A stretch of 64,000 nt of DNA from Nitratidesulfovibrio sp. SRB-5. GTDB taxonomy: Bacteria; Desulfobacterota; Desulfovibrionia; Desulfovibrionales; Desulfovibrionaceae. A program made the position numbers and the translations under genes. Positions 1 to 64,000 of this stretch are shown here, piece by piece (the first letter of the stretch is position 1; every line of letters starts with the position of its first letter). A model generated the notes under the pieces. The model was not told the origin of the DNA. It searched no databases and worked only from the letters and a program-made list of their open reading frames with translations. The stretch lies in the NCBI RefSeq assembly GCF_019931275.1, contig NZ_JAIOTY010000002.1, positions 640,131-704,130 on the forward strand, given 5' to 3'.

Positions 1-2
1 TG

Positions 3-78
3 TGGAGCTGGCGATGGGACTCGAACCCGCAACCGGCTGATTACAAATCAGCTGCTCTGCCAGTTGAGCTACGCCAGC
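3..78 (-). tRNA. tRNA-Thr (anticodon UGU)
   Basis: On the minus strand the sequence folds as a full cloverleaf: seven-base acceptor arms GCTGGCG (78-72) and CGCCAGC (13-7), a T-loop containing GGTTCGAGTCCC, and an anticodon loop TTTGTAA giving anticodon TGT, which reads ACA threonine codons. The discriminator base is U and the terminal CCA is encoded in the DNA (5-3). No other tRNA is visible in the window. Confidence 0.96.
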
Positions 79-690
79 CAACGAGAAAGGCCTTCTACCC
101 GCTCCCCTTGGAAAAGGCAATAGGGTAAAGCGGAGGAATGTGCGTTTTTTTGTGCGTTGCATGGCGGATTGGCGTCCGGCGCGGTTTTGCGGGGACAAAT
201 TTGTGGGCATGGCGCAAGGGATGATGGCTCCGGGTGTCTGTGCAAGGGGGGGGATGGCCGGATGGCCGATGCCCGCATGCGGCGGCGCCCGTGTGGCCTG
301 TCGGGCAGGCTTTCCGGATGGTCGGCAGGACGATGTCCTGACGATGCCCCGGCGTTGCCCTGACGATGTCCCAGTCCTGGGGATGGACAGTGTTGGGAGG
401 CTGCCGTGCTGGCGATGCTGCCTGTGCGGCCAGCGTGGCCGACGCGACCCTAGCGATCCGTGTGGCTGGCGTGTCCCTTGCGGCCCGTGTGGGCCATCCT
501 GGCGCGTCGTGGGCGTTGGCGCGGGGTTTCGTCCCGTGGCCATCGCTGCGTGTCACGTGGCGGCCAATCATTATAATAAGTGGGTATCCGAACGCGGCCC
601 GCATGCCTGCCTTGCGCAGTCGCTTGCGGCGCTGGCTTTGGCCTGTGCGCGCCGCTGGGGCGGGCGTCGTGCCCTTTCCGCTGCGCACAA
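79..690. other. Gap without a supported gene
   Basis: About 610 bases between tRNA-Thr and the lpxC terminator. Open frames exist on both strands but show no recognisable family, no good ribosome binding site and Arg/Pro/Cys-rich composition typical of noncoding G+C-rich DNA. The only A+T-rich spot is around 568-582, where TATAAT occurs at 572-577 without a convincing -35 box. Otherwise I see only degenerate short repeats (for example GGCCGGATGGCCGATG near 255). Confidence 0.5.
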
Positions 691-692
691 CG

Positions 693-716
693 AAAAGGGC
701 CGCCCGAAGGCGGCCC
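693..716 (-). terminator. Intrinsic terminator of lpxC
   Basis: Minus-strand hairpin GGGCCGCC (716-709), loop TTCG, GGCGGCCC (704-697), followed by TTTT (696-693). It lies 24 bases after the lpxC stop and is a compact UUCG-tetraloop Rho-independent terminator. Confidence 0.8.
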
Positions 717-739
717 GGAAAGGCGAGAGAAGGGTGAGG

Positions 740-1690
740 CTAGGCCGTTGCGGGGTGACCCACATGCGCGGGCGCATGGGCCGGGGCAACGGCGGGACGG
801 CGGGCTGCCCGTTCGGCGGCGGGTTCGTCCAGCGTCACTTCCTGCAGGTAGATGTCCGCGTTGTCGGTCAGCACGCGCAGGAAGGCGTTGTTCAGGGCAT
901 GGCCGGAGCAGTGCACGATGAAGTGCCCCTGGAGCGGGGTGCCCAGCATGGCCATGTCGCCGATGAAGTCCAGGATCTTGTGGCGCACGAATTCGTCGGG
1001 AAAGCGCAGGCCGTCGTCGTTGAGCACCGCGTAGTCGTCGAGCACCACGGCGTTGTCCAGCGAGCCGCCAAGGGCCAGGCCCTTGCTGTGCATGTACTCC
1101 ACTTCGCGCAGAAAGCCGAAGGTGCGCGCCTTGGCCACTTCGGCGAAGGTGCGGGGGGTTACCTCCAGGCTCATGTGCTGCACGCCGATGAGCGGATGGG
1201 CGAAGTCGATGGTGTAGTCCACGCGAAAGCCGTCGTAGGGCAGGGCGCGGATGGACTTGCCGTCGCTTTCGTGGCTGATGGGCTTGGCGATGCGCAGCAC
1301 GCGGCGGGCGCGCGACTGGGTGCGGATGCCCGCGTTGCGCAGCAGCATGACGAAGGAGGCGGCGCTGCCGTCCATGATGGGCACTTCGCCGCCCTGCACC
1401 TCGATGATCATGTTGTCGATCTCAAGGCCGCGAATGGCGGCAAGCAGGTGCTCCACGGTGGCCACCGAAGCGTCATGCCCGCTGCCGGACACGCCGAGAG
1501 TGGTGGCAAGGCCGGTGGCGACCACCGACTGGGGATTGGGGGCCACGCGGCGCACGCCCTGGGCGGTATGGATATCGAACACGATGCCGGTGTCTTCGGG
1601 GGCGGGGCGCATGGTCAGGTGGACCATCTTGCCGCCGTGCAGGCCGACGCCCGAGCATTCGATGTTTTTCTTGATGGTGGTCTGGTTCAT
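740..1690 (-). CDS. lpxC: UDP-3-O-acyl-N-acetylglucosamine deacetylase
   Basis: Zinc-dependent deacetylase that makes the committed step of lipid A synthesis, acting in the cytosol on UDP-3-O-acyl-GlcNAc. The 316-residue product has the family hallmarks: E80-H81 in the VEHLLAA segment, H237 and D241 in RHKILD (zinc ligands), and H264 in SGHALNN (general base region). Length matches the family except for an Ala/Pro/His-rich tail after about residue 290. The start is well supported by GGAGGGG directly upstream. It is separated by about 250 bases from prmC and ends at its own terminator, so it looks monocistronic. A sigma-54-like promoter lies just upstream (1711-1727). Confidence 0.97.
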   Translation of the reverse strand: MNQTTIKKNIECSGVGLHGGKMVHLTMRPAPEDTGIVFDIHTAQGVRRVAPNPQSVVATGLATTLGVSGSGHDASVATVEHLLAAIRGLEIDNMIIEVQGGEVPIMDGSAASFVMLLRNAGIRTQSRARRVLRIAKPISHESDGKSIRALPYDGFRVDYTIDFAHPLIGVQHMSLEVTPRTFAEVAKARTFGFLREVEYMHSKGLALGGSLDNAVVLDDYAVLNDDGLRFPDEFVRHKILDFIGDMAMLGTPLQGHFIVHCSGHALNNAFLRVLTDNADIYLQEVTLDEPAAERAARRPAVAPAHAPAHVGHPATA

Positions 1691-1710
1691 AACCCCTCCG
1701 CTGGCGTTAG

Positions 1711-1727
1711 AGCATGAACCGTGCCAA
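1711..1727 (-). promoter_or_regulatory. Candidate sigma-54 (-24/-12) promoter of lpxC
   Basis: On the minus strand the sequence reads TTGGCACGGTTCATGCT. GG and GC are separated by exactly ten bases, as in the RpoN consensus TGGCACG-N4-TTGCW, with one mismatch in the -12 element. Transcription would start near 1701, leaving a very short leader that still contains the GGAGGGG ribosome binding site. The match is by eye; no enhancer site was identified. Confidence 0.4.
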
Positions 1728-1938
1728 AATCTAGACTTTTTTAGATAGCTGAAATTGTAGGTATTCTGTGTGCGGTGCGGCGCGCGCGAGTGTGTGTTTC
1801 ACGCACCTGTGTGGCTTTTGCGCATCAATCGTCGTGGTGCGGAAAACACACATTGCGGTGGCATTCGCGTGACGCGGCGTCACGCCACGCGCCAGCGTGT
1901 GCGAGCATCCCGGCCTGCGCTGCCGGGCTGTGCCCCTG

Positions 1939-3048
1939 TCAGTCGCGCGGGGCGCGCCGGGCCACCACGTACCGGTCAAGCCCGGCCAGATCCCGGCGGA
2001 TGTCCACCTGGGCCCAGAGCCGGGAGCAGGGCTGGAACAGCTCGGCCACGGCCTGCCCCTGCGCGCAGCCGAACTCCATCAGGAACAACCCGCCGGGACG
2101 CAGCACCCGGCCCGCCTCGGCCACCAGTATCCGCGCATGGCCCAGGCCGTCCGCCCGGCCTTGCGCGGCGGCAGCGTCGTCCAGCCCCTCACCCGCGCAG
2201 GGCACAAGGGCGGAGCGCGGTTCGCGGTCGCGCACTTCCGGGGTCAGGTCCGCGTGTTCGGCCTCGCTGACATAGGGCGGGTTGGACACCAGCAGATCCA
2301 GCGCGCCGTCGCGGAACAGGGGGCGGGTGAAGTCCGCCAGCACGGGCTGGCAGCGCTGGAAGGCCGCCCGGCGTGCAGCGGACTGCGCGCTCTGGCTGGT
2401 GGGGGCCTTGTCCGCTGCATTCCGGCCGGGGCACGCCACGGTCGGTTCCATGCCCCCGCCGAGATGGGTGACGATGTTGCGCGCGGCCACGGCCAGCGCA
2501 TCCGGCGCAATGTCGCAGGCCATGCCGCGCAGGTCGTCCCGCTCTGCGCACAGGGTCGCTGCGATGCACCCGGTGCCCGTGCCGCAGTCGGCAAAGAACG
2601 CAGTTCGCGGGGCCAGCGAGAGGGCGGTTTCCACCAGCAGTTCCGTTTCGGGCCGGGGAATCAGCGTGGCCGGGGTGACCAGAAAGTCGCGGCCATAGAA
2701 TTCCCGTTCGCCCAGAATGTGCGCCGTGGGTTCCCCTGCGGCGCGGCGGGCCAGCAGGGCGGCGGCGTGCGCCAGCGCATCGTGCGGCACCGGAGCGGCG
2801 GGGTGCAGGGCCAGGCGCAGCAGCAGATCCTGCCGGGGCAGGGTAAGCACCCGCGCCACCAGCAGTTCCGCCGTCAGGCGCGGCGCATCGTCGCGTACGG
2901 AGGACGACGGGCTGGACTCCAGATGCGCCGCGGCAGCACGAACCACCGCGCGCAAGCCCTGCGGCGCGGCGGCGGACAGCGCAGCAAGGGCTGCCGGAGT
3001 GTCCTGCCCGGCAGGGTCGGGAACTGTCGTGGGGCTGTGATCGCTCAT
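1939..3048 (-). CDS. prmC: Peptide chain release factor N5-glutamine methyltransferase
   Basis: Methylates the Gln of the GGQ motif of release factors. From the chosen start the product is 369 residues. It shows the N-terminal helical domain, the conserved EREFYGRDFLVTPATLIPRP region (about 115-132), the SAM-binding DCGTGTG (154-160) and the catalytic NPPY (256-259). It is longer than the usual 280-300 residues because of a Ser/Ala-rich N-terminus and an insert of about 30 residues (roughly 200-233) before the NPPY strand. The frame is open further upstream, but homology does not begin before 3048; the ribosome binding site is weak. It follows prfA, its substrate's gene, on the same strand. 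Confidence 0.92.
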   Translation of the reverse strand: MSDHSPTTVPDPAGQDTPAALAALSAAAPQGLRAVVRAAAAHLESSPSSSVRDDAPRLTAELLVARVLTLPRQDLLLRLALHPAAPVPHDALAHAAALLARRAAGEPTAHILGEREFYGRDFLVTPATLIPRPETELLVETALSLAPRTAFFADCGTGTGCIAATLCAERDDLRGMACDIAPDALAVAARNIVTHLGGGMEPTVACPGRNAADKAPTSQSAQSAARRAAFQRCQPVLADFTRPLFRDGALDLLVSNPPYVSEAEHADLTPEVRDREPRSALVPCAGEGLDDAAAAQGRADGLGHARILVAEAGRVLRPGGLFLMEFGCAQGQAVAELFQPCSRLWAQVDIRRDLAGLDRYVVARRAPRD

Positions 3049-3177
3049 GGGGCCGAGCAGTAGCGCAGCCGGGGGCGCGCCGCAAGCGGTGTTGTGGGGA
3101 GGCAGTCGGGGCGCGTGTGGGACGGTGCCGAACGCAATGGACTCGCCGCATCCGTTCTCAGGCGTAGCACCATGCAA

Positions 3178-3207
3178 GACGGCCCGCCGCTTCCGCGACG
3201 GGCCGTC
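3178..3207. terminator. Hairpin between prfA and prmC
   Basis: Perfect nine-base stem GACGGCCCG/CGGGCCGTC with a 12-base loop. On the plus strand a T-rich run (TTTTTT) follows only after 14 bases; on the minus strand, the direction of the flanking genes, there is no T-run. It may be an RNA processing or partial termination structure rather than a strong terminator. Confidence 0.35.
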
Positions 3208-3243
3208 ATCTCATTCACTTTTTTCCGGATGCCGGCACCGGTG

Positions 3244-4317
<1,074 letters not shown>

Positions 4318-4320
4318 CCG

Positions 4321-5400
4321 TTACTCCGTTGCGGGGGCCTGATGGCGGTAGGCGGGCGCGCGCACCGTTGCCGGGGCGGCGTCTCCCAGGGCCTCGCGCA
4401 GGGCCACTATGGCGACCTCGAGCTGGTCTCGGTCGGGTTCATGGGTGGTCAGCATCTGCAGCAGCATGCCGGGGGCGCGCAGCGCCGCGCCCAGCAGGCC
4501 GTCGCCAAGGCGGGCGGCGTAGCGGATGGCCTCGTAGGCAAGTGCGCTGATGGGGACCATCAGCAGAAATTTGAACAGCACCGTTCCGGCGTGCTTGGTC
4601 ACCGCGCCGTCGGGCGTCCACACCAGCAGCAGCAGGGGCACCAGCACCGCGTGCAGGATGATGGAGATGGACAGCACGAACAGCAGAAAGGTGGTGCCGC
4701 AGCGCGGGTGCAGGCGGCTGTGGATGGCGGCGCTTTCGGGCGTCACGTCGCCGCGCGCCTCGAAGGCCCGGATCACCTTGTGCTCCGCCCCGTGGTACTG
4801 GAACACCCGGCGGATGTCCGGCAAGAACGAGATGGACAGGATGTACCCGATGAAGATGGCGAACTTGAACAGGCCGTCCCAGGCGTGGAACGACAGCCCT
4901 TCCACGTCGCCGCCAAGGCCCAGCCACTTCATGCCCAGCGAGAACATGTGCGGCAGCACCACGAACAGGCCAAGGGCCAGAGCCACCGACACCGCAAGGG
5001 TCACGGCCAGGTGCCACGGCTTCAGTTCCTCGCCGCTTTCACCCTGGGCGGCGTGTTCGGCCGAGCGGTTCAGGGCCTTGATGCCGTTGACCAGGGTTTC
5101 CACCAGGGTGGGAAAGCCGCGCACGAAAGGGCGTTTCAGCCATTCCGCGGACGACAGGGTGTACCACGGGCGGCTTTCGGCCAGTATTTCGCCGTCGGGC
5201 AGGCGCACCGCAAGGGCCAGGCGCTCGCCGTTGCGCATCATCACGCCTTCCATGACGGCCTGGCCGCCGATGGTGCAGGGCGTGTCCGCCGCGAGGGACA
5301 GCGCCGTGGGCACTACGCGACAGGCACGGCCAAAATGCGAAAACGCCGCGTGGAGCGCACCGGTCACGCCGGTGGCTCGTGTCCTGCCCATTGCGCCCAT
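4321..5400 (-). CDS. DUF1385 family membrane protein
   Basis: Member of the DUF1385 family, commonly found between rpmE and prfA; its molecular function is unknown. From the 5400 start the product is about 359 residues. It begins with the family segment GGQAVMEGVMMR, has several hydrophobic segments (two in the middle, around residues 120-145 and 175-200, and two near 235-290), and ends in a soluble tail. The start at 5400 has AAGGGG upstream; a second ATG at 5391 is possible. The frame is open upstream to 5577 but overlaps the end of rpmE there, so that extension is rejected. Position in a ribosomal-protein and release-factor operon suggests a translation or envelope housekeeping role, but this is inference. 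Confidence 0.88.
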   Translation of the reverse strand: MGAMGRTRATGVTGALHAAFSHFGRACRVVPTALSLAADTPCTIGGQAVMEGVMMRNGERLALAVRLPDGEILAESRPWYTLSSAEWLKRPFVRGFPTLVETLVNGIKALNRSAEHAAQGESGEELKPWHLAVTLAVSVALALGLFVVLPHMFSLGMKWLGLGGDVEGLSFHAWDGLFKFAIFIGYILSISFLPDIRRVFQYHGAEHKVIRAFEARGDVTPESAAIHSRLHPRCGTTFLLFVLSISIILHAVLVPLLLLVWTPDGAVTKHAGTVLFKFLLMVPISALAYEAIRYAARLGDGLLGAALRAPGMLLQMLTTHEPDRDQLEVAIVALREALGDAAPATVRAPAYRHQAPATE

Positions 5401-5435
5401 GCTGTACCCCTTGCGGCTGATGGCAATGAAGATTT

Positions 5436-5464
5436 CTCCCCGGAGGGCGAACCCCTCCGGGGAG
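5436..5464. terminator. Hairpin between rpmE and DUF1385 gene
   Basis: Strong stem CTCCCCGGAGGG/CCCTCCGGGGAG with a short loop. An A-run precedes and a short T-run follows on each strand, but neither tail is a classic U-tract. It could reduce read-through from rpmE, uncoupling the abundant ribosomal protein from the downstream genes. Confidence 0.45.
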
Positions 5465-5512
5465 GAAAAATCGACGTCGGCGCGCGTGTGCGCACCGCCC
5501 GAGGAAGGCAGG

Positions 5513-5728
5513 CTACTTGCCTTCGCCGAACTTGGCGTACTTCTTGCGGAAGCGGTCGATGCGGCCGGCGGTGTCAACGAAGCGCTGCTTGCCGGTGTAG
5601 AACGGGTGGCACTGCGAGCAGATTTCCACGTTCACGACTTCGCCCTTGGTGGAAAGGGCTTCGGCTTCGTAACCGCACGCGCAGGTCATCTTGGCCTTGA
5701 ACGTGGTGGGATGGATGTTTTCTTTCAT
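5513..5728 (-). CDS. rpmE: 50S ribosomal protein L31
   Basis: A 71-residue zinc-binding (C+) form of L31: it has CACGYEAE near the N-terminus and CSQCH further on, the four-cysteine arrangement of the zinc form. The C-terminal [15 protein letters not shown] is typical. The start at 5728 has GAGGAG at good spacing; the upstream in-frame ATG at 5791 lacks family similarity. First gene of the minus-strand translation cluster. Confidence 0.97.
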
Positions 5729-6030
5729 CTTGGACTCCTCGTGGGGAAAATCGGAACGCAAGTTGATACGCCCATCTCCCCGTTTTGGCAAGGCCCCCTA
5801 TGTGACGGCGTTGCGGGCCGTCCGGGCCTCGTGTAGTCTGCCCATCGCCGCGCCCCGTGCATCGGGGCAGGGCGGGCAGGCGCAGGCAACAGGTATGCCG
5901 GGTGCGTGCCGCTGTCAAGGTTGCGCCGGTCGGGACCGGGGCAGCCGGGCCCGGAATGGTTTGTCCGGGCAGCCGCCGGTTTCCTTTTCCTCTTTTTTCG
6001 CGTGGCCCTGCCGCGCATGACGAGTACCGC
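5729..6030. other. Divergent gap between rpmE and tlyA
   Basis: About 300 bases that must hold the promoters of rpmE (minus) and of the TlyA-type gene (plus). I do not see a convincing -35/-10 pair. Low-complexity G+C-rich sequence; the T-rich TTTCCTTTTCCTCTTTTTTCG (first 20 bases from 5981) is the only notable stretch. Confidence 0.4.
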
Positions 6031-6996
6031 ATGTCCCGTCCCGTTGATGTTCATGAGGATGTGGCCGCAGCGCCGCGCGAAACGTTCGGGCCTGAAGCGA
6101 CCGGTCCGCAACTGTCTGGCCCGCAACGGCCTGGTCCGGACGTGTCTGACCCCGCCGAGGCTGCCGTGCCCCCGCGCCCGCGACCGGCGAAACCCCCGAA
6201 AAAGGAACGCGCCGACCAGTTGGTGTTCGAGGCCGGGCTGGCCGAAAGCCGCGAGCAGGCCAAGCGGCTGATCATGGCCGGGCAGGTGGTGGTGTTGCCG
6301 GAGGGCGACGGCGACGCGGACGGGGACGACGCGGGCGTGCCGGATCTGGCGAAGACGCCGGAACGGGCCGTGAAGGTGGACAAGCCGGGCCACAAATATC
6401 CGGCCACGACCCGCTTCGAACTGTTCGGACGCGAGCGCTTCGTCTCGCGCGGGGCATACAAGCTGCTGACCGCCATCGAGTATTTCGGGCTGGACGTGAC
6501 CGGGTTCGTCTGTCTGGACGCCGGGGCGTCCACAGGGGGCTTCACCGATTGCCTGCTCCAGCACGGGGCGGCGCGGGTGTATTCCGTGGATGTGGGGCAC
6601 AACCAGTTGCATGAACGGCTGCGGGCCGACGCGCGGGTTGTCTCGCACGAGCACACCAACCTGCGCACCGCGCCGCCGGAGCTGATTCCCGAGCCGGTGG
6701 ACCTGGTGGTGGCGGATGTGTCGTTCATCTCGCTGACGCTGGTGCTGGCGCCGTGCCTGCAATGGCTGAAGCCGGGCGGGCGGGTGGTGGCGCTGGTGAA
6801 GCCGCAGTTCGAGGTGGGGCCGGGGCAGACCGAAAAGGGCGTGGTGCGCGACCCGGCCCTGCGGCAGGCTGCCGTGGACAAGGTGGTGGCGTACTGCCGG
6901 GATGCGCTGGGGCTGGACCTGGAGGGCGTGGTGCCCTCGGCCATTACCGGCCCCAAGGGCAATCAGGAGTATCTGGCGGCGTTCCGGCGGCGGTAG
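6031..6996 (+). CDS. TlyA family rRNA 2'-O-methyltransferase
   Basis: S4-domain plus FtsJ-fold methyltransferase of the TlyA/hemolysin A family, which in other bacteria 2'-O-methylates rRNA. From the 6031 start the product is 321 residues. An acidic/Pro-rich N-terminus (1-60) is followed by an S4 RNA-binding domain beginning ADQLVFEAGLAESREQAKRLI, then GRERFVSRGAYKL and the SAM motif LDAGASTGGFTD. The end, TGPKGNQEYL, is diagnostic of the family. The S4 domain contains an acidic insert (GDGDADGDDAG) not usual in the family. The start is chosen by context; the ribosome binding site is weak, and the frame is open further upstream. Confidence 0.88.
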   Translation: MSRPVDVHEDVAAAPRETFGPEATGPQLSGPQRPGPDVSDPAEAAVPPRPRPAKPPKKERADQLVFEAGLAESREQAKRLIMAGQVVVLPEGDGDADGDDAGVPDLAKTPERAVKVDKPGHKYPATTRFELFGRERFVSRGAYKLLTAIEYFGLDVTGFVCLDAGASTGGFTDCLLQHGAARVYSVDVGHNQLHERLRADARVVSHEHTNLRTAPPELIPEPVDLVVADVSFISLTLVLAPCLQWLKPGGRVVALVKPQFEVGPGQTEKGVVRDPALRQAAVDKVVAYCRDALGLDLEGVVPSAITGPKGNQEYLAAFRRR

Positions 6997-7102
6997 GTTG
7001 CCTGCAAGGTATTGCGGTCACGCTGCAGTCGAAATCTGCGCGCTGCGGTCGCCATCCGTAAGGTTCGCGCGTTGCGCTCACCTAACGGCTGCCGCCTTTT
7101 GT

Positions 7103-7330
7103 CGCCGGACGGCGTTGAATCGGCGTTTTTGATGCTCACGTACAAGAGTACAGCTCTGCTTTCGCCCGCTGTAAGCCCCGCGCTTCGCGCTTGCCTAACA
7201 GCGGGCGATCTGCGCTCAAAAACGCCGATTCGCCTTGTCCGGCGAGCAAAAATCGTAATTTCGCACATCCTGTCCGCACCAGCCATCCGCGCCGGAAAGA
7301 CCGGCGCGGAGTATAAGGAAGAAAGGCAGG
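7103..7330 (+). repeat. Dispersed hairpin element, family A copy 1
   Basis: One of three related intergenic elements (others at 42683-42895 and 58310-58568). Long arms at 7103-7132 and 7216-7244 pair, including a perfect 15-base segment ending TCGGCGTTTTTGA. Between them sit TGCTCACGTAC and a REP-like hairpin (7162-7208). Downstream is a second conserved hairpin, GCGCCGG/CCGGCGC, followed by GAGTATAAGGAAGAAAGGCA. The arms differ between copies but remain complementary. No coding potential. Confidence 0.75.
7162..7208 (+). repeat. REP-like hairpin inside family A copy 1
   Basis: Perfect 11-base stem TCGCCCGCTGT/ACAGCGGGCGA enclosing AAGCCCCGCGCTTCGCGCT and TGCCTA. The inner pattern (GTAAG, a GCG/CGC mini-stem, CCTAAC) recurs in many gaps of this window with different outer stems. 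Confidence 0.7.
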
Positions 7331-7457
7331 GGGAGGGTGTGAGGGCCGCCCACAGGATATCGCGGCGGCTGTACATAAAAAGCTCCGCGCCGGAAGACCA
7401 GCGCGGAGCGTAAAGGCAATGAGGCTGGCGAACTTGTTTCTTCCACGTGCCGTATTT

Positions 7458-7582
7458 TCGTTCTCCGGCAAGGAAGATGAGCCTTTTGCGGAGGGAGCGT
7501 GCGGCAGCCGTTACACGAACTCAGTGAGTGTTACGGATGGCGACAGCCGCGCGCTCTTTGGTACGCGACCGGAGCAAAAGGC
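7458..7582 (-). repeat. Dispersed hairpin element, family D copy 2
   Basis: Minus-strand relative of the element at 48788-48915. GCCTTTTGCTCCGGTCGCG (7582-7564) pairs in part with CGCTCCCTCCGCAAAAGGC (7499-7481), and TCCTTGCCGGAG follows. A REP-like hairpin of about 50 bases is inserted in its loop. The rest of the 6997-7690 gap holds a partial copy of the GCGCCGG hairpin (about 7383-7425) and another REP-like unit (7599-7640); there is no gene. Confidence 0.6.
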
Positions 7583-7690
7583 GACATCTGACGCGTTGCT
7601 CTCGATGGCCGTAAGACTCGCAGGCTCGTCTAGCGGCCACGTTGCACGCCCTTCGGGTCGGTCCGCCGGAGGCGAAAAGACGGCGCGTGG

Positions 7691-8707
<1,017 letters not shown>

Positions 8708-8718
8708 CGGGGGTTCTC

Positions 8719-9282
8719 CTACAGTTCGTGGATGGTGTTGTTGTACGCGGTGAGCAGCTCGTAGTCGGTCTTCAGCGCCTGATGCATGCGCGCGTTCTCG
8801 ATGGCGATGGCGCTGAGGTTGGCGATGGCACCGGCGAATTCCACTTCTTCCTCGGTGAAGTCGCGGGCAACGGCGGAATAGACGCGCAACGACCCGATGG
8901 CCTTGCCGTCCACCAGCAGGGGCAGCACCAGGATGGACACCAGCCCTTCGGCGCGGGCGGCTTCCGGGTACTGGAAGCGCGGGTCGGTGGCCACGTCCTG
9001 GATGTGCACCACGTTGCCTGCCAGCACCTCGCGGTCAAGGCCGCTCTTGGCGATCTCGATGGGGCCCTTGCGCAGGTAGCCCTTGCTCAGCCCCCACGCG
9101 GCGCTGGCCAGCAGGGTGGTGCCGCGCCGGTCGATGAGCCGCAGGGTGCAGGCCTTGGCGTGCATGGCGTCGGCCACCTGCTTGGCGATGGTGTCGAGCA
9201 CGGTGGTGGGTTCAAGGCTGGAGTTGATGACGCGGACCAGGTCGTAGAGGGTACGGTAATAGGTGTGTTCGCGTTCGCCCAT
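8719..9282 (-). CDS. GAF domain protein
   Basis: A 187-residue protein made almost entirely of one GAF domain (roughly residues 20-165: [18 protein letters not shown], then the [22 protein letters not shown] core strands), followed by a short helix. GAF domains bind small molecules or act as redox/light sensors; no output domain is present, so it is a stand-alone sensor or a partner protein. The start at 9282 has GGAGG eight bases upstream. It precedes gap in a two-gene unit, suggesting a link to central carbon flux, but ligand and role are unknown. Confidence 0.85.
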
Positions 9283-9654
9283 GGCGATTCCTCCGGGGTT
9301 GGGGTTGCGGCGGACGTGCGGCGATCGGGACATGACGCTGGGGCGGGGTGGGCGCTGCGGCCCGTCGCAAGCCAGCCGTCCGGGGCGCGGCGCCTCGGTC
9401 CTTGCCGCGTGAATGGGGCCGCGTGGTGTCGCACCTGCGGGCCCCGGGGCTGCATGCCGCCGTTCGGCGGACATCCAGAGCCCGACATCCGGAGTCGGGC
9501 ATCCAGGGTCGGGCATCCAGGGCCGGGCAGTGGCGGGCGATGCCGCCGGAAAGCCCGGTCCACGTCATTCTATATCCGTTCGGGAGAAAAGGCACAAGCG
9601 GCCATGCCCGCGGGCGCGGGTTGCCATTGGCGGCAAAGCGGGGTAGGTTGCCCG
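9283..9654. other. Divergent gap with degenerate tandem repeat
   Basis: Promoter region shared by the GAF-gap unit (minus) and the riboswitch-exporter unit (plus). Between 9468 and 9530 the motif GGGCATCCAGGGTC occurs as about four imperfect copies of 13 to 14 bases. No gene and no clear promoter hexamers. Confidence 0.45.
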
Positions 9655-9769
9655 CGTCATTGGGGAGTAGCCGCCTCCGCAACGGAGGAGCCCACGTCAA
9701 CAGACTTGGCCCGCGCATCGCGTCGCGTGCCATGGCGTGTGCGGCACCAGCCTGGCGAGACCTTTGACT
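9655..9769 (+). promoter_or_regulatory. yybP-ykoY manganese riboswitch
   Basis: The leader contains the two diagnostic loops of the yybP-ykoY aptamer: GGGGAGTAGC (9662-9671) and CCTGGCGAGACCTTTGAC (9751-9768), with CGTCAACA in between. Closing helix GTCA (9656-9659) pairs with TGAC (9765-9768). The class is known to bind Mn2+ and to switch on metal exporters. It lies 78 bases upstream of a UPF0016 metal exporter start. Downstream, GGGCCGGCG (9781-9789) can pair with CGCCGGCCC (9824-9832), placing a hairpin close to the weak ribosome binding site, a plausible expression platform. Confidence 0.9.
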
Positions 9770-9846
9770 CCACCACCAGAGCCGGGCCGGCGCTGGCGGG
9801 TTGGGGTCATTGGTAGTACCGTCGCCGGCCCCTCAGGATATCCCGC

Positions 9847-10434
9847 GTGGAAGCTTTCATCGCCGCCTTCGGAATGGTCGCCATCGCCGAAATGGGCGAC
9901 AAGACGCAGCTCTTGTCGTTCGTCCTGGCAACGCGCTTCTGTGGCCGCCAGTGGCCCATCATCTGTGGCATTTTCGTGGCCACGGTAGCCAATCATTTCT
10001 GTGCCGCCTATGTGGGCGAATGGGTGTCCGCCAACATCGGCCCGGACATGCTGCGCTGGGGGCTGGGGCTGGCCTTTCTGGCCTTTGCCGTGTGGGCGCT
10101 GATCCCCGACAAGCTGGAATCGGAAGGGGAGTGCAAGACGCGGGAAAGCGCCTTCCTGTCCACCCTGGTGCTGTTCTTCCTGGCGGAGATGGGCGACAAG
10201 ACCCAGCTGGCCACCGTGGCGCTGGGCGCGCGCTACGCGGACCTGCTGATGGTGACCATGGGCACCACCCTGGGCATGATGGCCGCCAACGTGCCCGCCG
10301 TGCTGCTGGGCGAACGCCTGGGGCAGATGTTTCCTCTGGACAAGATGCGCTTTGTGGCCGCCGCGCTGTTCGCGGTGTTCGGCACGCTGATCCTGTTCAA
10401 GGTCAATATGGGACTGGGGCTGGCCGGCCTGTAG
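9847..10434 (+). CDS. UPF0016/GDT1 family cation (Mn2+) exporter
   Basis: Integral membrane protein of 195 residues with two copies of the family signature EMGDKTQ (15-21 and 114-120), each in the first helix of a three-helix repeat. Bacterial and eukaryotic relatives move Mn2+ or Ca2+ out of the cytosol, and the upstream manganese riboswitch strongly supports Mn2+ efflux here. It starts with GTG at 9847; the ribosome binding site is a weak CAGGA, consistent with control of translation. No partner gene follows on the strand. Confidence 0.93.
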   Translation: MEAFIAAFGMVAIAEMGDKTQLLSFVLATRFCGRQWPIICGIFVATVANHFCAAYVGEWVSANIGPDMLRWGLGLAFLAFAVWALIPDKLESEGECKTRESAFLSTLVLFFLAEMGDKTQLATVALGARYADLLMVTMGTTLGMMAANVPAVLLGERLGQMFPLDKMRFVAAALFAVFGTLILFKVNMGLGLAGL

Positions 10435-10598
10435 GCTTCCCGGCCTGAACGCGGCCCGTACCTATTCCATGGCGGCCCGGATACCGGAAACGGGTCCGGG
10501 CCCCATTGCGTTGGACTGCGCCGGATTACACAGGATTACACCGGGTTGCGCCGGGGCAGGCAGGTCGGGCCGGGGGGGGGCTGAACCCGGAAACACCC

Positions 10599-11015
10599 CT
10601 AGAACGAGGCGTTCATGGTCTCCAGGCAGTGCAGCAGGGCCGCCTTCTGCTCGGCGGTCAGGTCGGCGGTCAGGTCGGCGGTCAGGCGGCGGTGCAGCCG
10701 GTCGTGCTCCTCGTACTGCGTCTGGCCGCGCTGGGTCAGGGCCACGAGGATGGACCGCCGGTCGTGCTCGTGCGGGCGGCGCACCACCAGCTGCTTGTCC
10801 TCCAGCCGGTCCACCAGCACGGTGAGGGTGCCGGTGGTCACCCCCATGCGCGCGGCCAGTTCCTTCATGGGCAGCGCGCCGTGAATGCCCAGAATCTCCA
10901 GCGTGTGCGTCTGGGGCAGGGTAAGCCCCTGTTCGCGCACCACGTCGTGCTCCCACGAGGAGAGCTTTTCGTAGAATTCCACGATGGCGTGGGTGAGCTT
11001 GCCGGTGTCGGACAT
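10599..11015 (-). CDS. MarR family transcriptional regulator
   Basis: A 138-residue winged-helix protein: helices LTLPQTHTLEILG, then MKELAARMGVTTGTLTVLVDRLEDKQLV (recognition helix) and a wing with RRPHEHDRRSILVALT. Target and ligand are unknown. The last helix contains the direct repeat TADLTADLTAEQ, caused by a 12-base tandem repeat in the DNA (CAGGTCGGCGGT, about 10659-10684). The ribosome binding site is poor. It is on the same strand as, and 266 bases downstream of, the EcfT-like gene. Confidence 0.88.
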   Translation of the reverse strand: MSDTGKLTHAIVEFYEKLSSWEHDVVREQGLTLPQTHTLEILGIHGALPMKELAARMGVTTGTLTVLVDRLEDKQLVVRRPHEHDRRSILVALTQRGQTQYEEHDRLHRRLTADLTADLTAEQKAALLHCLETMNASF

Positions 11016-11281
11016 GGTGGGCCTGCGTGCGAAGGGTGGACGCCGAAAGGGCGCAAGGGGCGCGGTGCCGCACGGATGCGACGGCGCGCCCGGTCCTTAT
11101 AGCCACCCGCGGATGCGGGGGCAAGGGCGGCGAGGCATGGCGGCATGCTGCCGATGATGCCAGCGGGGGGCTTCCGGTGCGGGGGGCTTCCGGCGCGGGA
11201 ACCGGTGGGGGGGCGGTCGCATGCGGGCGGGGCGGGGATGCGACGGCGCTTGTCGGTGGCTTGCCGATGTTCGCGCCTGCG

Positions 11282-12181
11282 TCACACCGGCAGAAAGGTC
11301 ATGCCCACGCCCAGCCCCACCAGCAACAGGGCCAAGGCCCAGCGGACGGGGCGAAAGGGAAAGTCGGGCCGCCATGCCTCAGGGCGGTCCAGCCCGCGCG
11401 CGGCCACGGCCACGGTCTGGGTCCAGGTGCGCTGGCCCAGGATGCGCAGCACGGCGGCGGGCAGCAGCACGGCGCGCCGCCGCAGGGGCAGCGGTCCGCG
11501 CAGGTCCGCAGCGCGGGATACCTGCGTGAACGTTCCCTGCGCCATGGGCAGAAAGTGCACCATCAGCGCAATGCCCAGCGCGGGCTGCCAAGCCCGCGCG
11601 CCCAGCACGGGGCGCAGCAGCCACACCAGCGCCAGCCCCAGCGCGCGGGGCGATGCGGCCAGGGCCAGCGCAAGGCCGATGCCGATGAGCAGGGCCAGCC
11701 GCACCCCCAGCAGCGCGGATTCGCGCGCGGCGTGCGCCAGCAGGGGGCCGTCCGGCCAGGCCAGGCGCAGGGCGTCGAACAGCCCGCCCCCGCCGTCTCC
11801 TTCGCCTCCAATGACCGGCAGGGGCGGCGTTTCCGCCGTCCCCAGGCAGGCCAGCGCGAAACGCAACACCACCCACGCCAGCACGAACCATGCGTGGCCG
11901 CGCAGCATGCCCGGGCGCAGCCTGCGCCGCAGCGGTGTGGCGACGAACAGGCCGGCCAGACCCGCCGCCACCACGGCCAGCCCCAGGGGCGGCAGATGCC
12001 ACACCAGCACGCCGTAGCATCCGGCCAGCAGCAGATGCAGGTGCGGGTCCGGCGGGTCCGGCGAATCCGGCGGTACCGGCGGATCCGGCAGGACTGGCAG
12101 GGCTGGCACGCCCGCGTGGGGGGGGCCGGGCCGCAGAGGTGGGGTGGGGCCAGATGTGGGAAGTGGTGCGTCGTGTTGCAT
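11282..12181 (-). CDS. EcfT-like transmembrane protein (energy-coupling factor T family)
   Basis: A 299-residue membrane protein with at least five hydrophobic segments. The C-terminal cytoplasmic part has the two Ala-Arg-Gly-like signatures of T components (SRAADLRG near 215 and AARGLD near 255), which dock onto the ATPases of ECF vitamin and metal transporters. The N-terminal 50 residues are Pro/Asp-rich and come from a 9-base repeat (PDPPVPPDSPDPPDP). No ATPase or S-component gene is adjacent, so the substrate cannot be assigned; CbiQ-like metal or biotin-type uptake are the usual alternatives. Confidence 0.7.
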   Translation of the reverse strand: MQHDAPLPTSGPTPPLRPGPPHAGVPALPVLPDPPVPPDSPDPPDPHLHLLLAGCYGVLVWHLPPLGLAVVAAGLAGLFVATPLRRRLRPGMLRGHAWFVLAWVVLRFALACLGTAETPPLPVIGGEGDGGGGLFDALRLAWPDGPLLAHAARESALLGVRLALLIGIGLALALAASPRALGLALVWLLRPVLGARAWQPALGIALMVHFLPMAQGTFTQVSRAADLRGPLPLRRRAVLLPAAVLRILGQRTWTQTVAVAARGLDRPEAWRPDFPFRPVRWALALLLVGLGVGMTFLPV

Positions 12182-12215
12182 GAAGATGCTTCAAAAACAG
12201 ATGATTAAATTTTTT

Positions 12216-12230
12216 CTAGATTTTCTCTAG
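12216..12230. promoter_or_regulatory. Inverted repeat upstream of the EcfT-like gene
   Basis: CTAGA-TTTTC-TCTAG in an A+T-rich island (12195-12240), 35 bases before the EcfT-like start codon and 266 bases before umuD. Spacing and position fit an operator overlapping a minus-strand promoter. A looser ATCTA/TAGAT repeat occurs upstream of lpxC (1729-1746). Confidence 0.35.
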
Positions 12231-12495
12231 TGCGATTTTGGGTGGATGCGGCCCGCCCCGAGGCCGGGAGGGCGCACTCTTCTGGATTAACCGGATCAGC
12301 CGGATCAGCCGGAGCAGGGGGAGCGGTCGGATCAGCCGGGTCAGCCCGAGCGTGCCCGCCTGACGACCTGAACGGAGACCGTCCGGAGGTGCGGCGCCTC
12401 GTTGCCGCACCCGCGTGCGCGGCCTATGGTAGCCGGGTCCCCGCAGTTCCGCAAACGGCCAGCCTTGGGGCGTTGGCCCCAGCGCAGGAGGTCCC
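12231..12495. repeat. Gap upstream of umuD with 9-base repeats
   Basis: Between 12285 and 12350 the unit CCGGATCAG and variants recur at least six times. No LexA-type palindrome was recognised before umuD, although SOS control would be expected. No gene. Confidence 0.5.
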
Positions 12496-12948
12496 ATGTC
12501 CGCCGGTTTCCCCGTTGTCTCCGTCAGGTCCGTTTCCCCGGCCAGCACGACGCCGCGCGCGTCCGTTTCCTGCCCCTTGCTGCTGGCGCGGGTGGCGGCG
12601 GGCTTTCCTTCGCCCGCCGACGATTACATGGACAGGCCGCTGGACATCGCAGAGCACCTGGTCCGCCATCCGGAAGCCACCTTCTTCCTGCGGGCGCAGG
12701 GCCAGTCCATGACCGGCGCGGGCATCCACGACGGCGATCTGCTGGTGGTGGACCGGGCGGTGGAGCCCGTGCACAACAAGGTGGCCATCGTGGCCGTGGA
12801 CGGTGAACTTACCGTCAAGCGCCTGTATCTGCGCGCGGGCCGGGTGGTGCTGCTGCCGGAAAACCCGGACTACGAGCCGCTGGACGTCACCGGGCGGGAC
12901 GACGTGCACGTCTGGGGCGTGGTGACCTACGTGGTGCACGCCCTGTAG
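12496..12948 (+). CDS. umuD: UmuD-like S24 peptidase, DNA polymerase V accessory subunit
   Basis: A 150-residue LexA/UmuD-type protein. The self-cleavage site is Ala35-Gly36 in AAGFPSPADDY, which matches the UmuD cleavage context; catalytic Ser71 lies in GQSMTGAGI and Lys108 in ELTVKRL. RecA-stimulated cleavage would yield UmuD' for translesion synthesis with UmuC. The start is supported by GGAGGT. It precedes umuC on the same strand but with an unusually long 391-base spacer. Confidence 0.92.
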   Translation: MSAGFPVVSVRSVSPASTTPRASVSCPLLLARVAAGFPSPADDYMDRPLDIAEHLVRHPEATFFLRAQGQSMTGAGIHDGDLLVVDRAVEPVHNKVAIVAVDGELTVKRLYLRAGRVVLLPENPDYEPLDVTGRDDVHVWGVVTYVVHAL

Positions 12949-12957
12949 GGGCCGCTC

Positions 12958-13087
12958 CCTGCCTCGCGCCGCTCCGGTGCCTCGCGTCGCCCCGGTGCCT
13001 CGCGTCGCCCCGGTGCCTCGCGTCGCCCCGGTGCCTCGCGTCGCCCCGGTGCCTCGCGTCGCCTCGGTGCCGCGCTCGCTCCGGTGC
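12958..13087 (+). repeat. 18-base tandem repeat between umuD and umuC
   Basis: Five near-identical copies of GGTGCCTCGCGTCGCCCC start at 12976, 12994, 13012, 13030 and 13048, with degenerate half units on both sides. Because the unit is six codons long, it keeps a frame open that joins umuC in frame and would encode PRVAPV repeats. Whether that extension is translated is unknown. Confidence 0.85.
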
Positions 13088-13339
13088 CGTGCCCGGACCG
13101 GGTGCCGGGGAAACCCCGCGCCGTCCGCGGGCCTTGCCGTGACGGCATGGGGAAGGGGCGTTGGCGCATGGTTTTTCCGCCGGGCGCGGCACCCCGTATC
13201 GTCGCTGCGGCGTCCCTGTCCGGCACTGTTCGCAAGGTTTCCGATGCGCGGCGCGGGCGCCGGGCACCACATTCCGAAATCACCTCCGAACAACGGCGCG
13301 GCCTGCATTCGCCCGCCCCAGCCCCCACGGCAATCCACC

Positions 13340-14869
13340 ATGCCAGCCCCCGCACATCTTCCCTTCCGGCAGGTTTCGCCCGCCGCCGCTTCGCCGACAT
13401 CTCCCGGCCCTTCCTGTTCCGCCAATACTGATGGTCCCGCCAGTCTCGCTTATCCCCCAGATTCCGCTGATTCCGCCGATTCCGCCAGTCCCGACAACTC
13501 GCCCAGTTCGCCCGGCCCGTCCGGCTCGTCCGGCCCGTCCGCCTCGTCCGGTCAGCCGTGGGCGCTGGTGGACTGCAACAACTTCTACGCATCGTGCGAG
13601 CGGCTGTTCCGGCCCGACCTGCGCGGCAAGCCCATCGTGGTGCTGTCCAACAACGACGGGTGCATCATCTCGCGCTCGGACGAGGCCAAGGCCCTGGGCG
13701 TGGAGATGGGCGCCCCGGCCTTCAAGGTGCGGCGCGAACTGGCCCGGCTGGGGGTGCACGTCTTTTCCTCCAACTATGCCCTGTACGGCGACCTTTCCAG
13801 CCGGGTCATGCGCACCTTGGGCACCCTTGTTCCCGAGGTGGATGTGTATTCCATCGACGAGGCCTTTCTGCCCCTGCGCGGTCCGCTGGCCGCCGACCCC
13901 GTGGCGGTGGGCCGCGCCCTGCGCGAACGGGTGGCGCGCTGGACCGGCATTCCCATTTCCGTGGGCATTGCCCCCACGCGCACCCTGGCCAAGATTGCCG
14001 GGCGGGTGGCCAAGCGCACCCCGCGATGTGAAGGCGTGTTCGACCTGGCCCGCAGCCGCGAGGTGCTGGGCATGAGCATGGACGATCTGCTGGGTTCGCT
14101 GCCCGTGGAGTCGGTGTGGGGCGTGGGGCGGCGGCTGGCGGGCATGCTGCGCGGCGCGGGCATCACCACGGCCCGTGCGCTGCGCGATGCGGGAGATGAC
14201 TGGGTGCGGCGGCGCATGAGCGTCACCGGGTTGCGTACCGTGCTGGAACTGCGCGGCCTGCCGTGCATCGGGGCAGAGGAACAGGGCGAACCGCCCTCGC
14301 CGCGCCACACGGTGGTCTCCTCGCGCTCGTTCGCCGGGCGCATCGCCGACGTGGCCATGCTGCGCGAGGCGCTGGCCACCCACGCCGCCCTGGCCGGGGC
14401 CAAGCTGCGCCGGGCCGGGCTGGTGGCCGGGGGGCTGGCCGTGCACGTGCGCACCGCCCGCCACGACGAACAGGCGGCCCTGCGTTGCGACGACAGCGTG
14501 GCCCTGCCCCTGCCGGTGCCCACGGCGGACAGCGCGGTGTTCATCCGGCTGGCGCATGAAGGACTCGACCGCGTCTTTCGTCCGGGGTATCCCTACGCCA
14601 AGGCCGGGGTGATGCTGTACGGTCTGGAACGGGCCGACACCCGGCAGGGCAGCCTGCTGGCCCTGGCCGACGGCACGGCGGAACGCGACGCCGCGCGTGA
14701 ACGGCTGATGGCCGTGGCCGACCGGATCAACGCCCGGTACGGTCGCGGCAAGCTGCGCCACGCGGCGGAAGGGCTGGACGACGAGGCCCCCTGGCACATG
14801 CGCCAGAAGCACCGTTCGCCCCGCCGCACCACGGCGTGGGACGAACTGGCCGAGGCGCTGTGCGAATAG
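13340..14869 (+). CDS. umuC: DNA polymerase V catalytic subunit (Y family)
   Basis: Y-family translesion polymerase. From the ATG at 13340 the product is 509 residues. The polymerase fold starts near residue 74 (WALVDCNNFYASCE, metal ligand D78), with SSNYALYGD and the catalytic SIDEAF (D173-E174). The HhH region and little finger follow, and the C-terminal PWHMRQKHRSPRRTTAWDEL is UmuC-like. Homologues begin at the polymerase fold; here 70 or more Ser/Pro/Asp-rich residues precede it, coded by degenerate 9-base repeats (13430-13555). No ATG or GTG lies closer to the fold before W74, so the extension seems real. The frame continues upstream to 12977. Confidence 0.9.
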   Translation: MPAPAHLPFRQVSPAAASPTSPGPSCSANTDGPASLAYPPDSADSADSASPDNSPSSPGPSGSSGPSASSGQPWALVDCNNFYASCERLFRPDLRGKPIVVLSNNDGCIISRSDEAKALGVEMGAPAFKVRRELARLGVHVFSSNYALYGDLSSRVMRTLGTLVPEVDVYSIDEAFLPLRGPLAADPVAVGRALRERVARWTGIPISVGIAPTRTLAKIAGRVAKRTPRCEGVFDLARSREVLGMSMDDLLGSLPVESVWGVGRRLAGMLRGAGITTARALRDAGDDWVRRRMSVTGLRTVLELRGLPCIGAEEQGEPPSPRHTVVSSRSFAGRIADVAMLREALATHAALAGAKLRRAGLVAGGLAVHVRTARHDEQAALRCDDSVALPLPVPTADSAVFIRLAHEGLDRVFRPGYPYAKAGVMLYGLERADTRQGSLLALADGTAERDAARERLMAVADRINARYGRGKLRHAAEGLDDEAPWHMRQKHRSPRRTTAWDELAEALCE

Positions 14870-15260
14870 TGCCGCAGACGCCGCGCGGGCAACGCGACCC
14901 GGCGGACCGCAGTGCGCGGGCGCAGCCCGAAGGACGTAAAGAGCAACGGCGCGTTGCGCCCGACGCCATTCCGACAAACTCATGCGCTATGCACAGGGTA
15001 CGGCATCTGCCGTCCCGCAGGGTCCGCAGGCACCCGCGCCTTTCGCATTGCCACCCGCTGCTTCGGCCATCGACGGCCATCGACGGCAACTGGCGGTTAC
15101 TGGCGGTTACTGGCGGCAATTGGGGCAGTTGGTGACAGCCGGGCAAGGCGGGGCGCGGAAGCCGGGGCCGGGCCGAACCGGACTGAACCGGACAGGGCCG
15201 GAGAGAACCTGACAGAACCGGGCCCGAGCGGACCGGTGCTCGGCGCCAGAAGGAACAGCC
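14870..15260. other. Gap with short direct repeats
   Basis: About 390 bases between umuC and the alcohol dehydrogenase. It holds the repeats GGCCATCGACGGCCATCGAC and CTGGCGGTTACTGGCGGTTA (15070-15130) and a GGACAGGGCCGGAGAGAACC-like series (15175-15230). No gene is supported. Confidence 0.45.
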
Positions 15261-16556
15261 ATGAAGGATTTCGTCTATCACAACCCGGTGGAGGTCCGTT
15301 TCGGCCCCGGTGTTCTGGCCGGGCTTGGCGCGCGGGTACGCGCGGCGGGCGTGGACCACGTTGTGCTGGTGGGCGGCGGCGAGGCGGCGCGCCGCGTGGG
15401 CGCGTACGATCAGGCCGTGGCCTCGCTGGATGGGGCGGGCGTGCGCCGCAGCGAGGTGTGGGGCGTGACGGCAAACCCGGATCTGGGCACCGTGCTGCGC
15501 ATCGCCGCGGCGGCGGGCACCGGTGGCGAAGGTTCCACCGCCCATGCCCCCATCGGCGGTGGCACGGGATTCGTCGCCATCGGCGGCGGCAGCGTCATCG
15601 ACGCCACCAAGGCGGCAGCGGCCCTGGTGCCCCTGCTGGCCGAAGGGCGCGACCCGTGGAGCCCCTTTGCCGAGCGCAAGCCGGTCACCCGCTCGCTGCC
15701 GGTGTTCGCGGTGTCCATCCTGTCGGGCACCGGATCGGAAATGAACGGCAACGCCGTGATTACCCGGGGCGCGTCGGGCCACAAGTGGGGCATGCGCTGC
15801 CCGTCGCCGGTGGCCACCTTCGTGGACGTGACCTTCCAGCAGGGGCTGCCCTGGCACCTGACCGTGAACGGCGCGGTCGACGCCATGAGCCACGTGCTGG
15901 AATTTTCGGTGGTGGGCACGCCCGCCGCGTCCACCGAGGCTGGTGTCGGGCGCAAGGCCCCGGAACTTCCCTTCTTTGCCGAAGAGGCGGTGCTGGCCCA
16001 GAACGAGGCCCTGTTGCGCACCATCGTGCGGGCCGCCGCGCGCCTGCGCGCCGATGCCCACGACGCGGAGGCGCGCGGGGCGCTGGCCTGGGCGTCGGGC
16101 GTGGGCCTGTCCGGCCTGACCGGGGTGGGGCTGGGGGCCGGGTCGTGGGAGTCGCACGCGCTGGAGCACGCCGTCAGCGGCCTGCACCCGCACGTGCCGC
16201 ACGGGCTGGCCCTTGCCGTCATCTACCCGCGCTGGATGGAGGAAGTGGCGCGGGACAAGGCCCCGGCCATGCGCAGGCTGGCGGCGGCGCTGGAAGCCAC
16301 GGTGGCCGAGGCCCTGGCCGAACCCGGCGAGGACGGCAACCCGTCGGCCCTGCCCGCTGGCGACCGCGATGCCCCGGAGCGTTGCGCGCTGCTGCTGCGC
16401 GCGCTGTTCCGGCACTGGGGCGCGCCCGCCGGGCTGTCGCACTGGGGCGTGAGCGAGGGCGACGTGGAGCGTCTGGTGCAGTTGGCCAAGGAATATCCCC
16501 GTCCGCTGCAACTGGCGGCGGACAGGGTGGAGCGGGTGTTCCGCGCGTCCCTGTAG
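15261..16556 (+). CDS. Iron-containing (group III) alcohol dehydrogenase
   Basis: NAD(P)-dependent alcohol/aldehyde oxidoreductase of the butanol dehydrogenase/YqhD type. The 431-residue protein has the dinucleotide-binding IGGGSVIDATKA (107-118), GTGSEMNG (156-163), and metal ligands D207 and H211 in VDAMSHVLE with further histidines in ESHALEHAVSGLHPHVPHG. A Gly/Ala-rich insert (about 85-104) and another near 325-345 make it longer than usual and look like low-complexity expansions. In sulfate reducers such enzymes serve ethanol/aldehyde interconversion; the actual substrate is unknown. Start by family alignment. Confidence 0.9.
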   Translation: MKDFVYHNPVEVRFGPGVLAGLGARVRAAGVDHVVLVGGGEAARRVGAYDQAVASLDGAGVRRSEVWGVTANPDLGTVLRIAAAAGTGGEGSTAHAPIGGGTGFVAIGGGSVIDATKAAAALVPLLAEGRDPWSPFAERKPVTRSLPVFAVSILSGTGSEMNGNAVITRGASGHKWGMRCPSPVATFVDVTFQQGLPWHLTVNGAVDAMSHVLEFSVVGTPAASTEAGVGRKAPELPFFAEEAVLAQNEALLRTIVRAAARLRADAHDAEARGALAWASGVGLSGLTGVGLGAGSWESHALEHAVSGLHPHVPHGLALAVIYPRWMEEVARDKAPAMRRLAAALEATVAEALAEPGEDGNPSALPAGDRDAPERCALLLRALFRHWGAPAGLSHWGVSEGDVERLVQLAKEYPRPLQLAADRVERVFRASL

Positions 16557-16717
16557 GGCCGTCGGGTGCCGGAGTACCGGCGTGCCGCGCTGTACGGGCA
16601 CGCCGGGCACACGGGGCACGCGGGGCACGGGTGGGGCGGAGGTGCGGATGCGGGCGGCAACGGCGCTGGGGGATGCGTGCCGCCGATCACCGGCGAGACC
16701 GGCGGGTGGAGGTCTGC

Positions 16718-17788
16718 ATGAGCACGGAACGGACGGCGGGGGGGACGCCCGCCGCAACGGTGGATGATGCGCCCGACCTTGGGTGTGGCCGACCCGGCCA
16801 GTCTGATCTGTCTGGTCAGTCTGGCCAGTCCGGTGATGTCTGTCAGTCGGGCGATGTCGGTCAGGCTGGAGCGGGCGCGACGGCGAAATGTTGCCTGATG
16901 GAACTCCATCAGAACGAATTACGCCAGAACGAACACCGCCGGGAAGATCGTCGTCAGGCTGACCGGCGGCGCGAGGACCGGCAACTGCGGGCCGCACTGC
17001 CGCTGGCCGTGGAGGCCGCGCGGGGCGTGGAGCACCGGGCATTGCCTGATCGGCCCGATCAGCGCGGCCTATCCGACTGGGCCGATCGATCCGACCGTGC
17101 CGACGGGACCGCCGCCGCTCGGGATGACTCGGGCCCCGGCAACCCCGGCAGATCCGGCGGCGGTGGTGGCGTTGGTTCCGCTGGCACCGCCAGGGCGCGT
17201 TGCTGCGCCTGCGGCAGCCGCGATGTCTGGCTGCTGCACGACGGCGTGGTGCATCTGGTGGGCTGCCGCCGTTGTGGCCGCACCGGACCGGGGGCGCTCT
17301 CCGCGCCGCTGGCCGTGGAGGTGTGGAACAGCGCCGAAGAATCCCGGTTCTGCCGGGGGCTGCCGCCCGACGCCGAAATGATGGCCCCCTGCATGTGCGA
17401 GGCGCCGCCCCCCGATGCGGGCACGGCGGTGTCGTACCCGGCTCATCTGCGCCCGCTGGGCAGCCAGGTCATGCCCGCCCCGGTGCTGGTGCACCGGCTG
17501 TCGCCTTACGGTGCCCAGCTTTCCGGCCATTGCGAGACCTTGTGCCCGTGGCTGGAGGGCGCGGAGGGCGCGCTGTGCGAACTGGCCCTGCCCATGGCGG
17601 ACGGCAGGGGCTGGACCTTGTTCGCCCTGCGCGTGGAATCGGCGCGGCGCGAAGGCGACGAACTTTTCGCGGGCGGCGCGTTCGTGCGGCAGGGCGAGCG
17701 GCAGCGCGGCCTGCTGGACCGCATGCTGGACGCGGCGGCGGTGAACGAGAAAGGGCAGGGGGATGAGGCGCTCGCGGCGGCGCAGTGA
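16718..17788 (+). CDS. Protein with Lar-like zinc motif, function unknown
   Basis: A 356-residue protein with GGAGG before the start. Residues 162-205 read as a Lar-type (restriction alleviation) domain: CCACGS, then VGCRRCGRTGPGA, then AVEVWNSA, the CxxC...CxxCGxxGP...WN pattern. The N-terminal 160 residues are Arg/Asp/Gly-rich with a Ser/Gly/Gln repeat (30-47). After the zinc motif comes an uncharacterised region with CMCE and CETLCPWLE, ending in a helical tail. Phage and plasmid Lar-type proteins modulate type I restriction; whether this chromosomal protein does anything like that is not shown. It may be a general zinc-ribbon sensor. Confidence 0.7.
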   Translation: MSTERTAGGTPAATVDDAPDLGCGRPGQSDLSGQSGQSGDVCQSGDVGQAGAGATAKCCLMELHQNELRQNEHRREDRRQADRRREDRQLRAALPLAVEAARGVEHRALPDRPDQRGLSDWADRSDRADGTAAARDDSGPGNPGRSGGGGGVGSAGTARARCCACGSRDVWLLHDGVVHLVGCRRCGRTGPGALSAPLAVEVWNSAEESRFCRGLPPDAEMMAPCMCEAPPPDAGTAVSYPAHLRPLGSQVMPAPVLVHRLSPYGAQLSGHCETLCPWLEGAEGALCELALPMADGRGWTLFALRVESARREGDELFAGGAFVRQGERQRGLLDRMLDAAAVNEKGQGDEALAAAQ

Positions 17789-18011
17789 TCGTGCCTGCAT
17801 GCTGCCAAACGCCGGGGCACTTCGCCGGGCAAACCCGGCCCAGCCCGGCTCGCCACACGAACCCGCCATCCGGCCTTGCCCATCCGATCTTGACCGGTAG
17901 GCTCGGCGCACTCAATCTGCCCACGTAATTGAGGCGACTTGATTTGCCCCGCGCATTCCGCGCCACGTCCGGCAGTCTTCCCCACGCGTCGGCCCGGTCA
18001 TTCGGGTAACG

Positions 18012-18040
18012 AAAAAGCCCGGCCTTCTGGCCGGGCTTTT
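18012..18040. terminator. Bidirectional intrinsic terminator
   Basis: AAAAA-GCCCGGCC-TTCT-GGCCGGGC-TTTT at 18012-18040, between the convergent Lar-like gene (plus) and rlmN (minus). U-tracts exist on both strands. The remaining parts of the 17789-18122 gap contain nothing recognisable. Confidence 0.85.
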
Positions 18041-18122
18041 CGCGTCGTGGAAATGCTGGGGGGCTGCACAGGCGCGGAGTGGGCACCCGGCGGGCGGTGC
18101 CTTCTCCCGTCGTTCTTTCAGG

Positions 18123-19226
18123 CTATTCCGCTTCTTTCTTCGGCTCTTCCGTCACCGCCATTCCCTTCAGCTCCGCCAGCTCGGAGGCCTTCAACTGGCC
18201 GCAGGCGGCCTTGATGTCCTGCCCCTTGCTCTTGCGGATGATGGCCGTGACGTTCTTGGACCACAGGTACTGCTCGAAGGCCAGGATGCGCGCCTGGCTG
18301 GGGGCCTCGTAGGGCAGTCCCTCCGCCGGGTTGTACACGATGAGGTTCAGCTTGGCCTTGGTGCGCGATACCAGGCGCACCAGTTCGCGGGCGTGGTCGA
18401 TGGAATCGTTCACCCCGCCCAGCAGCAGGTATTCGAAGGTGATGCGCTCGCGCGTCTTCAGCGGGTACGATTCCAGCGCGGCCATCAGGTCGTCCAGGGT
18501 CCAGCGGGCCGCGCGCGGCATGATGCGCGCGCGCACTTCCTGATTGGGCGCGTGCAGCGAAACGGCCAGGAAGGCCAGTCCGCTTTCGCCCAGTTCGCGC
18601 AGGCCCTTTTCGATGCCGCAGGTGGACACGGTGATGCGTCGGGGCGAGAAGCACAGCCCGAATTCGTCGTTGAGGGTGCGCAGGCTGCGCATGACCTCGT
18701 TCAGGTTCAGCAGCGGCTCGCCCATGCCCATGAACACCAGATTGCGCACGATGGGGTGGTCGGGCCGGTCGTCGCCCAGATGTTCGCGCGCCACCAGCAC
18801 CTGCCCGAGAATCTCGGCCATGGTCATGTTGCGCTCGAAGCCCATGCTGCCGGTGCTGCAAAAGGTGCAGCCCATGGCGCAGCCCACCTGGCAGGACAGG
18901 CACTGGGTCATGCGCACCTTGCCCTCGCGCGATTCGCTGGGAATCAGCACTGTTTCCACCAGCGCGCCGTCGGCCAGGGCCAGCAGGAATTTCACCGTGC
19001 CGTCGCTGCTGGTCTTCACGGTGCGGACTTCGGGCCAGGTGATGCGGGCCGCCTCGGCCAGCCGGGCGCGGGTGGCCTTGGAAACGTTGGTCATGGCGTC
19101 GAAGGACCGGGCATTCTTCTGCCACAGCCACTGCCACACCTGACGGGCGCGAAAGCGCGGCTCGCCGAGTGTGTCGGTCATCCACGCTTCCAGTTCGTCG
19201 TAGGTCAGGTTCAGTATGTCGATCAT
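18123..19226 (-). CDS. rlmN: Dual-specificity 23S rRNA/tRNA adenine C2-methyltransferase
   Basis: Radical SAM enzyme that methylates A2503 of 23S rRNA and A37 of some tRNAs. The 367-residue product has the cluster motif C116, C120, C123 in GCAMGCTFCST, the methyl-carrying cysteines in TVSTCG and in AACGQL near the C-terminus, and the N-terminal helical domain with RARQVWQWLW. The start at 19226 begins with the family's MIDILNLT; no clear ribosome binding site. It converges on the Lar-like gene. Confidence 0.96.
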   Translation of the reverse strand: MIDILNLTYDELEAWMTDTLGEPRFRARQVWQWLWQKNARSFDAMTNVSKATRARLAEAARITWPEVRTVKTSSDGTVKFLLALADGALVETVLIPSESREGKVRMTQCLSCQVGCAMGCTFCSTGSMGFERNMTMAEILGQVLVAREHLGDDRPDHPIVRNLVFMGMGEPLLNLNEVMRSLRTLNDEFGLCFSPRRITVSTCGIEKGLRELGESGLAFLAVSLHAPNQEVRARIMPRAARWTLDDLMAALESYPLKTRERITFEYLLLGGVNDSIDHARELVRLVSRTKAKLNLIVYNPAEGLPYEAPSQARILAFEQYLWSKNVTAIIRKSKGQDIKAACGQLKASELAELKGMAVTEEPKKEAE

Positions 19227-19558
19227 GCGTGATGGGGGGCAAGGGGTGGGCCGCACGGGCGGCATGGTGGTATGGGTAAGCCCGCGCGGCGGGTTCGTCC
19301 AGTGCGTGGCGCACGGAGTGTGGCGCGGGGCGCGCCCGCGCTGCGTGCAGATGCGCGGCCCGCAGGCAATACAGCGGAACGGGCGCGAGGGGAAGCCCCC
19401 GCCTGTTCCGTTGTCCGCGCAGGTCGCGCGGGCTGCTCGTGCCGTGCCGTTGTTGCGGGTAGGACCGGCGCCCCTGAGGAGCCCGACCGGCGCCCGATCG
19501 GCATCAGGCCGACATCAGCTCGACAACGGGCCGACAACGGGCGGGTATCAGTCCGTTG
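19227..19558. other. Gap between rlmN and MFS gene
   Basis: About 330 bases, low complexity. GACAACGG (19519-19526 and 19534-19541) and CCGTTGTC (19553-19560) form possible stems just beyond the MFS stop without a U-tract. No gene seen. Confidence 0.4.
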
Positions 19559-21052
19559 TCAGGGGGTGCCGTCGGCCTTGCACGGGCCGTTGTCAGGGGC
19601 GGCGGAGTCCTGCCCGCGCCCCTTGCTCCGCACCCGTCCCACGGACAGCAGCACGCCCACCGCGCACAGCGCGCAGAAGGTCCACAGCGCGGTGCGCATG
19701 GAGGAAAGGAAGCCCGGCAGGGTGGCCGCCGACACCGGCTCCCCGCCCATGAACACGGAAAACACGATGGTCACCACGATCATGGAAGCCATCATGCCCA
19801 GGGTGCGCATGGTGCTGGTCATGCCGGATGCCACGCCCAGGTGGCGCGGCTCCACACTGCCCACGATGGCGCTGGCGTTGGGCGAGGCGAACAGTCCGTA
19901 GCCCACGCCCAGCAGCACCAGCACCACCACGGTGAGCGCGGTGGAGGTGTCCTGCCCGATGAACGCGGCCACGCCAAGGCCCACGGCGCACAGCACCATG
20001 CCCACGGTGGCCACCCGTTCGGCGGGAAAGCGGTCGGCCAGCCGCCCGCCGACGGGCGAAAGCACCATCTGGATCACCGGCTGGATGATCATCAGCAGGC
20101 CCGCATCGCTGGGGGTAAGCCCGCGCACGTATTGCAGGTACAGCCCCAGAAAGAACAGCACCCCGAAGGTGGAGGCATAGTTGATGAGCGCGGACAGGCA
20201 ACTGAGCGTGAACAGCCGGTTGCGCGACAGCAGGGTGACTTCCAGCAGCGGAAAGGGGGTGTGCGATTCCAGCCACAGGAACAGCCCGCCGCAGGCCAGC
20301 CCGGCGGCTAGCGCCCCCCAGGCCCATGCGCCCTCGTCCAGATGCGACGAACCCAGGGTAAGCAGCACGATGGTGCCCGCGTATACCAGGCTGCCGCGCA
20401 GGTCGAAGGGTTCGCCCCGGGCAGAGCGCCATTCGCCGCGCAGCCTAGTGAACACCAGCAGCAGGGCGGCAATGCCGAAGGGTAGCACCATCAGGAACAC
20501 CCAGCGCCACCCGAAGTGGGTGGTCAGAAAGCCCCCGATCAGCGGCCCGCACGAAATGCCCGCATAGGCCGCCGCCGAGACGATGCCGATGGCCCGTCCG
20601 CGTTCCTCGCGCGGGAACACCTCGAGCATGATGGCGAAGCTGTTGGCCACGATCATGGCCGCGCCCATGCCCTGCAAAAAGCGCAGGCCGATGACCATGC
20701 GGATGGACTGCGACAGCGAGAGCACGGCGGTGATGGTGGTGAACAGCACAAGGCCCGCCAGAAACAGCCTGCGCCGCCCGAAGATGTCGCCAAGTCGGCC
20801 CATGATCAGCAGGAACACCGAAAGGGCCATGACGTAGGTGGTTTCCACCAGCCCCACCTGCATGGCCGTGGCGGCAAGGTCGCGCCCGATGGCGGGCAGC
20901 GAGACGCCCACGGCGGACATCATCAGCGGCATGAGGATCATGGACGTGCTGACCACGAACAGCACCGCCCCGCGCGAAACGGGCGCGGGCGACTGGCCGG
21001 GGGCGGATGCCCCGTGGCCCGGCGTGCGGCAGGGGAAGGAGGCGGGGCTCAT
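19559..21052 (-). CDS. MFS transporter, DHA2-type drug exporter
   Basis: A 497-residue proton-coupled exporter with about 14 hydrophobic segments. Motif A GRLGDIFGRRRLF lies between helices 2 and 3, and motif C-like GPLIGGFLTTHFGWRWVF is typical of the 14-helix EmrB/QacA family. A charged loop follows helix 6. The start codon overlaps the stop of the upstream marR by four bases (ATGA), so translation is coupled; drug or organic-acid efflux under MarR control is likely. Confidence 0.9.
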   Translation of the reverse strand: MSPASFPCRTPGHGASAPGQSPAPVSRGAVLFVVSTSMILMPLMMSAVGVSLPAIGRDLAATAMQVGLVETTYVMALSVFLLIMGRLGDIFGRRRLFLAGLVLFTTITAVLSLSQSIRMVIGLRFLQGMGAAMIVANSFAIMLEVFPREERGRAIGIVSAAAYAGISCGPLIGGFLTTHFGWRWVFLMVLPFGIAALLLVFTRLRGEWRSARGEPFDLRGSLVYAGTIVLLTLGSSHLDEGAWAWGALAAGLACGGLFLWLESHTPFPLLEVTLLSRNRLFTLSCLSALINYASTFGVLFFLGLYLQYVRGLTPSDAGLLMIIQPVIQMVLSPVGGRLADRFPAERVATVGMVLCAVGLGVAAFIGQDTSTALTVVVLVLLGVGYGLFASPNASAIVGSVEPRHLGVASGMTSTMRTLGMMASMIVVTIVFSVFMGGEPVSAATLPGFLSSMRTALWTFCALCAVGVLLSVGRVRSKGRGQDSAAPDNGPCKADGTP

Positions 21053-21672
21053 TGCGCGCCTCCACCCGTCTGGTCCGTCGGGGAAGCATGGCCAGCCTTG
21101 CCAGCTTGACCAGTCTGGCCAGCTTGGCAGGTCGGGCCTGCCGGATTTGTCGGACAGGCCGTGTCCGGGGTGCCGGACATGTCCATCCGTTCCGGTCCGG
21201 CTGGCCTTTCCGGTTTGGCCGGCCTGTCCGGCCTGCCCAGTTCGGCCAGCACGTTGGAGATCATGCGGTCCAGAAAGCCCAGGGCCTGTTCGCGTTCATC
21301 GCCGGAGAATCCGCGCACCATGGTTTCGGTCAACTCGCGCAGGGTGGCCAGAAAGGGCGCGCGCAATTCTTCAGCCTGCGGGGTCAGGGTGATGACCAAC
21401 TGGCGGCGGTTGCGCGGGTTCACGGTGCGGGTTACCAGCCCGGCGGCCTCCAGCTTGGCCAGCGAGCGGGCGGCGGAACCCTTGTCGAAGTGCAGTTTTT
21501 CGGCCAGTTCTTCCTGCGAGACGCCGTCGCCGCCCTGAAAGAGTTCGGCCAGAAAGGGTATCTGCCCCTTGCCCACCGGCCCGAGCGGGGTGATGCGCTC
21601 CAGGGCCAGCAGCAGCACCAGGCGGCGCAACTGGCCCACGCGGTAGGCAAAAGATGTGAGTCGCTGTTCCAT
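21049..21672 (-). CDS. MarR family regulator of the MFS exporter
   Basis: A 207-residue protein. A MarR winged helix spans residues 1-140 (VSQEELAEKLHFDKGSAARS, wing with NPRNRRQLVITLT). After it comes a 60-residue Pro/Gly/Thr-rich tail produced by degenerate 9-base repeats in 21060-21235. The start at 21672 has an AGGA-type site; the frame is open upstream but without homology. It lies in an operon with the exporter and has a palindromic site directly upstream, as expected for autoregulation. Confidence 0.88.
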   Translation of the reverse strand: MEQRLTSFAYRVGQLRRLVLLLALERITPLGPVGKGQIPFLAELFQGGDGVSQEELAEKLHFDKGSAARSLAKLEAAGLVTRTVNPRNRRQLVITLTPQAEELRAPFLATLRELTETMVRGFSGDEREQALGFLDRMISNVLAELGRPDRPAKPERPAGPERMDMSGTPDTACPTNPAGPTCQAGQTGQAGKAGHASPTDQTGGGAQ

Positions 21673-21687
21673 GCGAAATGTCCTATT

Positions 21688-21716
21688 GTTGCCTTTGCAA
21701 CTGTTGAGAGGGCAAC
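21688..21716. promoter_or_regulatory. Candidate MarR operator
   Basis: GTTGCC (21688-21693) pairs with GGCAAC (21711-21716), and an inner GTTGC/GCAAC palindrome (21688-21701) overlaps it, 16 to 44 bases upstream of the marR start. Location and symmetry suit an autoregulatory operator. The rest of the divergent gap to 22087 shows no gene. Confidence 0.45.
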
Positions 21717-22087
21717 AGATAGGCGTGGGGCGGGCAGGTGTCAAGGCTGTGCAGGGGATGGCCTGCGATTTTGCGCGGGCCAGAACAGGGCCCATGGCCG
21801 ATGGTACAGGTTTTCCGGGCGGTCCTGCTCATGCCGGGGCGTGTGCCGTGGTACGGCGTGTGCTGCGCATCGCACCGGACTTGCCGTGGCGGGCGTGCGG
21901 AACGGGGATGCGGCAGCGCCACCCGCGCGAACGGCAGTGGACGCCGGAGCACGGCGGCGCTATGCCGTGGCGGTGCATCGTGATGCCGCGGCCTTGGCCG
22001 CACGGACCGCACTGTCGCCCCTGCGCCCTCATCCCGCGTCATCCGCCGAATCGCCAGACCGCCAGCCAACCGGACAGGGAACCGCCC

Positions 22088-23026
22088 ATGAGCACCCGCC
22101 ACGAATCTTCCGCAGGCCACACCGCCACAGCGCCCGACGCACCGGGCACCTCCGGGACGTTGGGCACGCCTGACGCCTCCCACGGACCGGGCGCGCCTGC
22201 TGCATCGGGGGCCGCGACGGGCATCGACCCTTCAGGGGCCTTCGTGCCTGCGGATATGCGCGTGCACCACGAAACCTTCCGGGTGCGCGGGTACGAGGTG
22301 GGGCCGGACGGCACCGTTTCCGCGCAGATCATCTGCGACTACCTGCAAGAGGCGGCGGGGGTGCATGCGGACAGGCTGGGGCTTTCGCTGGCGGCGCTGC
22401 ACGAACAGGGGCAGGCGTGGGTGCTGGCCCGGCTGGCGGTGCAGGTGGAGCGCGCCCCGGCGGAGGGCGAGACGGTGACGGTACGCACCTGGCCGTGCGG
22501 GGTGGAGCGGCTGCAATTCCGGCGCGACTACCTGATGCTGGGGCAGGACGGGGCGGTGGTGGCGCGCGGGGCCTCGTTCTGGGTGGTCATCAATCTGGCC
22601 AGCCGCAGGCCGGAGAGGATCCCCCCTACGGTGGCGGCCCTGCTGCCGGAAAATCCGCCGCTGGCGCTGGATGGCGGACTGCTGGGCGACCGGCGGCCCC
22701 CCGCGGCGGCGGAAGACGCCGCTCCGCTTTCCTCCCGGTCCTTCGCGGTGCGCCGGGCGGACATGGACCGCAACCGCCACGTGAACAACGTGCGCTACCT
22801 GGACTGGGCGCTGGAAGGCGTGGCCGACGAGGTGCAGGAGACATCCCGCCCCGTGTGGCTGGACATGCACTTCCGGGCCGAGACGGTGTACGGCGACACG
22901 GTGGAAGCGCAATGCCTGCCTGCGCCTGCCGATACGCCCGCGCCGGGTGCCGCGCGCTTCGTGCACGTCCTTACCCGCCGCTCCGATGGCCGCGAGGTGG
23001 CGCGGGCGCTTACCGGCTGGCGGTGA
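22088..23026 (+). CDS. Acyl-ACP thioesterase
   Basis: Double hotdog-fold thioesterase of the FatA/FatB-like (acyl-ACP) family, releasing free fatty acids from ACP. The product is 312 residues. The first hotdog spans about residues 57-165 (DYLQEAAGVHADRLG, then YLMLGQDG). The second starts near 215 with the active-site segment MDRNRHVNNVRYLDWAL, which supplies the Asn and His of the family. The N-terminal 55 residues are Ala/Gly/Ser-rich low complexity. The start has AGGGA upstream. Confidence 0.88.
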   Translation: MSTRHESSAGHTATAPDAPGTSGTLGTPDASHGPGAPAASGAATGIDPSGAFVPADMRVHHETFRVRGYEVGPDGTVSAQIICDYLQEAAGVHADRLGLSLAALHEQGQAWVLARLAVQVERAPAEGETVTVRTWPCGVERLQFRRDYLMLGQDGAVVARGASFWVVINLASRRPERIPPTVAALLPENPPLALDGGLLGDRRPPAAAEDAAPLSSRSFAVRRADMDRNRHVNNVRYLDWALEGVADEVQETSRPVWLDMHFRAETVYGDTVEAQCLPAPADTPAPGAARFVHVLTRRSDGREVARALTGWR

Positions 23027-23316
23027 TGGGGTATTCCCGAGGATTTCTTTTGCCGTAGCCGCCCTGTTTGGTGGGCTCGGAGCGAATTCTGTCGGTATCT
23101 GTCCCTGTTAGTGTATGAGGGCGCACGGGTAAGGTCCTGTCTGTGCAGCACACCTTGCCTTGTCCCCGCCCCATCCAACGACCGCCTTTCGCGCGGATTG
23201 CGCCCGCAGCCGGAGATCGGCGCCGGAGGCCTTGCGACGGCGGAAGCTCCGGCGTCGCGGGTGCACCGCAGACCGACCAGAGGTACACGCAGAACCCGAA
23301 CTAACACCAAGGCTTC

Positions 23317-23563
23317 GGGAGCTTCGCGCGCATTGGCGTCACCGGCGGCAGATCACCCGAAGGCGCCTTGCGCCGCAGGGAAGCTGCCGCCGCAGGGACG
23401 CCGCGCAGGATGCCCCGGGGTTCCAAGGGGCGGAGCCCCTGGAACGCGGGGGTGCAGGGGGTGTTCGTTACAACACCCCCTGCCCGTCGGAGACATAACG
23501 AAATCGAGCGTGATCGAAAGGGCACACGTGTCTTCGTAGAAACCGTGTCCGACAAGGCACAAC
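23317..23563 (+). repeat. Structured element, family C copy 1
   Basis: First of three copies of a multi-hairpin element. In order: outer stem GGCGGCAG/CTGCCGCC enclosing GGCGC/GCGCC (23344-23391), stem TTCCAAGGGG/CCCCTGGAA (23421-23444), stem GCAGGGGGTGTT/AACACCCCCTGC (23454-23483), then the block GTCGGAGACATAACGAAATC (23486-23505) and a tail ending in TTCGTAGAAACCGTG. Other copies: 25285-25536 (minus) and 25688-25940 (plus). Stems differ by paired changes between copies. No coding potential. Confidence 0.85.
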
Positions 23564-23634
23564 GCCTCTTCTTCCCTTTCTTGCTGTCCTTCTTCTTCTC
23601 CCTCCCCCGGCCCCTCCCCCTTCCCCTCCCCAAC

Positions 23635-23671
23635 AAAAAAACGGGGGAAGGAACCTGCGTCCCTCCCCCCG
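23635..23671 (-). terminator. Intrinsic terminator of the HD gene
   Basis: Minus strand: CGGGGGGAGGGA (23671-23660), a short loop, TTCCTTCCCCCG (23653-23642), then seven T residues (23641-23635). It lies about 30 bases after the HD-domain gene stop. Confidence 0.75.
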
Positions 23672-23701
23672 CGTCTCGCAAGGAATGCATCAATCCCGGC
23701 G

Positions 23702-25027
23702 CTAGCCGAAATTCTTCGCCTTGTACTCGCGCACGTAGTCCACGGCTTCGGGCACGCTGGTCACTTCGCCCGCCACCTGCGCCTTCAGCAGCGCATCGCG
23801 CAGCATGCCCACCTGGGGGCCGGGGTGCAGGCTGGTGAACTCCATGATCTCGTTGCCGTTCAGCAGGGGCTCCAGCATCTGTTCCGGGGTTTCGGCGCGC
23901 TCCAGGTACTTCATGTTGTGATTGAAGTAGGTGTAGCTGCCGCCGCGGGCTTCCAGATCGGCACGGGCCATTTCGATGAGCCGGGGGTATTCGTCCAGCG
24001 ACTTGAAGCGGCGGATGCCCCGGTCGGTGAGCATGAAGTGGAAGCGCATGTGATGGCGCACCAGATGGCACACCTGCTCCACGTCTTCCGGCGAGAAGTG
24101 CAGGCGGCGCAGCAGCTTGCGCGTTACCTTCGCGCCCACGCGATGGTGCTGGTAGAAGTTCCACTTACCGTCGAAGTATTCCGCCGTGTACAGCTTGCCC
24201 ACGTCGTGGAACAACATGGCAAAGGTGCCCAGCCAGTCGTAGTTGTACTCGCCTTCGGGGTAGTGGTGCATGCAATCAAGCGTATGGTCGAGCACCGACT
24301 CTTCCGCACCCTCGTCATTGCGCTGCTGGCGCACGCGGGACAGGGCCGCGACTTCGGGCAGCAGGCCGTGCAGCACCTGCGAATCGAACAGCAGCCGCAC
24401 GAACTTCCACATGCACTCGGCTTCCACCTTGCGCCACTCGTCCATGATGTCCGAGATGCGCACGTAGTCCAGCACGCGGCTGGCGGCGCGGATGATGGCT
24501 ATCCACGAGTTGGGTTCTATGGGCAGGTCGAAGTTGGCCGCAAAACGCATGGCCCGGATGACCAGCAGGTAGTTGCGGCGCAGGGTTTCGTCGGGAATAC
24601 CACGCAGTTGCACCTTGCCCTTCGAGAAGTCCTCGAAGCCTTCGTACACATCGCCGGTATGGGCGATGTACGGGCAGGCCAGTGCGGGGGGCATCTTGCC
24701 CTGCTCTTCCAGCACGCGCAGCATGCGCGGGGTGATGCGGGCCAGGGTATGTTCCGGATGCGACGATTCTTCGGTGTCGGTGTGGTAGAAGCGGATCAGC
24801 GCTCCGCCTTCACGCATGGTGGCGACCACGCCGTCTTCGTTGGAGCGTTCGAGGCTGGGGAAAAGCTTGCCGAGCTCTTCGTAGTCGGGCTCGCAGGCGA
24901 TGTCGATTTCGATTTCGCGGCCGTCCAGCAGTTCTTTCTGCAACTGCGCGTTGACCACGTAGGCGTCGTAGCCGTTGCGAAGGATGGCCTTGCAGATGGC
25001 TATGGCGTCCTTGAAAGGTTGGCTCAT
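23702..25027 (-). CDS. HD-domain protein related to CCA-adding enzymes, nucleotidyltransferase motif degenerate
   Basis: A 441-residue protein with the layout of a tRNA nucleotidyltransferase: an N-terminal nucleotidyltransferase-like segment (GYDAYVVNAQLQKEL, then EIEIDIACEPD), a poly(A)-polymerase-type RNA-binding helix region (LRRNYLLVIRAMRFAANFD), and an HD phosphohydrolase domain (AMLFHDVGKLYTAEY, then HHRVGAKVTRKLLRRL). The catalytic Gly-Gly-x-x-Arg-Asp signature is replaced (VNAQLQKE) and the metal motif reads EID. Nucleotide addition is therefore doubtful, and 2',3'-cyclic phosphodiesterase or phosphatase activity of the HD domain is the likelier remaining function. It is flanked by family C elements on both sides. 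Confidence 0.82.
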   Translation of the reverse strand: MSQPFKDAIAICKAILRNGYDAYVVNAQLQKELLDGREIEIDIACEPDYEELGKLFPSLERSNEDGVVATMREGGALIRFYHTDTEESSHPEHTLARITPRMLRVLEEQGKMPPALACPYIAHTGDVYEGFEDFSKGKVQLRGIPDETLRRNYLLVIRAMRFAANFDLPIEPNSWIAIIRAASRVLDYVRISDIMDEWRKVEAECMWKFVRLLFDSQVLHGLLPEVAALSRVRQQRNDEGAEESVLDHTLDCMHHYPEGEYNYDWLGTFAMLFHDVGKLYTAEYFDGKWNFYQHHRVGAKVTRKLLRRLHFSPEDVEQVCHLVRHHMRFHFMLTDRGIRRFKSLDEYPRLIEMARADLEARGGSYTYFNHNMKYLERAETPEQMLEPLLNGNEIMEFTSLHPGPQVGMLRDALLKAQVAGEVTSVPEAVDYVREYKAKNFG

Positions 25028-25284
25028 CCCTGTCCTCCTGAAAGTGATGAAAAGCGCGCCCTACGGCGCGGTGCCATCCGTGCATCACAGGCGCGGCCAG
25101 AAAAGTCAAGGCGGCTGGCGTGGGCTGGCGGGGCCGGTGGATGTGGGCCGGGCATGGCCGGTGGCACCGGATAGGGCAGCATTGGGTGCGTGCGCACGGG
25201 AAGTGTGTCTGCCTGATTGTGCCAAAATGCACAAAAGTGGCGTGGGATGCAAGGGGGAGGGGGGATGAGGGGTAAGGGGAGAGG

Positions 25285-25536
25285 GTTATGCCTTGGTGGT
25301 TACGGTTTCTACGAATACACGCCAGCCCTGTTGATTACTCTCGATTTCGTTATGTCTCCGACGGGCCGGGGGTGTTGTAACGAACACCCCCTGCACCCCC
25401 GCGTTCCAGGGGGGCTTCGCCACCCCTGGACCCCCGGCGTCTCTTGCGCGGCGTCCCCACGGCGGCAGCTTCCCTGCGGCGCTGGGGCGCCTCCGGGTGA
25501 TCTGCCGCCGGTGCCGCCAATGCGCACCAATCTCCC
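25285..25536 (-). repeat. Structured element, family C copy 2
   Basis: Minus-strand copy, upstream of the HD gene and in the same direction. It matches copy 1 across its whole length: stem GGCGGCAG/CTGCCGCC, inner GGCGC-CCCA-GCGCC, a CCAGGGG/CCCCTGG stem, the GGGGGTGTT/AACACCCCC hairpin, and the invariant GTCGGAGACATAACGAAATC block. Its tail (TCAACAGGGCTGGCGTGTAT) resembles copy 3 more than copy 1. Confidence 0.85.
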
Positions 25537-25687
25537 GGTGACGTGACTAGGCTATGAGTTGCGTGTGTATTTGGGCCAGTTCAAAGGAAACGTGAAGCGC
25601 GTAGAAGCGTGTGACGCCGGGCTTTGACGGCGGCACATGCGTCGCAACGGGGGCGTGGGTAGGGCGACCAAGTGGGATTTAGGCTAC

Positions 25688-25940
25688 GGGAGCTTGGCGC
25701 ACATACGTATTCCGCCGGGCAGATCACCCAAAGGCGCTCCAGCGCCGGAGGGAAGCTGCCCGGTGAAGAATGCGGTGCAGGATGCGTTGGGGGTCCAGGG
25801 GGGGCGAAGCCCCCCTGGAGCGCGGGGATGCAAGGGGCCATCGCTAAATGGCCCCTTGCCCGTCGGAGACATAACGAAATCGACTGTACTCAACAGGGCT
25901 GGCGTGTATTCGTGGACGCCGTGTCCAATAGCGCACGACC
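25688..25940 (+). repeat. Structured element, family C copy 3
   Basis: Plus-strand copy ending 34 bases from the pyrC stop. Compared with copy 1 the first stem is CCGGGCAG/CTGCCCGG (three successive base pairs changed on both sides) and the third is GCAAGGGGCCAT/ATGGCCCCTTGC (four pairs changed on both sides). The following GTCGGAGACATAACGAAATC block is identical. The 25028-25973 gap holds no gene beyond these two copies. Confidence 0.85.
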
Positions 25941-25973
25941 TCTCTTCTTTGCCTGCGGCCCAGCCCCGTCCCC

Positions 25974-27287
25974 CTACACCACTTTCACTCCCCCAAGCCA
26001 CAGCGCCTTCACCCGGCCCACCAGTTCCTTCCCCAGGAACGGCGTGTTCAGACTCTTCGAGTGCATGGTCCCGCGCGAGGGCACCCACTTCTCTTCCGGG
26101 TCCAGCAGGAAGAAATCCGCCGGGTCGCCCACGTTGAATCCGTTCACGGGCAGCCCGAATATCCTTCCCGGTTCCGTCGCCCACAGGCGGATCAAATCCG
26201 CCTCGGTCAGCACGCCTTCACGCACCAGCCCCCAGGTCAGGGCCACGGCGGTATCAAGGCCGGTGATGCCATTGGGCGCCTCGTCCAGCGGGGTTTCCTT
26301 TTCGTGCGCCGCGTGCGGGGCATGATCGGTGGCCAGGATGTCGATGACGCCGGATTGCACGGCCTCACGCAGGGCGGCCACGTCGTCGTCGGTGCGCAGG
26401 GGCGGGTTGACCTTGGCCTTGGTGTCGTAGCCCAGCAGTTCCTTGTCGGTCAGCAGCAGGTAGTGGGGGCAGGTTTCCGCCGTTACCGGCACGCCACGCT
26501 GCTTGGCCCAGGCGATCAGTTCCACCGAGCGGCGGCACGAGATGTGCGCGAGGTGGATGGGCAGCTTCAGGTAGTCGGCCAGCAGGATGTCGCGCGCCAC
26601 GTGCAGCGCCTCGCCGATGTCCGGCTGGCCCTTCACCCCTATGCGCCCGCTGGTCTCGCCCTCGTTCATGTGCGCGCCCTTGGCCAGGTAGGGGTCTTCG
26701 CAGTGGTCGATGACCACCTTGCCCTGGTCGGCGGCGTATTCCACGCAGCGGCGGAACATTTCGGTATCCGGCACGGGCGCGCCGTCGTTGGAAAAGGCCA
26801 CGCAGCCCGCCTCGGCCAGTTCGGCCAGTGGGGCAAGCTCCGTGCCCTTCAGCCCCACCGTGGCCGCGCCGATGGGGTGCAGGCGCGGGCCGTGCGGCCA
26901 GTGGCGGCGGGCGGTGTCGATCATGTCGCGGGTGATGGAGGCATCGTCGTTGACCGGTTTGGTGTTGGCCATGCACAGCACGGCCCCGAACCCGCCGTGG
27001 GCGGCTGCCGCAAGCCCGCTGGCGATGTCTTCCTTGTACTCCTGCCCCGGCTCGCGCATGTGGGTGTGCGCGTCGATCAAGGCCGGAAACAGCACCATGC
27101 CCTTGGCGTCGATGCTCTCCGCCCCGGCGGGCGCGGCGCCGGAACCGGCGTCCGTACCGGCGGGCGTGCAGCCCGCGCCGCTGTCGGTCACGGACGCGAT
27201 GCGCCCGTCGGCCACGGCAACGTCCACCATGCGCCCCAGCAGGCGGGCATTGCGAAGGAACAGGGAAGGGGAAGTGGTGGCGGTCAT
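25974..27287 (-). CDS. pyrC: Dihydroorotase, class I
   Basis: Third step of pyrimidine synthesis: cyclises carbamoyl aspartate to dihydroorotate. The 437-residue protein shows the metal site [32 protein letters not shown] and ILATDHAPH, all expected for a class I enzyme. A Gly/Ala-rich insert of about 20 residues occurs near position 37-60. Its ATG overlaps the pyrB stop by four bases, so the two are translationally coupled, and class I dihydroorotases often associate with aspartate transcarbamoylase. Confidence 0.96.
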
Positions 27288-28261
27288 GCGCGGCCTCCGT
27301 TGTCGGCGGTCTGCTCTATGCCGGTGCGGGTGGCGAGCAGGAAAAGGATTGCCATGCGCGTGGCCACGCCCGCGGCCACCTGGTCCAGGATCAGGCTTTC
27401 GGGGGCGTCGGCCAGCACGGACGAGATTTCCAGCCCGCGGTTCATGGGGCCGGGGTGCAGCACCCGCGCGCCCGGCGCGGCCATGGCCAGGTGCCGGGGC
27501 GACAGGCAGAAACGCTGCGCGTATTCGCGCAGGTCGGGCAGCAGGCCCGCCTGCTGGCGTTCCAGTTGCAGGCGCAGGCACATCACCGCGTCCACTCCCT
27601 GCACGGCGTCGTCCAGCCGGTTGAAGATGGTCACCGGCCAGTTGTGCACCCCGGCGGGCAACAGGGTGCGCGGCGCGCACAGCCGCACCTTTACCCCCAG
27701 CGACGAGAGCAGGTGCACGTTGGATCGGGCCACCCGGCTGTGGGCAATGTCACCCAGGATGAGCAGGGTGCGCCCCTCGAAGGTGTCGCCCCAGACCTGG
27801 CGCAGCGAATAGCAGTCCAGCAGGGCCTGGGTGGGGTGGGCGTGCCAGCCGTCGCCCGCGTTGACCACCGAGCAGTCCAGCCGCTCGGCCAGAAACTGCG
27901 CCGCGCCGCTGGACGAATGGCGGATGACGATGATGTCCGGCGTCATGGCCTGCAAGGTGAGCGCGGTGTCCTTCAGGCTTTCGCCCTTGGACAGGCTGGA
28001 CCCGCTCTTGGCCAGCGAGAAGGTGTCGGCGGAAAGCCGCTTGCCCGCCACGTCGAACGATGTCTTGGTGCGGGTGCTCGGCTCCGCGAAGAACAGCACC
28101 ACGCTCTTGCCCTTCAGGGTGGGCACCTTTTTCACGGGGCGGCGGTTGATGTCGTGGAACTGGGCCGCCGTGTCCAGCAGGTGGAACAGCTCTGCCCGCG
28201 TCAGCTGGGTGACGTCCAGCAGGTCCTTGTGGGGCCACGTGGGGCGTTGTGCGTGCTGCAT
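27284..28261 (-). CDS. pyrB: Aspartate carbamoyltransferase catalytic subunit
   Basis: Carbamoylates aspartate in pyrimidine synthesis. The 325-residue chain has the carbamoyl-phosphate motif [18 protein letters not shown], and [11 protein letters not shown] near the end. No regulatory-subunit gene (pyrI) is adjacent, consistent with a class that pairs with dihydroorotase. The start at 28261 is the first Met before homology; the ribosome binding site is poor. The frame stays open far upstream but inside the previous gene. Confidence 0.96.
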
Positions 28262-28275
28262 GTGGGTGTGGGGGG

Positions 28276-29703
28276 TTACGGGGTTGTCCCCAGTGCTTGG
28301 GAAAAATCTTGGGGCAGCAGGGCCAGCCGCGCGCGGCGGCCCGGAACGATGGCGCCGATGTCGCCCCGGCCAAGGGCGGCTGCGCCGTCCGCGGTCAGCA
28401 GGCGCAGCAGGGCGGCGGGGGGCAGGTCGTGCCCGGCGGGCAGGTCGCGCAGGGCGCGCGCCTCGTTCCACAGGTCCAGGTCGTGGTTCGAGGCCAGGCT
28501 GTCGGTGCCCAGGCACAGCGGCGCGCCCGCCTCGGCCAGGGCGCGGGCCGGGGCCGATCCCACGTTGATGGCCGCGTTGGAGCGGGGGCACAGGCAGACG
28601 TGCGCGCCCGATTCGGCCAGCAGGCGGATGTCCGCCGCGTCCAGTTGCACGCAGTGCACGGCCAGGGTGCCTTCGTCCAGCAGGCCGAGTTCGGCTGCGT
28701 AGGGCACGGGGCGCATGCCCGCCGCGACAAAGCCCGGCGGCAGCACGCGCACGGCCAGCAGGTCGGCCAGCGCGCCGCGCCCGGTGGTCAGGAACTCCAC
28801 CTCGTCCGGGTGTTCGGCCAGATGCATGGAAAAGACGCGGTGGTTGCGTTCGCACCAGCGGCGGGCGGCGGCCAGGGCCACCGGATGGGTGGAATACAGG
28901 GCATGCCCGGCCAGCGCGGCATCCGGGTGGACGGGGAAGGGCGCGCCGGTGGCGGGGGATGCGCCAGCCGGGCCGAAGGGGGCCACATCGTCCACGGCAA
29001 GGTCGGACGCCAGTTCCGCCATGGCGCGCGGCCACAGGGCGGCGGTGTCCGCCGGATGGGTGGGCGGGGCGGCAGACTCGCCGTCGGGCGCGGTGAAGCG
29101 GTAGCCGAACACCTCTGCAAAGTGCGAACAACCGATGGACGCGGCCTGCATGGCCCGGCGCACGGCGGCGGGGGCCACGGCGGTGATGTCGCCCACATGC
29201 GCGGTATGGCAGGCCGCAAGCTGGCGCGCGGCATCGGCCAGGGCGGCGGTACGGACGTCCGGAGGGGTTTCGGCCCCCGCCAGCGGCAGCAGGCTTTTCA
29301 CCCACGGCACGAAGCCGCCCCCCAGCACGGTGCGCCCGGCCAGGTGCGAAAGTTCGAGATGGGTGTGGCAGTTGACCACGCCGGGCAGCAGGGTGACGTC
29401 GCCAAGGTCGGTCAGGGGCACGCCCGTGCGGCGGCGGAAGGCGTCCATGGGCTCCACGGCCTCGATGACGCCGCCGCGCACCCCCGAAAGCACGCGGGCC
29501 GCTCCATCCGCGCCGTCCGCGCCATAGGGGGCCTCCGCCCCCTCCGCCAATGCCGGTTGCCCGGTGCCGTCCAAGAAAACGCCCCGGATCACAACGACAT
29601 GGTCGTCGAGAACGCGGGGCGGCGAAAACAGGTCGCGCGGGTCTCGTGACGGACCCTCACCTGCGAGGGGTATGACGCGTCGCGCGCGGACGGCGATGAG
29701 CAT
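28276..29703 (-). CDS. Amidohydrolase, chlorohydrolase/aminofutalosine deaminase-like
   Basis: A 475-residue metal-dependent hydrolase of the cytosine-deaminase-like branch: [11 protein letters not shown] (metal histidines), HYALYSTHP-like [28 protein letters not shown], and [15 protein letters not shown] (catalytic Asp). The HTHLEL form is shared with aminodeoxyfutalosine deaminases of menaquinone synthesis and with 5'-methylthioadenosine/S-adenosylhomocysteine deaminases; the sequence does not decide between them. It begins the operon with pyrB and pyrC (14-base gap). I chose 29703 because family members start at this MLIxxRR segment; a GTG at 29748 with AAGGGCCG upstream is an alternative. 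Confidence 0.8.
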
Positions 29704-30037
29704 TGTCTGTACGGGGGGTTGGGTGTACAAGCCGGGCACGGTAGTCACCGGCCCTTGGGGTATGCCGTTGGACGCATGCCCACAAAATAGTGTTCCACAA
29801 TCGGGTGGGGATGTAAAGAAAACGGGCGCGCCCGCCGAACAGATGACGACGGATGGCCGCTGGCAGTCGCACCGGTTGGCGACAGCCCGCCTGCCGTCCC
29901 CCCTTGCCTGACAGGCTCACAGACTCACAGACTCACAAACCCACGAGCCCACAGGCCCGCTGTCTCGTTGTCCCGCAATTCCGCCCCATCCGGGCGCACC
30001 CCGTCGACCTTCAGCCGCGTATCCCGCGCAGACTCCC
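29704..30037. other. Divergent gap with short tandem repeat
   Basis: Promoter region for the pyrimidine operon (minus) and the WcbI-like gene (plus). ACAGACTCA-type 8 to 9-base repeats lie at 29908-29955. An A+T-richer stretch at 29785-29825 is the likeliest promoter location, but no hexamers are convincing. Confidence 0.4.
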
Positions 30038-30958
30038 ATGACCACACCGCACCGCAGTCTCTGCCTCATCCACGCCAACTGCCAGGGCGACCCGCTGGCG
30101 CAACTGCTGGCCGCCTCGCCGCAGTTTGCCGCGCGCCACGAAATCCGCCGATACACCAACTACCTGCGCGAGCGCGTGGCCCCCGCCGAACTATCCGGCT
30201 GCGGGCTGTTCCTGTACCAGCACCTGGGCGAAAAGTGGGACGACCACGCCTCGGACAGGCTGCTGGCCATGGTCAACCCGGCGGCGCGGGTGCTGCGCCT
30301 GCCCAACATGCTGTTCACGGGGTACTGGCCCTTCTGGACCAACAAGAGCCCCATGGATTTCGGCGATTCGCTCCTGGACCGGCTGGTGTCCATGGGCCTT
30401 GGCATGGCCGAAATCCTGCACGTGTACCTGCACGGCGACATCGCGGCCAAGTACGACCTGGACGCCATGCTGCGCGCATCGCTGGATGTGGAACGGGACA
30501 AGGAACGCGGCGCGGACGTGGAACGGGGCAGGGCCGGGTGCCATGACGTTGACCGGGGTAATGACGCTGCCGGGCGCGCGCTGCCGGGCGGCATCCCCGC
30601 CGTGGTGGCCCCCACGGTGGAACTGGTGGAAACGCTGTGGAAGCAGGAGCGGCTGTTCGCCACCATCAACCACCCCAACCGGCGACTGATGCTGCACGTG
30701 GCGGAAGGCGTGCTGGCGGCGCTGGGCATGGACCCGCTGCCCCCGGCGGTGCGCGACGGCTTCACCGATCCGTACCCGGAGTTCGAACTGCCCATCCACC
30801 CGCAGGTTGCCGCGCACCACGGGCTGGCATTCGGCGGGCCGGACGCCACGTACAACATCTACGGGCGGCGCATGACCTTCGAGGACTACGTGCGCCGCTA
30901 CGCGGACTGCCGCCTGCGCGGCATCGACAATTTCATCGGATACTTGCAACTGGTGTGA
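30038..30958 (+). CDS. WcbI-like polysaccharide biosynthesis protein
   Basis: A 306-residue protein resembling the WcbI family (putative acetyltransferases/CoA-binding proteins of capsule synthesis). The signature HANCQGDPLAQLL (12-24) is followed by YTNYL, a Tyr/Trp-rich middle (PNMLFTGYWPFWTNKSP) and C-terminal TINHPNRRLMLHVAEGVL. An Arg/Asp/Gly-rich insert (about 155-185) looks like a low-complexity expansion. No other capsule genes are nearby, so its acceptor is unknown. Confidence 0.65.
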   Translation: MTTPHRSLCLIHANCQGDPLAQLLAASPQFAARHEIRRYTNYLRERVAPAELSGCGLFLYQHLGEKWDDHASDRLLAMVNPAARVLRLPNMLFTGYWPFWTNKSPMDFGDSLLDRLVSMGLGMAEILHVYLHGDIAAKYDLDAMLRASLDVERDKERGADVERGRAGCHDVDRGNDAAGRALPGGIPAVVAPTVELVETLWKQERLFATINHPNRRLMLHVAEGVLAALGMDPLPPAVRDGFTDPYPEFELPIHPQVAAHHGLAFGGPDATYNIYGRRMTFEDYVRRYADCRLRGIDNFIGYLQLV

Positions 30959-31088
30959 GGGGCGGGGCAAGCCCCCGCGCGCTCCGGCGGCGTCATGCCG
31001 TGGCGTCATGCCGGTTAACCGGCAGGGGGGCGACCCGCTCGCCGCATGGAGCGTCGGGCGCCGAACGTCGTGCCGCCGCGCTCCGTGG

Positions 31089-31910
31089 CTATGCCGGGGG
31101 CGCGGAGACGTTCGTTGTTCCGTCGAGCCCCAGCAGGGTGGCCGCGCTGGACAGCAGCACCTCTATTTCGCCGTCGGAAAGGTCCAGCCGCCGTTGCAGG
31201 CGGTGGCATTCGTCGGCGGGGTCGAACAGGGGATAGTCGCTGCCGAACAGGATGCGCTCGCGGTCGTGCCGGTCGAAGATGGCGTGCAGGGTGGCGTCGT
31301 CGATGAACGAGAGGCTGCTGGAGGTGTCCATCCACACCTCGCGGCCCACCAGCGCTTCCAGCGCGTACTGCCAGTGCTGGTAGCCGCCCAGGTGCGCGGC
31401 GATGAACCGGGCGCGCGGAAAGGCATCCAGCAGGGCGGCCAGCTTGTACGGGCAGGAGGGGTTTTCCGCCGGGGGCAGCTTGTCGCCGATGTGGCACATG
31501 AACACGAAGTCGTCCTGCGCCGCCTCGATGATGGGCAGCAGGCGCGGGTCGTCCAGGCGGAAGCCCTGGAATTCCGGGTGCAGCTTCAGCCCCCGGATGC
31601 CCGCCGCGCGCAGCCGGTCCAACTGGTGTTCCCAGTCCTGATATTCCGGATGCACGGTGCCGAAGGCCACCACCTCCGGGTGGTGGCGCTGCAATTCCAC
31701 GGCAAAGGCGTTGGCGGGCACCACCTGCGCGGCGGCGGTGGCGGCGCAGTGCACCACCACGCCGTCCAGCCCGGCGCGTTTGGCGCGGGGCAGCAGGTCT
31801 TCCACCACGCCTTCGCCCACGGGCGAGATGCCGTAGTGCGATTCCAGCTGTTGCAGGACCTTGGCCGCGATCTTGGGGTGGAAGGCGTGGGTGTGGACGT
31901 CGAGGAACAT
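31089..31910 (-). CDS. Metal-dependent hydrolase, amidohydrolase-2 family
   Basis: A 273-residue TIM-barrel hydrolase: DVHTHAFHP at the N-terminus, GLKLHPEFQGF, FMCHIGDK, AAHLGGYQHW and LFGSDYPLFDP supply the expected metal and catalytic residues of the PF04909 group. The substrate is unknown. The start at 31910 has AAGG upstream; the open frame further up has no homology. It is followed by no gene on the same strand within 130 bases. Confidence 0.82.
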   Translation of the reverse strand: MFLDVHTHAFHPKIAAKVLQQLESHYGISPVGEGVVEDLLPRAKRAGLDGVVVHCAATAAAQVVPANAFAVELQRHHPEVVAFGTVHPEYQDWEHQLDRLRAAGIRGLKLHPEFQGFRLDDPRLLPIIEAAQDDFVFMCHIGDKLPPAENPSCPYKLAALLDAFPRARFIAAHLGGYQHWQYALEALVGREVWMDTSSSLSFIDDATLHAIFDRHDRERILFGSDYPLFDPADECHRLQRRLDLSDGEIEVLLSSAATLLGLDGTTNVSAPPA

Positions 31911-32041
31911 GGGCCTTGCCCTACTCCCGGTCCACTGGGCAGTCAAGCGAGCAGGCACATTCGTTGCGTGAGGTGTGGCCGGATGTGCGTCATGGACATC
32001 CGCGAGGCGCCGTGAACGCCCGTGCCCGTCCGAAGGAATCG

Positions 32042-32452
32042 TTATTTCAGCAGGTCACGCAGCCAGCCGGGCACCGGCACCGGCTTGCCGTCGCGGTTGA
32101 TGCAGGCATGCTGGGTCATGCCGTCGGCAAGCAACCTGTTGCGTCCCTCGTCCCGAATCTCGTACACGAAGGTCAGCGAGGCGCGGCCCCATTCACTGAT
32201 GCCCGCGCGTATCTGGATCAGGTCGTCGAACCTGGCCGGGCTGCGGTAGCGGCAGCGTGCCTCGCGCACCGGCAGGATGATGCCGCGCTCTTCCACGGTG
32301 GCATAGCCCATGCCCCGCGAGCGGATGAATTCGCTGCGGGCACGCTCGAAGAAGTGCAGGTATTCCGCATAGTACACAACGCCCATCATGTCCGTTTCAC
32401 CGTAGGACACCCGATGGGCCAACCAGATTTCCGGCACGGGAAAGCCGTCCAT
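32042..32452 (-). CDS. YbgC-like acyl-CoA thioesterase (hotdog fold)
   Basis: A 136-residue single hotdog protein of the 4-hydroxybenzoyl-CoA thioesterase/YbgC family, with the catalytic Asp in the segment ETDMMGVVYYAEYLHFFERAR. YbgC proteins hydrolyse short acyl-CoAs and are often linked to the Tol-Pal envelope system, though none of its genes is here. The start at 32452 has AGGAGG eleven bases upstream. Divergent from mltA with a 93-base gap. Confidence 0.88.
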   Translation of the reverse strand: MDGFPVPEIWLAHRVSYGETDMMGVVYYAEYLHFFERARSEFIRSRGMGYATVEERGIILPVREARCRYRSPARFDDLIQIRAGISEWGRASLTFVYEIRDEGRNRLLADGMTQHACINRDGKPVPVPGWLRDLLK

Positions 32453-32545
32453 ATGTTTCGCAACCTCCTGCCGCGTGGCGCGGCGTGTCGATTCGTACGC
32501 CATTTCGTGGTGAAAGCCAAAGCCGTGCGCGGCCTGTCCTGCTCC

Positions 32546-33892
32546 ATGGCCTCGTCCTTGTCCACCGGGTCATCCACTGCGCCATCTGTTGCCGCATCTG
32601 TTGCCGCATCCGGCTCATCCGCATTCGGGCGTGCCTGCGCGCCTGCATGCGCCCGGGCCGCCGGGGCGCTGCTGCTGGCGCTGGTCATTTCCGGCTGTGC
32701 CTCGCATGCCCCCCGGATTGCGGTTCCCGAGCCGGAAATGCCCCCGGCGGTGCAGGCCCCGGCCCCGGCGCGCCCGGCCCTGTCGCTGCCGCCGCTGCCC
32801 GCCTACACCGAAGCCTCGCCAGATGAGATCCGCGCCGCCATCGCGGCCATGGACCCGCGCAGCCAGGGGCTTGCCTCGTGGAACGACCTGGCCCCGGCCC
32901 TGGCCCAAAGCCTTTCCTACATGGGCACCCGCCCGGCTGGCGGGGTGGCCCTTGACCGGTCGGGCGTGCGCGTGACCAACGCGGATTTCATGGCCGCCCT
33001 GCGCCAGCTGTCCGGCTTGCTGCCCCAGCTGGACGCCAACCCCGGCCTGCTTGCCCAGCGGTTTCGCTGGCTGCGCGTGGACACCGCCTGGACCGGCTAC
33101 TACGAGCCGGTCTTGCGCGCCAGCCGCACCCCCGCGCCCGGCTACCCGCACCCCATCTACCGCACCCCGCCGGACATGCAGGTGACGGAAGTGGCCGCGT
33201 CCGGTTCCGGCAAGCAGCGCATGACCTACCGGGTGGTGAACGGCCCCAAGGGGCGCACGCTGCGGCCCTATTACGACCGCGCGGAAATCGACGCCGGTGC
33301 GTTGCGCGGCAAGGGGCTGGAACTGGCGTGGGCGGCGGACCCGGTGGACGTGTACATCCTGCAGGTGCAGGGTTCCGGCAGGGTCCGCTTTACCGACGGC
33401 AGCGAAGCCCGCGTGCTGTACGCCGCGCAGAACGGGCGGCCCTACGTGTCCATCGGGCGCATCCTGAAGGAACGGGGCGAACTGCCGCCCGACGGGGTGA
33501 ACATGCCCGCCATCCGCCAGTGGCTGGAAAATCACCCCGCGCAGGCGCGGGAACTCATGAACACCAACCCCAGCTACGTCTTCTTCCGGATGGAGGAAGG
33601 CCGCGCCAGCGGGCCGCTGGGCTGCACGGGCAGGCCGCTGACCCCGTGGGTAAGCCTGGCCACCGACCGTTCCGTGCTGCCATCCGGCGCGCTGGTGGCC
33701 TTTTCCGCCCCGGTGCCGCAACCAGCGGGCGGCGGCGCGGTGACCGGCCTTGGCCTTGCGCAGGATACCGGCGGGGCCATCAAGGGCTACCGCATCGACC
33801 TGTTCTGCGGCGCGGGCGACCGTGCCGCCGCCGTGGCGGGGCATCTGGATGCGCCGGGGCCAGCGTGGCTGCTGCTGCCGCGTAACCCCTGA
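32546..33892 (+). CDS. mltA: Membrane-bound lytic murein transglycosylase A
   Basis: Periplasmic lipoprotein that cleaves peptidoglycan to 1,6-anhydro-muropeptides. The product is 448 residues from the chosen ATG. A Ser/Ala-rich leader precedes a hydrophobic segment and lipobox VISGC (near residue 50). Then come a Pro-rich linker, the MltA domain (FRWLRVDTAWTGYYEPVL, PYYDRAEID) and the C-terminal 3D domain with GYRIDLFCGAGDRAAAVAG containing the catalytic Asp. The signal region is longer than usual and an upstream ATG or GTG start is possible; the ribosome binding site is unclear. Confidence 0.92.
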   Translation: MASSLSTGSSTAPSVAASVAASGSSAFGRACAPACARAAGALLLALVISGCASHAPRIAVPEPEMPPAVQAPAPARPALSLPPLPAYTEASPDEIRAAIAAMDPRSQGLASWNDLAPALAQSLSYMGTRPAGGVALDRSGVRVTNADFMAALRQLSGLLPQLDANPGLLAQRFRWLRVDTAWTGYYEPVLRASRTPAPGYPHPIYRTPPDMQVTEVAASGSGKQRMTYRVVNGPKGRTLRPYYDRAEIDAGALRGKGLELAWAADPVDVYILQVQGSGRVRFTDGSEARVLYAAQNGRPYVSIGRILKERGELPPDGVNMPAIRQWLENHPAQARELMNTNPSYVFFRMEEGRASGPLGCTGRPLTPWVSLATDRSVLPSGALVAFSAPVPQPAGGGAVTGLGLAQDTGGAIKGYRIDLFCGAGDRAAAVAGHLDAPGPAWLLLPRNP

Positions 33893-33929
33893 CCAACACC
33901 CCGCAGGACGCCTCTGCAAGGAGACCTCC

Positions 33930-35597
33930 ATGGACCCTCGCCAACCGGCGGAACGCATTCCTTCCATCCTCGTGGTGGACGACGACCCGGTGGCCCGCAC
34001 CGCCATGTGCGGCTACCTGCGCGAGGCGGGCTATGCCGTGCGCGAGGCTGGCGGCGGGGGAGACGCGCTGGCCCTGTTCGACGAGCGCGGCGCCGACGCC
34101 GTGCTGCTGGATTGGCGCATGCCAGACAAGGGCGGGGCCGAGGTGTTGCCCCGCATCGCGGCGCAAGACCCCACGGTGCCGGTCATCGTGGTGTCCGGCA
34201 CCAGCGAGGTGCGGGAACTGGCGCGGGCCCTGCGCCTGGGCGCGTGGGACTTCGTGATAAAGCCCATTGATGACATGGCCGTGCTCGACCGGGCGCTGGT
34301 GCGCTGCCTGCTGCGGGCCGAACTGCTGCGCGAGCAGGGCCGCCGCCGCGAAACGCTGGAAGACCTGGTGCGCCGCCGTACCGAAGACCTGGAGGACGCC
34401 AACCGCCGCCTGCGTCGGGAAATCGCCGAGCGCCGGGAATTCGAGCGGGCTCTTGCGGAAAGCGAGGAGCGCTTTCGTCAGTTGATGGAGAACTCCAGCG
34501 AGGTGTTCTGGGTGCGCGACCTGGCCAGTGACCGGCTACTGTATCTTTCCCCGGCCTACGAAACGGTCTGGGGGCGCCCGGTGCGCGAGGCCATGCGGGG
34601 CGGCAACCCGCGCATGGGCACCGTGCACCCCGACGACAGGAACGCGCTGGAAACCGCCATGGCGGGCATTGTCACTTCGGCCACTCCGGTGGATGCGGAA
34701 TTCCGCATCATGCGGCCCGACGGCGAGGTGCGCTGGGTGCATGCCCGGGCGTTTCCCGTGCGCGACGGCGAGGGCAACGTCTATCGCGTGGCCGGGCTGG
34801 CAGAGGACGTCACCGCCCGGCGCACGGCAGAGGAAGGCATACGGGCCTCGCTGCGCGAAAAGGAAATCCTGCTGCGCGAGGTGCACCACCGGGTCAAGAA
34901 CAACCTGCAACTCATCGTAAGCCTGTTGAACCTGCAGGCGGCCTATGCCGACGGGGCCGCCGACCGCGAGCGGTTCATCGAAAGCCGCAACCGCGTGGCC
35001 TCCATGGCCCTGGCGCACGAGGAACTGTACCGCGCCAACGACCTGGCCAGCGTCAACGTGGCCGACTACGTGGAGCGGCTGGCGCGCAAGCTGGCGCAGT
35101 CGTCCGTGGACGCAGAGGTGGAACTGGCGCTGGACCTGCCGCCGCTGTTCCTGCCGGTGTCGGCGGCCATCCCCTGCGGGTTGATTCTCAACGAACTGGT
35201 CACCAATGCCATCAAGCACGCCTTTCCCGGTCGTGACGCGGGGCGCATCGCCATAGCCGCCCGGCGCCACGGACGCCAGGTGGAGGTGCGCGTTTCCGAC
35301 GATGGCGCGGGGCTGCCGGAGGGCTTCGACCCCGCCGGGGGCGCAACGCTGGGCATGCAGCTGGTGGGCAGCCTGGTGGCGCAGTTGGGCGGGCGGCTGG
35401 AGGTGGCATCCGGCATTGCGGGGGCCAGCTTTGTGGTGCGCTTCGAGGAAAACGAGGCAGAACCCTACGGGGCGGATACGCCCGATGCCACGGGTGCCCC
35501 CAATCCGCTGTCGGGCGGGGCGAGGCTGTCCGGTACGTTCATCGCCCCGGATAACGGGCCCGATGACGAGCCCGATGACGGGACGGACGACGGGTAG
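33930..35597 (+). CDS. Hybrid sensor: receiver-PAS-HisKA_2 histidine kinase
   Basis: A 555-residue cytosolic signalling protein without membrane segments. The N-terminal receiver domain (about 10-125) has D17-D19 and the phospho-acceptor D61 in LLDWRMPD, with Lys in VIKPID. A coiled coil (125-170) leads into a PAS domain with PAC motif (about 175-300). Then HisKA_2 follows with the phospho-accepting His in REVHHRVKNNLQLIV, and a HATPase domain with NELVTNAIKHAF and DDGAGLP. An acidic tail (DDEPDDGTDDG) comes from short repeats. No cognate output regulator is adjacent. The start has AAGGAG at good spacing. Confidence 0.93.
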   Translation: MDPRQPAERIPSILVVDDDPVARTAMCGYLREAGYAVREAGGGGDALALFDERGADAVLLDWRMPDKGGAEVLPRIAAQDPTVPVIVVSGTSEVRELARALRLGAWDFVIKPIDDMAVLDRALVRCLLRAELLREQGRRRETLEDLVRRRTEDLEDANRRLRREIAERREFERALAESEERFRQLMENSSEVFWVRDLASDRLLYLSPAYETVWGRPVREAMRGGNPRMGTVHPDDRNALETAMAGIVTSATPVDAEFRIMRPDGEVRWVHARAFPVRDGEGNVYRVAGLAEDVTARRTAEEGIRASLREKEILLREVHHRVKNNLQLIVSLLNLQAAYADGAADRERFIESRNRVASMALAHEELYRANDLASVNVADYVERLARKLAQSSVDAEVELALDLPPLFLPVSAAIPCGLILNELVTNAIKHAFPGRDAGRIAIAARRHGRQVEVRVSDDGAGLPEGFDPAGGATLGMQLVGSLVAQLGGRLEVASGIAGASFVVRFEENEAEPYGADTPDATGAPNPLSGGARLSGTFIAPDNGPDDEPDDGTDDG

Positions 35598-36221
35598 CGC
35601 AACGCCGGAACCGGTTTTCCGGGCAACGATGCCGGGGCGCAACTGCGCAGGCCGACGGTGCTCGGGGGCCGTGCGGCATGGTGCCCCGCCGCTTCGCCAC
35701 ACGATTCGGTGGCGGGCGGCACTGCGGTGAATGCCGACTGCTTCTGATGCATGCACTGCGCAAACAGCATGCGGAACATTTTCTGGCGCCGCCCCATGTC
35801 CTTTTTTTCCCTTTGACCCGGTTTTGTCTTGACTTGGTGAGCTGGCGGGCGGAACATGTCTTTGCACCGACCGGACGCTCAATGAGCGCCACGCTGCCGA
35901 TGCATGCCGAAATCTCCGTTCTGCGCTTCAATGCGCGGGAGGCCAGGCCATGCGAGCACGTCGAGTCCAGTCTGCCTTTCCCCCTCCTGCCCTCTACGCC
36001 CCCCGGACGCAGTCGCCTGGCCCGCTGGCCTTTTTTCGCCCCGTTTCGCACTCGTGTGCGGCGGGGCCGTTTTGTGTTCGATCGTCACGTGGTCACAAGG
36101 CGTGCCGCCATGGCGGCACCCAGCAACACGCCGCCAGGCCTTTTTGCAGGGGGGCGGCGCAAACCCGGTGGACGACGGAAGCCGCCTGCCGTTCCTGTCG
36201 GGCCAGGCCCGAGGAGGCACC
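35598..36221. other. Gap before the 30-residue protein gene
   Basis: About 620 bases with no convincing gene; open frames here lack family signals. CCGGAAccggTTTTCCGG (35608-35625) is a weak hairpin after the kinase gene. TTGACT at 35830-35835 followed 17 bases later by GAACAT is a weak promoter candidate for the small gene downstream. Confidence 0.4.
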
Positions 36222-36314
36222 ATGAGTTTCGCGGATATCGGTTCCATTGTCGTTGGCGTCATCGTGCTCGGCATCATTGGGTATTTCATGTATACCAAGG
36301 TCGTGAAGCACTAG
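36222..36314 (+). CDS. Small single-span membrane protein, 30 residues
   Basis: Begins MSFADIGSIVVGVIVLGII and ends KVVKH: one hydrophobic helix (about 6-25) with a basic C-terminus. The ribosome binding site GAGGAGG six bases before the ATG is among the best in the window, which is the main evidence that it is translated. I do not recognise the family; small subunits of oxidases and transporters look similar. Its TAG stop is the first triplet of a family B inverted-repeat element. Confidence 0.65.
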   Translation: MSFADIGSIVVGVIVLGIIGYFMYTKVVKH

Positions 36315-36623
36315 GGGCAGTTTCTGAATGGGCCTTTCGCCCGTTGGCTGACCGACCCGAAAGGCGCGCAGCGTATCCGTAAGCGAGCTTGCAAGCTTTA
36401 CGGACATTGAGCGTAGATCGGTCAAGCATTGCCTGCCATGGCGTTGCTGCCCTCAGCCGCAAGGCTCGCAGCTCGCCTAACGGCTAGCGCTCGGTCGAAT
36501 ATGACAAGAGCGCGTTGCGGTCCTCATCCGTATGGCTCGAAGACTCGCCACGGCATGAGGCATGCTTCCTCATGGCAGGCGTGTTTTTCCGCCAACGAAC
36601 GAAAATCCTGATCTGTAAACGGC
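36312..36623 (+). repeat. Inverted-repeat element, family B copy 1
   Basis: Starts at the TAG stop of the small gene (TAGGGGCAGTTTCTGAATGG) and ends GCCAACGAACGAAAATCCTG followed by ATCTGTAAACGGCC; the two ends are imperfect inverted repeats. Internally it has GACCCGAAAGGCGCGCAGCG and three REP-like hairpins (36378-36412, 36458-36500, 36520-36566). Related copies at 46542-46710 and 47310-47698. Confidence 0.75.
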
Positions 36624-36712
36624 CACAAATCGACACCACCCGCATCGACCCGGCCCACCGGCCAGCCCCGACAGACCGACCGGCGTGACATGCCCCGCCG
36701 ATGCCACATACC

Positions 36713-36749
36713 GGCGCCCTTCATTTGCGTGAAGGGCGCCGTTTTTTTT
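36713..36749 (+). terminator. Intrinsic terminator, no gene immediately upstream
   Basis: Perfect 11-base stem GGCGCCCTTCA/TGAAGGGCGCC (36713-36740) followed by G and eight T residues. It could end the transcript of the small membrane protein plus the family B element, or an unannotated small RNA in 36620-36749. Confidence 0.9.
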
Positions 36750-36906
36750 GTTGTCTAAATATACCGGAATGTTGAAGGCGAGCGTGATAATAAGGCGCAA
36801 CACTCGAAAAGTATTGTCGCTATTCGGTTACGGATGCTAGCGTTGGAGAATTCTCGTTTTTCGCCTGTTCCGGTCGTCTTTGACCGGGCGGATGGGAGAC
36901 GAGGTG

Positions 36907-36935
36907 TTGACATTGATTTTCGATATCAAATAAGG
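36907..36935 (+). promoter_or_regulatory. Candidate promoter and palindromic operator of the P-type ATPase operon
   Basis: TTGACA (36907-36912) is a perfect -35 box; 17 bases downstream ATAAGG (36930-36935) is a fair -10. The spacer is the palindrome ATTGAT-TTTCGAT-ATCAAAT (36912-36931), A+T-rich in a G+C-rich region, resembling a Fur/metalloregulator-type site. It precedes the DUF6110-like, ATPase and HMA genes. Confidence 0.5.
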
Positions 36936-36988
36936 TGGCGCTTCCCGCGCGGCACAGGGCTGGCGAGGATGGCTGCCGGGCACGGGCC

Positions 36989-37032
36989 GAACATGTCACG
37001 AACATGGCAAGAACATGGCATGAACATGGGCC
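36989..37032 (+). repeat. Four 11-base direct repeats in the leader
   Basis: GAACATGTCAC, GAACATGGCAA, GAACATGGCAT and GAACATGGGCC follow each other without gaps. The 11-base period is close to one helical turn. They lie between the candidate promoter and the first gene of the metal ATPase operon. Confidence 0.75.
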
Positions 37033-37069
37033 AGACGCGCGACGGCGCACTCATCACAAGGAGACGGGC

Positions 37070-37351
37070 ATGAACGAGAACTACAAGTACGGGCTGTATT
37101 TCGTGGGCGGCGTGGCGCTGGGTGCCTTGGGCGCGGTGATGCTGGGCCGGGGCAAGTTCGACATCCGGCCGGCCATGGCCGATCTGCTGAGCCACGGCTT
37201 CGACCTGAAGGACAAGGCGTCCGCCTACGCCGAAACCGTGCGCGAGCACATGGAAGACATCGTGGCCGAGGCGGAACACGTGCACAAGCAGCGCAAGGAT
37301 GCCTCCGAAGCCGCCGCCCCCGAAGCAACTGCCGAAGCCGCCAAGGCCTAG
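37070..37351 (+). CDS. Small membrane-anchored protein, YtxH/DUF6110-like
   Basis: A 93-residue protein: one hydrophobic helix with a small-residue pattern (YGLYFVGGVALGALGAVMLG), then an amphipathic region ending in an Ala/Glu-rich tail (EAAAPEATAEAAKA). Similar short proteins sit in front of heavy-metal P-type ATPases in other anaerobes, and its function there is unknown. AAGGAG lies before the ATG. It is the first gene of the operon with the ATPase (62-base gap). Confidence 0.75.
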   Translation: MNENYKYGLYFVGGVALGALGAVMLGRGKFDIRPAMADLLSHGFDLKDKASAYAETVREHMEDIVAEAEHVHKQRKDASEAAAPEATAEAAKA

Positions 37352-37412
37352 CCGGACCTGATCAGACAGGAACCGGATCACTCTCCGACCAAATCCGCAA
37401 CGGACGAGGCGC

Positions 37413-40367
37413 ATGGACTATCGCATAGCACACGAACTGCCGGGGCGCCTGCGCCTGCGCTGCGCCCCCGGTTCGTTTTCCCAGGACCGGGCGCATGATC
37501 TTGTGGCCCGCATCGTGGCCGTGGACGGCGTGGCAGAGGCGCACGCCACCGTCACCACCGGCAGCGTGCTGGTACGCTACACCCGCACCGCCGCGCGCGG
37601 CGAGGTGCTGTCCGTGGTGGACGGCTTTGTGGCCGGGGGCGCGCCGCGCCGCAGGTCGGCCGACAAGGCCGGGGCGCGTGCGTCTTCTGGCAACGGCGGC
37701 AGCGGCGGCAGGGGTGACAGGGGTGACAGGGGTGACGGGGCCGAGGCCCGGCCCGGTGCCGAACCCGCTGCCAGGCCCGGAGCACGCGGCGGCAAGGGCG
37801 CGGGCAGGGGGGCAGGCATGCCCTCCGGCATCAGCGGCAACGCTTCCGCCACCATCCCCGCCACCATCCCCGCCGGACCTGCTCGTCAGGCGCGCGGCCC
37901 CATGGGTGCGCATCTGCCGCCAGGGACTCCCGGCGTGGCCGGCCTGCACGGCATGGGTGCCATGGCCCCTCATGGCATGATTCCGGACGGTCCTGCACTG
38001 TCGGCAGACGCGTCGGGCGTGGCCGGGTTGGGCGGACTGAACGGACTGGCCATGGCCGGTGCCGCGCCCGGCGCGGGCGGACTGATCCGCTACCTGATCC
38101 TGCGTCCCTTCCTGCCGCGCATCGTGCGCATGGTCTCCGCATTCTTCCGCGCGCTCCCCTTCCTGCTCAAGGGGGGGCGGTCGCTGGCTTCCGGTCGTCT
38201 CAACGTGGACGTGCTGGACGCGGCGGCGCTGGGCATCTCGCTGGTGCGGGGCGACTTCCGCTCCGTGGGGCTGATCACCGCGCTGTTCGCCGTGGGCGAG
38301 TTCCTGGAGGAATGGACCCGCAAGAAGTCGCGCGAAAGCCTGGCCGAAAGCCTGGCCGTGGACGTGGACACCGTGTGGGTGAAACGCGGCGAGGCAGAGG
38401 TGCAGGTGCCCCTTTCCGCCCTGGCCGATGGCGACCTCGTGGTGGTCCGCGCCGGTTCGTCCATCCCCGTGGACGGCGTGGTGGCCGAGGGCGAAGCCAT
38501 GGTCAACCAGACCTCCATGACCGGCGAACCGCTGGCCGTGGCCCGGCGCGCCGGGGCCTCGGTGTACGCGGGCACCGTGGTGGAGGAAGGGCGGCTGGAC
38601 ATCCGGCCCACCGGCGTGGGGTCCGAGACGCGCATCAACCAGATCGTGGGCTTCATCGAACGGTCAGAAGCCCTGAAGGCCAACGTGCAGGGCAAGGCGG
38701 AGCGCCTGGCCGACGCCATCGTGCCGTACAGCTTCCTGCTGGCGGGCGGGGTGTGGGCCGTCACCCGAGACGTGGCCCGCGCCGCGTCGGTGCTGCTGGT
38801 GGACTACTCGTGCGCCATCCGCCTGGCCACGCCCTTGGCCATTCTGACCGGCATGCGCGAAGGCGCGCACCATGGTGTGCTCATCAAGGGGGGGCGGTTC
38901 ATCGAAGGTCTGGCGGGCGCGGACACCGTGGTCTTCGACAAGACGGGCACCCTCACCGAGGCGCGCCCCCGCGTGGCGGAGGTCATTTCGCTGAACGGGC
39001 ATGGCCGCGACGACGTATTGCGCCTGGCCGCCTGTCTGGAAGAGCATTTTCCCCATCCCGTGGCCCGCGCCGTGGTGCGCAAGGCCGAGCAGGAATCGCT
39101 GGACCATCAGGAAGAACACGCAGAGGTCGAATACGTGGTGGCCCACGGCATCGCCTCGCGCCTGCGCGGCAAGCGCGTGCTGGTGGGCAGCCGCCACTTC
39201 GTCCACGAGGACGAGGGCGTGCCTCTGGACGAATTCCTGCCCGTGATCAACGAATGGGCGGCCAAGGGCTACTCCATCCTGCACCTGGCCATCGGGGGCA
39301 AGCTGGCGGGCATCCTGTGCATAGAAGACCCGCTGCGGACCGAGGCCGCCGGGGTGGTGCGCGGCCTGCGCGAGCAGGGCGTGAAGCGCATCATCATGCT
39401 GACCGGCGACGGGCCGGTGACGGCGGCGGCGGTGGCCAACGCCGTGGGCGTGGACGAATGGCGCGCCCAGGTGCTGCCCGCCGACAAGGCCGACATCGTG
39501 CGGCAGTTGCAGGCCGAGGGCGGCAAGGTGGTGATGGTGGGCGACGGCATCAACGATTCGCCCGCCCTGTCCGCCGCCGACGTGGGCGTTTCCCTGCGAG
39601 ACGGGGCAGACCTTGCCCGCGAGGTGGCCGACGTGGTGCTTTCCGGCAACGACCTTGCGGAACTGCTGGTGGCGCGTCAGTTGGCAAAGGCAACCCTGCG
39701 GCGCATCCATGTGAACTTCGGGTCCATCATGGGGCTGAATTCGGCCTTCATGGCCCTTGGCCTGGTGGGCCGGGCGCAGCCCGGCATGCTGGCTCTGCTG
39801 CACAACCTGACCACCGTGGGCGTGGCCCTGAACGCCATGCGGCCCATGCTGGGCAATGGCGCGGCAGAAGGGCGGCGCGGCGCGGAGCGCACGCCGGGGA
39901 TGATGGCGCTGCCCGTGGGCGTGGCCGGAGAGGCTGCGGCTGGCCCGGTTGCCGGGGCGGCCACCGCCGTGGTTTCGCCCACAGCACGGGTTGCGGCGGG
40001 TATTGCCGGGGCGGGTGCCGCCGTCAGGTCCGCGCTGAAGGCCACCGTGCAGGGCGCTGCCAAGACGGTGGGTACCATGGCGGGCAAGGCCCGGGCGACC
40101 GGGGAATCGGACACCGCCATGCCGGGCAAGGGCTCCGCAAAGGTTCCGGTTGCTGCGAAGTCAGGCCCATTAGGAAAGTCTGACATGTCGGGCAAGGTCG
40201 CCCCGTCTGCCAAAGATGGCGCCAAGCCGACCAAGCCCGTAAAATCCGCCAAATCCGCCAAATCCGGCAAGTCGGCCAAAACCACCGACGAAACCGGTTC
40301 GGCCAAAGGCGGGGCCAGGGCCACCGGCAAGGCTGCCCGCAAGACCGGCGGTTCCGGCACGGCATAA
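37413..40367 (+). CDS. Heavy-metal P1B-type ATPase with atypical YSC transmembrane motif
   Basis: A 984-residue cation pump. An N-terminal HMA-like domain (1-75, no CxxC) is followed by a Gly/Ala/Pro-rich linker (about 75-220), the A-domain with SMTGEP, the phosphorylation site D509 in DKTGTLT, the HP motif in EEHFPHPVARA, and GDGIND near 710. The metal-site helix reads DYSCAIRLATP (Y465-S466-C467) where copper and zinc pumps have CPC or SPC, so the invariant Pro is missing. The C-terminal 150 residues are Ala/Lys/Gly/Ser-rich and histone-H1-like, partly from AAATCCGCC repeats. Metal specificity cannot be read from this motif; manganese, iron or another transition metal are open. Confidence 0.9.
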   Translation: MDYRIAHELPGRLRLRCAPGSFSQDRAHDLVARIVAVDGVAEAHATVTTGSVLVRYTRTAARGEVLSVVDGFVAGGAPRRRSADKAGARASSGNGGSGGRGDRGDRGDGAEARPGAEPAARPGARGGKGAGRGAGMPSGISGNASATIPATIPAGPARQARGPMGAHLPPGTPGVAGLHGMGAMAPHGMIPDGPALSADASGVAGLGGLNGLAMAGAAPGAGGLIRYLILRPFLPRIVRMVSAFFRALPFLLKGGRSLASGRLNVDVLDAAALGISLVRGDFRSVGLITALFAVGEFLEEWTRKKSRESLAESLAVDVDTVWVKRGEAEVQVPLSALADGDLVVVRAGSSIPVDGVVAEGEAMVNQTSMTGEPLAVARRAGASVYAGTVVEEGRLDIRPTGVGSETRINQIVGFIERSEALKANVQGKAERLADAIVPYSFLLAGGVWAVTRDVARAASVLLVDYSCAIRLATPLAILTGMREGAHHGVLIKGGRFIEGLAGADTVVFDKTGTLTEARPRVAEVISLNGHGRDDVLRLAACLEEHFPHPVARAVVRKAEQESLDHQEEHAEVEYVVAHGIASRLRGKRVLVGSRHFVHEDEGVPLDEFLPVINEWAAKGYSILHLAIGGKLAGILCIEDPLRTEAAGVVRGLREQGVKRIIMLTGDGPVTAAAVANAVGVDEWRAQVLPADKADIVRQLQAEGGKVVMVGDGINDSPALSAADVGVSLRDGADLAREVADVVLSGNDLAELLVARQLAKATLRRIHVNFGSIMGLNSAFMALGLVGRAQPGMLALLHNLTTVGVALNAMRPMLGNGAAEGRRGAERTPGMMALPVGVAGEAAAGPVAGAATAVVSPTARVAAGIAGAGAAVRSALKATVQGAAKTVGTMAGKARATGESDTAMPGKGSAKVPVAAKSGPLGKSDMSGKVAPSAKDGAKPTKPVKSAKSAKSGKSAKTTDETGSAKGGARATGKAARKTGGSGTA

Positions 40368-40418
40368 CGGACGCATCCGCAGCAGGGCCGCGCCCGGCGC
40401 GGCAAGGAGGGGAGGACC

Positions 40419-40856
40419 ATGATCAGCAGCTTCATCGACGGCAGGGTACGCATCCGGTGCGATGCGCTGCGCAACCCGGAGGCAGCCGCCGCCATCGAAG
40501 GCACCCTGCGCGAGACGCCGGGCGTGCTTTCCGCCACGGCCAATCCGCGCACCGGCGGCCTGCTGGTGGAATACGACCCGGACGCCGTGACGCAGGAGCA
40601 ACTGCTGGAAGCGGCGAAGATGCTGGAAGCCTTTGCGGCGCAGGAACCGGCAGCCCCGAAGAAATCGTGCTGCTGCCGCCGCCTGACCAAGGCCGAGGCC
40701 ATGCGCATTTCCAAGCGGGGCATGGCCGGGTCGCTGGCGGCGCTGGTGCTGTTCGGGCTGGCCGGGCGCGAGCGGGCGCACATCGTGGCGGGCGGGCTGT
40801 TCCTGGCCTTCAACGCCTACCATCTGTACGCGTATCGCAAGCGCATCATGGCCTAG
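40419..40856 (+). CDS. HMA-like domain membrane protein
   Basis: A 145-residue protein. Residues 1-70 form a ferredoxin-like HMA fold without the CxxC metal site (DGRVRIRCDALRN, then VLSATANPRTGGLLVEY). A cysteine run follows (SCCCRR, near 83-88), then two hydrophobic segments. GGAGG stands upstream. It is 51 bases after the ATPase and resembles the HMA-like domain at that protein's own N-terminus, suggesting a partner or metal-handling accessory subunit. Confidence 0.82.
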   Translation: MISSFIDGRVRIRCDALRNPEAAAAIEGTLRETPGVLSATANPRTGGLLVEYDPDAVTQEQLLEAAKMLEAFAAQEPAAPKKSCCCRRLTKAEAMRISKRGMAGSLAALVLFGLAGRERAHIVAGGLFLAFNAYHLYAYRKRIMA

Positions 40857-40880
40857 GCCAGCGCGATCCGGTCGCAGGCC

Positions 40881-41216
40881 CTACGGCTTGCACACCTTGC
40901 AGGGGCGAAAACCCGCGTCCAGGGCTGCTTTGCGCGTGGTGAACACCGCCGTGCAGGCCTTGCACGCGTAGTAAGTGCAACCCTGCTGGTGGAAAATGTG
41001 CGACTGCACGTTGCCGTGGTAGACGGCATTCTGCGCGGCCTGTGCGGGGGGTGCGGAAAAGACCAGCGTCAGGGGCAGCGTCAGGGGCAGCGTCAGGGGC
41101 GACGTCAGGGTCGAGATCAGGGGCAGCGTCAGCAGCAGGGTGAGCAGAGCCGCCGCTGCGGCGCGGACCGCGAGCGGGCACGGGCCGGAACGGAAACGTG
41201 ACGGTGTAGGGCGCAT
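40881..41216 (-). CDS. Exported Ada-type zinc-binding domain protein
   Basis: A 111-residue protein with a long signal peptide (AAAALLTLLLTLP, ending near APPAQA-A) and a mature part that is an Ada metal-binding domain: VYHGNVQSHIFHQQGC, then YYACKAC, and RPCKVC, a four-Cys zinc site. In Ada that domain repairs methyl phosphotriesters; exported stand-alone forms are common and their role is unknown. Part of the signal sequence (LTLPLTLPLT) is coded by a 12-base tandem repeat (41060-41130). AAAGGAGG precedes the 41216 start. Confidence 0.82.
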   Translation of the reverse strand: MRPTPSRFRSGPCPLAVRAAAAALLTLLLTLPLISTLTSPLTLPLTLPLTLVFSAPPAQAAQNAVYHGNVQSHIFHQQGCTYYACKACTAVFTTRKAALDAGFRPCKVCKP

Positions 41217-41288
41217 GCGGGCCTCCTTTGGTGTGGCCCTACCGCGAAGCGGACAGGCGCGCAACGGACTGAGAATGCATGCATGCGA

Positions 41289-41318
41289 GAAGGGGCGTCC
41301 TCATGGGGCGCCCTTTTT
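41289..41318. terminator. Hairpin between ApgM-like and Ada-like genes
   Basis: AAGGGGCG/CGCCCTT-type stem with TTTTT on the plus strand. On the minus strand, the direction of both neighbouring genes, the tail is CTTCTC. It may end the ApgM operon weakly, or stop antisense transcription. Confidence 0.45.
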
Positions 41319-41370
41319 GCGTGGATGGCGGGAAAGGCGGTGCGAAAAGCCTGCCCCAGCGGGGTGAGCG

Positions 41371-42654
41371 CTACGCGCCAGCCCGGTTCGTCTCGGCCCG
41401 CAGGATCAGGTCCAGCAGGGCGGGACCGGAGGGAATGCGCAGGCCCGTGGCCGCGCAGGCCGCCTCGTCGAACCGGGCGGCAGGATGCGGCAGCGTGCCC
41501 GGCCCGTGCAGCAGGAAGGGCACGGCGTCCGGGTGGTGGCGACCATCGCCGCAGTGGGTGATGTGGTCGCAGGTGACGCAGAGCAGGGCGTCGGGCCGGG
41601 CCGTGCGCAGGGGGGCGATGAGTTCCACGTCGATGCGGGCCAGCAGGGCGGACTTGGCGCGGGCGTCGCGGGCGTGGGCGCACATGTCCGGGCCTTCCAC
41701 GTGGATGAAGACCACTGCGTGGTCGGCCAGCAGGGCGAGGGCGGCGGCGGCCTTGGCGGCAAGGTCTGTATCCGCGCCGCCGGTGGCGCCGGGGATTTCG
41801 GGCGCGGCAAGGCCTGCGGCAAGGGCCAGTCCGCGTGCCAGCGGCACCGCCGCCACCATGGCGGCGGCGAGGGGGGCGCCGGGTGTCGATGCCGTGGCGG
41901 TGGAAGTGCGCCGGGTGGCAAACGGCGGCAGGTCGGGGCGGTGACCGCAACCCCACGGCCACAGGGCCAGACCGTGCGGGGCGTCCTTTTCGGTATATCG
42001 GGCAAGGTGCGCGTTGGCCGCCGTGATGCGCGCGTGCAGGGCCGGGTGGTGGTGGGCCAGGTTGCTCAGGGCATCGGCGGGGGATTGACCGACGACATCC
42101 TGCGGTCCGGCGGGCGTGAAAGGCGTGGGTGCGGTGAACGCGGGCGTGGGGGACGAAGAGATGACAGGTGAAGACGGAGAGGCGGCGTGGCTGGCGGTAT
42201 CCCGTTCCACCACCGTGAAGCGGAAGCCGCCGCCGTGGGCCGTGGCGTGGGACGGGGGCGGGAAGGCCTCGGACACGATGCGGGCAATCGTTTGTTCCGT
42301 GGCGGGGAGCAGGGTGGCGGCGGGGTCGGCGATAGTGCCATGGGCGTCCAGCGCCACCACGTTGCAGCGCCATGCCGTGTCGCGGGGGGCAAGGGTCAGG
42401 CCTGCGGCCAGGGCTTCAAGGGGGCCGCGCGCGGCGGGGTGGCGCAGCGGGTCGTAGCCGAGCAGGGCGGGGATGCCCGCGTCGGAACCGGCTTCCGCGC
42501 CGCAAGGGATGACCTGGCAGAGACCGGCGGTGCCGGTGGCGGCGAGGTGGTCGAGGGTGGGCGTGTGCGCGGCGGCCAGCGGGGTGGGCTGGCCATCGCG
42601 GGCGGGCAGGTCGGCCATGCCGTCGAGGATGCAGATGATGCGGGGCGTGTGCAT
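41371..42654 (-). CDS. ApgM-type phosphoglycerate mutase homologue, proposed homoserine kinase
   Basis: A 427-residue member of the alkaline-phosphatase superfamily, archaeal-type cofactor-independent phosphoglycerate mutase branch. It has the metal site CILDGMADLP (D11), the catalytic Ser57 in AGSDAGIPALLGYDP, and C-terminal HVEGPDMCAHARD and CDHITHCGDGRHHPD. One subfamily of these proteins, found beside homoserine dehydrogenase in organisms without ThrB, is annotated as a proposed homoserine kinase, and this gene lies downstream of hom on the same strand. Phosphoglycerate mutase remains the alternative. An insert of about 45 low-complexity residues occurs near 165-190. No ribosome binding site is evident at 42654. 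Confidence 0.82.
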   Translation of the reverse strand: MHTPRIICILDGMADLPARDGQPTPLAAAHTPTLDHLAATGTAGLCQVIPCGAEAGSDAGIPALLGYDPLRHPAARGPLEALAAGLTLAPRDTAWRCNVVALDAHGTIADPAATLLPATEQTIARIVSEAFPPPSHATAHGGGFRFTVVERDTASHAASPSSPVISSSPTPAFTAPTPFTPAGPQDVVGQSPADALSNLAHHHPALHARITAANAHLARYTEKDAPHGLALWPWGCGHRPDLPPFATRRTSTATASTPGAPLAAAMVAAVPLARGLALAAGLAAPEIPGATGGADTDLAAKAAAALALLADHAVVFIHVEGPDMCAHARDARAKSALLARIDVELIAPLRTARPDALLCVTCDHITHCGDGRHHPDAVPFLLHGPGTLPHPAARFDEAACAATGLRIPSGPALLDLILRAETNRAGA

Positions 42655-42682
42655 GGCGGTGGCGGTGGTGGCGCTTGGGGTA

Positions 42683-42895
42683 GCACGGTCACGTTGCTTG
42701 CAAAATTCGTCTTTTTCCGCCGGGCGGCGTTGGTTTGCCATTTTTGATGCTCACGTACCAAAGTACGCTCCGCTCAAAAATGGCAACCCGCCTTGTCCGG
42801 CGAAAAAACTCGTAATTTCTGGCACCGTGTCCGCACCAGCCATCCGCGCCGGAAGACCGGCGCGGAGTATAAGGAAAAAAGGCAGTTCACTGGCA
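42683..42895 (+). repeat. Dispersed hairpin element, family A copy 2
   Basis: The simplest copy. Arms CGCCGGGCGGCGTTGG-TTTGCCATTTTTGA (42718-42747) and TCAAAAATGGCA-ACCCGCCTTGTCCGGCG (42774-42802) enclose TGCTCACGTACCAAAGTACG, itself a small GTAC/GTAC hairpin. The GCGCCGG/CCGGCGC hairpin and GAGTATAAGGAA follow. It lies between hom and the ApgM-like gene. Confidence 0.8.
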
Positions 42896-42984
42896 GGAAA
42901 AGAACCAAGAGAAAGGCCGGGAAGGTGCGTTGGGGGTGGTACGGGCAAGCAGGGCTGCCGCCTTACGGTTGCATTTCCCCAATC

Positions 42985-43050
42985 AAAAAGTTCTGGAGGG
43001 GATGGGGTGCGGGGAAGGGGAACCTCTTCCAAGAGGTTCCCCTTCCCCGC
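42985..43050 (-). terminator. Long-stem terminator after hom (terminator family T)
   Basis: A 20-base perfect stem GCGGGGAAGGGGAACCTCTT/AAGAGGTTCCCCTTCCCCGC with a two-base loop, then on the minus strand a C-rich spacer and CTTTTT (42990-42985). The same design occurs at 55093-55163 and 58690-58749 with different apical stem sequence. It would reduce transcription into the ApgM-like gene. Confidence 0.7.
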
Positions 43051-43081
43051 GAATTTATCCCTTTTCCTGCCTTTTCAATCC

Positions 43082-44410
43082 TTACTGCAACACGCGGTAG
43101 CACACAGGCGGCGCAAGCAGAAGCCCGGCGGCCTGCACCTGGGCGATGGCGCCCTGGATGGCGCTGGCCTTGGCGGCGTGGGTCATGAACACCAGCGGCA
43201 CGCCCTGGGGGTGCTGCCCCTTCTGGATGGCCTGGGCGATGCTGATGGAGTGGTCGGCCATGGCCCCGGCCAGGTCGCGCAGCACGCCGGGGTTGTCCGG
43301 CACCATGGCGCGCACGTAGTAGCTGCTTTCGGCGTCTGCCGGGGGCAGGATGTCCGCGCGGGGCGGCACCTGACGCTGAAAGCCGGTGTTGTGCGGGGCG
43401 GCGCCGCGCGCCACGGTCATCAGGTCGGCCAGCACGGCGCTGGCGGTGGGCAGGCTGCCCGCGCCAAGCCCGTGCAGGAACACGGGGCCCACGGCGTTGC
43501 CTTCCAGGCGGATGGCGTTGTACGCGCCGCCCACCCGGGCGATGAGGAAGGTGTGCTTGACCAGGGTGGGAAACACCCCGGCCTCCAGCTTGCCGTCCAC
43601 CTCGCGCACCTGAGCCAGCAGCTTGATGCGAAAGCCCAGTTCGCGCGCGAACTCGATGTCCATGCGGTCGATGCCCGCAATGCCCTGCACGGGCAGTTCG
43701 GCGTAGGGGTAGTCCATGCCGTAGGCCAGGCGGATCAGCAGCACCAGCTTGTGGGCGGTGTCGTGGCCTTCGATGTCCAGCGTGGGGTCCGCCTCGGCGT
43801 AGCCCAGTTCCTGCGCCTGCCCGAGGGCGGTGGCGAAGTCCAGGCCGTTGCTGGTCATCTCGGACAGGATGTAGTTGGCCGTGCCGTTCAGGATGCCGAC
43901 CAGCGAGCCGATGCGGTTGCCCGCCAGGCTTTCCTTCAGCGTCTGGACGATGGGGATGCCCCCGGCCACGCTGGCCTCGTGGTGCAGGCCCACGTTCTTC
44001 TGCTCGGCCAGGCGGTACAGGTCGTAGCCGTCTTCGGCCAGCAGGGCCTTGTTGGCGGTGACCACGTGCTTGCCCGCTTCCAGCGCCCGCTTGATGATGG
44101 CGTGGGGGGCGGCAATGCCGCCCATCAGTTCCACCAGCACGTCGATTTCCGGGTCGTCGGTGAGCACTGCCGGGTCGGCGGTCAGGGTTGCGCCCTGCGG
44201 CACGGGCCAGGCGCGCGGCTTGGCCAGGTCGCGCACCAGAATGGTCTTGATGACCATTTCGCGGCCGGTGCGCTCGGTGATCCACTGGCGGTTCTCGTCC
44301 AGCACGCGGACAAGGCCGCTGCCCACGGTGCCGAACCCGGCCATGCCTATGACCAGCGGCTTCTGGGGCATGGGGCGCTTGTCGCCCGGCTTGTCGCTTT
44401 CGCTACCCAC
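43082..44410 (-). CDS. hom: Homoserine dehydrogenase
   Basis: Reduces aspartate semialdehyde to homoserine, the branch toward threonine and methionine. The 442-residue protein has the nucleotide-binding [12 protein letters not shown] near the N-terminus, the catalytic domain ([32 protein letters not shown]), and a C-terminal ACT domain ([21 protein letters not shown]) for feedback control, usually by threonine. It starts with GTG at 44410, preceded by GGGAGG, and overlaps the end of the aminotransferase gene by eight bases. Confidence 0.96.
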
Positions 44411-45587
44411 ACGACCTCCCGGAGAGCACCTTCTTGATGCCCTTCATGGCCTGCTTGGTACGGTGTTCGTTCTCGATGAGGGCGAAGCGGACGTGGTCGT
44501 CGCCGTGCGCGCCAAAGCCCAGCCCCGGAGAAACGGCCACGTGGCCTTCCTTGAGCAGCAGCTTGGAGAATTCCACGGACCCCATGGCCCGGAATTCCTC
44601 GGGAATCTGGGCCCACACGAACATGGTGCCCTTGGGCGGCGGCACGTCCCACCCCGCGCGGCCAAGCCCTTCGATGAGCACGTCGCGCCGCTTGCGGTAG
44701 GTGTCCACGATTTCGGTCACGCATTCCTGCGGTCCGTTCAGGGCCACGGTGGCCGCGATCTGGATGGGCTGGAAGTGGCCGTAGTCGAGGTAGCTCTTGA
44801 TGCGGGTAAGCGCGTAGACCAGGTCGCGGTTGCCCACGCAGAAGCCCACGCGCCATCCGGCCATGGAGTAGCTTTTGGACATGGAGAAGAATTCCACGCC
44901 CACGTCCTTTGCGCCTTCGGCCTGCATGAAGCTGGGCGGCATGTGGCCGTCGAAGGCCAGGTCCGCGTAGGCGAAGTCGTGGATGACGTAGATCTTGTGT
45001 TCCTTGGCGAAGTCCACGACCTTCTGGAAGAATTCCGGCGCGGCTATCTCGCAGGTGGGGTTGTGCGGGTAGCTGATGAACAGCAGCTTGGGCTGCGGCC
45101 AGGTCTGGCGGGTGGCCACCAGCAGGTCTTCGAAGAAGTCGCGCCCGCGCCCGATGGGAATGCGCCGCACGTCGGCCCCGGCAATGATGGGGGCATAGGT
45201 GTGGATGGGGTAGGTGGGGTCCGGCGCGAACACCACATCGCCGGGCGACAGCATGGCCAGCGACAGGTGCGAAAGCCCTTCCTTGGCGCCCATGGTGGCC
45301 ACGGCTTCCGTGTCCGGGTCAAGGTACACGCCGAAGCGGCGCATGTACCAGTCGCAGATGGCCTTGCGCAGGTTGGGGATGCCGCGCGACACCGAGTAGC
45401 GGTGGTTCACGCCCTTGCCCGATGCTTCCACCAGCTTGTCCACGATGTGCTGGGGCGTGGGGATGTCGGGGTTGCCCATGCCAAGGTCGACGATGTCCAC
45501 GTTCTGGCGACGCAGCTGCATCTTCAGTTCGTTCACCGTCGCAAAGACATAGGGAGGCAGACGGTGCATGCGCGGAAACTGGTTCAT
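44403..45587 (-). CDS. Class I aminotransferase, AlaC-like
   Basis: PLP-dependent aminotransferase of 394 residues. It has [23 protein letters not shown], the conserved SYPHNPT, DFAYADL, the PLP lysine K238 in [12 protein letters not shown], and a C-terminal [11 protein letters not shown]. Closest family resemblance is to AlaC-type alanine/aspartate-family aminotransferases; LL-diaminopimelate aminotransferase is a less likely alternative. It is the first structural gene of the operon with hom and lies 24 bases downstream of an attenuator-type terminator. The start has GGAG at a long spacing. Confidence 0.9.
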
Positions 45588-45610
45588 GGCGAAGTTCTCC
45601 GTGGTTGAAA

Positions 45611-45635
45611 CAAAAAGAGGCGGCAGCGCCGCCTC
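45611..45635 (-). terminator. Attenuator terminator in the leader of the aminotransferase-hom operon
   Basis: Minus strand: GAGGCGGC (45635-45628), loop GCT, GCCGCCTC (45624-45617), then TTTTT (45616-45612). It ends 24 bases before the aminotransferase start and begins 22 bases after the stop of a leader peptide. GCGGCAGCCGCC in the leader (minus strand, 45678-45667) can pair with the GGCGGC and TGCCGC parts of this hairpin (two-base bulge), giving a mutually exclusive antiterminator. Confidence 0.85.
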
Positions 45636-45657
45636 GAACCAACGGCGCAAGCCTGCG

Positions 45658-45744
45658 TCACCGAGCGGCGGCTGCCGCGGTGGCGGCCGCGGCGGTAGCG
45701 GCGGCGGTGGTGGCGATGGTAGCGGTCCGGTCGAGGTGGGACAT
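45658..45744 (-). CDS. Thr/Ala-rich leader peptide (attenuation)
   Basis: A 28-codon open frame starting MSHLDRT. Thr occurs at 7, 9, 12, 13, 17 and 22, Ile at 10, Ala at 8, 11, 14-16, 18-21 and 23-27, and the peptide ends with Arg. AAGAG at eight bases from the ATG is a modest ribosome binding site. All six Thr codons are ACC. The frame precedes the U-tailed hairpin in front of the aminotransferase-hom genes, the arrangement of amino-acid biosynthetic attenuators such as thrL. Codons 23-26 form the segment able to pair with the terminator. TATACA at 45781-45776 is a possible -10 of the leader promoter. No family resemblance beyond the composition is claimed. Confidence 0.75.
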
Positions 45745-46010
45745 GCCGATGACTCTTGTGGTGGAGAATGGCCGTGTATACATTGCGCGTGCGCCGCGTG
45801 CCGGTGCGCTGGCGTCTGGTGGACGCCGTGCACGGGACGGAAAGCCCGAACGAATGATCCGGACAAACGGTCCGGACAAAGTCTTCTGACAGGCGGCGAG
45901 GCTACCGTGGGTTGCGGTGTCGGTGGGTTGTACTGCAAAAAAGAAATGCCGGTCAATACGCCTAGCTGCGATGATCGGAGACTGTTTGGCCGAACGGTGC
46001 CGGGGGATGC

Positions 46011-46544
46011 ATGAACGACGTAAAGCGGCAGGCGCGGCGGGTGTATCTGGTGGGGCCGCGCGCCAGCGGCAAGACCACGGTGGGCAAGGCCCTGGCAGCC
46101 CGCGCCGGTTGGCATTTCGAGGATACCGACGCCACGCTTACCGCCACGGCGGGCATGACCGTGGAGCAGATCGTGGAGCGCGAAGGCTGGGAAGGATTCC
46201 GGCGGCGCGAAACCGAGGCCCTGTGCGCAACCCTTGGCCGTGACGGTCTGGTGGTGGCCACCGGCGGCGGCATGGTGCTGGCGGAAGAAAACCGGCGCAT
46301 GCTGCGGGACGGGGGCCTTGTGGCCTACCTGTGCGGCAGCGTGGACCTGCTGGCCGGACGCCTTGCGCGCGACCCGCTGGCCGCGCAGCGCCCCTCGCTG
46401 ACCGGGCGGCCCATCGCCGAAGAGGTGGCCGAGGTGCTGGCCGCGCGCGAACCCCTGTACCGGGAATGCGCGCATGTGGCGCTGGACGCCGGGGACGACC
46501 TGCGGGCGCTGGTGGAGCGGCTGGCCAGCCTGCTGGAAGGGTAG
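46011..46544 (+). CDS. aroK: Shikimate kinase
   Basis: Phosphorylates shikimate in aromatic amino acid synthesis. The 177-residue P-loop kinase has Walker A GPRASGKT (15-22), DTD for shikimate/Mg binding in FEDTDATL, the GWEGFRRRE lid-proximal segment, [10 protein letters not shown] and the Arg of RPSLTGRP. aroC follows about 1.2 kb downstream with uspA in between. Its TAG stop is the first triplet of a family B element. Confidence 0.95.
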
Positions 46545-46710
46545 GGGCTGTTCCCGAATTGTCTTCCCGCCAGTTGGAAACCGTCCCGAAAGGCGCGAAG
46601 CGTGCCCGTTGGGCGAGCTTGCGGGCCTTGCGGCTGCCGCATATTCCCCCACGCCAGGGGTATTTTTTTCGCCAACGAGCGGGAATCCCAATTCATGAAC
46701 AGTCCCTGAC
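46542..46710 (+). repeat. Inverted-repeat element, family B copy 2
   Basis: The shortest copy (169 bases). It starts TAGGGGCTGTTCCCGAATTG at the aroK stop and ends AATTCATGAACAGTCCCTGA. The inner arms are CCCGCCAGTTGG and CCAACGAGCGGG, changed together relative to copy 3 (TTCGCTCGTTGG/CCAACGAACGAA). The CCCGAAAGGCGCG core is shared. The remainder of the gap to 46889 shows no gene. Confidence 0.8.
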
Positions 46711-46889
46711 GCGTGCTCGTCAGCCCGCAGGGCCGGGTGCGCACATGCCCGGTTTCCCTTGGCCTTGGGCGGCTGCGGACCGTCGCGCCCCCTTGCCATG
46801 CCCGCCCCAGCGGGGGCATAGTGGCACACCCGCGCGCCGTGGCAGCGCGCGACGGCCATGCCATCGCTGTGTTCATCCGTGAGGTCGCC

Positions 46890-47312
46890 ATGCAGATTCG
46901 CAAGATACTCGTTCCCGTGGATGGTTCCGACTACTCGCAGCGCGCGGCGGAATACGCCGCCGACTTCGCGAAAATGGTGGGGGCAGAGGTGGTGCTGCTC
47001 ATCTGCCGCATGTCCATCCCCCCCATTCTCGGGCAGGTGGCCTACGACCAGGCCCGCAATTCGCTGGTGGCCCAGGCCGAGGAAGTGCTGGAACCCTGTC
47101 GCCGCCTGCTGCGCGAGCGCAACGTGCCCTTTGCCGACCGGGTGCTGGAAGGCAAGGTGGAGGTGGCCATCGTGGATGCCGCCGACTACGAGCGCTGCGA
47201 CCTGATAATCATGGGCTCGCGCGGGCACTCGGAACTGGAGGGGCTGCTGCTGGGCAGCGTCACCCACCGGGTGTTGCAGATGGCGTCGTGTCCCGTGATG
47301 GTCATCCGGTAG
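46890..47312 (+). CDS. Universal stress protein, UspA family
   Basis: A 140-residue single-domain protein: [12 protein letters not shown] at the start, and the ATP-binding pattern G-x2-G-x9-G(S/T) in [23 protein letters not shown]. It is likely an ATP-binding stress protein; partner and trigger are unknown. GAGG precedes the ATG. The TAG stop is the first triplet of a family B element, as with aroK. Confidence 0.93.
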
Positions 47313-47698
47313 GGGCTGTATCCAAATTGTCTTTTCGCTCGTTGGCTGGCCGACCCGAAGGGCGCGTAGCGTGCCCGTTAAGCGAGTCTGCGAGCTATAC
47401 GGGCATCGAGCGCAGAGCGGTCAAAATTCACCTGCCATAGCTTTGCTGTCCTTATCCGTAAGACTCGCGCTACGCGCTCGCCTAACGGCTAAGGCTCGGT
47501 TGAGTACGATAAGAGTACGCGTTGCGGTCCTCATCCGTAAGGTTCGCTTCGCTCACCCAACGGCTGAGGCGCGCTGCGGTCGCCATCCGTAATGCTCGAA
47601 GACTCGCATAACGGCTGCCGCACTCCCTCATGGCAGGCTTGTTTTCCTTGCCAACGAACGAAAATTTTAATTTGGAAACAGCCCCTGAGACGAAACCT
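47310..47698 (+). repeat. Inverted-repeat element, family B copy 3
   Basis: The longest and best-preserved copy (389 bases). Its ends TAGGGGCTGTATCCAAATTG and AATTTGGAAACAGCCCCTGA are inverted repeats that extend to TTCGCTCGTTGGC/GCCAACGAACGAA. Inside are at least four REP-like hairpins: 47370-47405, 47440-47494 (CCTTA/TAAGG), 47525-47575 (CCTCA/TGAGG) and 47577-47625. It fills the whole uspA-aroC gap. Confidence 0.85.
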
Positions 47699-47724
47699 GC
47701 GCGTCCCGGCTGGCAGGAGTACCC

Positions 47725-48786
47725 ATGAGCGGCAACACCTTCGGTCGCATCTTCCGGCTGACCACCTACGGCGAATCGCACGGCCCCGGCCTTGGCGGCG
47801 TGGTGGACGGCTGCCCCGCCGGGGTGCCGCTGGACGAATCGGTCATCCAGCGCGAACTGGACCTGCGCCGCCCCGGCAGCGCGTCCGCCGGTCTTGCGGG
47901 TACGGCCCGCAAGGAATCGGATACCGTGCGCCTGCTTTCCGGCGTGTTCGAAGGGGTCACCACCGGCACCCCCATCGGGTTCCACATCGCCAACGAAGAC
48001 CAGCGTTCGCGCGACTACGGCGACCTGGCCAAGTTGTACCGCCCCGGCCATGCGGACATCACCTACGACGCCAAGTACGGCCTGCGCGACTTTCGCGGCG
48101 GTGGCCGGGCATCGGGACGCGAGACCGTGTCGCGCGTGGCGGGCGGCGCCGTGGCGCTGGCCTTGCTGGCCATGCACGACATAGAGGTGCGCGCCTACAC
48201 CGTGGAGATCGGCGGCGTGCCCGCCGACGTCGTGGACCCGGCGGGCGCGCAGGAGCGGCTGTTCTTTTCGCCCGACCCGGACGTTGTGCCCGCGTGGGAA
48301 TCGCTGGTGCACGACGTGCGGGCCGAGGGCGACACCCTGGGCGGCATCGTGCAGGTGGAGGCCACCGGCGTGCCCGCCGGGCTTGGCGAGCCGGTGTTCG
48401 ACAAGCTGGACGCCCTGCTGGCCCACGCCATGATGTCCGTGGGCGCGGTAAAGGCCGTGGAGGTGGGCGCGGGCCTTGAGGCGGCGCGCCTGCGCGGCAG
48501 CGAGAACAACGACCCCATCATTCCCGGCGGCTTCCACACCAACCATGCCGGGGGCATTCTGGGCGGCATCTCCAACGGCCAGCCCATCGTGGTGCGCGCG
48601 GCGGTGAAGCCCATTCCTTCCATCGCGCAGGAGCAGATCACCATCGACACCAACGGCAGGCCCGCGCCGCTGCGCGTGGGCGGTCGCCACGACATCTGCG
48701 CCATCCCGCGCGTGGTGCCCGTGCTGAAGGCCATGGCGGCGCTGGTGCTGGCGGACAGTCTCCTTCTCCAGCGTCGCATGGGCTAG
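47725..48786 (+). CDS. aroC: Chorismate synthase
   Basis: Last step of the shikimate pathway, using reduced FMN. The 353-residue protein has TYGESHGPGLGGVVDG near the N-terminus, RSRDYGDLAKLYRPGHAD, the GGRASGRET segment, and the C-terminal GGRHDICAIPRVVPVLKAM. The start has GGCAGGAG upstream. With aroK it forms part of an aromatic synthesis cluster. Confidence 0.97.
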   Translation: MSGNTFGRIFRLTTYGESHGPGLGGVVDGCPAGVPLDESVIQRELDLRRPGSASAGLAGTARKESDTVRLLSGVFEGVTTGTPIGFHIANEDQRSRDYGDLAKLYRPGHADITYDAKYGLRDFRGGGRASGRETVSRVAGGAVALALLAMHDIEVRAYTVEIGGVPADVVDPAGAQERLFFSPDPDVVPAWESLVHDVRAEGDTLGGIVQVEATGVPAGLGEPVFDKLDALLAHAMMSVGAVKAVEVGAGLEAARLRGSENNDPIIPGGFHTNHAGGILGGISNGQPIVVRAAVKPIPSIAQEQITIDTNGRPAPLRVGGRHDICAIPRVVPVLKAMAALVLADSLLLQRRMG

Positions 48787-48787
48787 G

Positions 48788-48915
48788 GCAAATCGCGCCA
48801 TTTTGCCTTCGGGCATCGTCAAACATCGTTTTTTGCTCCGGTCGTGTATGGAAGAATACACTCCCTTCGCAAAAAACTCGTTTTCCTTGCCGGAAGGCAA
48901 ACTGACGCGATTTGC
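48788..48915 (+). repeat. Dispersed hairpin element, family D copy 1
   Basis: Starts two bases after the aroC stop. GCAAATCGCG (48788-48797) pairs with CGCGATTTGC (48906-48915); inside, TTTTGCC/GGCAAA and GTTTTTTGC/GCAAAAAAC stems enclose TCCGGTCGTGTAT and ATACACTCCCTTC, which also pair. A relative lies at 7458-7582 on the minus strand. Confidence 0.7.
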
Positions 48916-48973
48916 GAGCGCCAGCGCGGTCCATGTGGCTAAGCCGGACTGGATCTGAGTTTTCTCGAAGCTG

Positions 48974-49021
48974 AAACGCACACGGCGGACGCTCCTTCCG
49001 GAACGTCCGCCGTGTGCGTTT
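48974..49021. terminator. Bidirectional terminator between aroC and the HD-GYP gene
   Basis: An 18-base perfect stem AAACGCACACGGCGGACG/CGTCCGCCGTGTGCGTTT with a 12-base loop, between convergent genes. T-runs are short on both strands (TTTT on the plus strand). Confidence 0.75.
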
Positions 49022-49027
49022 TGCTTC

Positions 49028-51112
49028 TTACTGCCTCGGATCGCCGGGCTGTACTTGGTCGTCGGGCGGGCCGCCGGGCGGGTCGGGGTCCGGGGTGTGG
49101 CCCGGTTCCGGGTCGCGGTAGGCGGTGGCGATGCGCTTGAATTCCTCTTCGGCCAGCAGGAAGGCGTCCACCACGGCGGGGTCGAAGTGGGTGCCCCGGC
49201 CCTTCAGGATGATCTCGCGCACCTTGGCGTGCGGAAAGGCGGGTTTGTACTGCCGGGCGCAGATCAGCGCGTCGTACACGTCGGCCAGGGCCATCAGGCG
49301 ACCGGAAAGGGGAATGGCCTCGCCCGCAAGGCCTTCCATGTAGCCGCTGCCGTCCCATTTTTCGTGGTGGCTCCAGGCTATTTCCGCCGCCAGGTGCAGG
49401 AAGGCGTCATCCTCCATGCCCTGCGCCGCGTTGGCGATGATGTTGCGCCCGTGGCGCACGTGCTGGCGGATCACCGCGTATTCCTCGTCGGTGAGCTTGC
49501 CGGGCTTGAACAGCACGCTGTCGGGCACGGCCACCTTGCCCACGTCGTGCAGCGGCGCGGAATGGAACAGCAGTTCGATGTAGTCCTCGGTCAGTTGGGG
49601 GTAGGTTTCCTTGCCGCCCCCCCGTCCGATGTCCCGCAGGGACTCGGCCAGCGCCCGGACGTAGTGCTGGGTGCGCTTGATGTGCGCGCCGCTGATTTCG
49701 TCGCGGCTTTCGGCCACGGCGGTCATGGATTCCAGGGTCATCTGCCGGGCATGGTTCAGCTGGCGCAGCCGCACGAAGGCCATGCGCCGTTCCCGCGCGT
49801 ACAGCGCGAGGGACAGCAGCGCCCCTTGCGCAAGCGCGGCCAGCACCGGGGCGGCCATGGGCAGGGCCATGCCCCGCCACACGAACAGCGCTGACCCCAC
49901 GGCGGGCATGGTCAGGGCCACGGCCAGCGTGGCGACTCCGGCCTGCAATGGCCCGGCCCGCAGGAACAGCAGTCCGGCCAGCAGGGTGACCAGCGCCGCC
50001 GGGACGAGCCGGAACGCGACGGCATGTTCCGGCTCGCGCAGGGGGTTGCCGTCGAACAGGTTGTCCAGGGCCACGGCGTGCACTTCCGTGCCGGGGTAGT
50101 TGGACGACACCGGGGTGTGGTGCAGGTCGTTGAGGCGTGCCGCGCTGGACCCCACGATGACCATGCGCCCCTCGAACAGGGCCGGGTCGTGCGCGTCACG
50201 CAGCACCTCCGCCGCCGGGACGAAGCGGTGCGCCCGCGCACCCCCGGCAAAGCGCAACCGCATGCGCGCCGCCCGGTCCACCGGGATGCGCGTTTCGCCT
50301 GCCACCAGCACCGGCCCCAGCGCGTCCGTTTCCACGCGCACCTCGCGCAGGTTGCGCACCTGCATGAACAGGGCAAGCGCCAGGCTGGGGTAGTACTGCC
50401 CCTGAAAGCGATGCAGCAGCGGCACGCGGCGGATGCTGCCGTCCTCGTCCTTTTCCACGTTGATGAATCCGGACGCGGCCAGCCCGGCCTGGATGGGGCC
50501 GGTGTTGCACAGGATGCCGGTGGCCTCCGCCGGGGCGATGGCCGTGGTTTCTCCGGTCACGCGCACCGGGCGGGGCAGGTTTTCCGGGTCGGGAGTGACG
50601 AGGTCGAACAGGTGCAGCACCGCGCCCACGGCTTCCGCCCCGGCCAGCACGCTGCCGAAATAGGCGTCGTTGTCCTCCATGCCGCGCGGCACGCCGCTGA
50701 TGGCGATATCCAGCCCGAAGTCGCGCCGGAAGGCGTGGCGGATGGTGGCGATGGAGGTGCGGTCCGGCTCGGAGAACAGGACGTCCACCCCCACCCCCAT
50801 GGGCCGGGCGGCGGACACCCGCCGCACGATGCCCCCGGTAAGGTAGCGCGGCCACGGCCACTGGCCCGCCACGGCCAGGCTTTCCTCGTCGATGTCCACG
50901 ATGACCACGCGATCCGGGACATCCGGCGCGGTGGCCCGGGCCATGCGGCTGGCCAGCCCGTCGAGGATGCGGTTGTCCGCAAGCTGCACCAAGCCTTGCT
51001 CGGCCAGGCAGAACAGCGCGGCCAGCAGCAGCCCGGCCACGGTGACGGCGGCCACCAGCCGCTGGCGCGAAATGGTGACCAGGCGTGATGCGGGTTTGAC
51101 GGGCGTGGGCAT
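49028..51112 (-). CDS. CHASE2 sensor with HD-GYP phosphodiesterase domain
   Basis: A 694-residue membrane signalling protein. A hydrophobic segment (about 20-40) leads into an extracytoplasmic CHASE2 domain (VVIVDIDEESLAVAGQWPWPR at its start, shortened here) up to about 345. Three membrane helices (355-440) follow, then a cytoplasmic HD-GYP domain with LHDVGKVAVPDS and HHEKWDGSGYMEGL. HD-GYP domains hydrolyse cyclic di-GMP; here the name motif reads GYM instead of GYP, with HD and the other histidines kept. The C-terminal 40 residues are Pro/Asp/Gly-rich. It is last of an operon with FecR and OmpA genes. Confidence 0.92.
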   Translation of the reverse strand: MPTPVKPASRLVTISRQRLVAAVTVAGLLLAALFCLAEQGLVQLADNRILDGLASRMARATAPDVPDRVVIVDIDEESLAVAGQWPWPRYLTGGIVRRVSAARPMGVGVDVLFSEPDRTSIATIRHAFRRDFGLDIAISGVPRGMEDNDAYFGSVLAGAEAVGAVLHLFDLVTPDPENLPRPVRVTGETTAIAPAEATGILCNTGPIQAGLAASGFINVEKDEDGSIRRVPLLHRFQGQYYPSLALALFMQVRNLREVRVETDALGPVLVAGETRIPVDRAARMRLRFAGGARAHRFVPAAEVLRDAHDPALFEGRMVIVGSSAARLNDLHHTPVSSNYPGTEVHAVALDNLFDGNPLREPEHAVAFRLVPAALVTLLAGLLFLRAGPLQAGVATLAVALTMPAVGSALFVWRGMALPMAAPVLAALAQGALLSLALYARERRMAFVRLRQLNHARQMTLESMTAVAESRDEISGAHIKRTQHYVRALAESLRDIGRGGGKETYPQLTEDYIELLFHSAPLHDVGKVAVPDSVLFKPGKLTDEEYAVIRQHVRHGRNIIANAAQGMEDDAFLHLAAEIAWSHHEKWDGSGYMEGLAGEAIPLSGRLMALADVYDALICARQYKPAFPHAKVREIILKGRGTHFDPAVVDAFLLAEEEFKRIATAYRDPEPGHTPDPDPPGGPPDDQVQPGDPRQ

Positions 51113-51133
51113 GAGGTACCGTGTCCGAAAAAC

Positions 51134-51718
51134 TTAGCGGACCAGGATTTCCACCCGCCTGTTCCTCGCCTCGGCCACGCCGGGTGCGGTGGGCACCAGC
51201 GGGTCGTTGGCCCCGTGGCCGGACAGCGTCATGGCGCCTGCGGGCACCCCGCGCGCTTGCAGCATGCGGCGCACGGCTTCTGCCCGGGCCATGGACAGCT
51301 TCTGGTTGGCGACGGGATCGCCCGCGCTGTCGCTGTGCCCGATGACCGAGACGTTACTCACGGCGCGGCATTTGATGGTGTCGGCGGCCTCGTCCAGTGC
51401 CGGGCGGGATGTCGGCTCCGGCTCCGTGGATCCGGTGGGGAAGTACAGCAGGAAGCTCTTGGGCGGTTCCGGCATGGCGGCCAGCGTGCTGCCGAAGACG
51501 CGGTCGATCTCCTGTTGCGGCATCACCCTGGGCGGGGCGGGCCTGTCGGTCACCTGGGTGGATTCGTTGGCGGCGGCCAGGGGCTGTTCGGCCCCGCCCG
51601 CCCTCACCACCACTCGGCCCACGCCGCCGTCGTCGTCGGGCACCAGCACCACGGTGGTCTTGGGCGCGCAGGCCCCCAGCACAAGACACAGCAGAAGGAT
51701 GGAAAACAGCGTGCGCAT
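51134..51718 (-). CDS. OmpA-family outer membrane lipoprotein
   Basis: A 194-residue lipoprotein: signal peptide with lipobox LGACAPK (Cys17) and a C-terminal OmpA/peptidoglycan-binding domain (VSVIGHSDSAGDPVANQKLSM, then GHGANDP and ARNRRVEI). It would tether to the cell wall. It is 9 bases downstream of the FecR gene and 21 bases upstream of the CHASE2/HD-GYP gene. Confidence 0.92.
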   Translation of the reverse strand: MRTLFSILLLCLVLGACAPKTTVVLVPDDDGGVGRVVVRAGGAEQPLAAANESTQVTDRPAPPRVMPQQEIDRVFGSTLAAMPEPPKSFLLYFPTGSTEPEPTSRPALDEAADTIKCRAVSNVSVIGHSDSAGDPVANQKLSMARAEAVRRMLQARGVPAGAMTLSGHGANDPLVPTAPGVAEARNRRVEILVR

Positions 51719-51727
51719 GGTGCCCCC

Positions 51728-52195
51728 CTATTCGGCGCGGATGAGGAAACGGGTGCCGCGCACGCCCACGGCGGCCTGCGGCGTGCGGACCTTGACGGCC
51801 TCTGGCGCCAGCTTGGCCAGCCGACCGGAGGAATAGGCCGCCTCGCCGCGCTGCATGTACACGTCGAAGTCGTAGTCCTTTTCCAGGGGGACGAAGCGGT
51901 AGGACTGCACCGTCAGTTCCGAACCCGGCCCCACGGCGATGCGCGTGCCGTCCTGAAAGCTGACCCCGGCCTTGCCGTCCGGGCCGGTGCGCAGGATGTC
52001 GCCCACCAGCAGCGGGTCACCCGGCGCGGGAACGGAAGTGGCGGCGCCCCGCTGCACGGTGACCGCGCCGGACACCGTGCGGAAGTTGGCGGCGGGCGCT
52101 TCCGCCCGTGTCACGGATGCACACAGGACAAGTGCCACGGTCAACAGAGCCAGCCGTGCCAGCGGCACGCAGGCGAACAGACGTGTAATGCGCAT
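51728..52195 (-). CDS. Exported FecR-domain protein
   Basis: A 155-residue protein with a signal peptide (LALLTVALVLCASVTRA) and a FecR domain (VSGAVTVQRGAATSVPAPGDPLLVGDILRTG, of which only parts are quoted: GDILRTGPDGKAGVSFQDGT and the closing VRTPQAAVGVRGTRF). Such proteins sense or bind periplasmic ligands, and they recur beside CHASE2 signalling proteins. GGGGGGAT precedes the 52195 start. It is the first gene of the three-gene unit. Confidence 0.88.
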   Translation of the reverse strand: MRITRLFACVPLARLALLTVALVLCASVTRAEAPAANFRTVSGAVTVQRGAATSVPAPGDPLLVGDILRTGPDGKAGVSFQDGTRIAVGPGSELTVQSYRFVPLEKDYDFDVYMQRGEAAYSSGRLAKLAPEAVKVRTPQAAVGVRGTRFLIRAE

Positions 52196-52359
52196 GGAAT
52201 CCCCCCGGTATGCGTGTTTCGTCCGTATGTGCGGTTGGGACGGGGCATGCCCGTGTCGGCCTGTCCCGTCGAAAGGCGGGCGGCTGCCGCCTGTCCGATT
52301 CGCGTGGCTGCGCGGCGCGTGCCCGTCCGGACGCATGCGCAGGCTTGTCCGCATTGATT

Positions 52360-52388
52360 ATTTTGGCATTCATTTTTTGGGTATACAA
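52360..52388 (-). promoter_or_regulatory. Candidate promoter of the FecR-OmpA-HD-GYP operon
   Basis: In the only A+T-rich island of this gap, the minus strand has TTGTAT (52388-52383), a 17-base spacer and CAAAAT (52365-52360). Fair match to a sigma-70 promoter; it would give a leader of about 155 bases. Confidence 0.3.
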
Positions 52389-52722
52389 TTAGATTTCGAC
52401 ACAGGCGGGGCGAAAGGTCCGGAAGAATGCGGGCAGACGTGCCGTGCGCCCGCGCCCTGTGCGCCCTGTGCGCGCTGTCACCATCCTTGCGGCTCCATCC
52501 GCCGGGCGGCCCGATTGCCGCGCCATCCTTGACGGGTGCGGCACGAGCGGCTAGGGGCTGTTGCAGACCTTGCGGCATCTTGCGCCCCAGGCCGACGGTG
52601 CGCTTTCCGTGCCGTGCCGTGCCAGCCCGCGCCGTGCCCCGCGCCCGCGCGACCGGGTGTCTGCTGACGCCCCCGGCCCGCTCTTCTCGCCTCCAACCGG
52701 CTCGCCTCCAACCGGACATCCC
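52389..52722. other. Gap upstream of recD2
   Basis: No gene. TAGGGGCTGTTGCAGACC at 52552-52569 matches the end of family B elements, but no second end was found; it may be a remnant or chance. Two CTCGCCTCCAACCGG repeats (12 to 15 bases) stand just before recD2 (52687-52714). Confidence 0.35.
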
Positions 52723-55047
52723 ATGCAGCACGACCCGCGCAACCCGCGATCCTCCCGAATTTCCCGCTCCGCCGCATCGACCGGCCCCGCGTCCGATTCC
52801 GCGACCGGCGCTTCGTCCAAGGGGCAGCCCACCGCCAAGGCCGCGCCCATGCTGGCCGCCATGCAGGAGGCGCAGGACGCCCCGGAACAGCTTTCCGGCG
52901 TGCTCGACCGCGTCATCTTCCACAACGAGGAAAACGGCTACACCGTGCTGCGCCTGCGCCCGCTGCCCAAGGGCGACATGATCAGCGTGGTGGGGCACAT
53001 GGTTTCGCCGCAGCCGGGGGCCTCCTTGAAGCTGGTGGGTCGCTGGGTGAACAACCCGCGCTTCGGGCGGCAGTTTTCCATGGAAAATTACGAGAACCTG
53101 CTGCCCGCCTCTGTTGAGGGCATCCGCCACTATCTCGGCTCCGGCCTCATCAAGGGCGTGGGCGAATCCATGGCCGCGCGCATCGTGGATGCCTTCGGCG
53201 AGGACACCTTTCGCGTGCTGGACGAAGAGCCGGACAGGCTGCTGCGCGTCAGCGGCGTGGGCGGCAAGACGCTGGAACGCATCAAGGCGGGCTGGTCCGA
53301 CCATCAGGGCATCCGCGACCTGATCATGTTCCTGCAACCGCACGGGGTCAGCACCGCCTATGCCGTGCGCATCTACCGCCACTACGGGCAGCAGGCCCTG
53401 GCGGTGGTGCGCGAGAATCCCTACCGCCTGGCCATGGACATCCACGGCATCGGCTTTCATACCGCCGACACCGTGGCGGAAAAGCTGGGCTTCTCGCGCG
53501 ACAGCGAACTGCGGGCAGAGGCGGGCACCCTGTACACCCTGCAACGCCTGAACGACGACGGCCACGTCTACGTGCCGCACGATACGCTGATCACCCACAC
53601 CTCGGACCAGCTGGACATCCGCGCCGACCTCGTGGAGGACGCCCTGCGCACCCTGGAGATAGAGGAGCGCATCGTCATCGAGGAAATGGACGGCGAGCTC
53701 GGGGTGTTCCTTTCCCGCTATCATCATTACGAAACCAAGATCGCCTATTACCTGCAACGGGTGCTGCGTTCGCCGAAAGCCGTGCACTTCGAGAACCCGG
53801 AAGCCGTCATCGCCGAGGTGCTGGCCAAGCTGTCCATCACCCTTGCGCCGGAGCAGCTGGAGGCCGTGCGCACCGCCACCCGTTCCAAGGTCATGGTGCT
53901 TACCGGCGGCCCCGGCACCGGCAAGACCACCATCATCAACGCCATCATCAAGGTCTTTGCCGAAACGCGCGCCAAGATCCTGCTGGCCGCGCCCACGGGC
54001 CGCGCCGCCAAGCGCATGTCCGAGACCAGCGGGCGCGAATCCAAGACCATTCACCGTCTGCTGGAGTACAGCCCCAAGGAGGACGGTTTCGCCCGCAACG
54101 AGGACAACCCCCTCGCCTGCGGCCTGCTGGTGGTGGACGAGGCGTCCATGATGGACACCATGCTCATGTACCACCTGCTGAAGGCCGTGCCGCTGGGGGC
54201 CACGCTGCTCTTCGTGGGCGACGTGCACCAGCTGCCCTCGGTGGGGCCGGGCAACGTGCTGCGCGATGTCATCGCCTCCGGCGTGGTGCCGGTGGTGGAA
54301 CTGGTGGAGGTGTTCCGGCAGGCCGCCGAAAGCGAGATCATCTGCAACGCCCACCGCATCAACCATGGCGAGGTGCCGCCGCTGGAATCCTCGCGCGACC
54401 GGCTGTCCGACTTCTACTTCATCCGGCAGGACGACCCCGAGAAGGCCGTGGAGATGATCGTGGAACTGGTGCGCGACCACATCCCGCGCCGCTTCGGCCT
54501 GCATCCCGTCAACGACATCCAGGTGCTTACCCCCATGCACAAGGGCGCGGTGGGCGCGGGCAACCTGAACGTGCGCCTGCAACAGGCCCTGAACGGCCAG
54601 ACCCTGTGCGTGCAACGCGGCGAGCGCCAGTACCGTCTGGACGACAAGGTGATGCAGATCCGCAACAACTATGACAAGGACGTCTTCAACGGCGACATCG
54701 GGCGCATCTGTCTGGTGGACCCCAAGGAGCGCCAGCTCACCGTGCGGTTTGACGAGCGCAACGTGCCCTATGCCTGGGAAGAACTGGACGAGATCGTCCC
54801 CGCCTACGCCATCTCCGTGCACAAGTCGCAGGGCTCCGAATACCCCGCCGTGGTCATCCCCGTGCTGACCCAGCATTACATGCTGCTGCAACGCAATCTC
54901 ATCTACACCGGCGTCACCCGGGGCAAACGCCTTGTGGTGCTGGTGGGCGAGCCGCGCGCCCTGGCCATGGCCGTCAAGAACAACCGCATGCACAAGCGCC
55001 ACACCCGCCTTGCCCGGCGGTTGGCCTTGGGTGTGGGGGTGGGGTAA
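52723..55047 (+). CDS. recD2: RecD2-type ATP-dependent DNA helicase
   Basis: A 774-residue SF1B helicase of the RecD2/TraA-like family found without RecBC. The N-terminal OB-like region begins LSGVLDRVIFHNEENGYTVLRL, then helix-hairpin-helix repeats (IKGVGESMAARIVDAFGED). Walker A is GGPGTGKTT, Walker B VVDEASMMD, then GDVHQLPSVGPGNVLRD and the C-terminal SH3-like region with ISVHKSQGSEYPAVVIP. The N-terminal 45 residues are Ser/Ala/Pro-rich and not conserved in the family. No strong ribosome binding site is visible at 52723. Confidence 0.95.
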   Translation: MQHDPRNPRSSRISRSAASTGPASDSATGASSKGQPTAKAAPMLAAMQEAQDAPEQLSGVLDRVIFHNEENGYTVLRLRPLPKGDMISVVGHMVSPQPGASLKLVGRWVNNPRFGRQFSMENYENLLPASVEGIRHYLGSGLIKGVGESMAARIVDAFGEDTFRVLDEEPDRLLRVSGVGGKTLERIKAGWSDHQGIRDLIMFLQPHGVSTAYAVRIYRHYGQQALAVVRENPYRLAMDIHGIGFHTADTVAEKLGFSRDSELRAEAGTLYTLQRLNDDGHVYVPHDTLITHTSDQLDIRADLVEDALRTLEIEERIVIEEMDGELGVFLSRYHHYETKIAYYLQRVLRSPKAVHFENPEAVIAEVLAKLSITLAPEQLEAVRTATRSKVMVLTGGPGTGKTTIINAIIKVFAETRAKILLAAPTGRAAKRMSETSGRESKTIHRLLEYSPKEDGFARNEDNPLACGLLVVDEASMMDTMLMYHLLKAVPLGATLLFVGDVHQLPSVGPGNVLRDVIASGVVPVVELVEVFRQAAESEIICNAHRINHGEVPPLESSRDRLSDFYFIRQDDPEKAVEMIVELVRDHIPRRFGLHPVNDIQVLTPMHKGAVGAGNLNVRLQQALNGQTLCVQRGERQYRLDDKVMQIRNNYDKDVFNGDIGRICLVDPKERQLTVRFDERNVPYAWEELDEIVPAYAISVHKSQGSEYPAVVIPVLTQHYMLLQRNLIYTGVTRGKRLVVLVGEPRALAMAVKNNRMHKRHTRLARRLALGVGVG

Positions 55048-55092
55048 CGCGTTGGGGGAATGACGAAGATTTTTGAAGGGGAAAAAGCGTAC

Positions 55093-55163
55093 CGGGGGAA
55101 GGGGGGAAGCTTTGAAAAGCTTCCCCCCTTCCCCCGAACCCCCTTCCCCCCAGCAAATTTTTC
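55093..55163 (+). terminator. Long-stem terminator after recD2 (terminator family T)
   Basis: Perfect 21-base stem CGGGGGAAGGGGGGAAGCTTT/AAAGCTTCCCCCCTTCCCCCG with a two-base loop, followed by a C-rich spacer (AACCCCCTTCCCCCCAGC) and AAATTTTT. Same architecture as 42985-43050 and 58690-58749. Confidence 0.75.
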
Positions 55164-55285
55164 AATTGTGGTGTATGGCGTGAGGCAAGAGGTCGTGCAG
55201 AAACGGCAGGTTCACGCGGGGCAAGGTGCGAGAGGGTAAGAAATACCCCGGCCAGCAGTTTGCCGAGAACAGGGAGAGAATGAAG

Positions 55286-56764
55286 ATGTCGCAGAAAATA
55301 TCCATCGTGCTTGCCCGCCGCGAGTCGTCCGGCGCCGCGCGTTCCCTTGTCACAGCGTTGGTCGTGTTGCTGCTGGCCGCGCTGGTCCTGTCCGGCTGCG
55401 CCGGGCGCGGACCGCGCGAGACCGTGCCGCCGCGTTTCACCGAACTGGAGCGCCATCCGCAGGATCTTTCCGTGTACGCCGCCCGTGCGGGCGGCGACGC
55501 CCCGCTGCTGGACGCCGCCACCCAGGTCGCCCAGGACCAGCGCTGGAACACCCGCTTCTTTGCCCCGTGGGGGCAGACCCGCACCGGGGTCACCATTGCC
55601 GAGGTGGCCCGCACCGCCCCCTACCTGACCAAGGAAGGACGCACGCGCGGCCACGCCGAAAACCTGCTGCCGTGGGATGCCAGCCGCTTTGCTGCGCTGG
55701 TGGCCAACTGCGATGCCCCTTCCTTCCCGGCCATGGCCGAGCGCGGCATCATCGTGCGCAATACCGCCCTGCGCGAACTGCCCACCCTGCGCCCCTCGTT
55801 CGCCAACCCCGACAAGGCCGGGCAGGGCTATCCCTTTGACGACCTTCAGCGGTCCGCCGTGTGGACCGGCACTCCGGTGTTCGTCTCGCACGTGTCGCTG
55901 GACCGGGCCTGGCTGTACTGCGAAACCGGCTTCGCCTCCGGCTGGGTGCCCGCAGAGCACGTGGCCCTTGCCGACGCCACTTTCCGCGCCCTGTACCAGA
56001 ATGGCCGCTACGCCGCCGTGCTGCGCGACGACGTGGCCCTGACCAGCCCGAACCAGGCGTTCATCGCCACGGCGCACATCGGCGCGGTGTTCCCCGTGGC
56101 CGTGGAATCTCCGGGCGGGCTCACCGTGCTGGCGCCCCTGCGCGATGCCGACGGGCGCGCCGTGCTGGGGCAGTCCACCCTGCCCGCCGGGTACGCCGCC
56201 ATGAAGCCGCTGGCCATCTCCGCCGCGCGCATGGCCGAAATCGGCAACCGCATGATGGGCCAGCCCTACGGCTGGGGCGGCATGTACGAGGACCGCGACT
56301 GCTCGGCCACCCTGCGCGACCTGTTCGCCCCCTTCGGCATCTGGCTGCCGCGCAACTCCGCGTCGCAGGCCAAGGCCGGGCGGTTTGTGGATTTCGGCAA
56401 GGCCTCGCCCGACGGCAAGGAAGCCATCATCCGCGCGCAGGGCGTGCCCTTCCTGACCCTGCTGTGGCTCAAGGGACACATTACCCTGTACCTTGGCGAA
56501 TACGACGGCCACCCGGTGATGTTCCACAACATCTGGGGCTTGCGCGTGTTCAACAACAGCGGAGAGGACGGCGAACGCGGGCAGGAGGGCCGGTTCATCC
56601 TGGGCCGCGCCGTGGTCACCTCGCTGCGGCCCGGCACCGAACTGCCCAACCTGACCACTCCGGACGGGCTGGTGGCCCGCATGCTGGGCATGTCCATCCT
56701 TCCCGGCGGGGCTGGCCTTCCCGGCGGGGCTGGCCTTCCCGGCGGCGCGGCGGTGGGGCAGTAG
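55286..56764 (+). CDS. SH3-domain NlpC/P60 cell-wall endopeptidase, lipoprotein
   Basis: A 492-residue lipoprotein: lipobox VLSGC after a strong hydrophobic helix, an N-terminal stabilising segment, SH3-like domains (about 130-300), and a C-terminal NlpC/P60 cysteine peptidase domain. The catalytic Cys lies in YEDRDCSATLRDLF and the His in LKGHITLYLG. Family members cleave gamma-D-glutamyl-diamino acid bonds in peptidoglycan peptides, often recycling fragments. The tail repeats GGAGLP two and a half times (18-base DNA repeat, 56704-56750). The start at 55286 has AGGGAGAG at good spacing. Confidence 0.92.
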   Translation: MSQKISIVLARRESSGAARSLVTALVVLLLAALVLSGCAGRGPRETVPPRFTELERHPQDLSVYAARAGGDAPLLDAATQVAQDQRWNTRFFAPWGQTRTGVTIAEVARTAPYLTKEGRTRGHAENLLPWDASRFAALVANCDAPSFPAMAERGIIVRNTALRELPTLRPSFANPDKAGQGYPFDDLQRSAVWTGTPVFVSHVSLDRAWLYCETGFASGWVPAEHVALADATFRALYQNGRYAAVLRDDVALTSPNQAFIATAHIGAVFPVAVESPGGLTVLAPLRDADGRAVLGQSTLPAGYAAMKPLAISAARMAEIGNRMMGQPYGWGGMYEDRDCSATLRDLFAPFGIWLPRNSASQAKAGRFVDFGKASPDGKEAIIRAQGVPFLTLLWLKGHITLYLGEYDGHPVMFHNIWGLRVFNNSGEDGERGQEGRFILGRAVVTSLRPGTELPNLTTPDGLVARMLGMSILPGGAGLPGGAGLPGGAAVGQ

Positions 56765-56815
56765 CGTGCCGATGGGGGAAATGAGGATTCCGCGCGCCCC
56801 GAACGGGGTGCGCCC

Positions 56816-58192
56816 ATGAGCGGTCACGCCTTTTTCGCGCTGACGCTGGGCTGCAAGATCAACCAGTACGAGACCGAGGCCGTGCGCGAGGCATGGCTGG
56901 CGCGCGGCTGGCGCGAGGCGGCGGACCCCGCCGCTGCCGACGTGCTGCTGGTCAACTCGTGCGCGGTCACCGCGCGCGCCGTGGCCGACGTGCGGCAGGC
57001 CGTGGCCCGCATGCACCGGGCCGCGCCGCAGGGACGCATCGTGGTCACCGGCTGCGCGGCGCAGGTGCTGCGCGAGGACATTGCCGCGCTGCCCGGCGTG
57101 ACCGACGTGGTGGGCCAGCAGGCCAAGGTTTCGCTGCTGCGGTATAACCCGGAGCGGGGCGCGGCGGGGGCGCATGAACCCGATGGAGGGGGCGGGGGCG
57201 ACGGCGGCGACGATCTTGCCGCTGGTGACGCCGTGTTTCCGGCCTTCCGCATCGACGGATTCACCCGGTCACGCCCCGTGCTCAAGGTGCAGGACGGCTG
57301 TTCGCACCGCTGCACCTACTGCATCGTGCCGCTGGCCCGCGGCGCGGCCCGCAGCCGCGACCCGCGCGAGGCGCTGGCAGAGGCGCGCCGCCTGCTGGAT
57401 GCGGGGTTTCGCGAACTCATCGTCTCCGGCGTGAACCTGCGCCAGTACGGGCGCGACCTGCCCGGCGGCGGGCCGGACTTCTGGGATTTGCTGGCCTTTC
57501 TGGAACGCGAGCTTGCCCCGCAGTGGGCGGGCCGGGCGCGGCTGCGCATCAGTTCGCTGGAGCCGGGTCAGCTTGGCGAGCGAGCGCTGGACGTGCTGGC
57601 CGAAAGCCGTCTGGTGGCCCCGCAACTGCATCTTTCGTTGCAGAGCGGCAGCCCCGGCGTGTTGCGCCGCATGGGACGGGGGCATTACCGGCCCGAGCCG
57701 CTGCTGGATTTCGTGCGCGAGTTGGCCGGGGTGTGGCCGTTGTTCGGCCTTGGCGCGGACATCCTGACCGGCTTTCCCGGCGAGACGGACGCCGAGTTTG
57801 GCGAGACGCTGGATTTCGTGGGGGCGTTGCCGCTGACCTATGCGCACGTGTTCCCGTATTCGCGCAGGCCGGGCACCCCGGCGGCGGTGATGGAGGGGCA
57901 ACTGCCGCAGGAGGTGAAGAAGCGCCGGGCGGCGGAGTTGCGCGGTGCGGTGACGGTGAAGAAGGCCACGTTCCTGCAACGCCTGCTGGACGAACCGCGC
58001 CTGCTGGTGGCCCCGGAGGGGGCGCGCGGCGTGAAGGGCGTGTGCGAGTATTATGCGGAGTGCCGGTTCACCGGCGGGCGGCGTCCGGCTGCGCAGGCGG
58101 GGCAGGGCGGGGAGCAGGCAGGCCCCGGCGATCTGGTGGCCGTGCGTCCGTTGGCTGTCGAGCGTGACGGTCTGTTGGTGGAGGCTGTGTAG
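56816..58192 (+). CDS. mtaB: tRNA methylthiotransferase, MtaB type
   Basis: Radical SAM enzyme of the MiaB/MtaB family, adding a methylthio group to t6A37 of tRNA. The 458-residue protein has the N-terminal cluster cysteines (TLGCKINQYE, VNSCAVT, VTGCAAQ), the radical SAM motif DGCSHRCTYCIVP, and a C-terminal TRAM-like region. A Gly/Asp-rich insert (GGGGGDGGDD) precedes the radical SAM core and a low-complexity insert (AGQGGEQAGPG) lies in the TRAM region. It is 51 bases after the NlpC/P60 gene. Confidence 0.93.
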   Translation: MSGHAFFALTLGCKINQYETEAVREAWLARGWREAADPAAADVLLVNSCAVTARAVADVRQAVARMHRAAPQGRIVVTGCAAQVLREDIAALPGVTDVVGQQAKVSLLRYNPERGAAGAHEPDGGGGGDGGDDLAAGDAVFPAFRIDGFTRSRPVLKVQDGCSHRCTYCIVPLARGAARSRDPREALAEARRLLDAGFRELIVSGVNLRQYGRDLPGGGPDFWDLLAFLERELAPQWAGRARLRISSLEPGQLGERALDVLAESRLVAPQLHLSLQSGSPGVLRRMGRGHYRPEPLLDFVRELAGVWPLFGLGADILTGFPGETDAEFGETLDFVGALPLTYAHVFPYSRRPGTPAAVMEGQLPQEVKKRRAAELRGAVTVKKATFLQRLLDEPRLLVAPEGARGVKGVCEYYAECRFTGGRRPAAQAGQGGEQAGPGDLVAVRPLAVERDGLLVEAV

Positions 58193-58309
58193 CGGTCAGG
58201 CTTGGCTGTGCTTTTGAGCGAATACGGCTGTCCATCATGCATGTCATGGTGGGCAGCCGTTGTTTTTGGGGTAAGTGGGAAACTGCTGGATGTGGATGCT
58301 TGTTGGGGC

Positions 58310-58568
58310 GCGCGGTCACGTTGCTTGCGGAATCCGCGCTTTGCGGACGCCATCCGTAAGATTCGCGCAAACGCTCATCTAACGGCTGCCGCCTTTTTGG
58401 GCCGGGCGGCGTTGGCGCGTGATTTTCGCTGCTCACGTACGCCAGTACGCTCCGTACGAAAATCGCGCGCCGCCTTGCCCGGCCACAAAAAAACGTAATT
58501 CCTTGCACCGTGCCCACACCAACCATCCGCGCTGGAGGACCGGCGCGGAGTATAAGGAAGAAAGGCAG
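58310..58568 (+). repeat. Dispersed hairpin element, family A copy 3
   Basis: Arms GGCCGGGCGGCGTTGG-CGCGTGATTTTCG (58400-58428) and CGAAAATC-GCGCGCCGCCTTGCCCGGCC (58457-58484) enclose GCTCACGTACGCCAGTACG. A REP-like unit (58345-58393) precedes, and the GCTGG/CCGGC hairpin with GGAGTATAAGGAAGAAAGGC follows. The variable part of the stem differs from copies 1 and 2 on both arms. Confidence 0.8.
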
Positions 58569-58689
58569 TTCCACGGATGCAGGAAAGACGGTGGAGGAAA
58601 GGCCGGGGAAGAAGACGAGGCAGTTCTGTCGTGGGAAATTGGTGGTGGCTGCCCAAGAATGTCCCTGCCAACGCACCCCGTCCACGATG

Positions 58690-58749
58690 AAAAAGTTGAA
58701 AGGGGAGGGGTGCGGGGAGGGGAAAAATTTCAATTTTTCTCCTCCCCGC
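58690..58749 (-). terminator. Long-stem terminator after lipA (terminator family T)
   Basis: Minus strand: an 18-base stem GCGGGGAGGAGAAAAATT/AATTTTTCCCCTCCCCGC (one mismatch), a C-rich spacer and CTTTTT (58695-58690). It begins 8 bases after the lipA stop. Confidence 0.75.
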
Positions 58750-58756
58750 ATTCTCT

Positions 58757-59704
58757 TCACATTTTCTTTTCTGCTTCAGTCTCCCTCAATTTTCCCCTAC
58801 TGCCCCGCAACTGCTGCAGGGCGTCGTAGGCGGCGCGGGCGTTGTAGCTGCTGCGCACGAGGGGGGCGGAGAACACGTGGGGGATGCCGAGGGCGTGGCC
58901 GTGGGCGGCGTAGCTTTCGAAGACATCGGGGTGCACGTAACGTTCGACGGGCGGGTGGTTGCGGCTGGGCCGCATGTACTGCCCGATGGTGGCGATGTGG
59001 CAGCCCGTGGCGGCAAGGTCGGCCAGGGTGGCGCACACCTCGTCGTCGGTTTCTCCCAGGCCCACCATCAGCCCGCTTTTGGCGATGGCCCCGGCGGCGC
59101 GTACGCGGGCCAGCAGTTCCAGGCTCTGGGCGTAGTCGGCCTGCGGGCGGATGCGCGGGTAGTGCGCGGGCGGGGTTTCCACGTTGTGGTTGATGATGTC
59201 GGGCGCGGCGTCCAGCACGGTGTCCAGCGCGGCCCGGCTGCCGCGAAAGTCGGGGATCAGCACCTCGATGGTGGCGGGCTGGCCGCTCTCGGCGGCGGGC
59301 AGGGCGCTGCGCAGGGCGCGCACCGTGGCCGCGAAATGGGCAGAGCCGCCATCGGGCAGGTCGTCGCGGGTGACGGAGGTGACCACCACGTGCGAAAGCC
59401 CCAGGCGCGCGGCGCCTTCGGCCACGCGGCGGGGTTCGTCGGGGTCTGGCGGAGCGGCCTGGCCGGGGGTGATGTTGCAGAAGGCGCAGTTGCGCGTGCA
59501 CACGTTGCCCAGAATGAGGAACGTGGCCGTACCCGAAGAAAAGCACTCGAACATGTTCGGGCACTTGGCGCTCTGACACACGGTGTTCAGGCGCAGGTCG
59601 TCCACCAGCGAACGGGTATCCCCGTAGGTGTGGCTACAGGGCAGCTTTACCCGCAGCCACGGCGGAATCCGCAAAGATGGTGCGGAATTGCCGGGCACAG
59701 ACAT
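58757..59704 (-). CDS. lipA: Lipoyl synthase
   Basis: Radical SAM enzyme inserting two sulfurs into protein-bound octanoate. The 315-residue protein has both cluster motifs: the auxiliary [12 protein letters not shown] and the radical [11 protein letters not shown], and the family [13 protein letters not shown]. Homology starts at PPWLRVKLP, so the gene overlaps the end of lipB by 71 bases in another frame, an unusually long overlap. It ends at its own long-stem terminator. Confidence 0.96.
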
Positions 59705-60290
59705 CCTTTACCTCCTGCATGGTGGGGGCATCGCCGCCCAGTTCACGGTGCAGCGACGTGGCCTGCGCGTCGGGCAGGCCGCACAGGGTGATCATTTCGA
59801 ACAATGACAGGTCGCGCCCCACGTTCAGGGCGAACCCGTGGTACGAGGTCCAGCGGCGCACGGCCATGCCGATGGAGCATATCTTGCGGTTTTCGATCCA
59901 CACGCCGGGGCGGCCTTCCCAGCGGGCTGCCGCCAGCCCGAAGTGTGCCAGCGTGGCAATGACCACTTCTTCGAGGTCGTGGAACATTTGCCGCAGGCCG
60001 CCGGGCCGCTTGGCCACCCGGAACACCGGGTAGGCCACCAGCTGGCCGGGGAAATGGCAGGTGATGTTGCCCCCGCGCGAGGACTGCACAAGGTCTATGC
60101 CCTGCGTTGCCAGCCATTCGCGGCCCACGTGCAGGTTTTCGCCCCCGCCGTTGCGGCCAAGGGTGATCACCGGGTGGTGCTCCAGCAGGTACAGGGTTTC
60201 TTCCGCCCCTGCCGCCACTTCCTCCAGGCGTGCCCGTTGCAGGGCGTCGGCCTCTGCGTAGCGGATGAGGCCCAGGTCGATGATGTTCAT
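59634..60290 (-). CDS. lipB: Octanoyltransferase
   Basis: Transfers octanoyl from ACP to lipoyl domains. The 218-residue protein shows [32 protein letters not shown], the active-site Lys in ENRKICSIG and SYHGFALNV, and the catalytic Cys in MITLCGLPD (Leu replaces the common Pro before Cys). Upstream of lipA, with overlapping ends. Confidence 0.95.
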
Positions 60291-60314
60291 GCGCGTGGTG
60301 TTCCGGTTGCGAAG

Positions 60315-60340
60315 GGCCGGGGGCGGTGGCGTCCCCGGCC
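60315..60340. terminator. Hairpin between the Rsm22-like gene and lipB
   Basis: GGCCGGGGG/CCCCGGCC-type stem without a U-tract in the direction of the genes (minus). It may weakly separate lipB from the upstream gene. Confidence 0.35.
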
Positions 60341-60410
60341 TTGGAGTTTTCGATGGGCCTGTCCCGGCGTCGCAGAGGCTGGCGCGGGGCGGTTGCCCCG
60401 GGCGTGCCCG

Positions 60411-63338
60411 CTAGTCGTCGCGTCGGGGCCTGCGCCGCCGCGCCTGATGTTGGCCGTTGTCGGGCCGGTCATTCCGTCGATCATCCCGTCGATCATCCCG
60501 TCGATCATCCCGCCGATCGTCACGACGGTCGTTCTGGCGCTCGTTCTGGCGCTGTTCGGAGCGCTCCGGGCGGCGATCGGTACGCTGCCCGGCCTGTTCG
60601 CCGGGGCGACGATCGTTGCGGGGGGCGTTGCGCTGGTCTTCGCCGCGCTCACCACGTCCCCCGCGATCAGGACGACCCTGCTGCGGACGCTGCTGCCCGT
60701 CGTCTCGCCGGGGGGCGGGGCCACGTCCTTCGGGCCGACGGTCCGCCGGGCGGCGCTCGGTTGGCCGACGCTCCTCGGGCCGACGTTCCTCGGCGCGGCG
60801 CGGGGCACGATCGTCACGGTCCTGCTGGGCGCCGGGCCTGCCTTCCCGGTCGAAATGACGGCGCGGCTTGCCCTTGCGGCCTTCGTCGGGGCGTTGCTGG
60901 CCCCCGAAATCGCGCGGCGATTCGAGCTTGCTATCGGGCCTGGCGTCTGGCCGGGCGTCCGGACGGGCACCGGCGGCGCGTTCCTGCCGGTGGTCCGGCC
61001 TGCGGTCGCGCGGAGCGTCGCCACGGGCTCCGGGGTGGCGCTGGGCGCGGTGTTCGTGGCGTTCGCCGCCCCGCTCGTGCCGGTCCCCTCGCTCCATCCG
61101 GTCCATTTGATCTGGCCGCCGTTCCTGTCCGCGTCCCTGATTGCCGTCCTGCCGCTGGGCGCGCGGCTGCCGGTCATGGTCGCCCCGGCCTTCGCGTCGT
61201 CCTTCCTGCGGACCGTCGGGCCGCTGGCGGCGGGCATTGCCGAAGGGGCGCTGCGGGCGACCCTGCCCGCGCTGCTGGCCGTCGCGGTCGCCATGTGCGG
61301 GCCGTTGTCCCCGGCCCTGATGCTGTCCCTGCCGAGCGGACTGCGTCCCATCGCCAGCGTCGTCCCACGCGTTCAGGGCGCGCTGGGCCGTGGCGTTGGG
61401 GGCGTTCCTGTCGTCCTGTTCGCCATGCCGGGGGCGGCGGTTGGCCCACTGGCCGCGCTGGTTGCCCTGCTGCCCGTCAGGGTTATTCTGTCTCCGGTCG
61501 GCGCGCTGCCCGTCGGGGTGACGCTCTCTCCGGTCAGCACGCTGACCGTCAGGGTGACGTTCTCTCCGGTCAGCACGCTGACCGTCGGGCTGCCCGGCAC
61601 CCCGCCCGGTCTTGCGCATGCCGGAGCCGCCATCGCGTTCCGTGCGATTGGTCCGGCGTCCACCCGATTCCGCGCGGTTGCCGAAATCATCGGGCAGGCC
61701 GCCCCGGCGGCGGGCGCCATGCCCCGCGCCGCTGTCGCCCGCAAAGCCGCCGCTGAACGGTTCGCCGAACCCGTCGTCAAGGGTGCGGCCACGCCGCGCG
61801 CCGAAGCGCGGCATGCCGCGCCGCTGCGCGGCCCTGCCCCCGTGCGACTGGTTTGGCTGGTTGGCGAACATCTGGCTGTACGTCGCGCCGTGGTCGGGGC
61901 CATCGGCGCGGTTGCCGTCGGGTTCGGACGGGTCATGTCCTTCATGTTCATGGGGCCCGTCGAAATCTTCACCTCCGGCTCCGGCGGCAGCGGGCGCATC
62001 CCATTGCGGCGCGCCTTCCATCAGGAAGGCTGGCTGCGTGTCGTCCCCGTCGTCCACCCCGGGGGCTGCTTGCGCCGCGCGCCCGGCAGCCTTGCCGCGC
62101 ACGGGCTTTCCACCCCGGTCGACCGGGCTTGCCTTGCCTCTGGGGGCCTTGCCCGCAGCGCCTGCGGTACCGGCTGCGCCAGTGGCCTTGCCATCCCGGC
62201 TGGGCGGGGTCCATTCCAGTTCCAGCGCGCCCGACTTGCGGTCGCGGCGTTCCACTTCCGGCCAGGTGATGTCGAGGGCCGTGCCGGAATGCACGTGCCG
62301 CGCGTCGTGCAGCAGGGCCAGCCCCCGTTCGGAGCAGGCGTAGCGCGCGGGTTCGCGGCGTCCGGGCAGGGGGAAGGCGTCGGAAATGATGCGGATGGTG
62401 TTGTGCGGCGCCACCACCTTGTCCGCCTCGCCCAGCAGCACGAAGGACAGGCTGGCGGTGCCCTTTTCCAGCTTGGCCCGGCGGCTCAGTTCTTCCAGCC
62501 ACGTGGGCGCGCCCTGGATGGGGAAGGTGAAGTGGCACCAGCCGCCCGCGCCGCCCTGTTCCAGCAGGGGGCATTCGTCGTGGTGGGGGCAGGGGGACAG
62601 CGGGGCAAGCCCCACCTCCATGGCCGCGCGGCGGAACAGGGTGACGTAGCGCGCACCCAGGCGGGTACCCGGCTCTATGACCAGCACGCGCCCGCCGTGC
62701 GACAGCGCCGAGCCGATCTTTTCAGCCAGGTCTTCCATGCGGAATTCCAGCGGTTCGTCGCGGCGCGGCTTCAGTTCGTTCAGCACGTTGCCCGCCATGA
62801 TCAGCGCCGCGTCACCGCGCGCCTCCTTCAGGGCCGATTCCATGGGGGCGCGGAGGGTGCGCAGCGCCCAGGGCGATTCTTCTCCCGCGATGACTTGCAG
62901 CAGTTCGCGGCCCACTTCCAGCGGGTGGGGGGCGATGTCGGCGCACAAGAAGGTCAGCGGCAGGGTGCGCAGGTCGGGCCGGGCCAGCCACAGGGCCAGG
63001 GGCAGGGTCAGCGGGCCGCTGCCCAGGTCCAGGATCAGCGGGCGTTCCAGCAGGGCATCGCGGTCCACCAGGTCCAGCGAGGGCAGCAGGCGGCCAAGGC
63101 GCACCAGGTTCCACGGCATGAAGTATCGCAGGTAGGCGGACAGCAGGCGCGGGGCCGCCCAGTACGGGTCGGAGAGCGAACCGCGCTCGCTGGTGAGCAC
63201 CAGCGACAGGTCGTGGATGGCCGTGGGCAGGTCGCGGCGGTGCGCGGTGCGCAGCGGGGCCACGGTGTCCAGCGCCGTGGGCAGTGATTCCAGGCGCTGC
63301 CGGTATTCCGGGGACAGGGCGGCGAAAAGATGGTGCAT
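60411..63338 (-). CDS. Rsm22-like methyltransferase with a very long Arg/Asp/Gly/Gln-rich tail
   Basis: A 975-residue protein. Residues 1 to about 380 form an Rsm22-type SAM-dependent methyltransferase: PYWAAPRLLSAYLRYFMPWN, the SAM motif LILDLGSGPLTLPLAL, and the Cys-containing motif CPHHDECPLLE with WCHF (Rsm22-like cluster or metal site). Mitochondrial Rsm22 acts on the small ribosomal subunit. The remaining 590 or so residues are a disordered tail of Arg, Asp, Gly, Gln, Asn and Pro with runs such as HPDGQRADRRER (three times) and RRDDRRDD (several), coded by short DNA repeats. Such a tail is not part of the family. The reading frame is uninterrupted and the tail's codons follow the same strand bias, so it looks translated. 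The start at 63338 is chosen by homology. Confidence 0.85.
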   Translation of the reverse strand: MHHLFAALSPEYRQRLESLPTALDTVAPLRTAHRRDLPTAIHDLSLVLTSERGSLSDPYWAAPRLLSAYLRYFMPWNLVRLGRLLPSLDLVDRDALLERPLILDLGSGPLTLPLALWLARPDLRTLPLTFLCADIAPHPLEVGRELLQVIAGEESPWALRTLRAPMESALKEARGDAALIMAGNVLNELKPRRDEPLEFRMEDLAEKIGSALSHGGRVLVIEPGTRLGARYVTLFRRAAMEVGLAPLSPCPHHDECPLLEQGGAGGWCHFTFPIQGAPTWLEELSRRAKLEKGTASLSFVLLGEADKVVAPHNTIRIISDAFPLPGRREPARYACSERGLALLHDARHVHSGTALDITWPEVERRDRKSGALELEWTPPSRDGKATGAAGTAGAAGKAPRGKASPVDRGGKPVRGKAAGRAAQAAPGVDDGDDTQPAFLMEGAPQWDAPAAAGAGGEDFDGPHEHEGHDPSEPDGNRADGPDHGATYSQMFANQPNQSHGGRAAQRRGMPRFGARRGRTLDDGFGEPFSGGFAGDSGAGHGARRRGGLPDDFGNRAESGGRRTNRTERDGGSGMRKTGRGAGQPDGQRADRRERHPDGQRADRRERHPDGQRADRRQNNPDGQQGNQRGQWANRRPRHGEQDDRNAPNATAQRALNAWDDAGDGTQSARQGQHQGRGQRPAHGDRDGQQRGQGRPQRPFGNARRQRPDGPQEGRREGRGDHDRQPRAQRQDGNQGRGQERRPDQMDRMERGDRHERGGERHEHRAQRHPGARGDAPRDRRPDHRQERAAGARPDARPDARPDSKLESPRDFGGQQRPDEGRKGKPRRHFDREGRPGAQQDRDDRAPRRAEERRPEERRPTERRPADRRPEGRGPAPRRDDGQQRPQQGRPDRGGRGERGEDQRNAPRNDRRPGEQAGQRTDRRPERSEQRQNERQNDRRDDRRDDRRDDRRDDRRNDRPDNGQHQARRRRPRRDD

Positions 63339-63797
63339 GCGAAATCCGTTGGTTGGGTGCCGGTGCAACCGGCGATGCATGGGCTGCCGCACGCGAGGAT
63401 GCGCGGGCGCGGCCAGCGCGGAAGCCGGTCATGCAGGGGCACGGGGCCGGGGCATGGGCCGGAACGCGGGGCCGGTGTCGTGGCGTCCGGCGAGGTGCGC
63501 GGGCGCGGCTGCGGGCGGTTTGCGCTGTGCGCCGCCCGTATCGGGAAGTACTCGGAATCGGTGAAAGCGGGCGGGCACGGGCCGGCCGGGCTTTCCGGTG
63601 TTCGGGGGCCGCTGGTGGTCCTGCCGGTGCAGGGAATCGGGGCGGCTGGATGCACCCTTGCGGTGCGGCCTGTCAGGCTGTTGCGGCATCCCGGCCGCAC
63701 GTCGGGAGTGCGGCGGGGGGTGATTGTGGGTGGCTCCGCCTGTCTTTGGCGGTTCCACCTGTCGGGGCACGCGGCGGTGTCGGGCCGTCGTGCCGTA
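63339..63797. other. Gap without a supported gene
   Basis: About 460 bases between the ASKHA-type gene and the Rsm22-like gene, both on the minus strand. I see no gene, terminator or strong repeat here; the sequence is G+C-rich with GGGGCCGGGG-like runs (63440-63480). Confidence 0.45.
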
Positions 63798-64000
63798 TCA
63801 GCGAAAGCGCATGTGGCGCAGGAACGCGGCGGAAAAATCGCTGGCGGTGGTCAGGTCCACCACGCGGCAACCGGTGCGCCATGCATTGATGCGCGCGCGC
63901 AGTTCGGGCCGCAGCAACAGCAGTTCCGCCCCGCGCAACGAGGCGTTGCCCACGGCCCGCGTGCGACCGGCCACCCCTGCGGGCAGAAAACCCAGTGTTT
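63798..64000 (-). CDS. ASKHA/RACo-like corrinoid activation protein, C-terminal part
   Basis: Partial gene; the 5' part lies beyond the window. The visible 66 or so residues read LGFLPAGVAGRTRAVGNASL, then RGAELLLLRPELR, a VVDLTTASDFSAAFL segment and end HMRFR. That GNASLxGAxLxLL followed by a VDLxxxxxFxxxF end is the C-terminus of the ASKHA-domain ferredoxin proteins (RACo/RamA, DUF4445), which reductively activate corrinoid methyltransferase proteins. Assignment rests on this short end only. Confidence 0.65.
   Translation of the reverse strand, partial: TLGFLPAGVAGRTRAVGNASLRGAELLLLRPELRARINAWRTGCRVVDLTTASDFSAAFLRHMRFR

Follow-up and report, generated by a model that had tools for sequence, protein, structure and literature searches.

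A long two-armed repeat of hairpin modules in Nitratidesulfovibrio retains its fold while much of its stem sequence varies

Eukaryote foldback transposons surround a small centre with long inverted arms that are modular and carry tandem subrepeats, which is also the plan of the bacterial repeat described here; the repeat differs in that no target duplication was found and its arms consist mostly of hairpins. BOX elements are modular too, in the order boxA-boxB-boxC, but unlike the present repeat they are not known to be polar two-armed palindromes. REP/BIME sequences of the GTAG and CGTC superfamilies are 20-40 bp long with a GTAG or CGTC end, and transcription termination and mRNA stabilization are named as roles of REP elements (PMC3733652; 'Desulfovibrio' is absent from its main text). 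The present repeat resembles them as a high-copy intergenic palindrome that is frequently found in inverted pairs and clusters (PMC3733652), yet, judged by size and design, it differs in having arms that reach several hundred nt and combine different kinds of hairpin in a set order. Like REPINs, it consists of two inverted units flanking a less conserved spacer; unlike the REPIN/RAYT system, its units are far larger and no Y1-transposase match was found in six of eight genus genomes (PMC3116915, in part). With BOX of Streptococcus pneumoniae, compared by design only, it shares being interspersed, structured and slow to move, and effects of BOX elements on co-transcribed genes have been suggested (PMC3049150, in part). 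A literature search for these repeats, or for Desulfovibrio repeats or non-coding RNA (ncRNA), found no description within its scope, most subscription journals lying outside it.

The window (64,000 nucleotides of contig NZ_JAIOTY010000002.1 of Nitratidesulfovibrio sp. SRB-5, positions 640,131 to 704,130) had been reported in an initial annotation to hold three copies of a multi-hairpin element, at 23317-23563 (+), 25285-25536 (-) and 25688-25940 (+). Coordinates and strands were confirmed, and the observation turned out larger than first reported, the three copies being parts of two elements. The half element U-A-B-C-R at 23174-23563, the first of them, is flanked by genes for an acyl-ACP thioesterase and an HD-domain protein; the second, at 25285-25940, lies between the HD-domain gene and an amidohydrolase-family gene and is two-armed, its left arm being without an inner module. 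Copies 2 and 3 form the arms of this single element, a relation that had been missed, as had both the U and V hairpins and an outer stem that encloses stem 1. The parts are listed below, with E values for the three A hairpins against an A model that includes all three among its 92 training sequences.

23174-23286, plus strand: U hairpin, inner module of the U arm (nhmmer U match 23206-23286), related to A since A model R1 also matches it (23174-23279, E 7e-4)
23311-23416, plus strand: A module of copy 1, with outer stem, stem 1 and conserved internal loop AGATCACC/GGGAAGCT (A model E 1.9e-26)
23416-23452, plus strand: B hairpin of copy 1 (sequence, fold)
23454-23483, plus strand: C hairpin of copy 1, the stem 3 of the initial annotation
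23486-23563, plus strand: R module of copy 1, containing the invariant block (profile match)
25285-25362, minus strand: R module, left arm of the second element (profile match 25290-25360)
25365-25394, minus strand: C hairpin, left arm of the second element, with one mismatch near the base
25395-25435, minus strand: B hairpin, left arm of the second element (sequence, fold)
25436-25542, minus strand: A module, left arm of the second element (A model E 1.6e-22)
25535-25592, no strand: locus-specific centre of the second element, 58 nt, its first bases overlapping the A-model flank
25593-25661, plus strand: V hairpin, right arm of the second element (profile match)
25682-25788, plus strand: A module, right arm of the second element (A model E 5.3e-25)
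25789-25828, plus strand: B hairpin, right arm of the second element (sequence, fold)
25830-25859, plus strand: C hairpin, right arm of the second element
25862-25940, plus strand: R module, right arm of the second element (profile match 25864-25934)

The block that had been called invariant, GTCGGAGACATAACGAAATC, is identical across all three window copies. Stem 1 is, as had been read, GGCGGCAG/CTGCCGCC in copies 1 and 2 and CCGGGCAG/CTGCCCGG in copy 3, with three pairs altered on both sides; together with four such pairs in stem 3 between copies 1 and 3, these make up the at least seven two-sided changes originally counted. The reading of stem 3 needs one correction: in copy 2 this stem ends with CCCCCGGC and carries, close to its base, a mismatch that is not compensated. 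Folding exceeds what chance would give: as outward RNA, copies 1, 3 and 2 gave z-scores of -6.5, -5.9 and -2.5, respectively (three of 200 shuffles of copy 2 folded equally well), and the opposite strand of copy 1 gave -5.8.

Profile searches over the sampled loci revealed that a full element consists of a locus-specific centre and two arms pointing outward, each running from the centre through an inner hairpin (U in one arm, V in the other), one to three A, B, C and one to five R modules. The six module kinds are mostly hairpins and are 30-107 nt in length; a few arms (L079 and L023, for example) break this grammar, either lacking A or having it alternate with V. The two-armed rows (n=55) have inverted arms, and half elements exist too. 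R units terminate both outer ends on opposite strands, forming terminal inverted repeats. Counting orthologous and twice-sampled loci separately, as was also done for the grammar and for gene placement, 25 of the 55 two-armed rows had U opposite V, nine had UV opposite V and one had U opposite UV, while 11 carried V on one side only, three U on one side only and six neither; U opposite U or V opposite V was found in none of the 55. The A internal loop (AGATC.CC/GGGAAGCT) is largely invariant in two genera and the R core is a conserved unpaired segment, and these sequence features suggest that a dedicated binding partner may exist.

Additional hairpins were observed near these modules. A separate hairpin of ~36 nt, GCCGTTAGGCGAGCGCGAAGCGCGAGTCTTACGGAT, stood between A and R in 16 of the 22 occurrences counted, by eye within B or C loops (L001 3124-3159, L005 3238-3273, L006 2356-2391 and others; window 47454-47489 and 58352-58386), and a variant in L063 is longer, with a further nested piece. 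At window 58400-58580, a long hairpin with a TGCTCACGTACGCCAGTACGCT core precedes CACCAACCATCC..GAGTATAAGGAAG; by eye it is similar to a module upstream of A-B-C-R in a second genus, and it is perhaps another hairpin family of the window. Inserts with transposase-like reading frames were seen by eye in the B/C region of two elements (L068 2255-3520 and the right arm of L204).

Many more copies than the original three exist in the genome. About 18 places, beside gene ends, hold an element; a DNA search with copy 1 gave 58 matches, and sixteen surrounding stretches were analysed. The A model matched 38 times in this genome (35 above 83 bits, one of the lowest being a U) and, in the complete genome G007, 33 times at 14 places (32 above 92 bits). 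Because nearly all matches score high, few decayed copies are seen at the match threshold of E 1e-5. Copies were present in all eight same-genus genomes searched, this one included, and the R core was identified in Nitratidesulfovibrio liaohensis XJ01, N. oxamicus NCIMB 9442, Desulfovibrio sp. A2 and two MAGs. Across the bacterial family, A model R1 matched 10 of 119 genomes at E 0.01; six of these belong to the genus of the window, two to genus g52 and one to genus g27, the last being G084; the two g52 genomes gave at least nine and at least five matches and g27 at least one, copy numbers being lower bounds, with 32 candidates per genome scored in this other-genus search and 10 in that with a second model, R2. 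R2 was built from 15 other-genus A copies and no own-genus copy, and found at least eight A copies at eight places of this genome (E 7.7e-9 to 4.6e-6). Among 395 phylum genomes it matched seven at E 0.001, six of genus g52 plus this genome; five g52 genomes searched with R2 had no match, thus the family is patchy in that genus. Read by eye, the other-genus loci show the A-B-C-R order and tandem R-like units, strongly diverged, and are sometimes arranged as divergent pairs (L185, L204). Neighbour genes differ between genera in the loci compared, with one possible exception.

In L207 of genus g52, an element at 1500-1740 sits between an RlmN-like gene and an ortholog of the window HD-domain gene, on the same side of the ortholog as the first window element; this coincidence is not counted as evidence, since ~0.25 such cases would be expected by chance (rough estimate). 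Loci of genus g6 of the same family (L025 and L036, both at 1480-1650) carry rows of GC-rich B/C-like hairpins without A or R. The matches in G084 (L129) and in a Verrucomicrobia genome (L092) were dismissed, both by eye appearing to be chance within apparent coding sequence. The A pattern had no match in viral contigs, and a single viral-contig pattern match (L228) was dismissed, as it overlaps open reading frames and its R match is only 26 nt. Plasmids and phages gave no match to the repeat, thus carriage by them was rejected.

Conservation of the fold was assessed on 92 A copies, obtained by excluding copies with an nhmmer score of 60 or less and those within 10% of a kept copy (137 reduced to 91) and restoring one window copy. 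In these, 95.7% of 1,932 stem cells pair, versus 31-45% with slid partners. Parsimony on an all-column tree counted 19 pair-keeping and five pair-breaking double changes in A, with 0-3 pair-keeping for slid partners. In A, U, V and C combined, 40 pair-keeping double changes stood against seven others, although such counts are not strictly independent events. Among 31 reciprocal-best orthologous A pairs, eight two-sided changes led to a standard pair and two did not; 54 of 1,178 stem letters differ between the orthologs, so ~1.2 double changes of any kind would be expected in 589 pairs. The 34 one-sided changes comprised 15 G.U, six A.C and 13 other. Unpaired columns of the same pairs differ at 94 of 1,283 letters, thus stems change somewhat less than loops. 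An APC-corrected G-test with a tree-preserving null, the kind of covariation test that had been proposed as a check, found none of 21 A pairs at E<0.05 (best 0.83); subfamily structure probably costs this test power, yet the outcome stands as negative. The element is one in which much stem sequence varies while the fold is retained, and paired positions do not vary independently. The original statement that this pattern indicates selection for the fold is supported by the pairing, the double changes and the other-genus family, but not by any significant pair in the tree-aware statistic; the case that the folded element is kept by selection is accordingly strong, not airtight.

Whether the fold acts as RNA or DNA is hinted at by strand asymmetries. 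Read in the outward frame, the 133 one-sided stem changes of A, U, V and C comprised 58 G.U, 32 A.C and 43 other (G.U versus A.C, p 0.008); the weak A pairs 29-90 and 30-89 are excluded from the A counts, as from the orthologous-pair counts above. The excess is carried by A (33:14) and C (11:1) and is absent in U (4:7) and V (10:10). In unpaired A columns C>T (28 of 734) exceeds G>A (17 of 1,094), which might feed the G.U excess of A; this bias weakens when all 155 A copies are taken (p 0.08) and is reversed in R, thus mutation bias is an incomplete account. Moreover, 45 of 52 V copies have a G.U pair inside their stem. When the two strands of each copy were compared, the outward one was the more stable for V in 58 of 59 cases, for A in 143 of 169, for other-genus A in 14 of 15, for R in 128 of 186 and for U in 34 of 39. 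This is a hint only, as copies are homologous and random window 100-mers have a mean strand difference of -1.8 kcal/mol (sd 7.6); V (-8.0) and U (-4.1) are the only modules clearly separate from this background.

Fifteen of 21 flank groups are common to at least three species with varying module number, a count over sampled loci only in which group 1 merges several places. At the HD-gene locus, compared in eight genomes, place 1 is occupied in seven (intergenic 576-824 nt) and empty in G002 (gap 160 nt, ancestral or deleted), the one clean empty site found in relatives; place 2 has an R fragment only in G003 and is collapsed in G007. A place on the ffh side holds an element or its remains in all seven readable genomes. 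At the L004 place the element is full in three genomes and partial in two (one at a contig end), was deleted in G004 with by eye an R tail left, and is replaced by other sequence in G007 (G002 was unreadable). Single places are thus dispensable, the first being empty in G002 and others deleted or collapsed.

Across 133 A copies from 15 hand-listed place groups, 76 had their nearest relative at the orthologous place, 45 had it at a different place of another genome, eight within the same element and four elsewhere in the same genome. The 45 make exchange between places possible, and the scarcity of the last class gives no support to within-genome concerted evolution. In 41 full elements the mean longest direct repeat was 5.12 versus 5.03 in the null, giving no signal of target-site duplication. 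A search of the eight genus genomes, two of them <90% complete, for the RAYT Y1 transposase (PF01797) had no match in six and partial matches in two, one with a stop (this genome) and one at a contig end; a reverse transcriptase was present in only two of the eight and is not genus-wide. An origin by either enzyme is not supported, these being the only families searched, since there was no intact RAYT and no genus-wide reverse transcriptase; integron attC was dropped on inspection by eye. With places shared, copies deleted or collapsed and no target-site duplication signal, the family appears to be mainly inherited in place and lost by deletion.

The reading tentatively preferred, with confidence somewhat short of even, is that of an old interspersed repeat, inherited in place, with its fold under selection, that probably serves as an RNA boundary at gene ends, a complex REP/BIME-like element. 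We infer that the family may have spread in an ancestor via a route since lost, timing and manner included, and would since have been passed down in place; its hairpins may be retained because the nucleic acid is used in its folded form, more likely as outward-read RNA. Its most probable role would be that of a structural boundary at gene ends, formed by arrays of stable RNA hairpins, which may restrict read-through, invasion by antisense transcripts and decay from the 3′ end between adjacent genes, often convergent ones. Such a use is favoured as it is the simplest and has already been proposed for REP elements. Genes were called by a simple codon score; 29 of 96 rows stayed unplaced because one of their sides, in most cases the one at the end of the locus, had no called gene. 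The 67 placed rows were in 34 convergent, 30 tandem and three divergent gene gaps; the 30 window gaps of at least 150 nt are seven convergent, 15 tandem and eight divergent. Orientation of the element relative to genes varies. Neither window element was found to have a T-run terminator in its arms, and the one strong terminator belongs to a neighbouring gene.

Possible but doubtful is a reading of the arms as separate, free-standing genes for structured ncRNA, transcribed outward from the centre, whose repeated A and R domains bind a protein or ligand. The conserved unpaired segments (the R core, and the A internal loop across genera) are consistent with this, as are the outward-strand hints from G.U counts and strand stability, the consistent absence of U opposite U or V opposite V among the two-armed rows and the centres, which are AT-richer than the modules (57 versus 64% GC). 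However, sigma-70 signal in 38 centres was not above shuffles (mean z 0.14 and -0.17, SE 0.16), 23020-26000 holds no promoter-like sites, and half elements and collapsed copies are numerous. Rfam has no match to the element either: at gathering score the whole window yields only an Mn (yybP-ykoY) riboswitch (RF00080; 9650-9833, 65.2 bits) and a tRNA, both outside the element, with nothing better than E 0.39 in 23000-26100 and only 5S rRNA in seven other-genus loci. The ncRNA class suggested in the initial annotation is no more than a candidate. More doubtful still is its fullest form, a new class of large bacterial ncRNA loci, in which divergent pairs of several-hundred-nucleotide RNAs, 14 (G007) to 18 (this genome) per genome, would be marked by U and V, carry repeatable domains (one to three A, one to five R), bind a dedicated partner via the conserved internal loops and hold fixed positions at gene ends in different species.

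The other suggestion made at the outset, a mobile element, is likewise no more than a candidate, and a selfish non-autonomous element of foldback or REPIN-like kind, served by a transposase in trans and now mostly still, is considered unlikely. Its interspersed distribution, with neighbour genes differing between genera (the possible exception apart), its inverted-arm design, its rarity between divergent genes and the clean empty site would all suit such an element, but places are common to several species, the target-site duplication signal is absent, no gene is called inside any element, and among the eight genus genomes the Y1 transposase is only partial in two and reverse transcriptase confined to two. 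Furthermore, stem compensation goes on in place, as the 31 orthologous A pairs reveal. Least probable of all is that pairing is kept without function by template switching during replication, a described process that perfects quasi-palindromes (PMC8794818, in part). Between species, C hairpins at one place do differ in runs of as many as four adjacent pairs, and the loop is inverted in one C type, as such a process might produce; yet it should presumably erase the near-invariant A internal loops and the lasting G.U pair of V, both of which persist.

The bacterial palindromic repeats compared here are short, and the best studied of them are tied to a transposase, whereas the present repeat is long, with none found, and follows a strict module grammar with a polar left and right arm. 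It is a natural test case for whether repeats of this kind persist because of RNA structure at gene ends, as parasites or through hairpin-mending mutation, and the test is practical, since orthologous places exist in full, collapsed and deleted versions across eight genomes.
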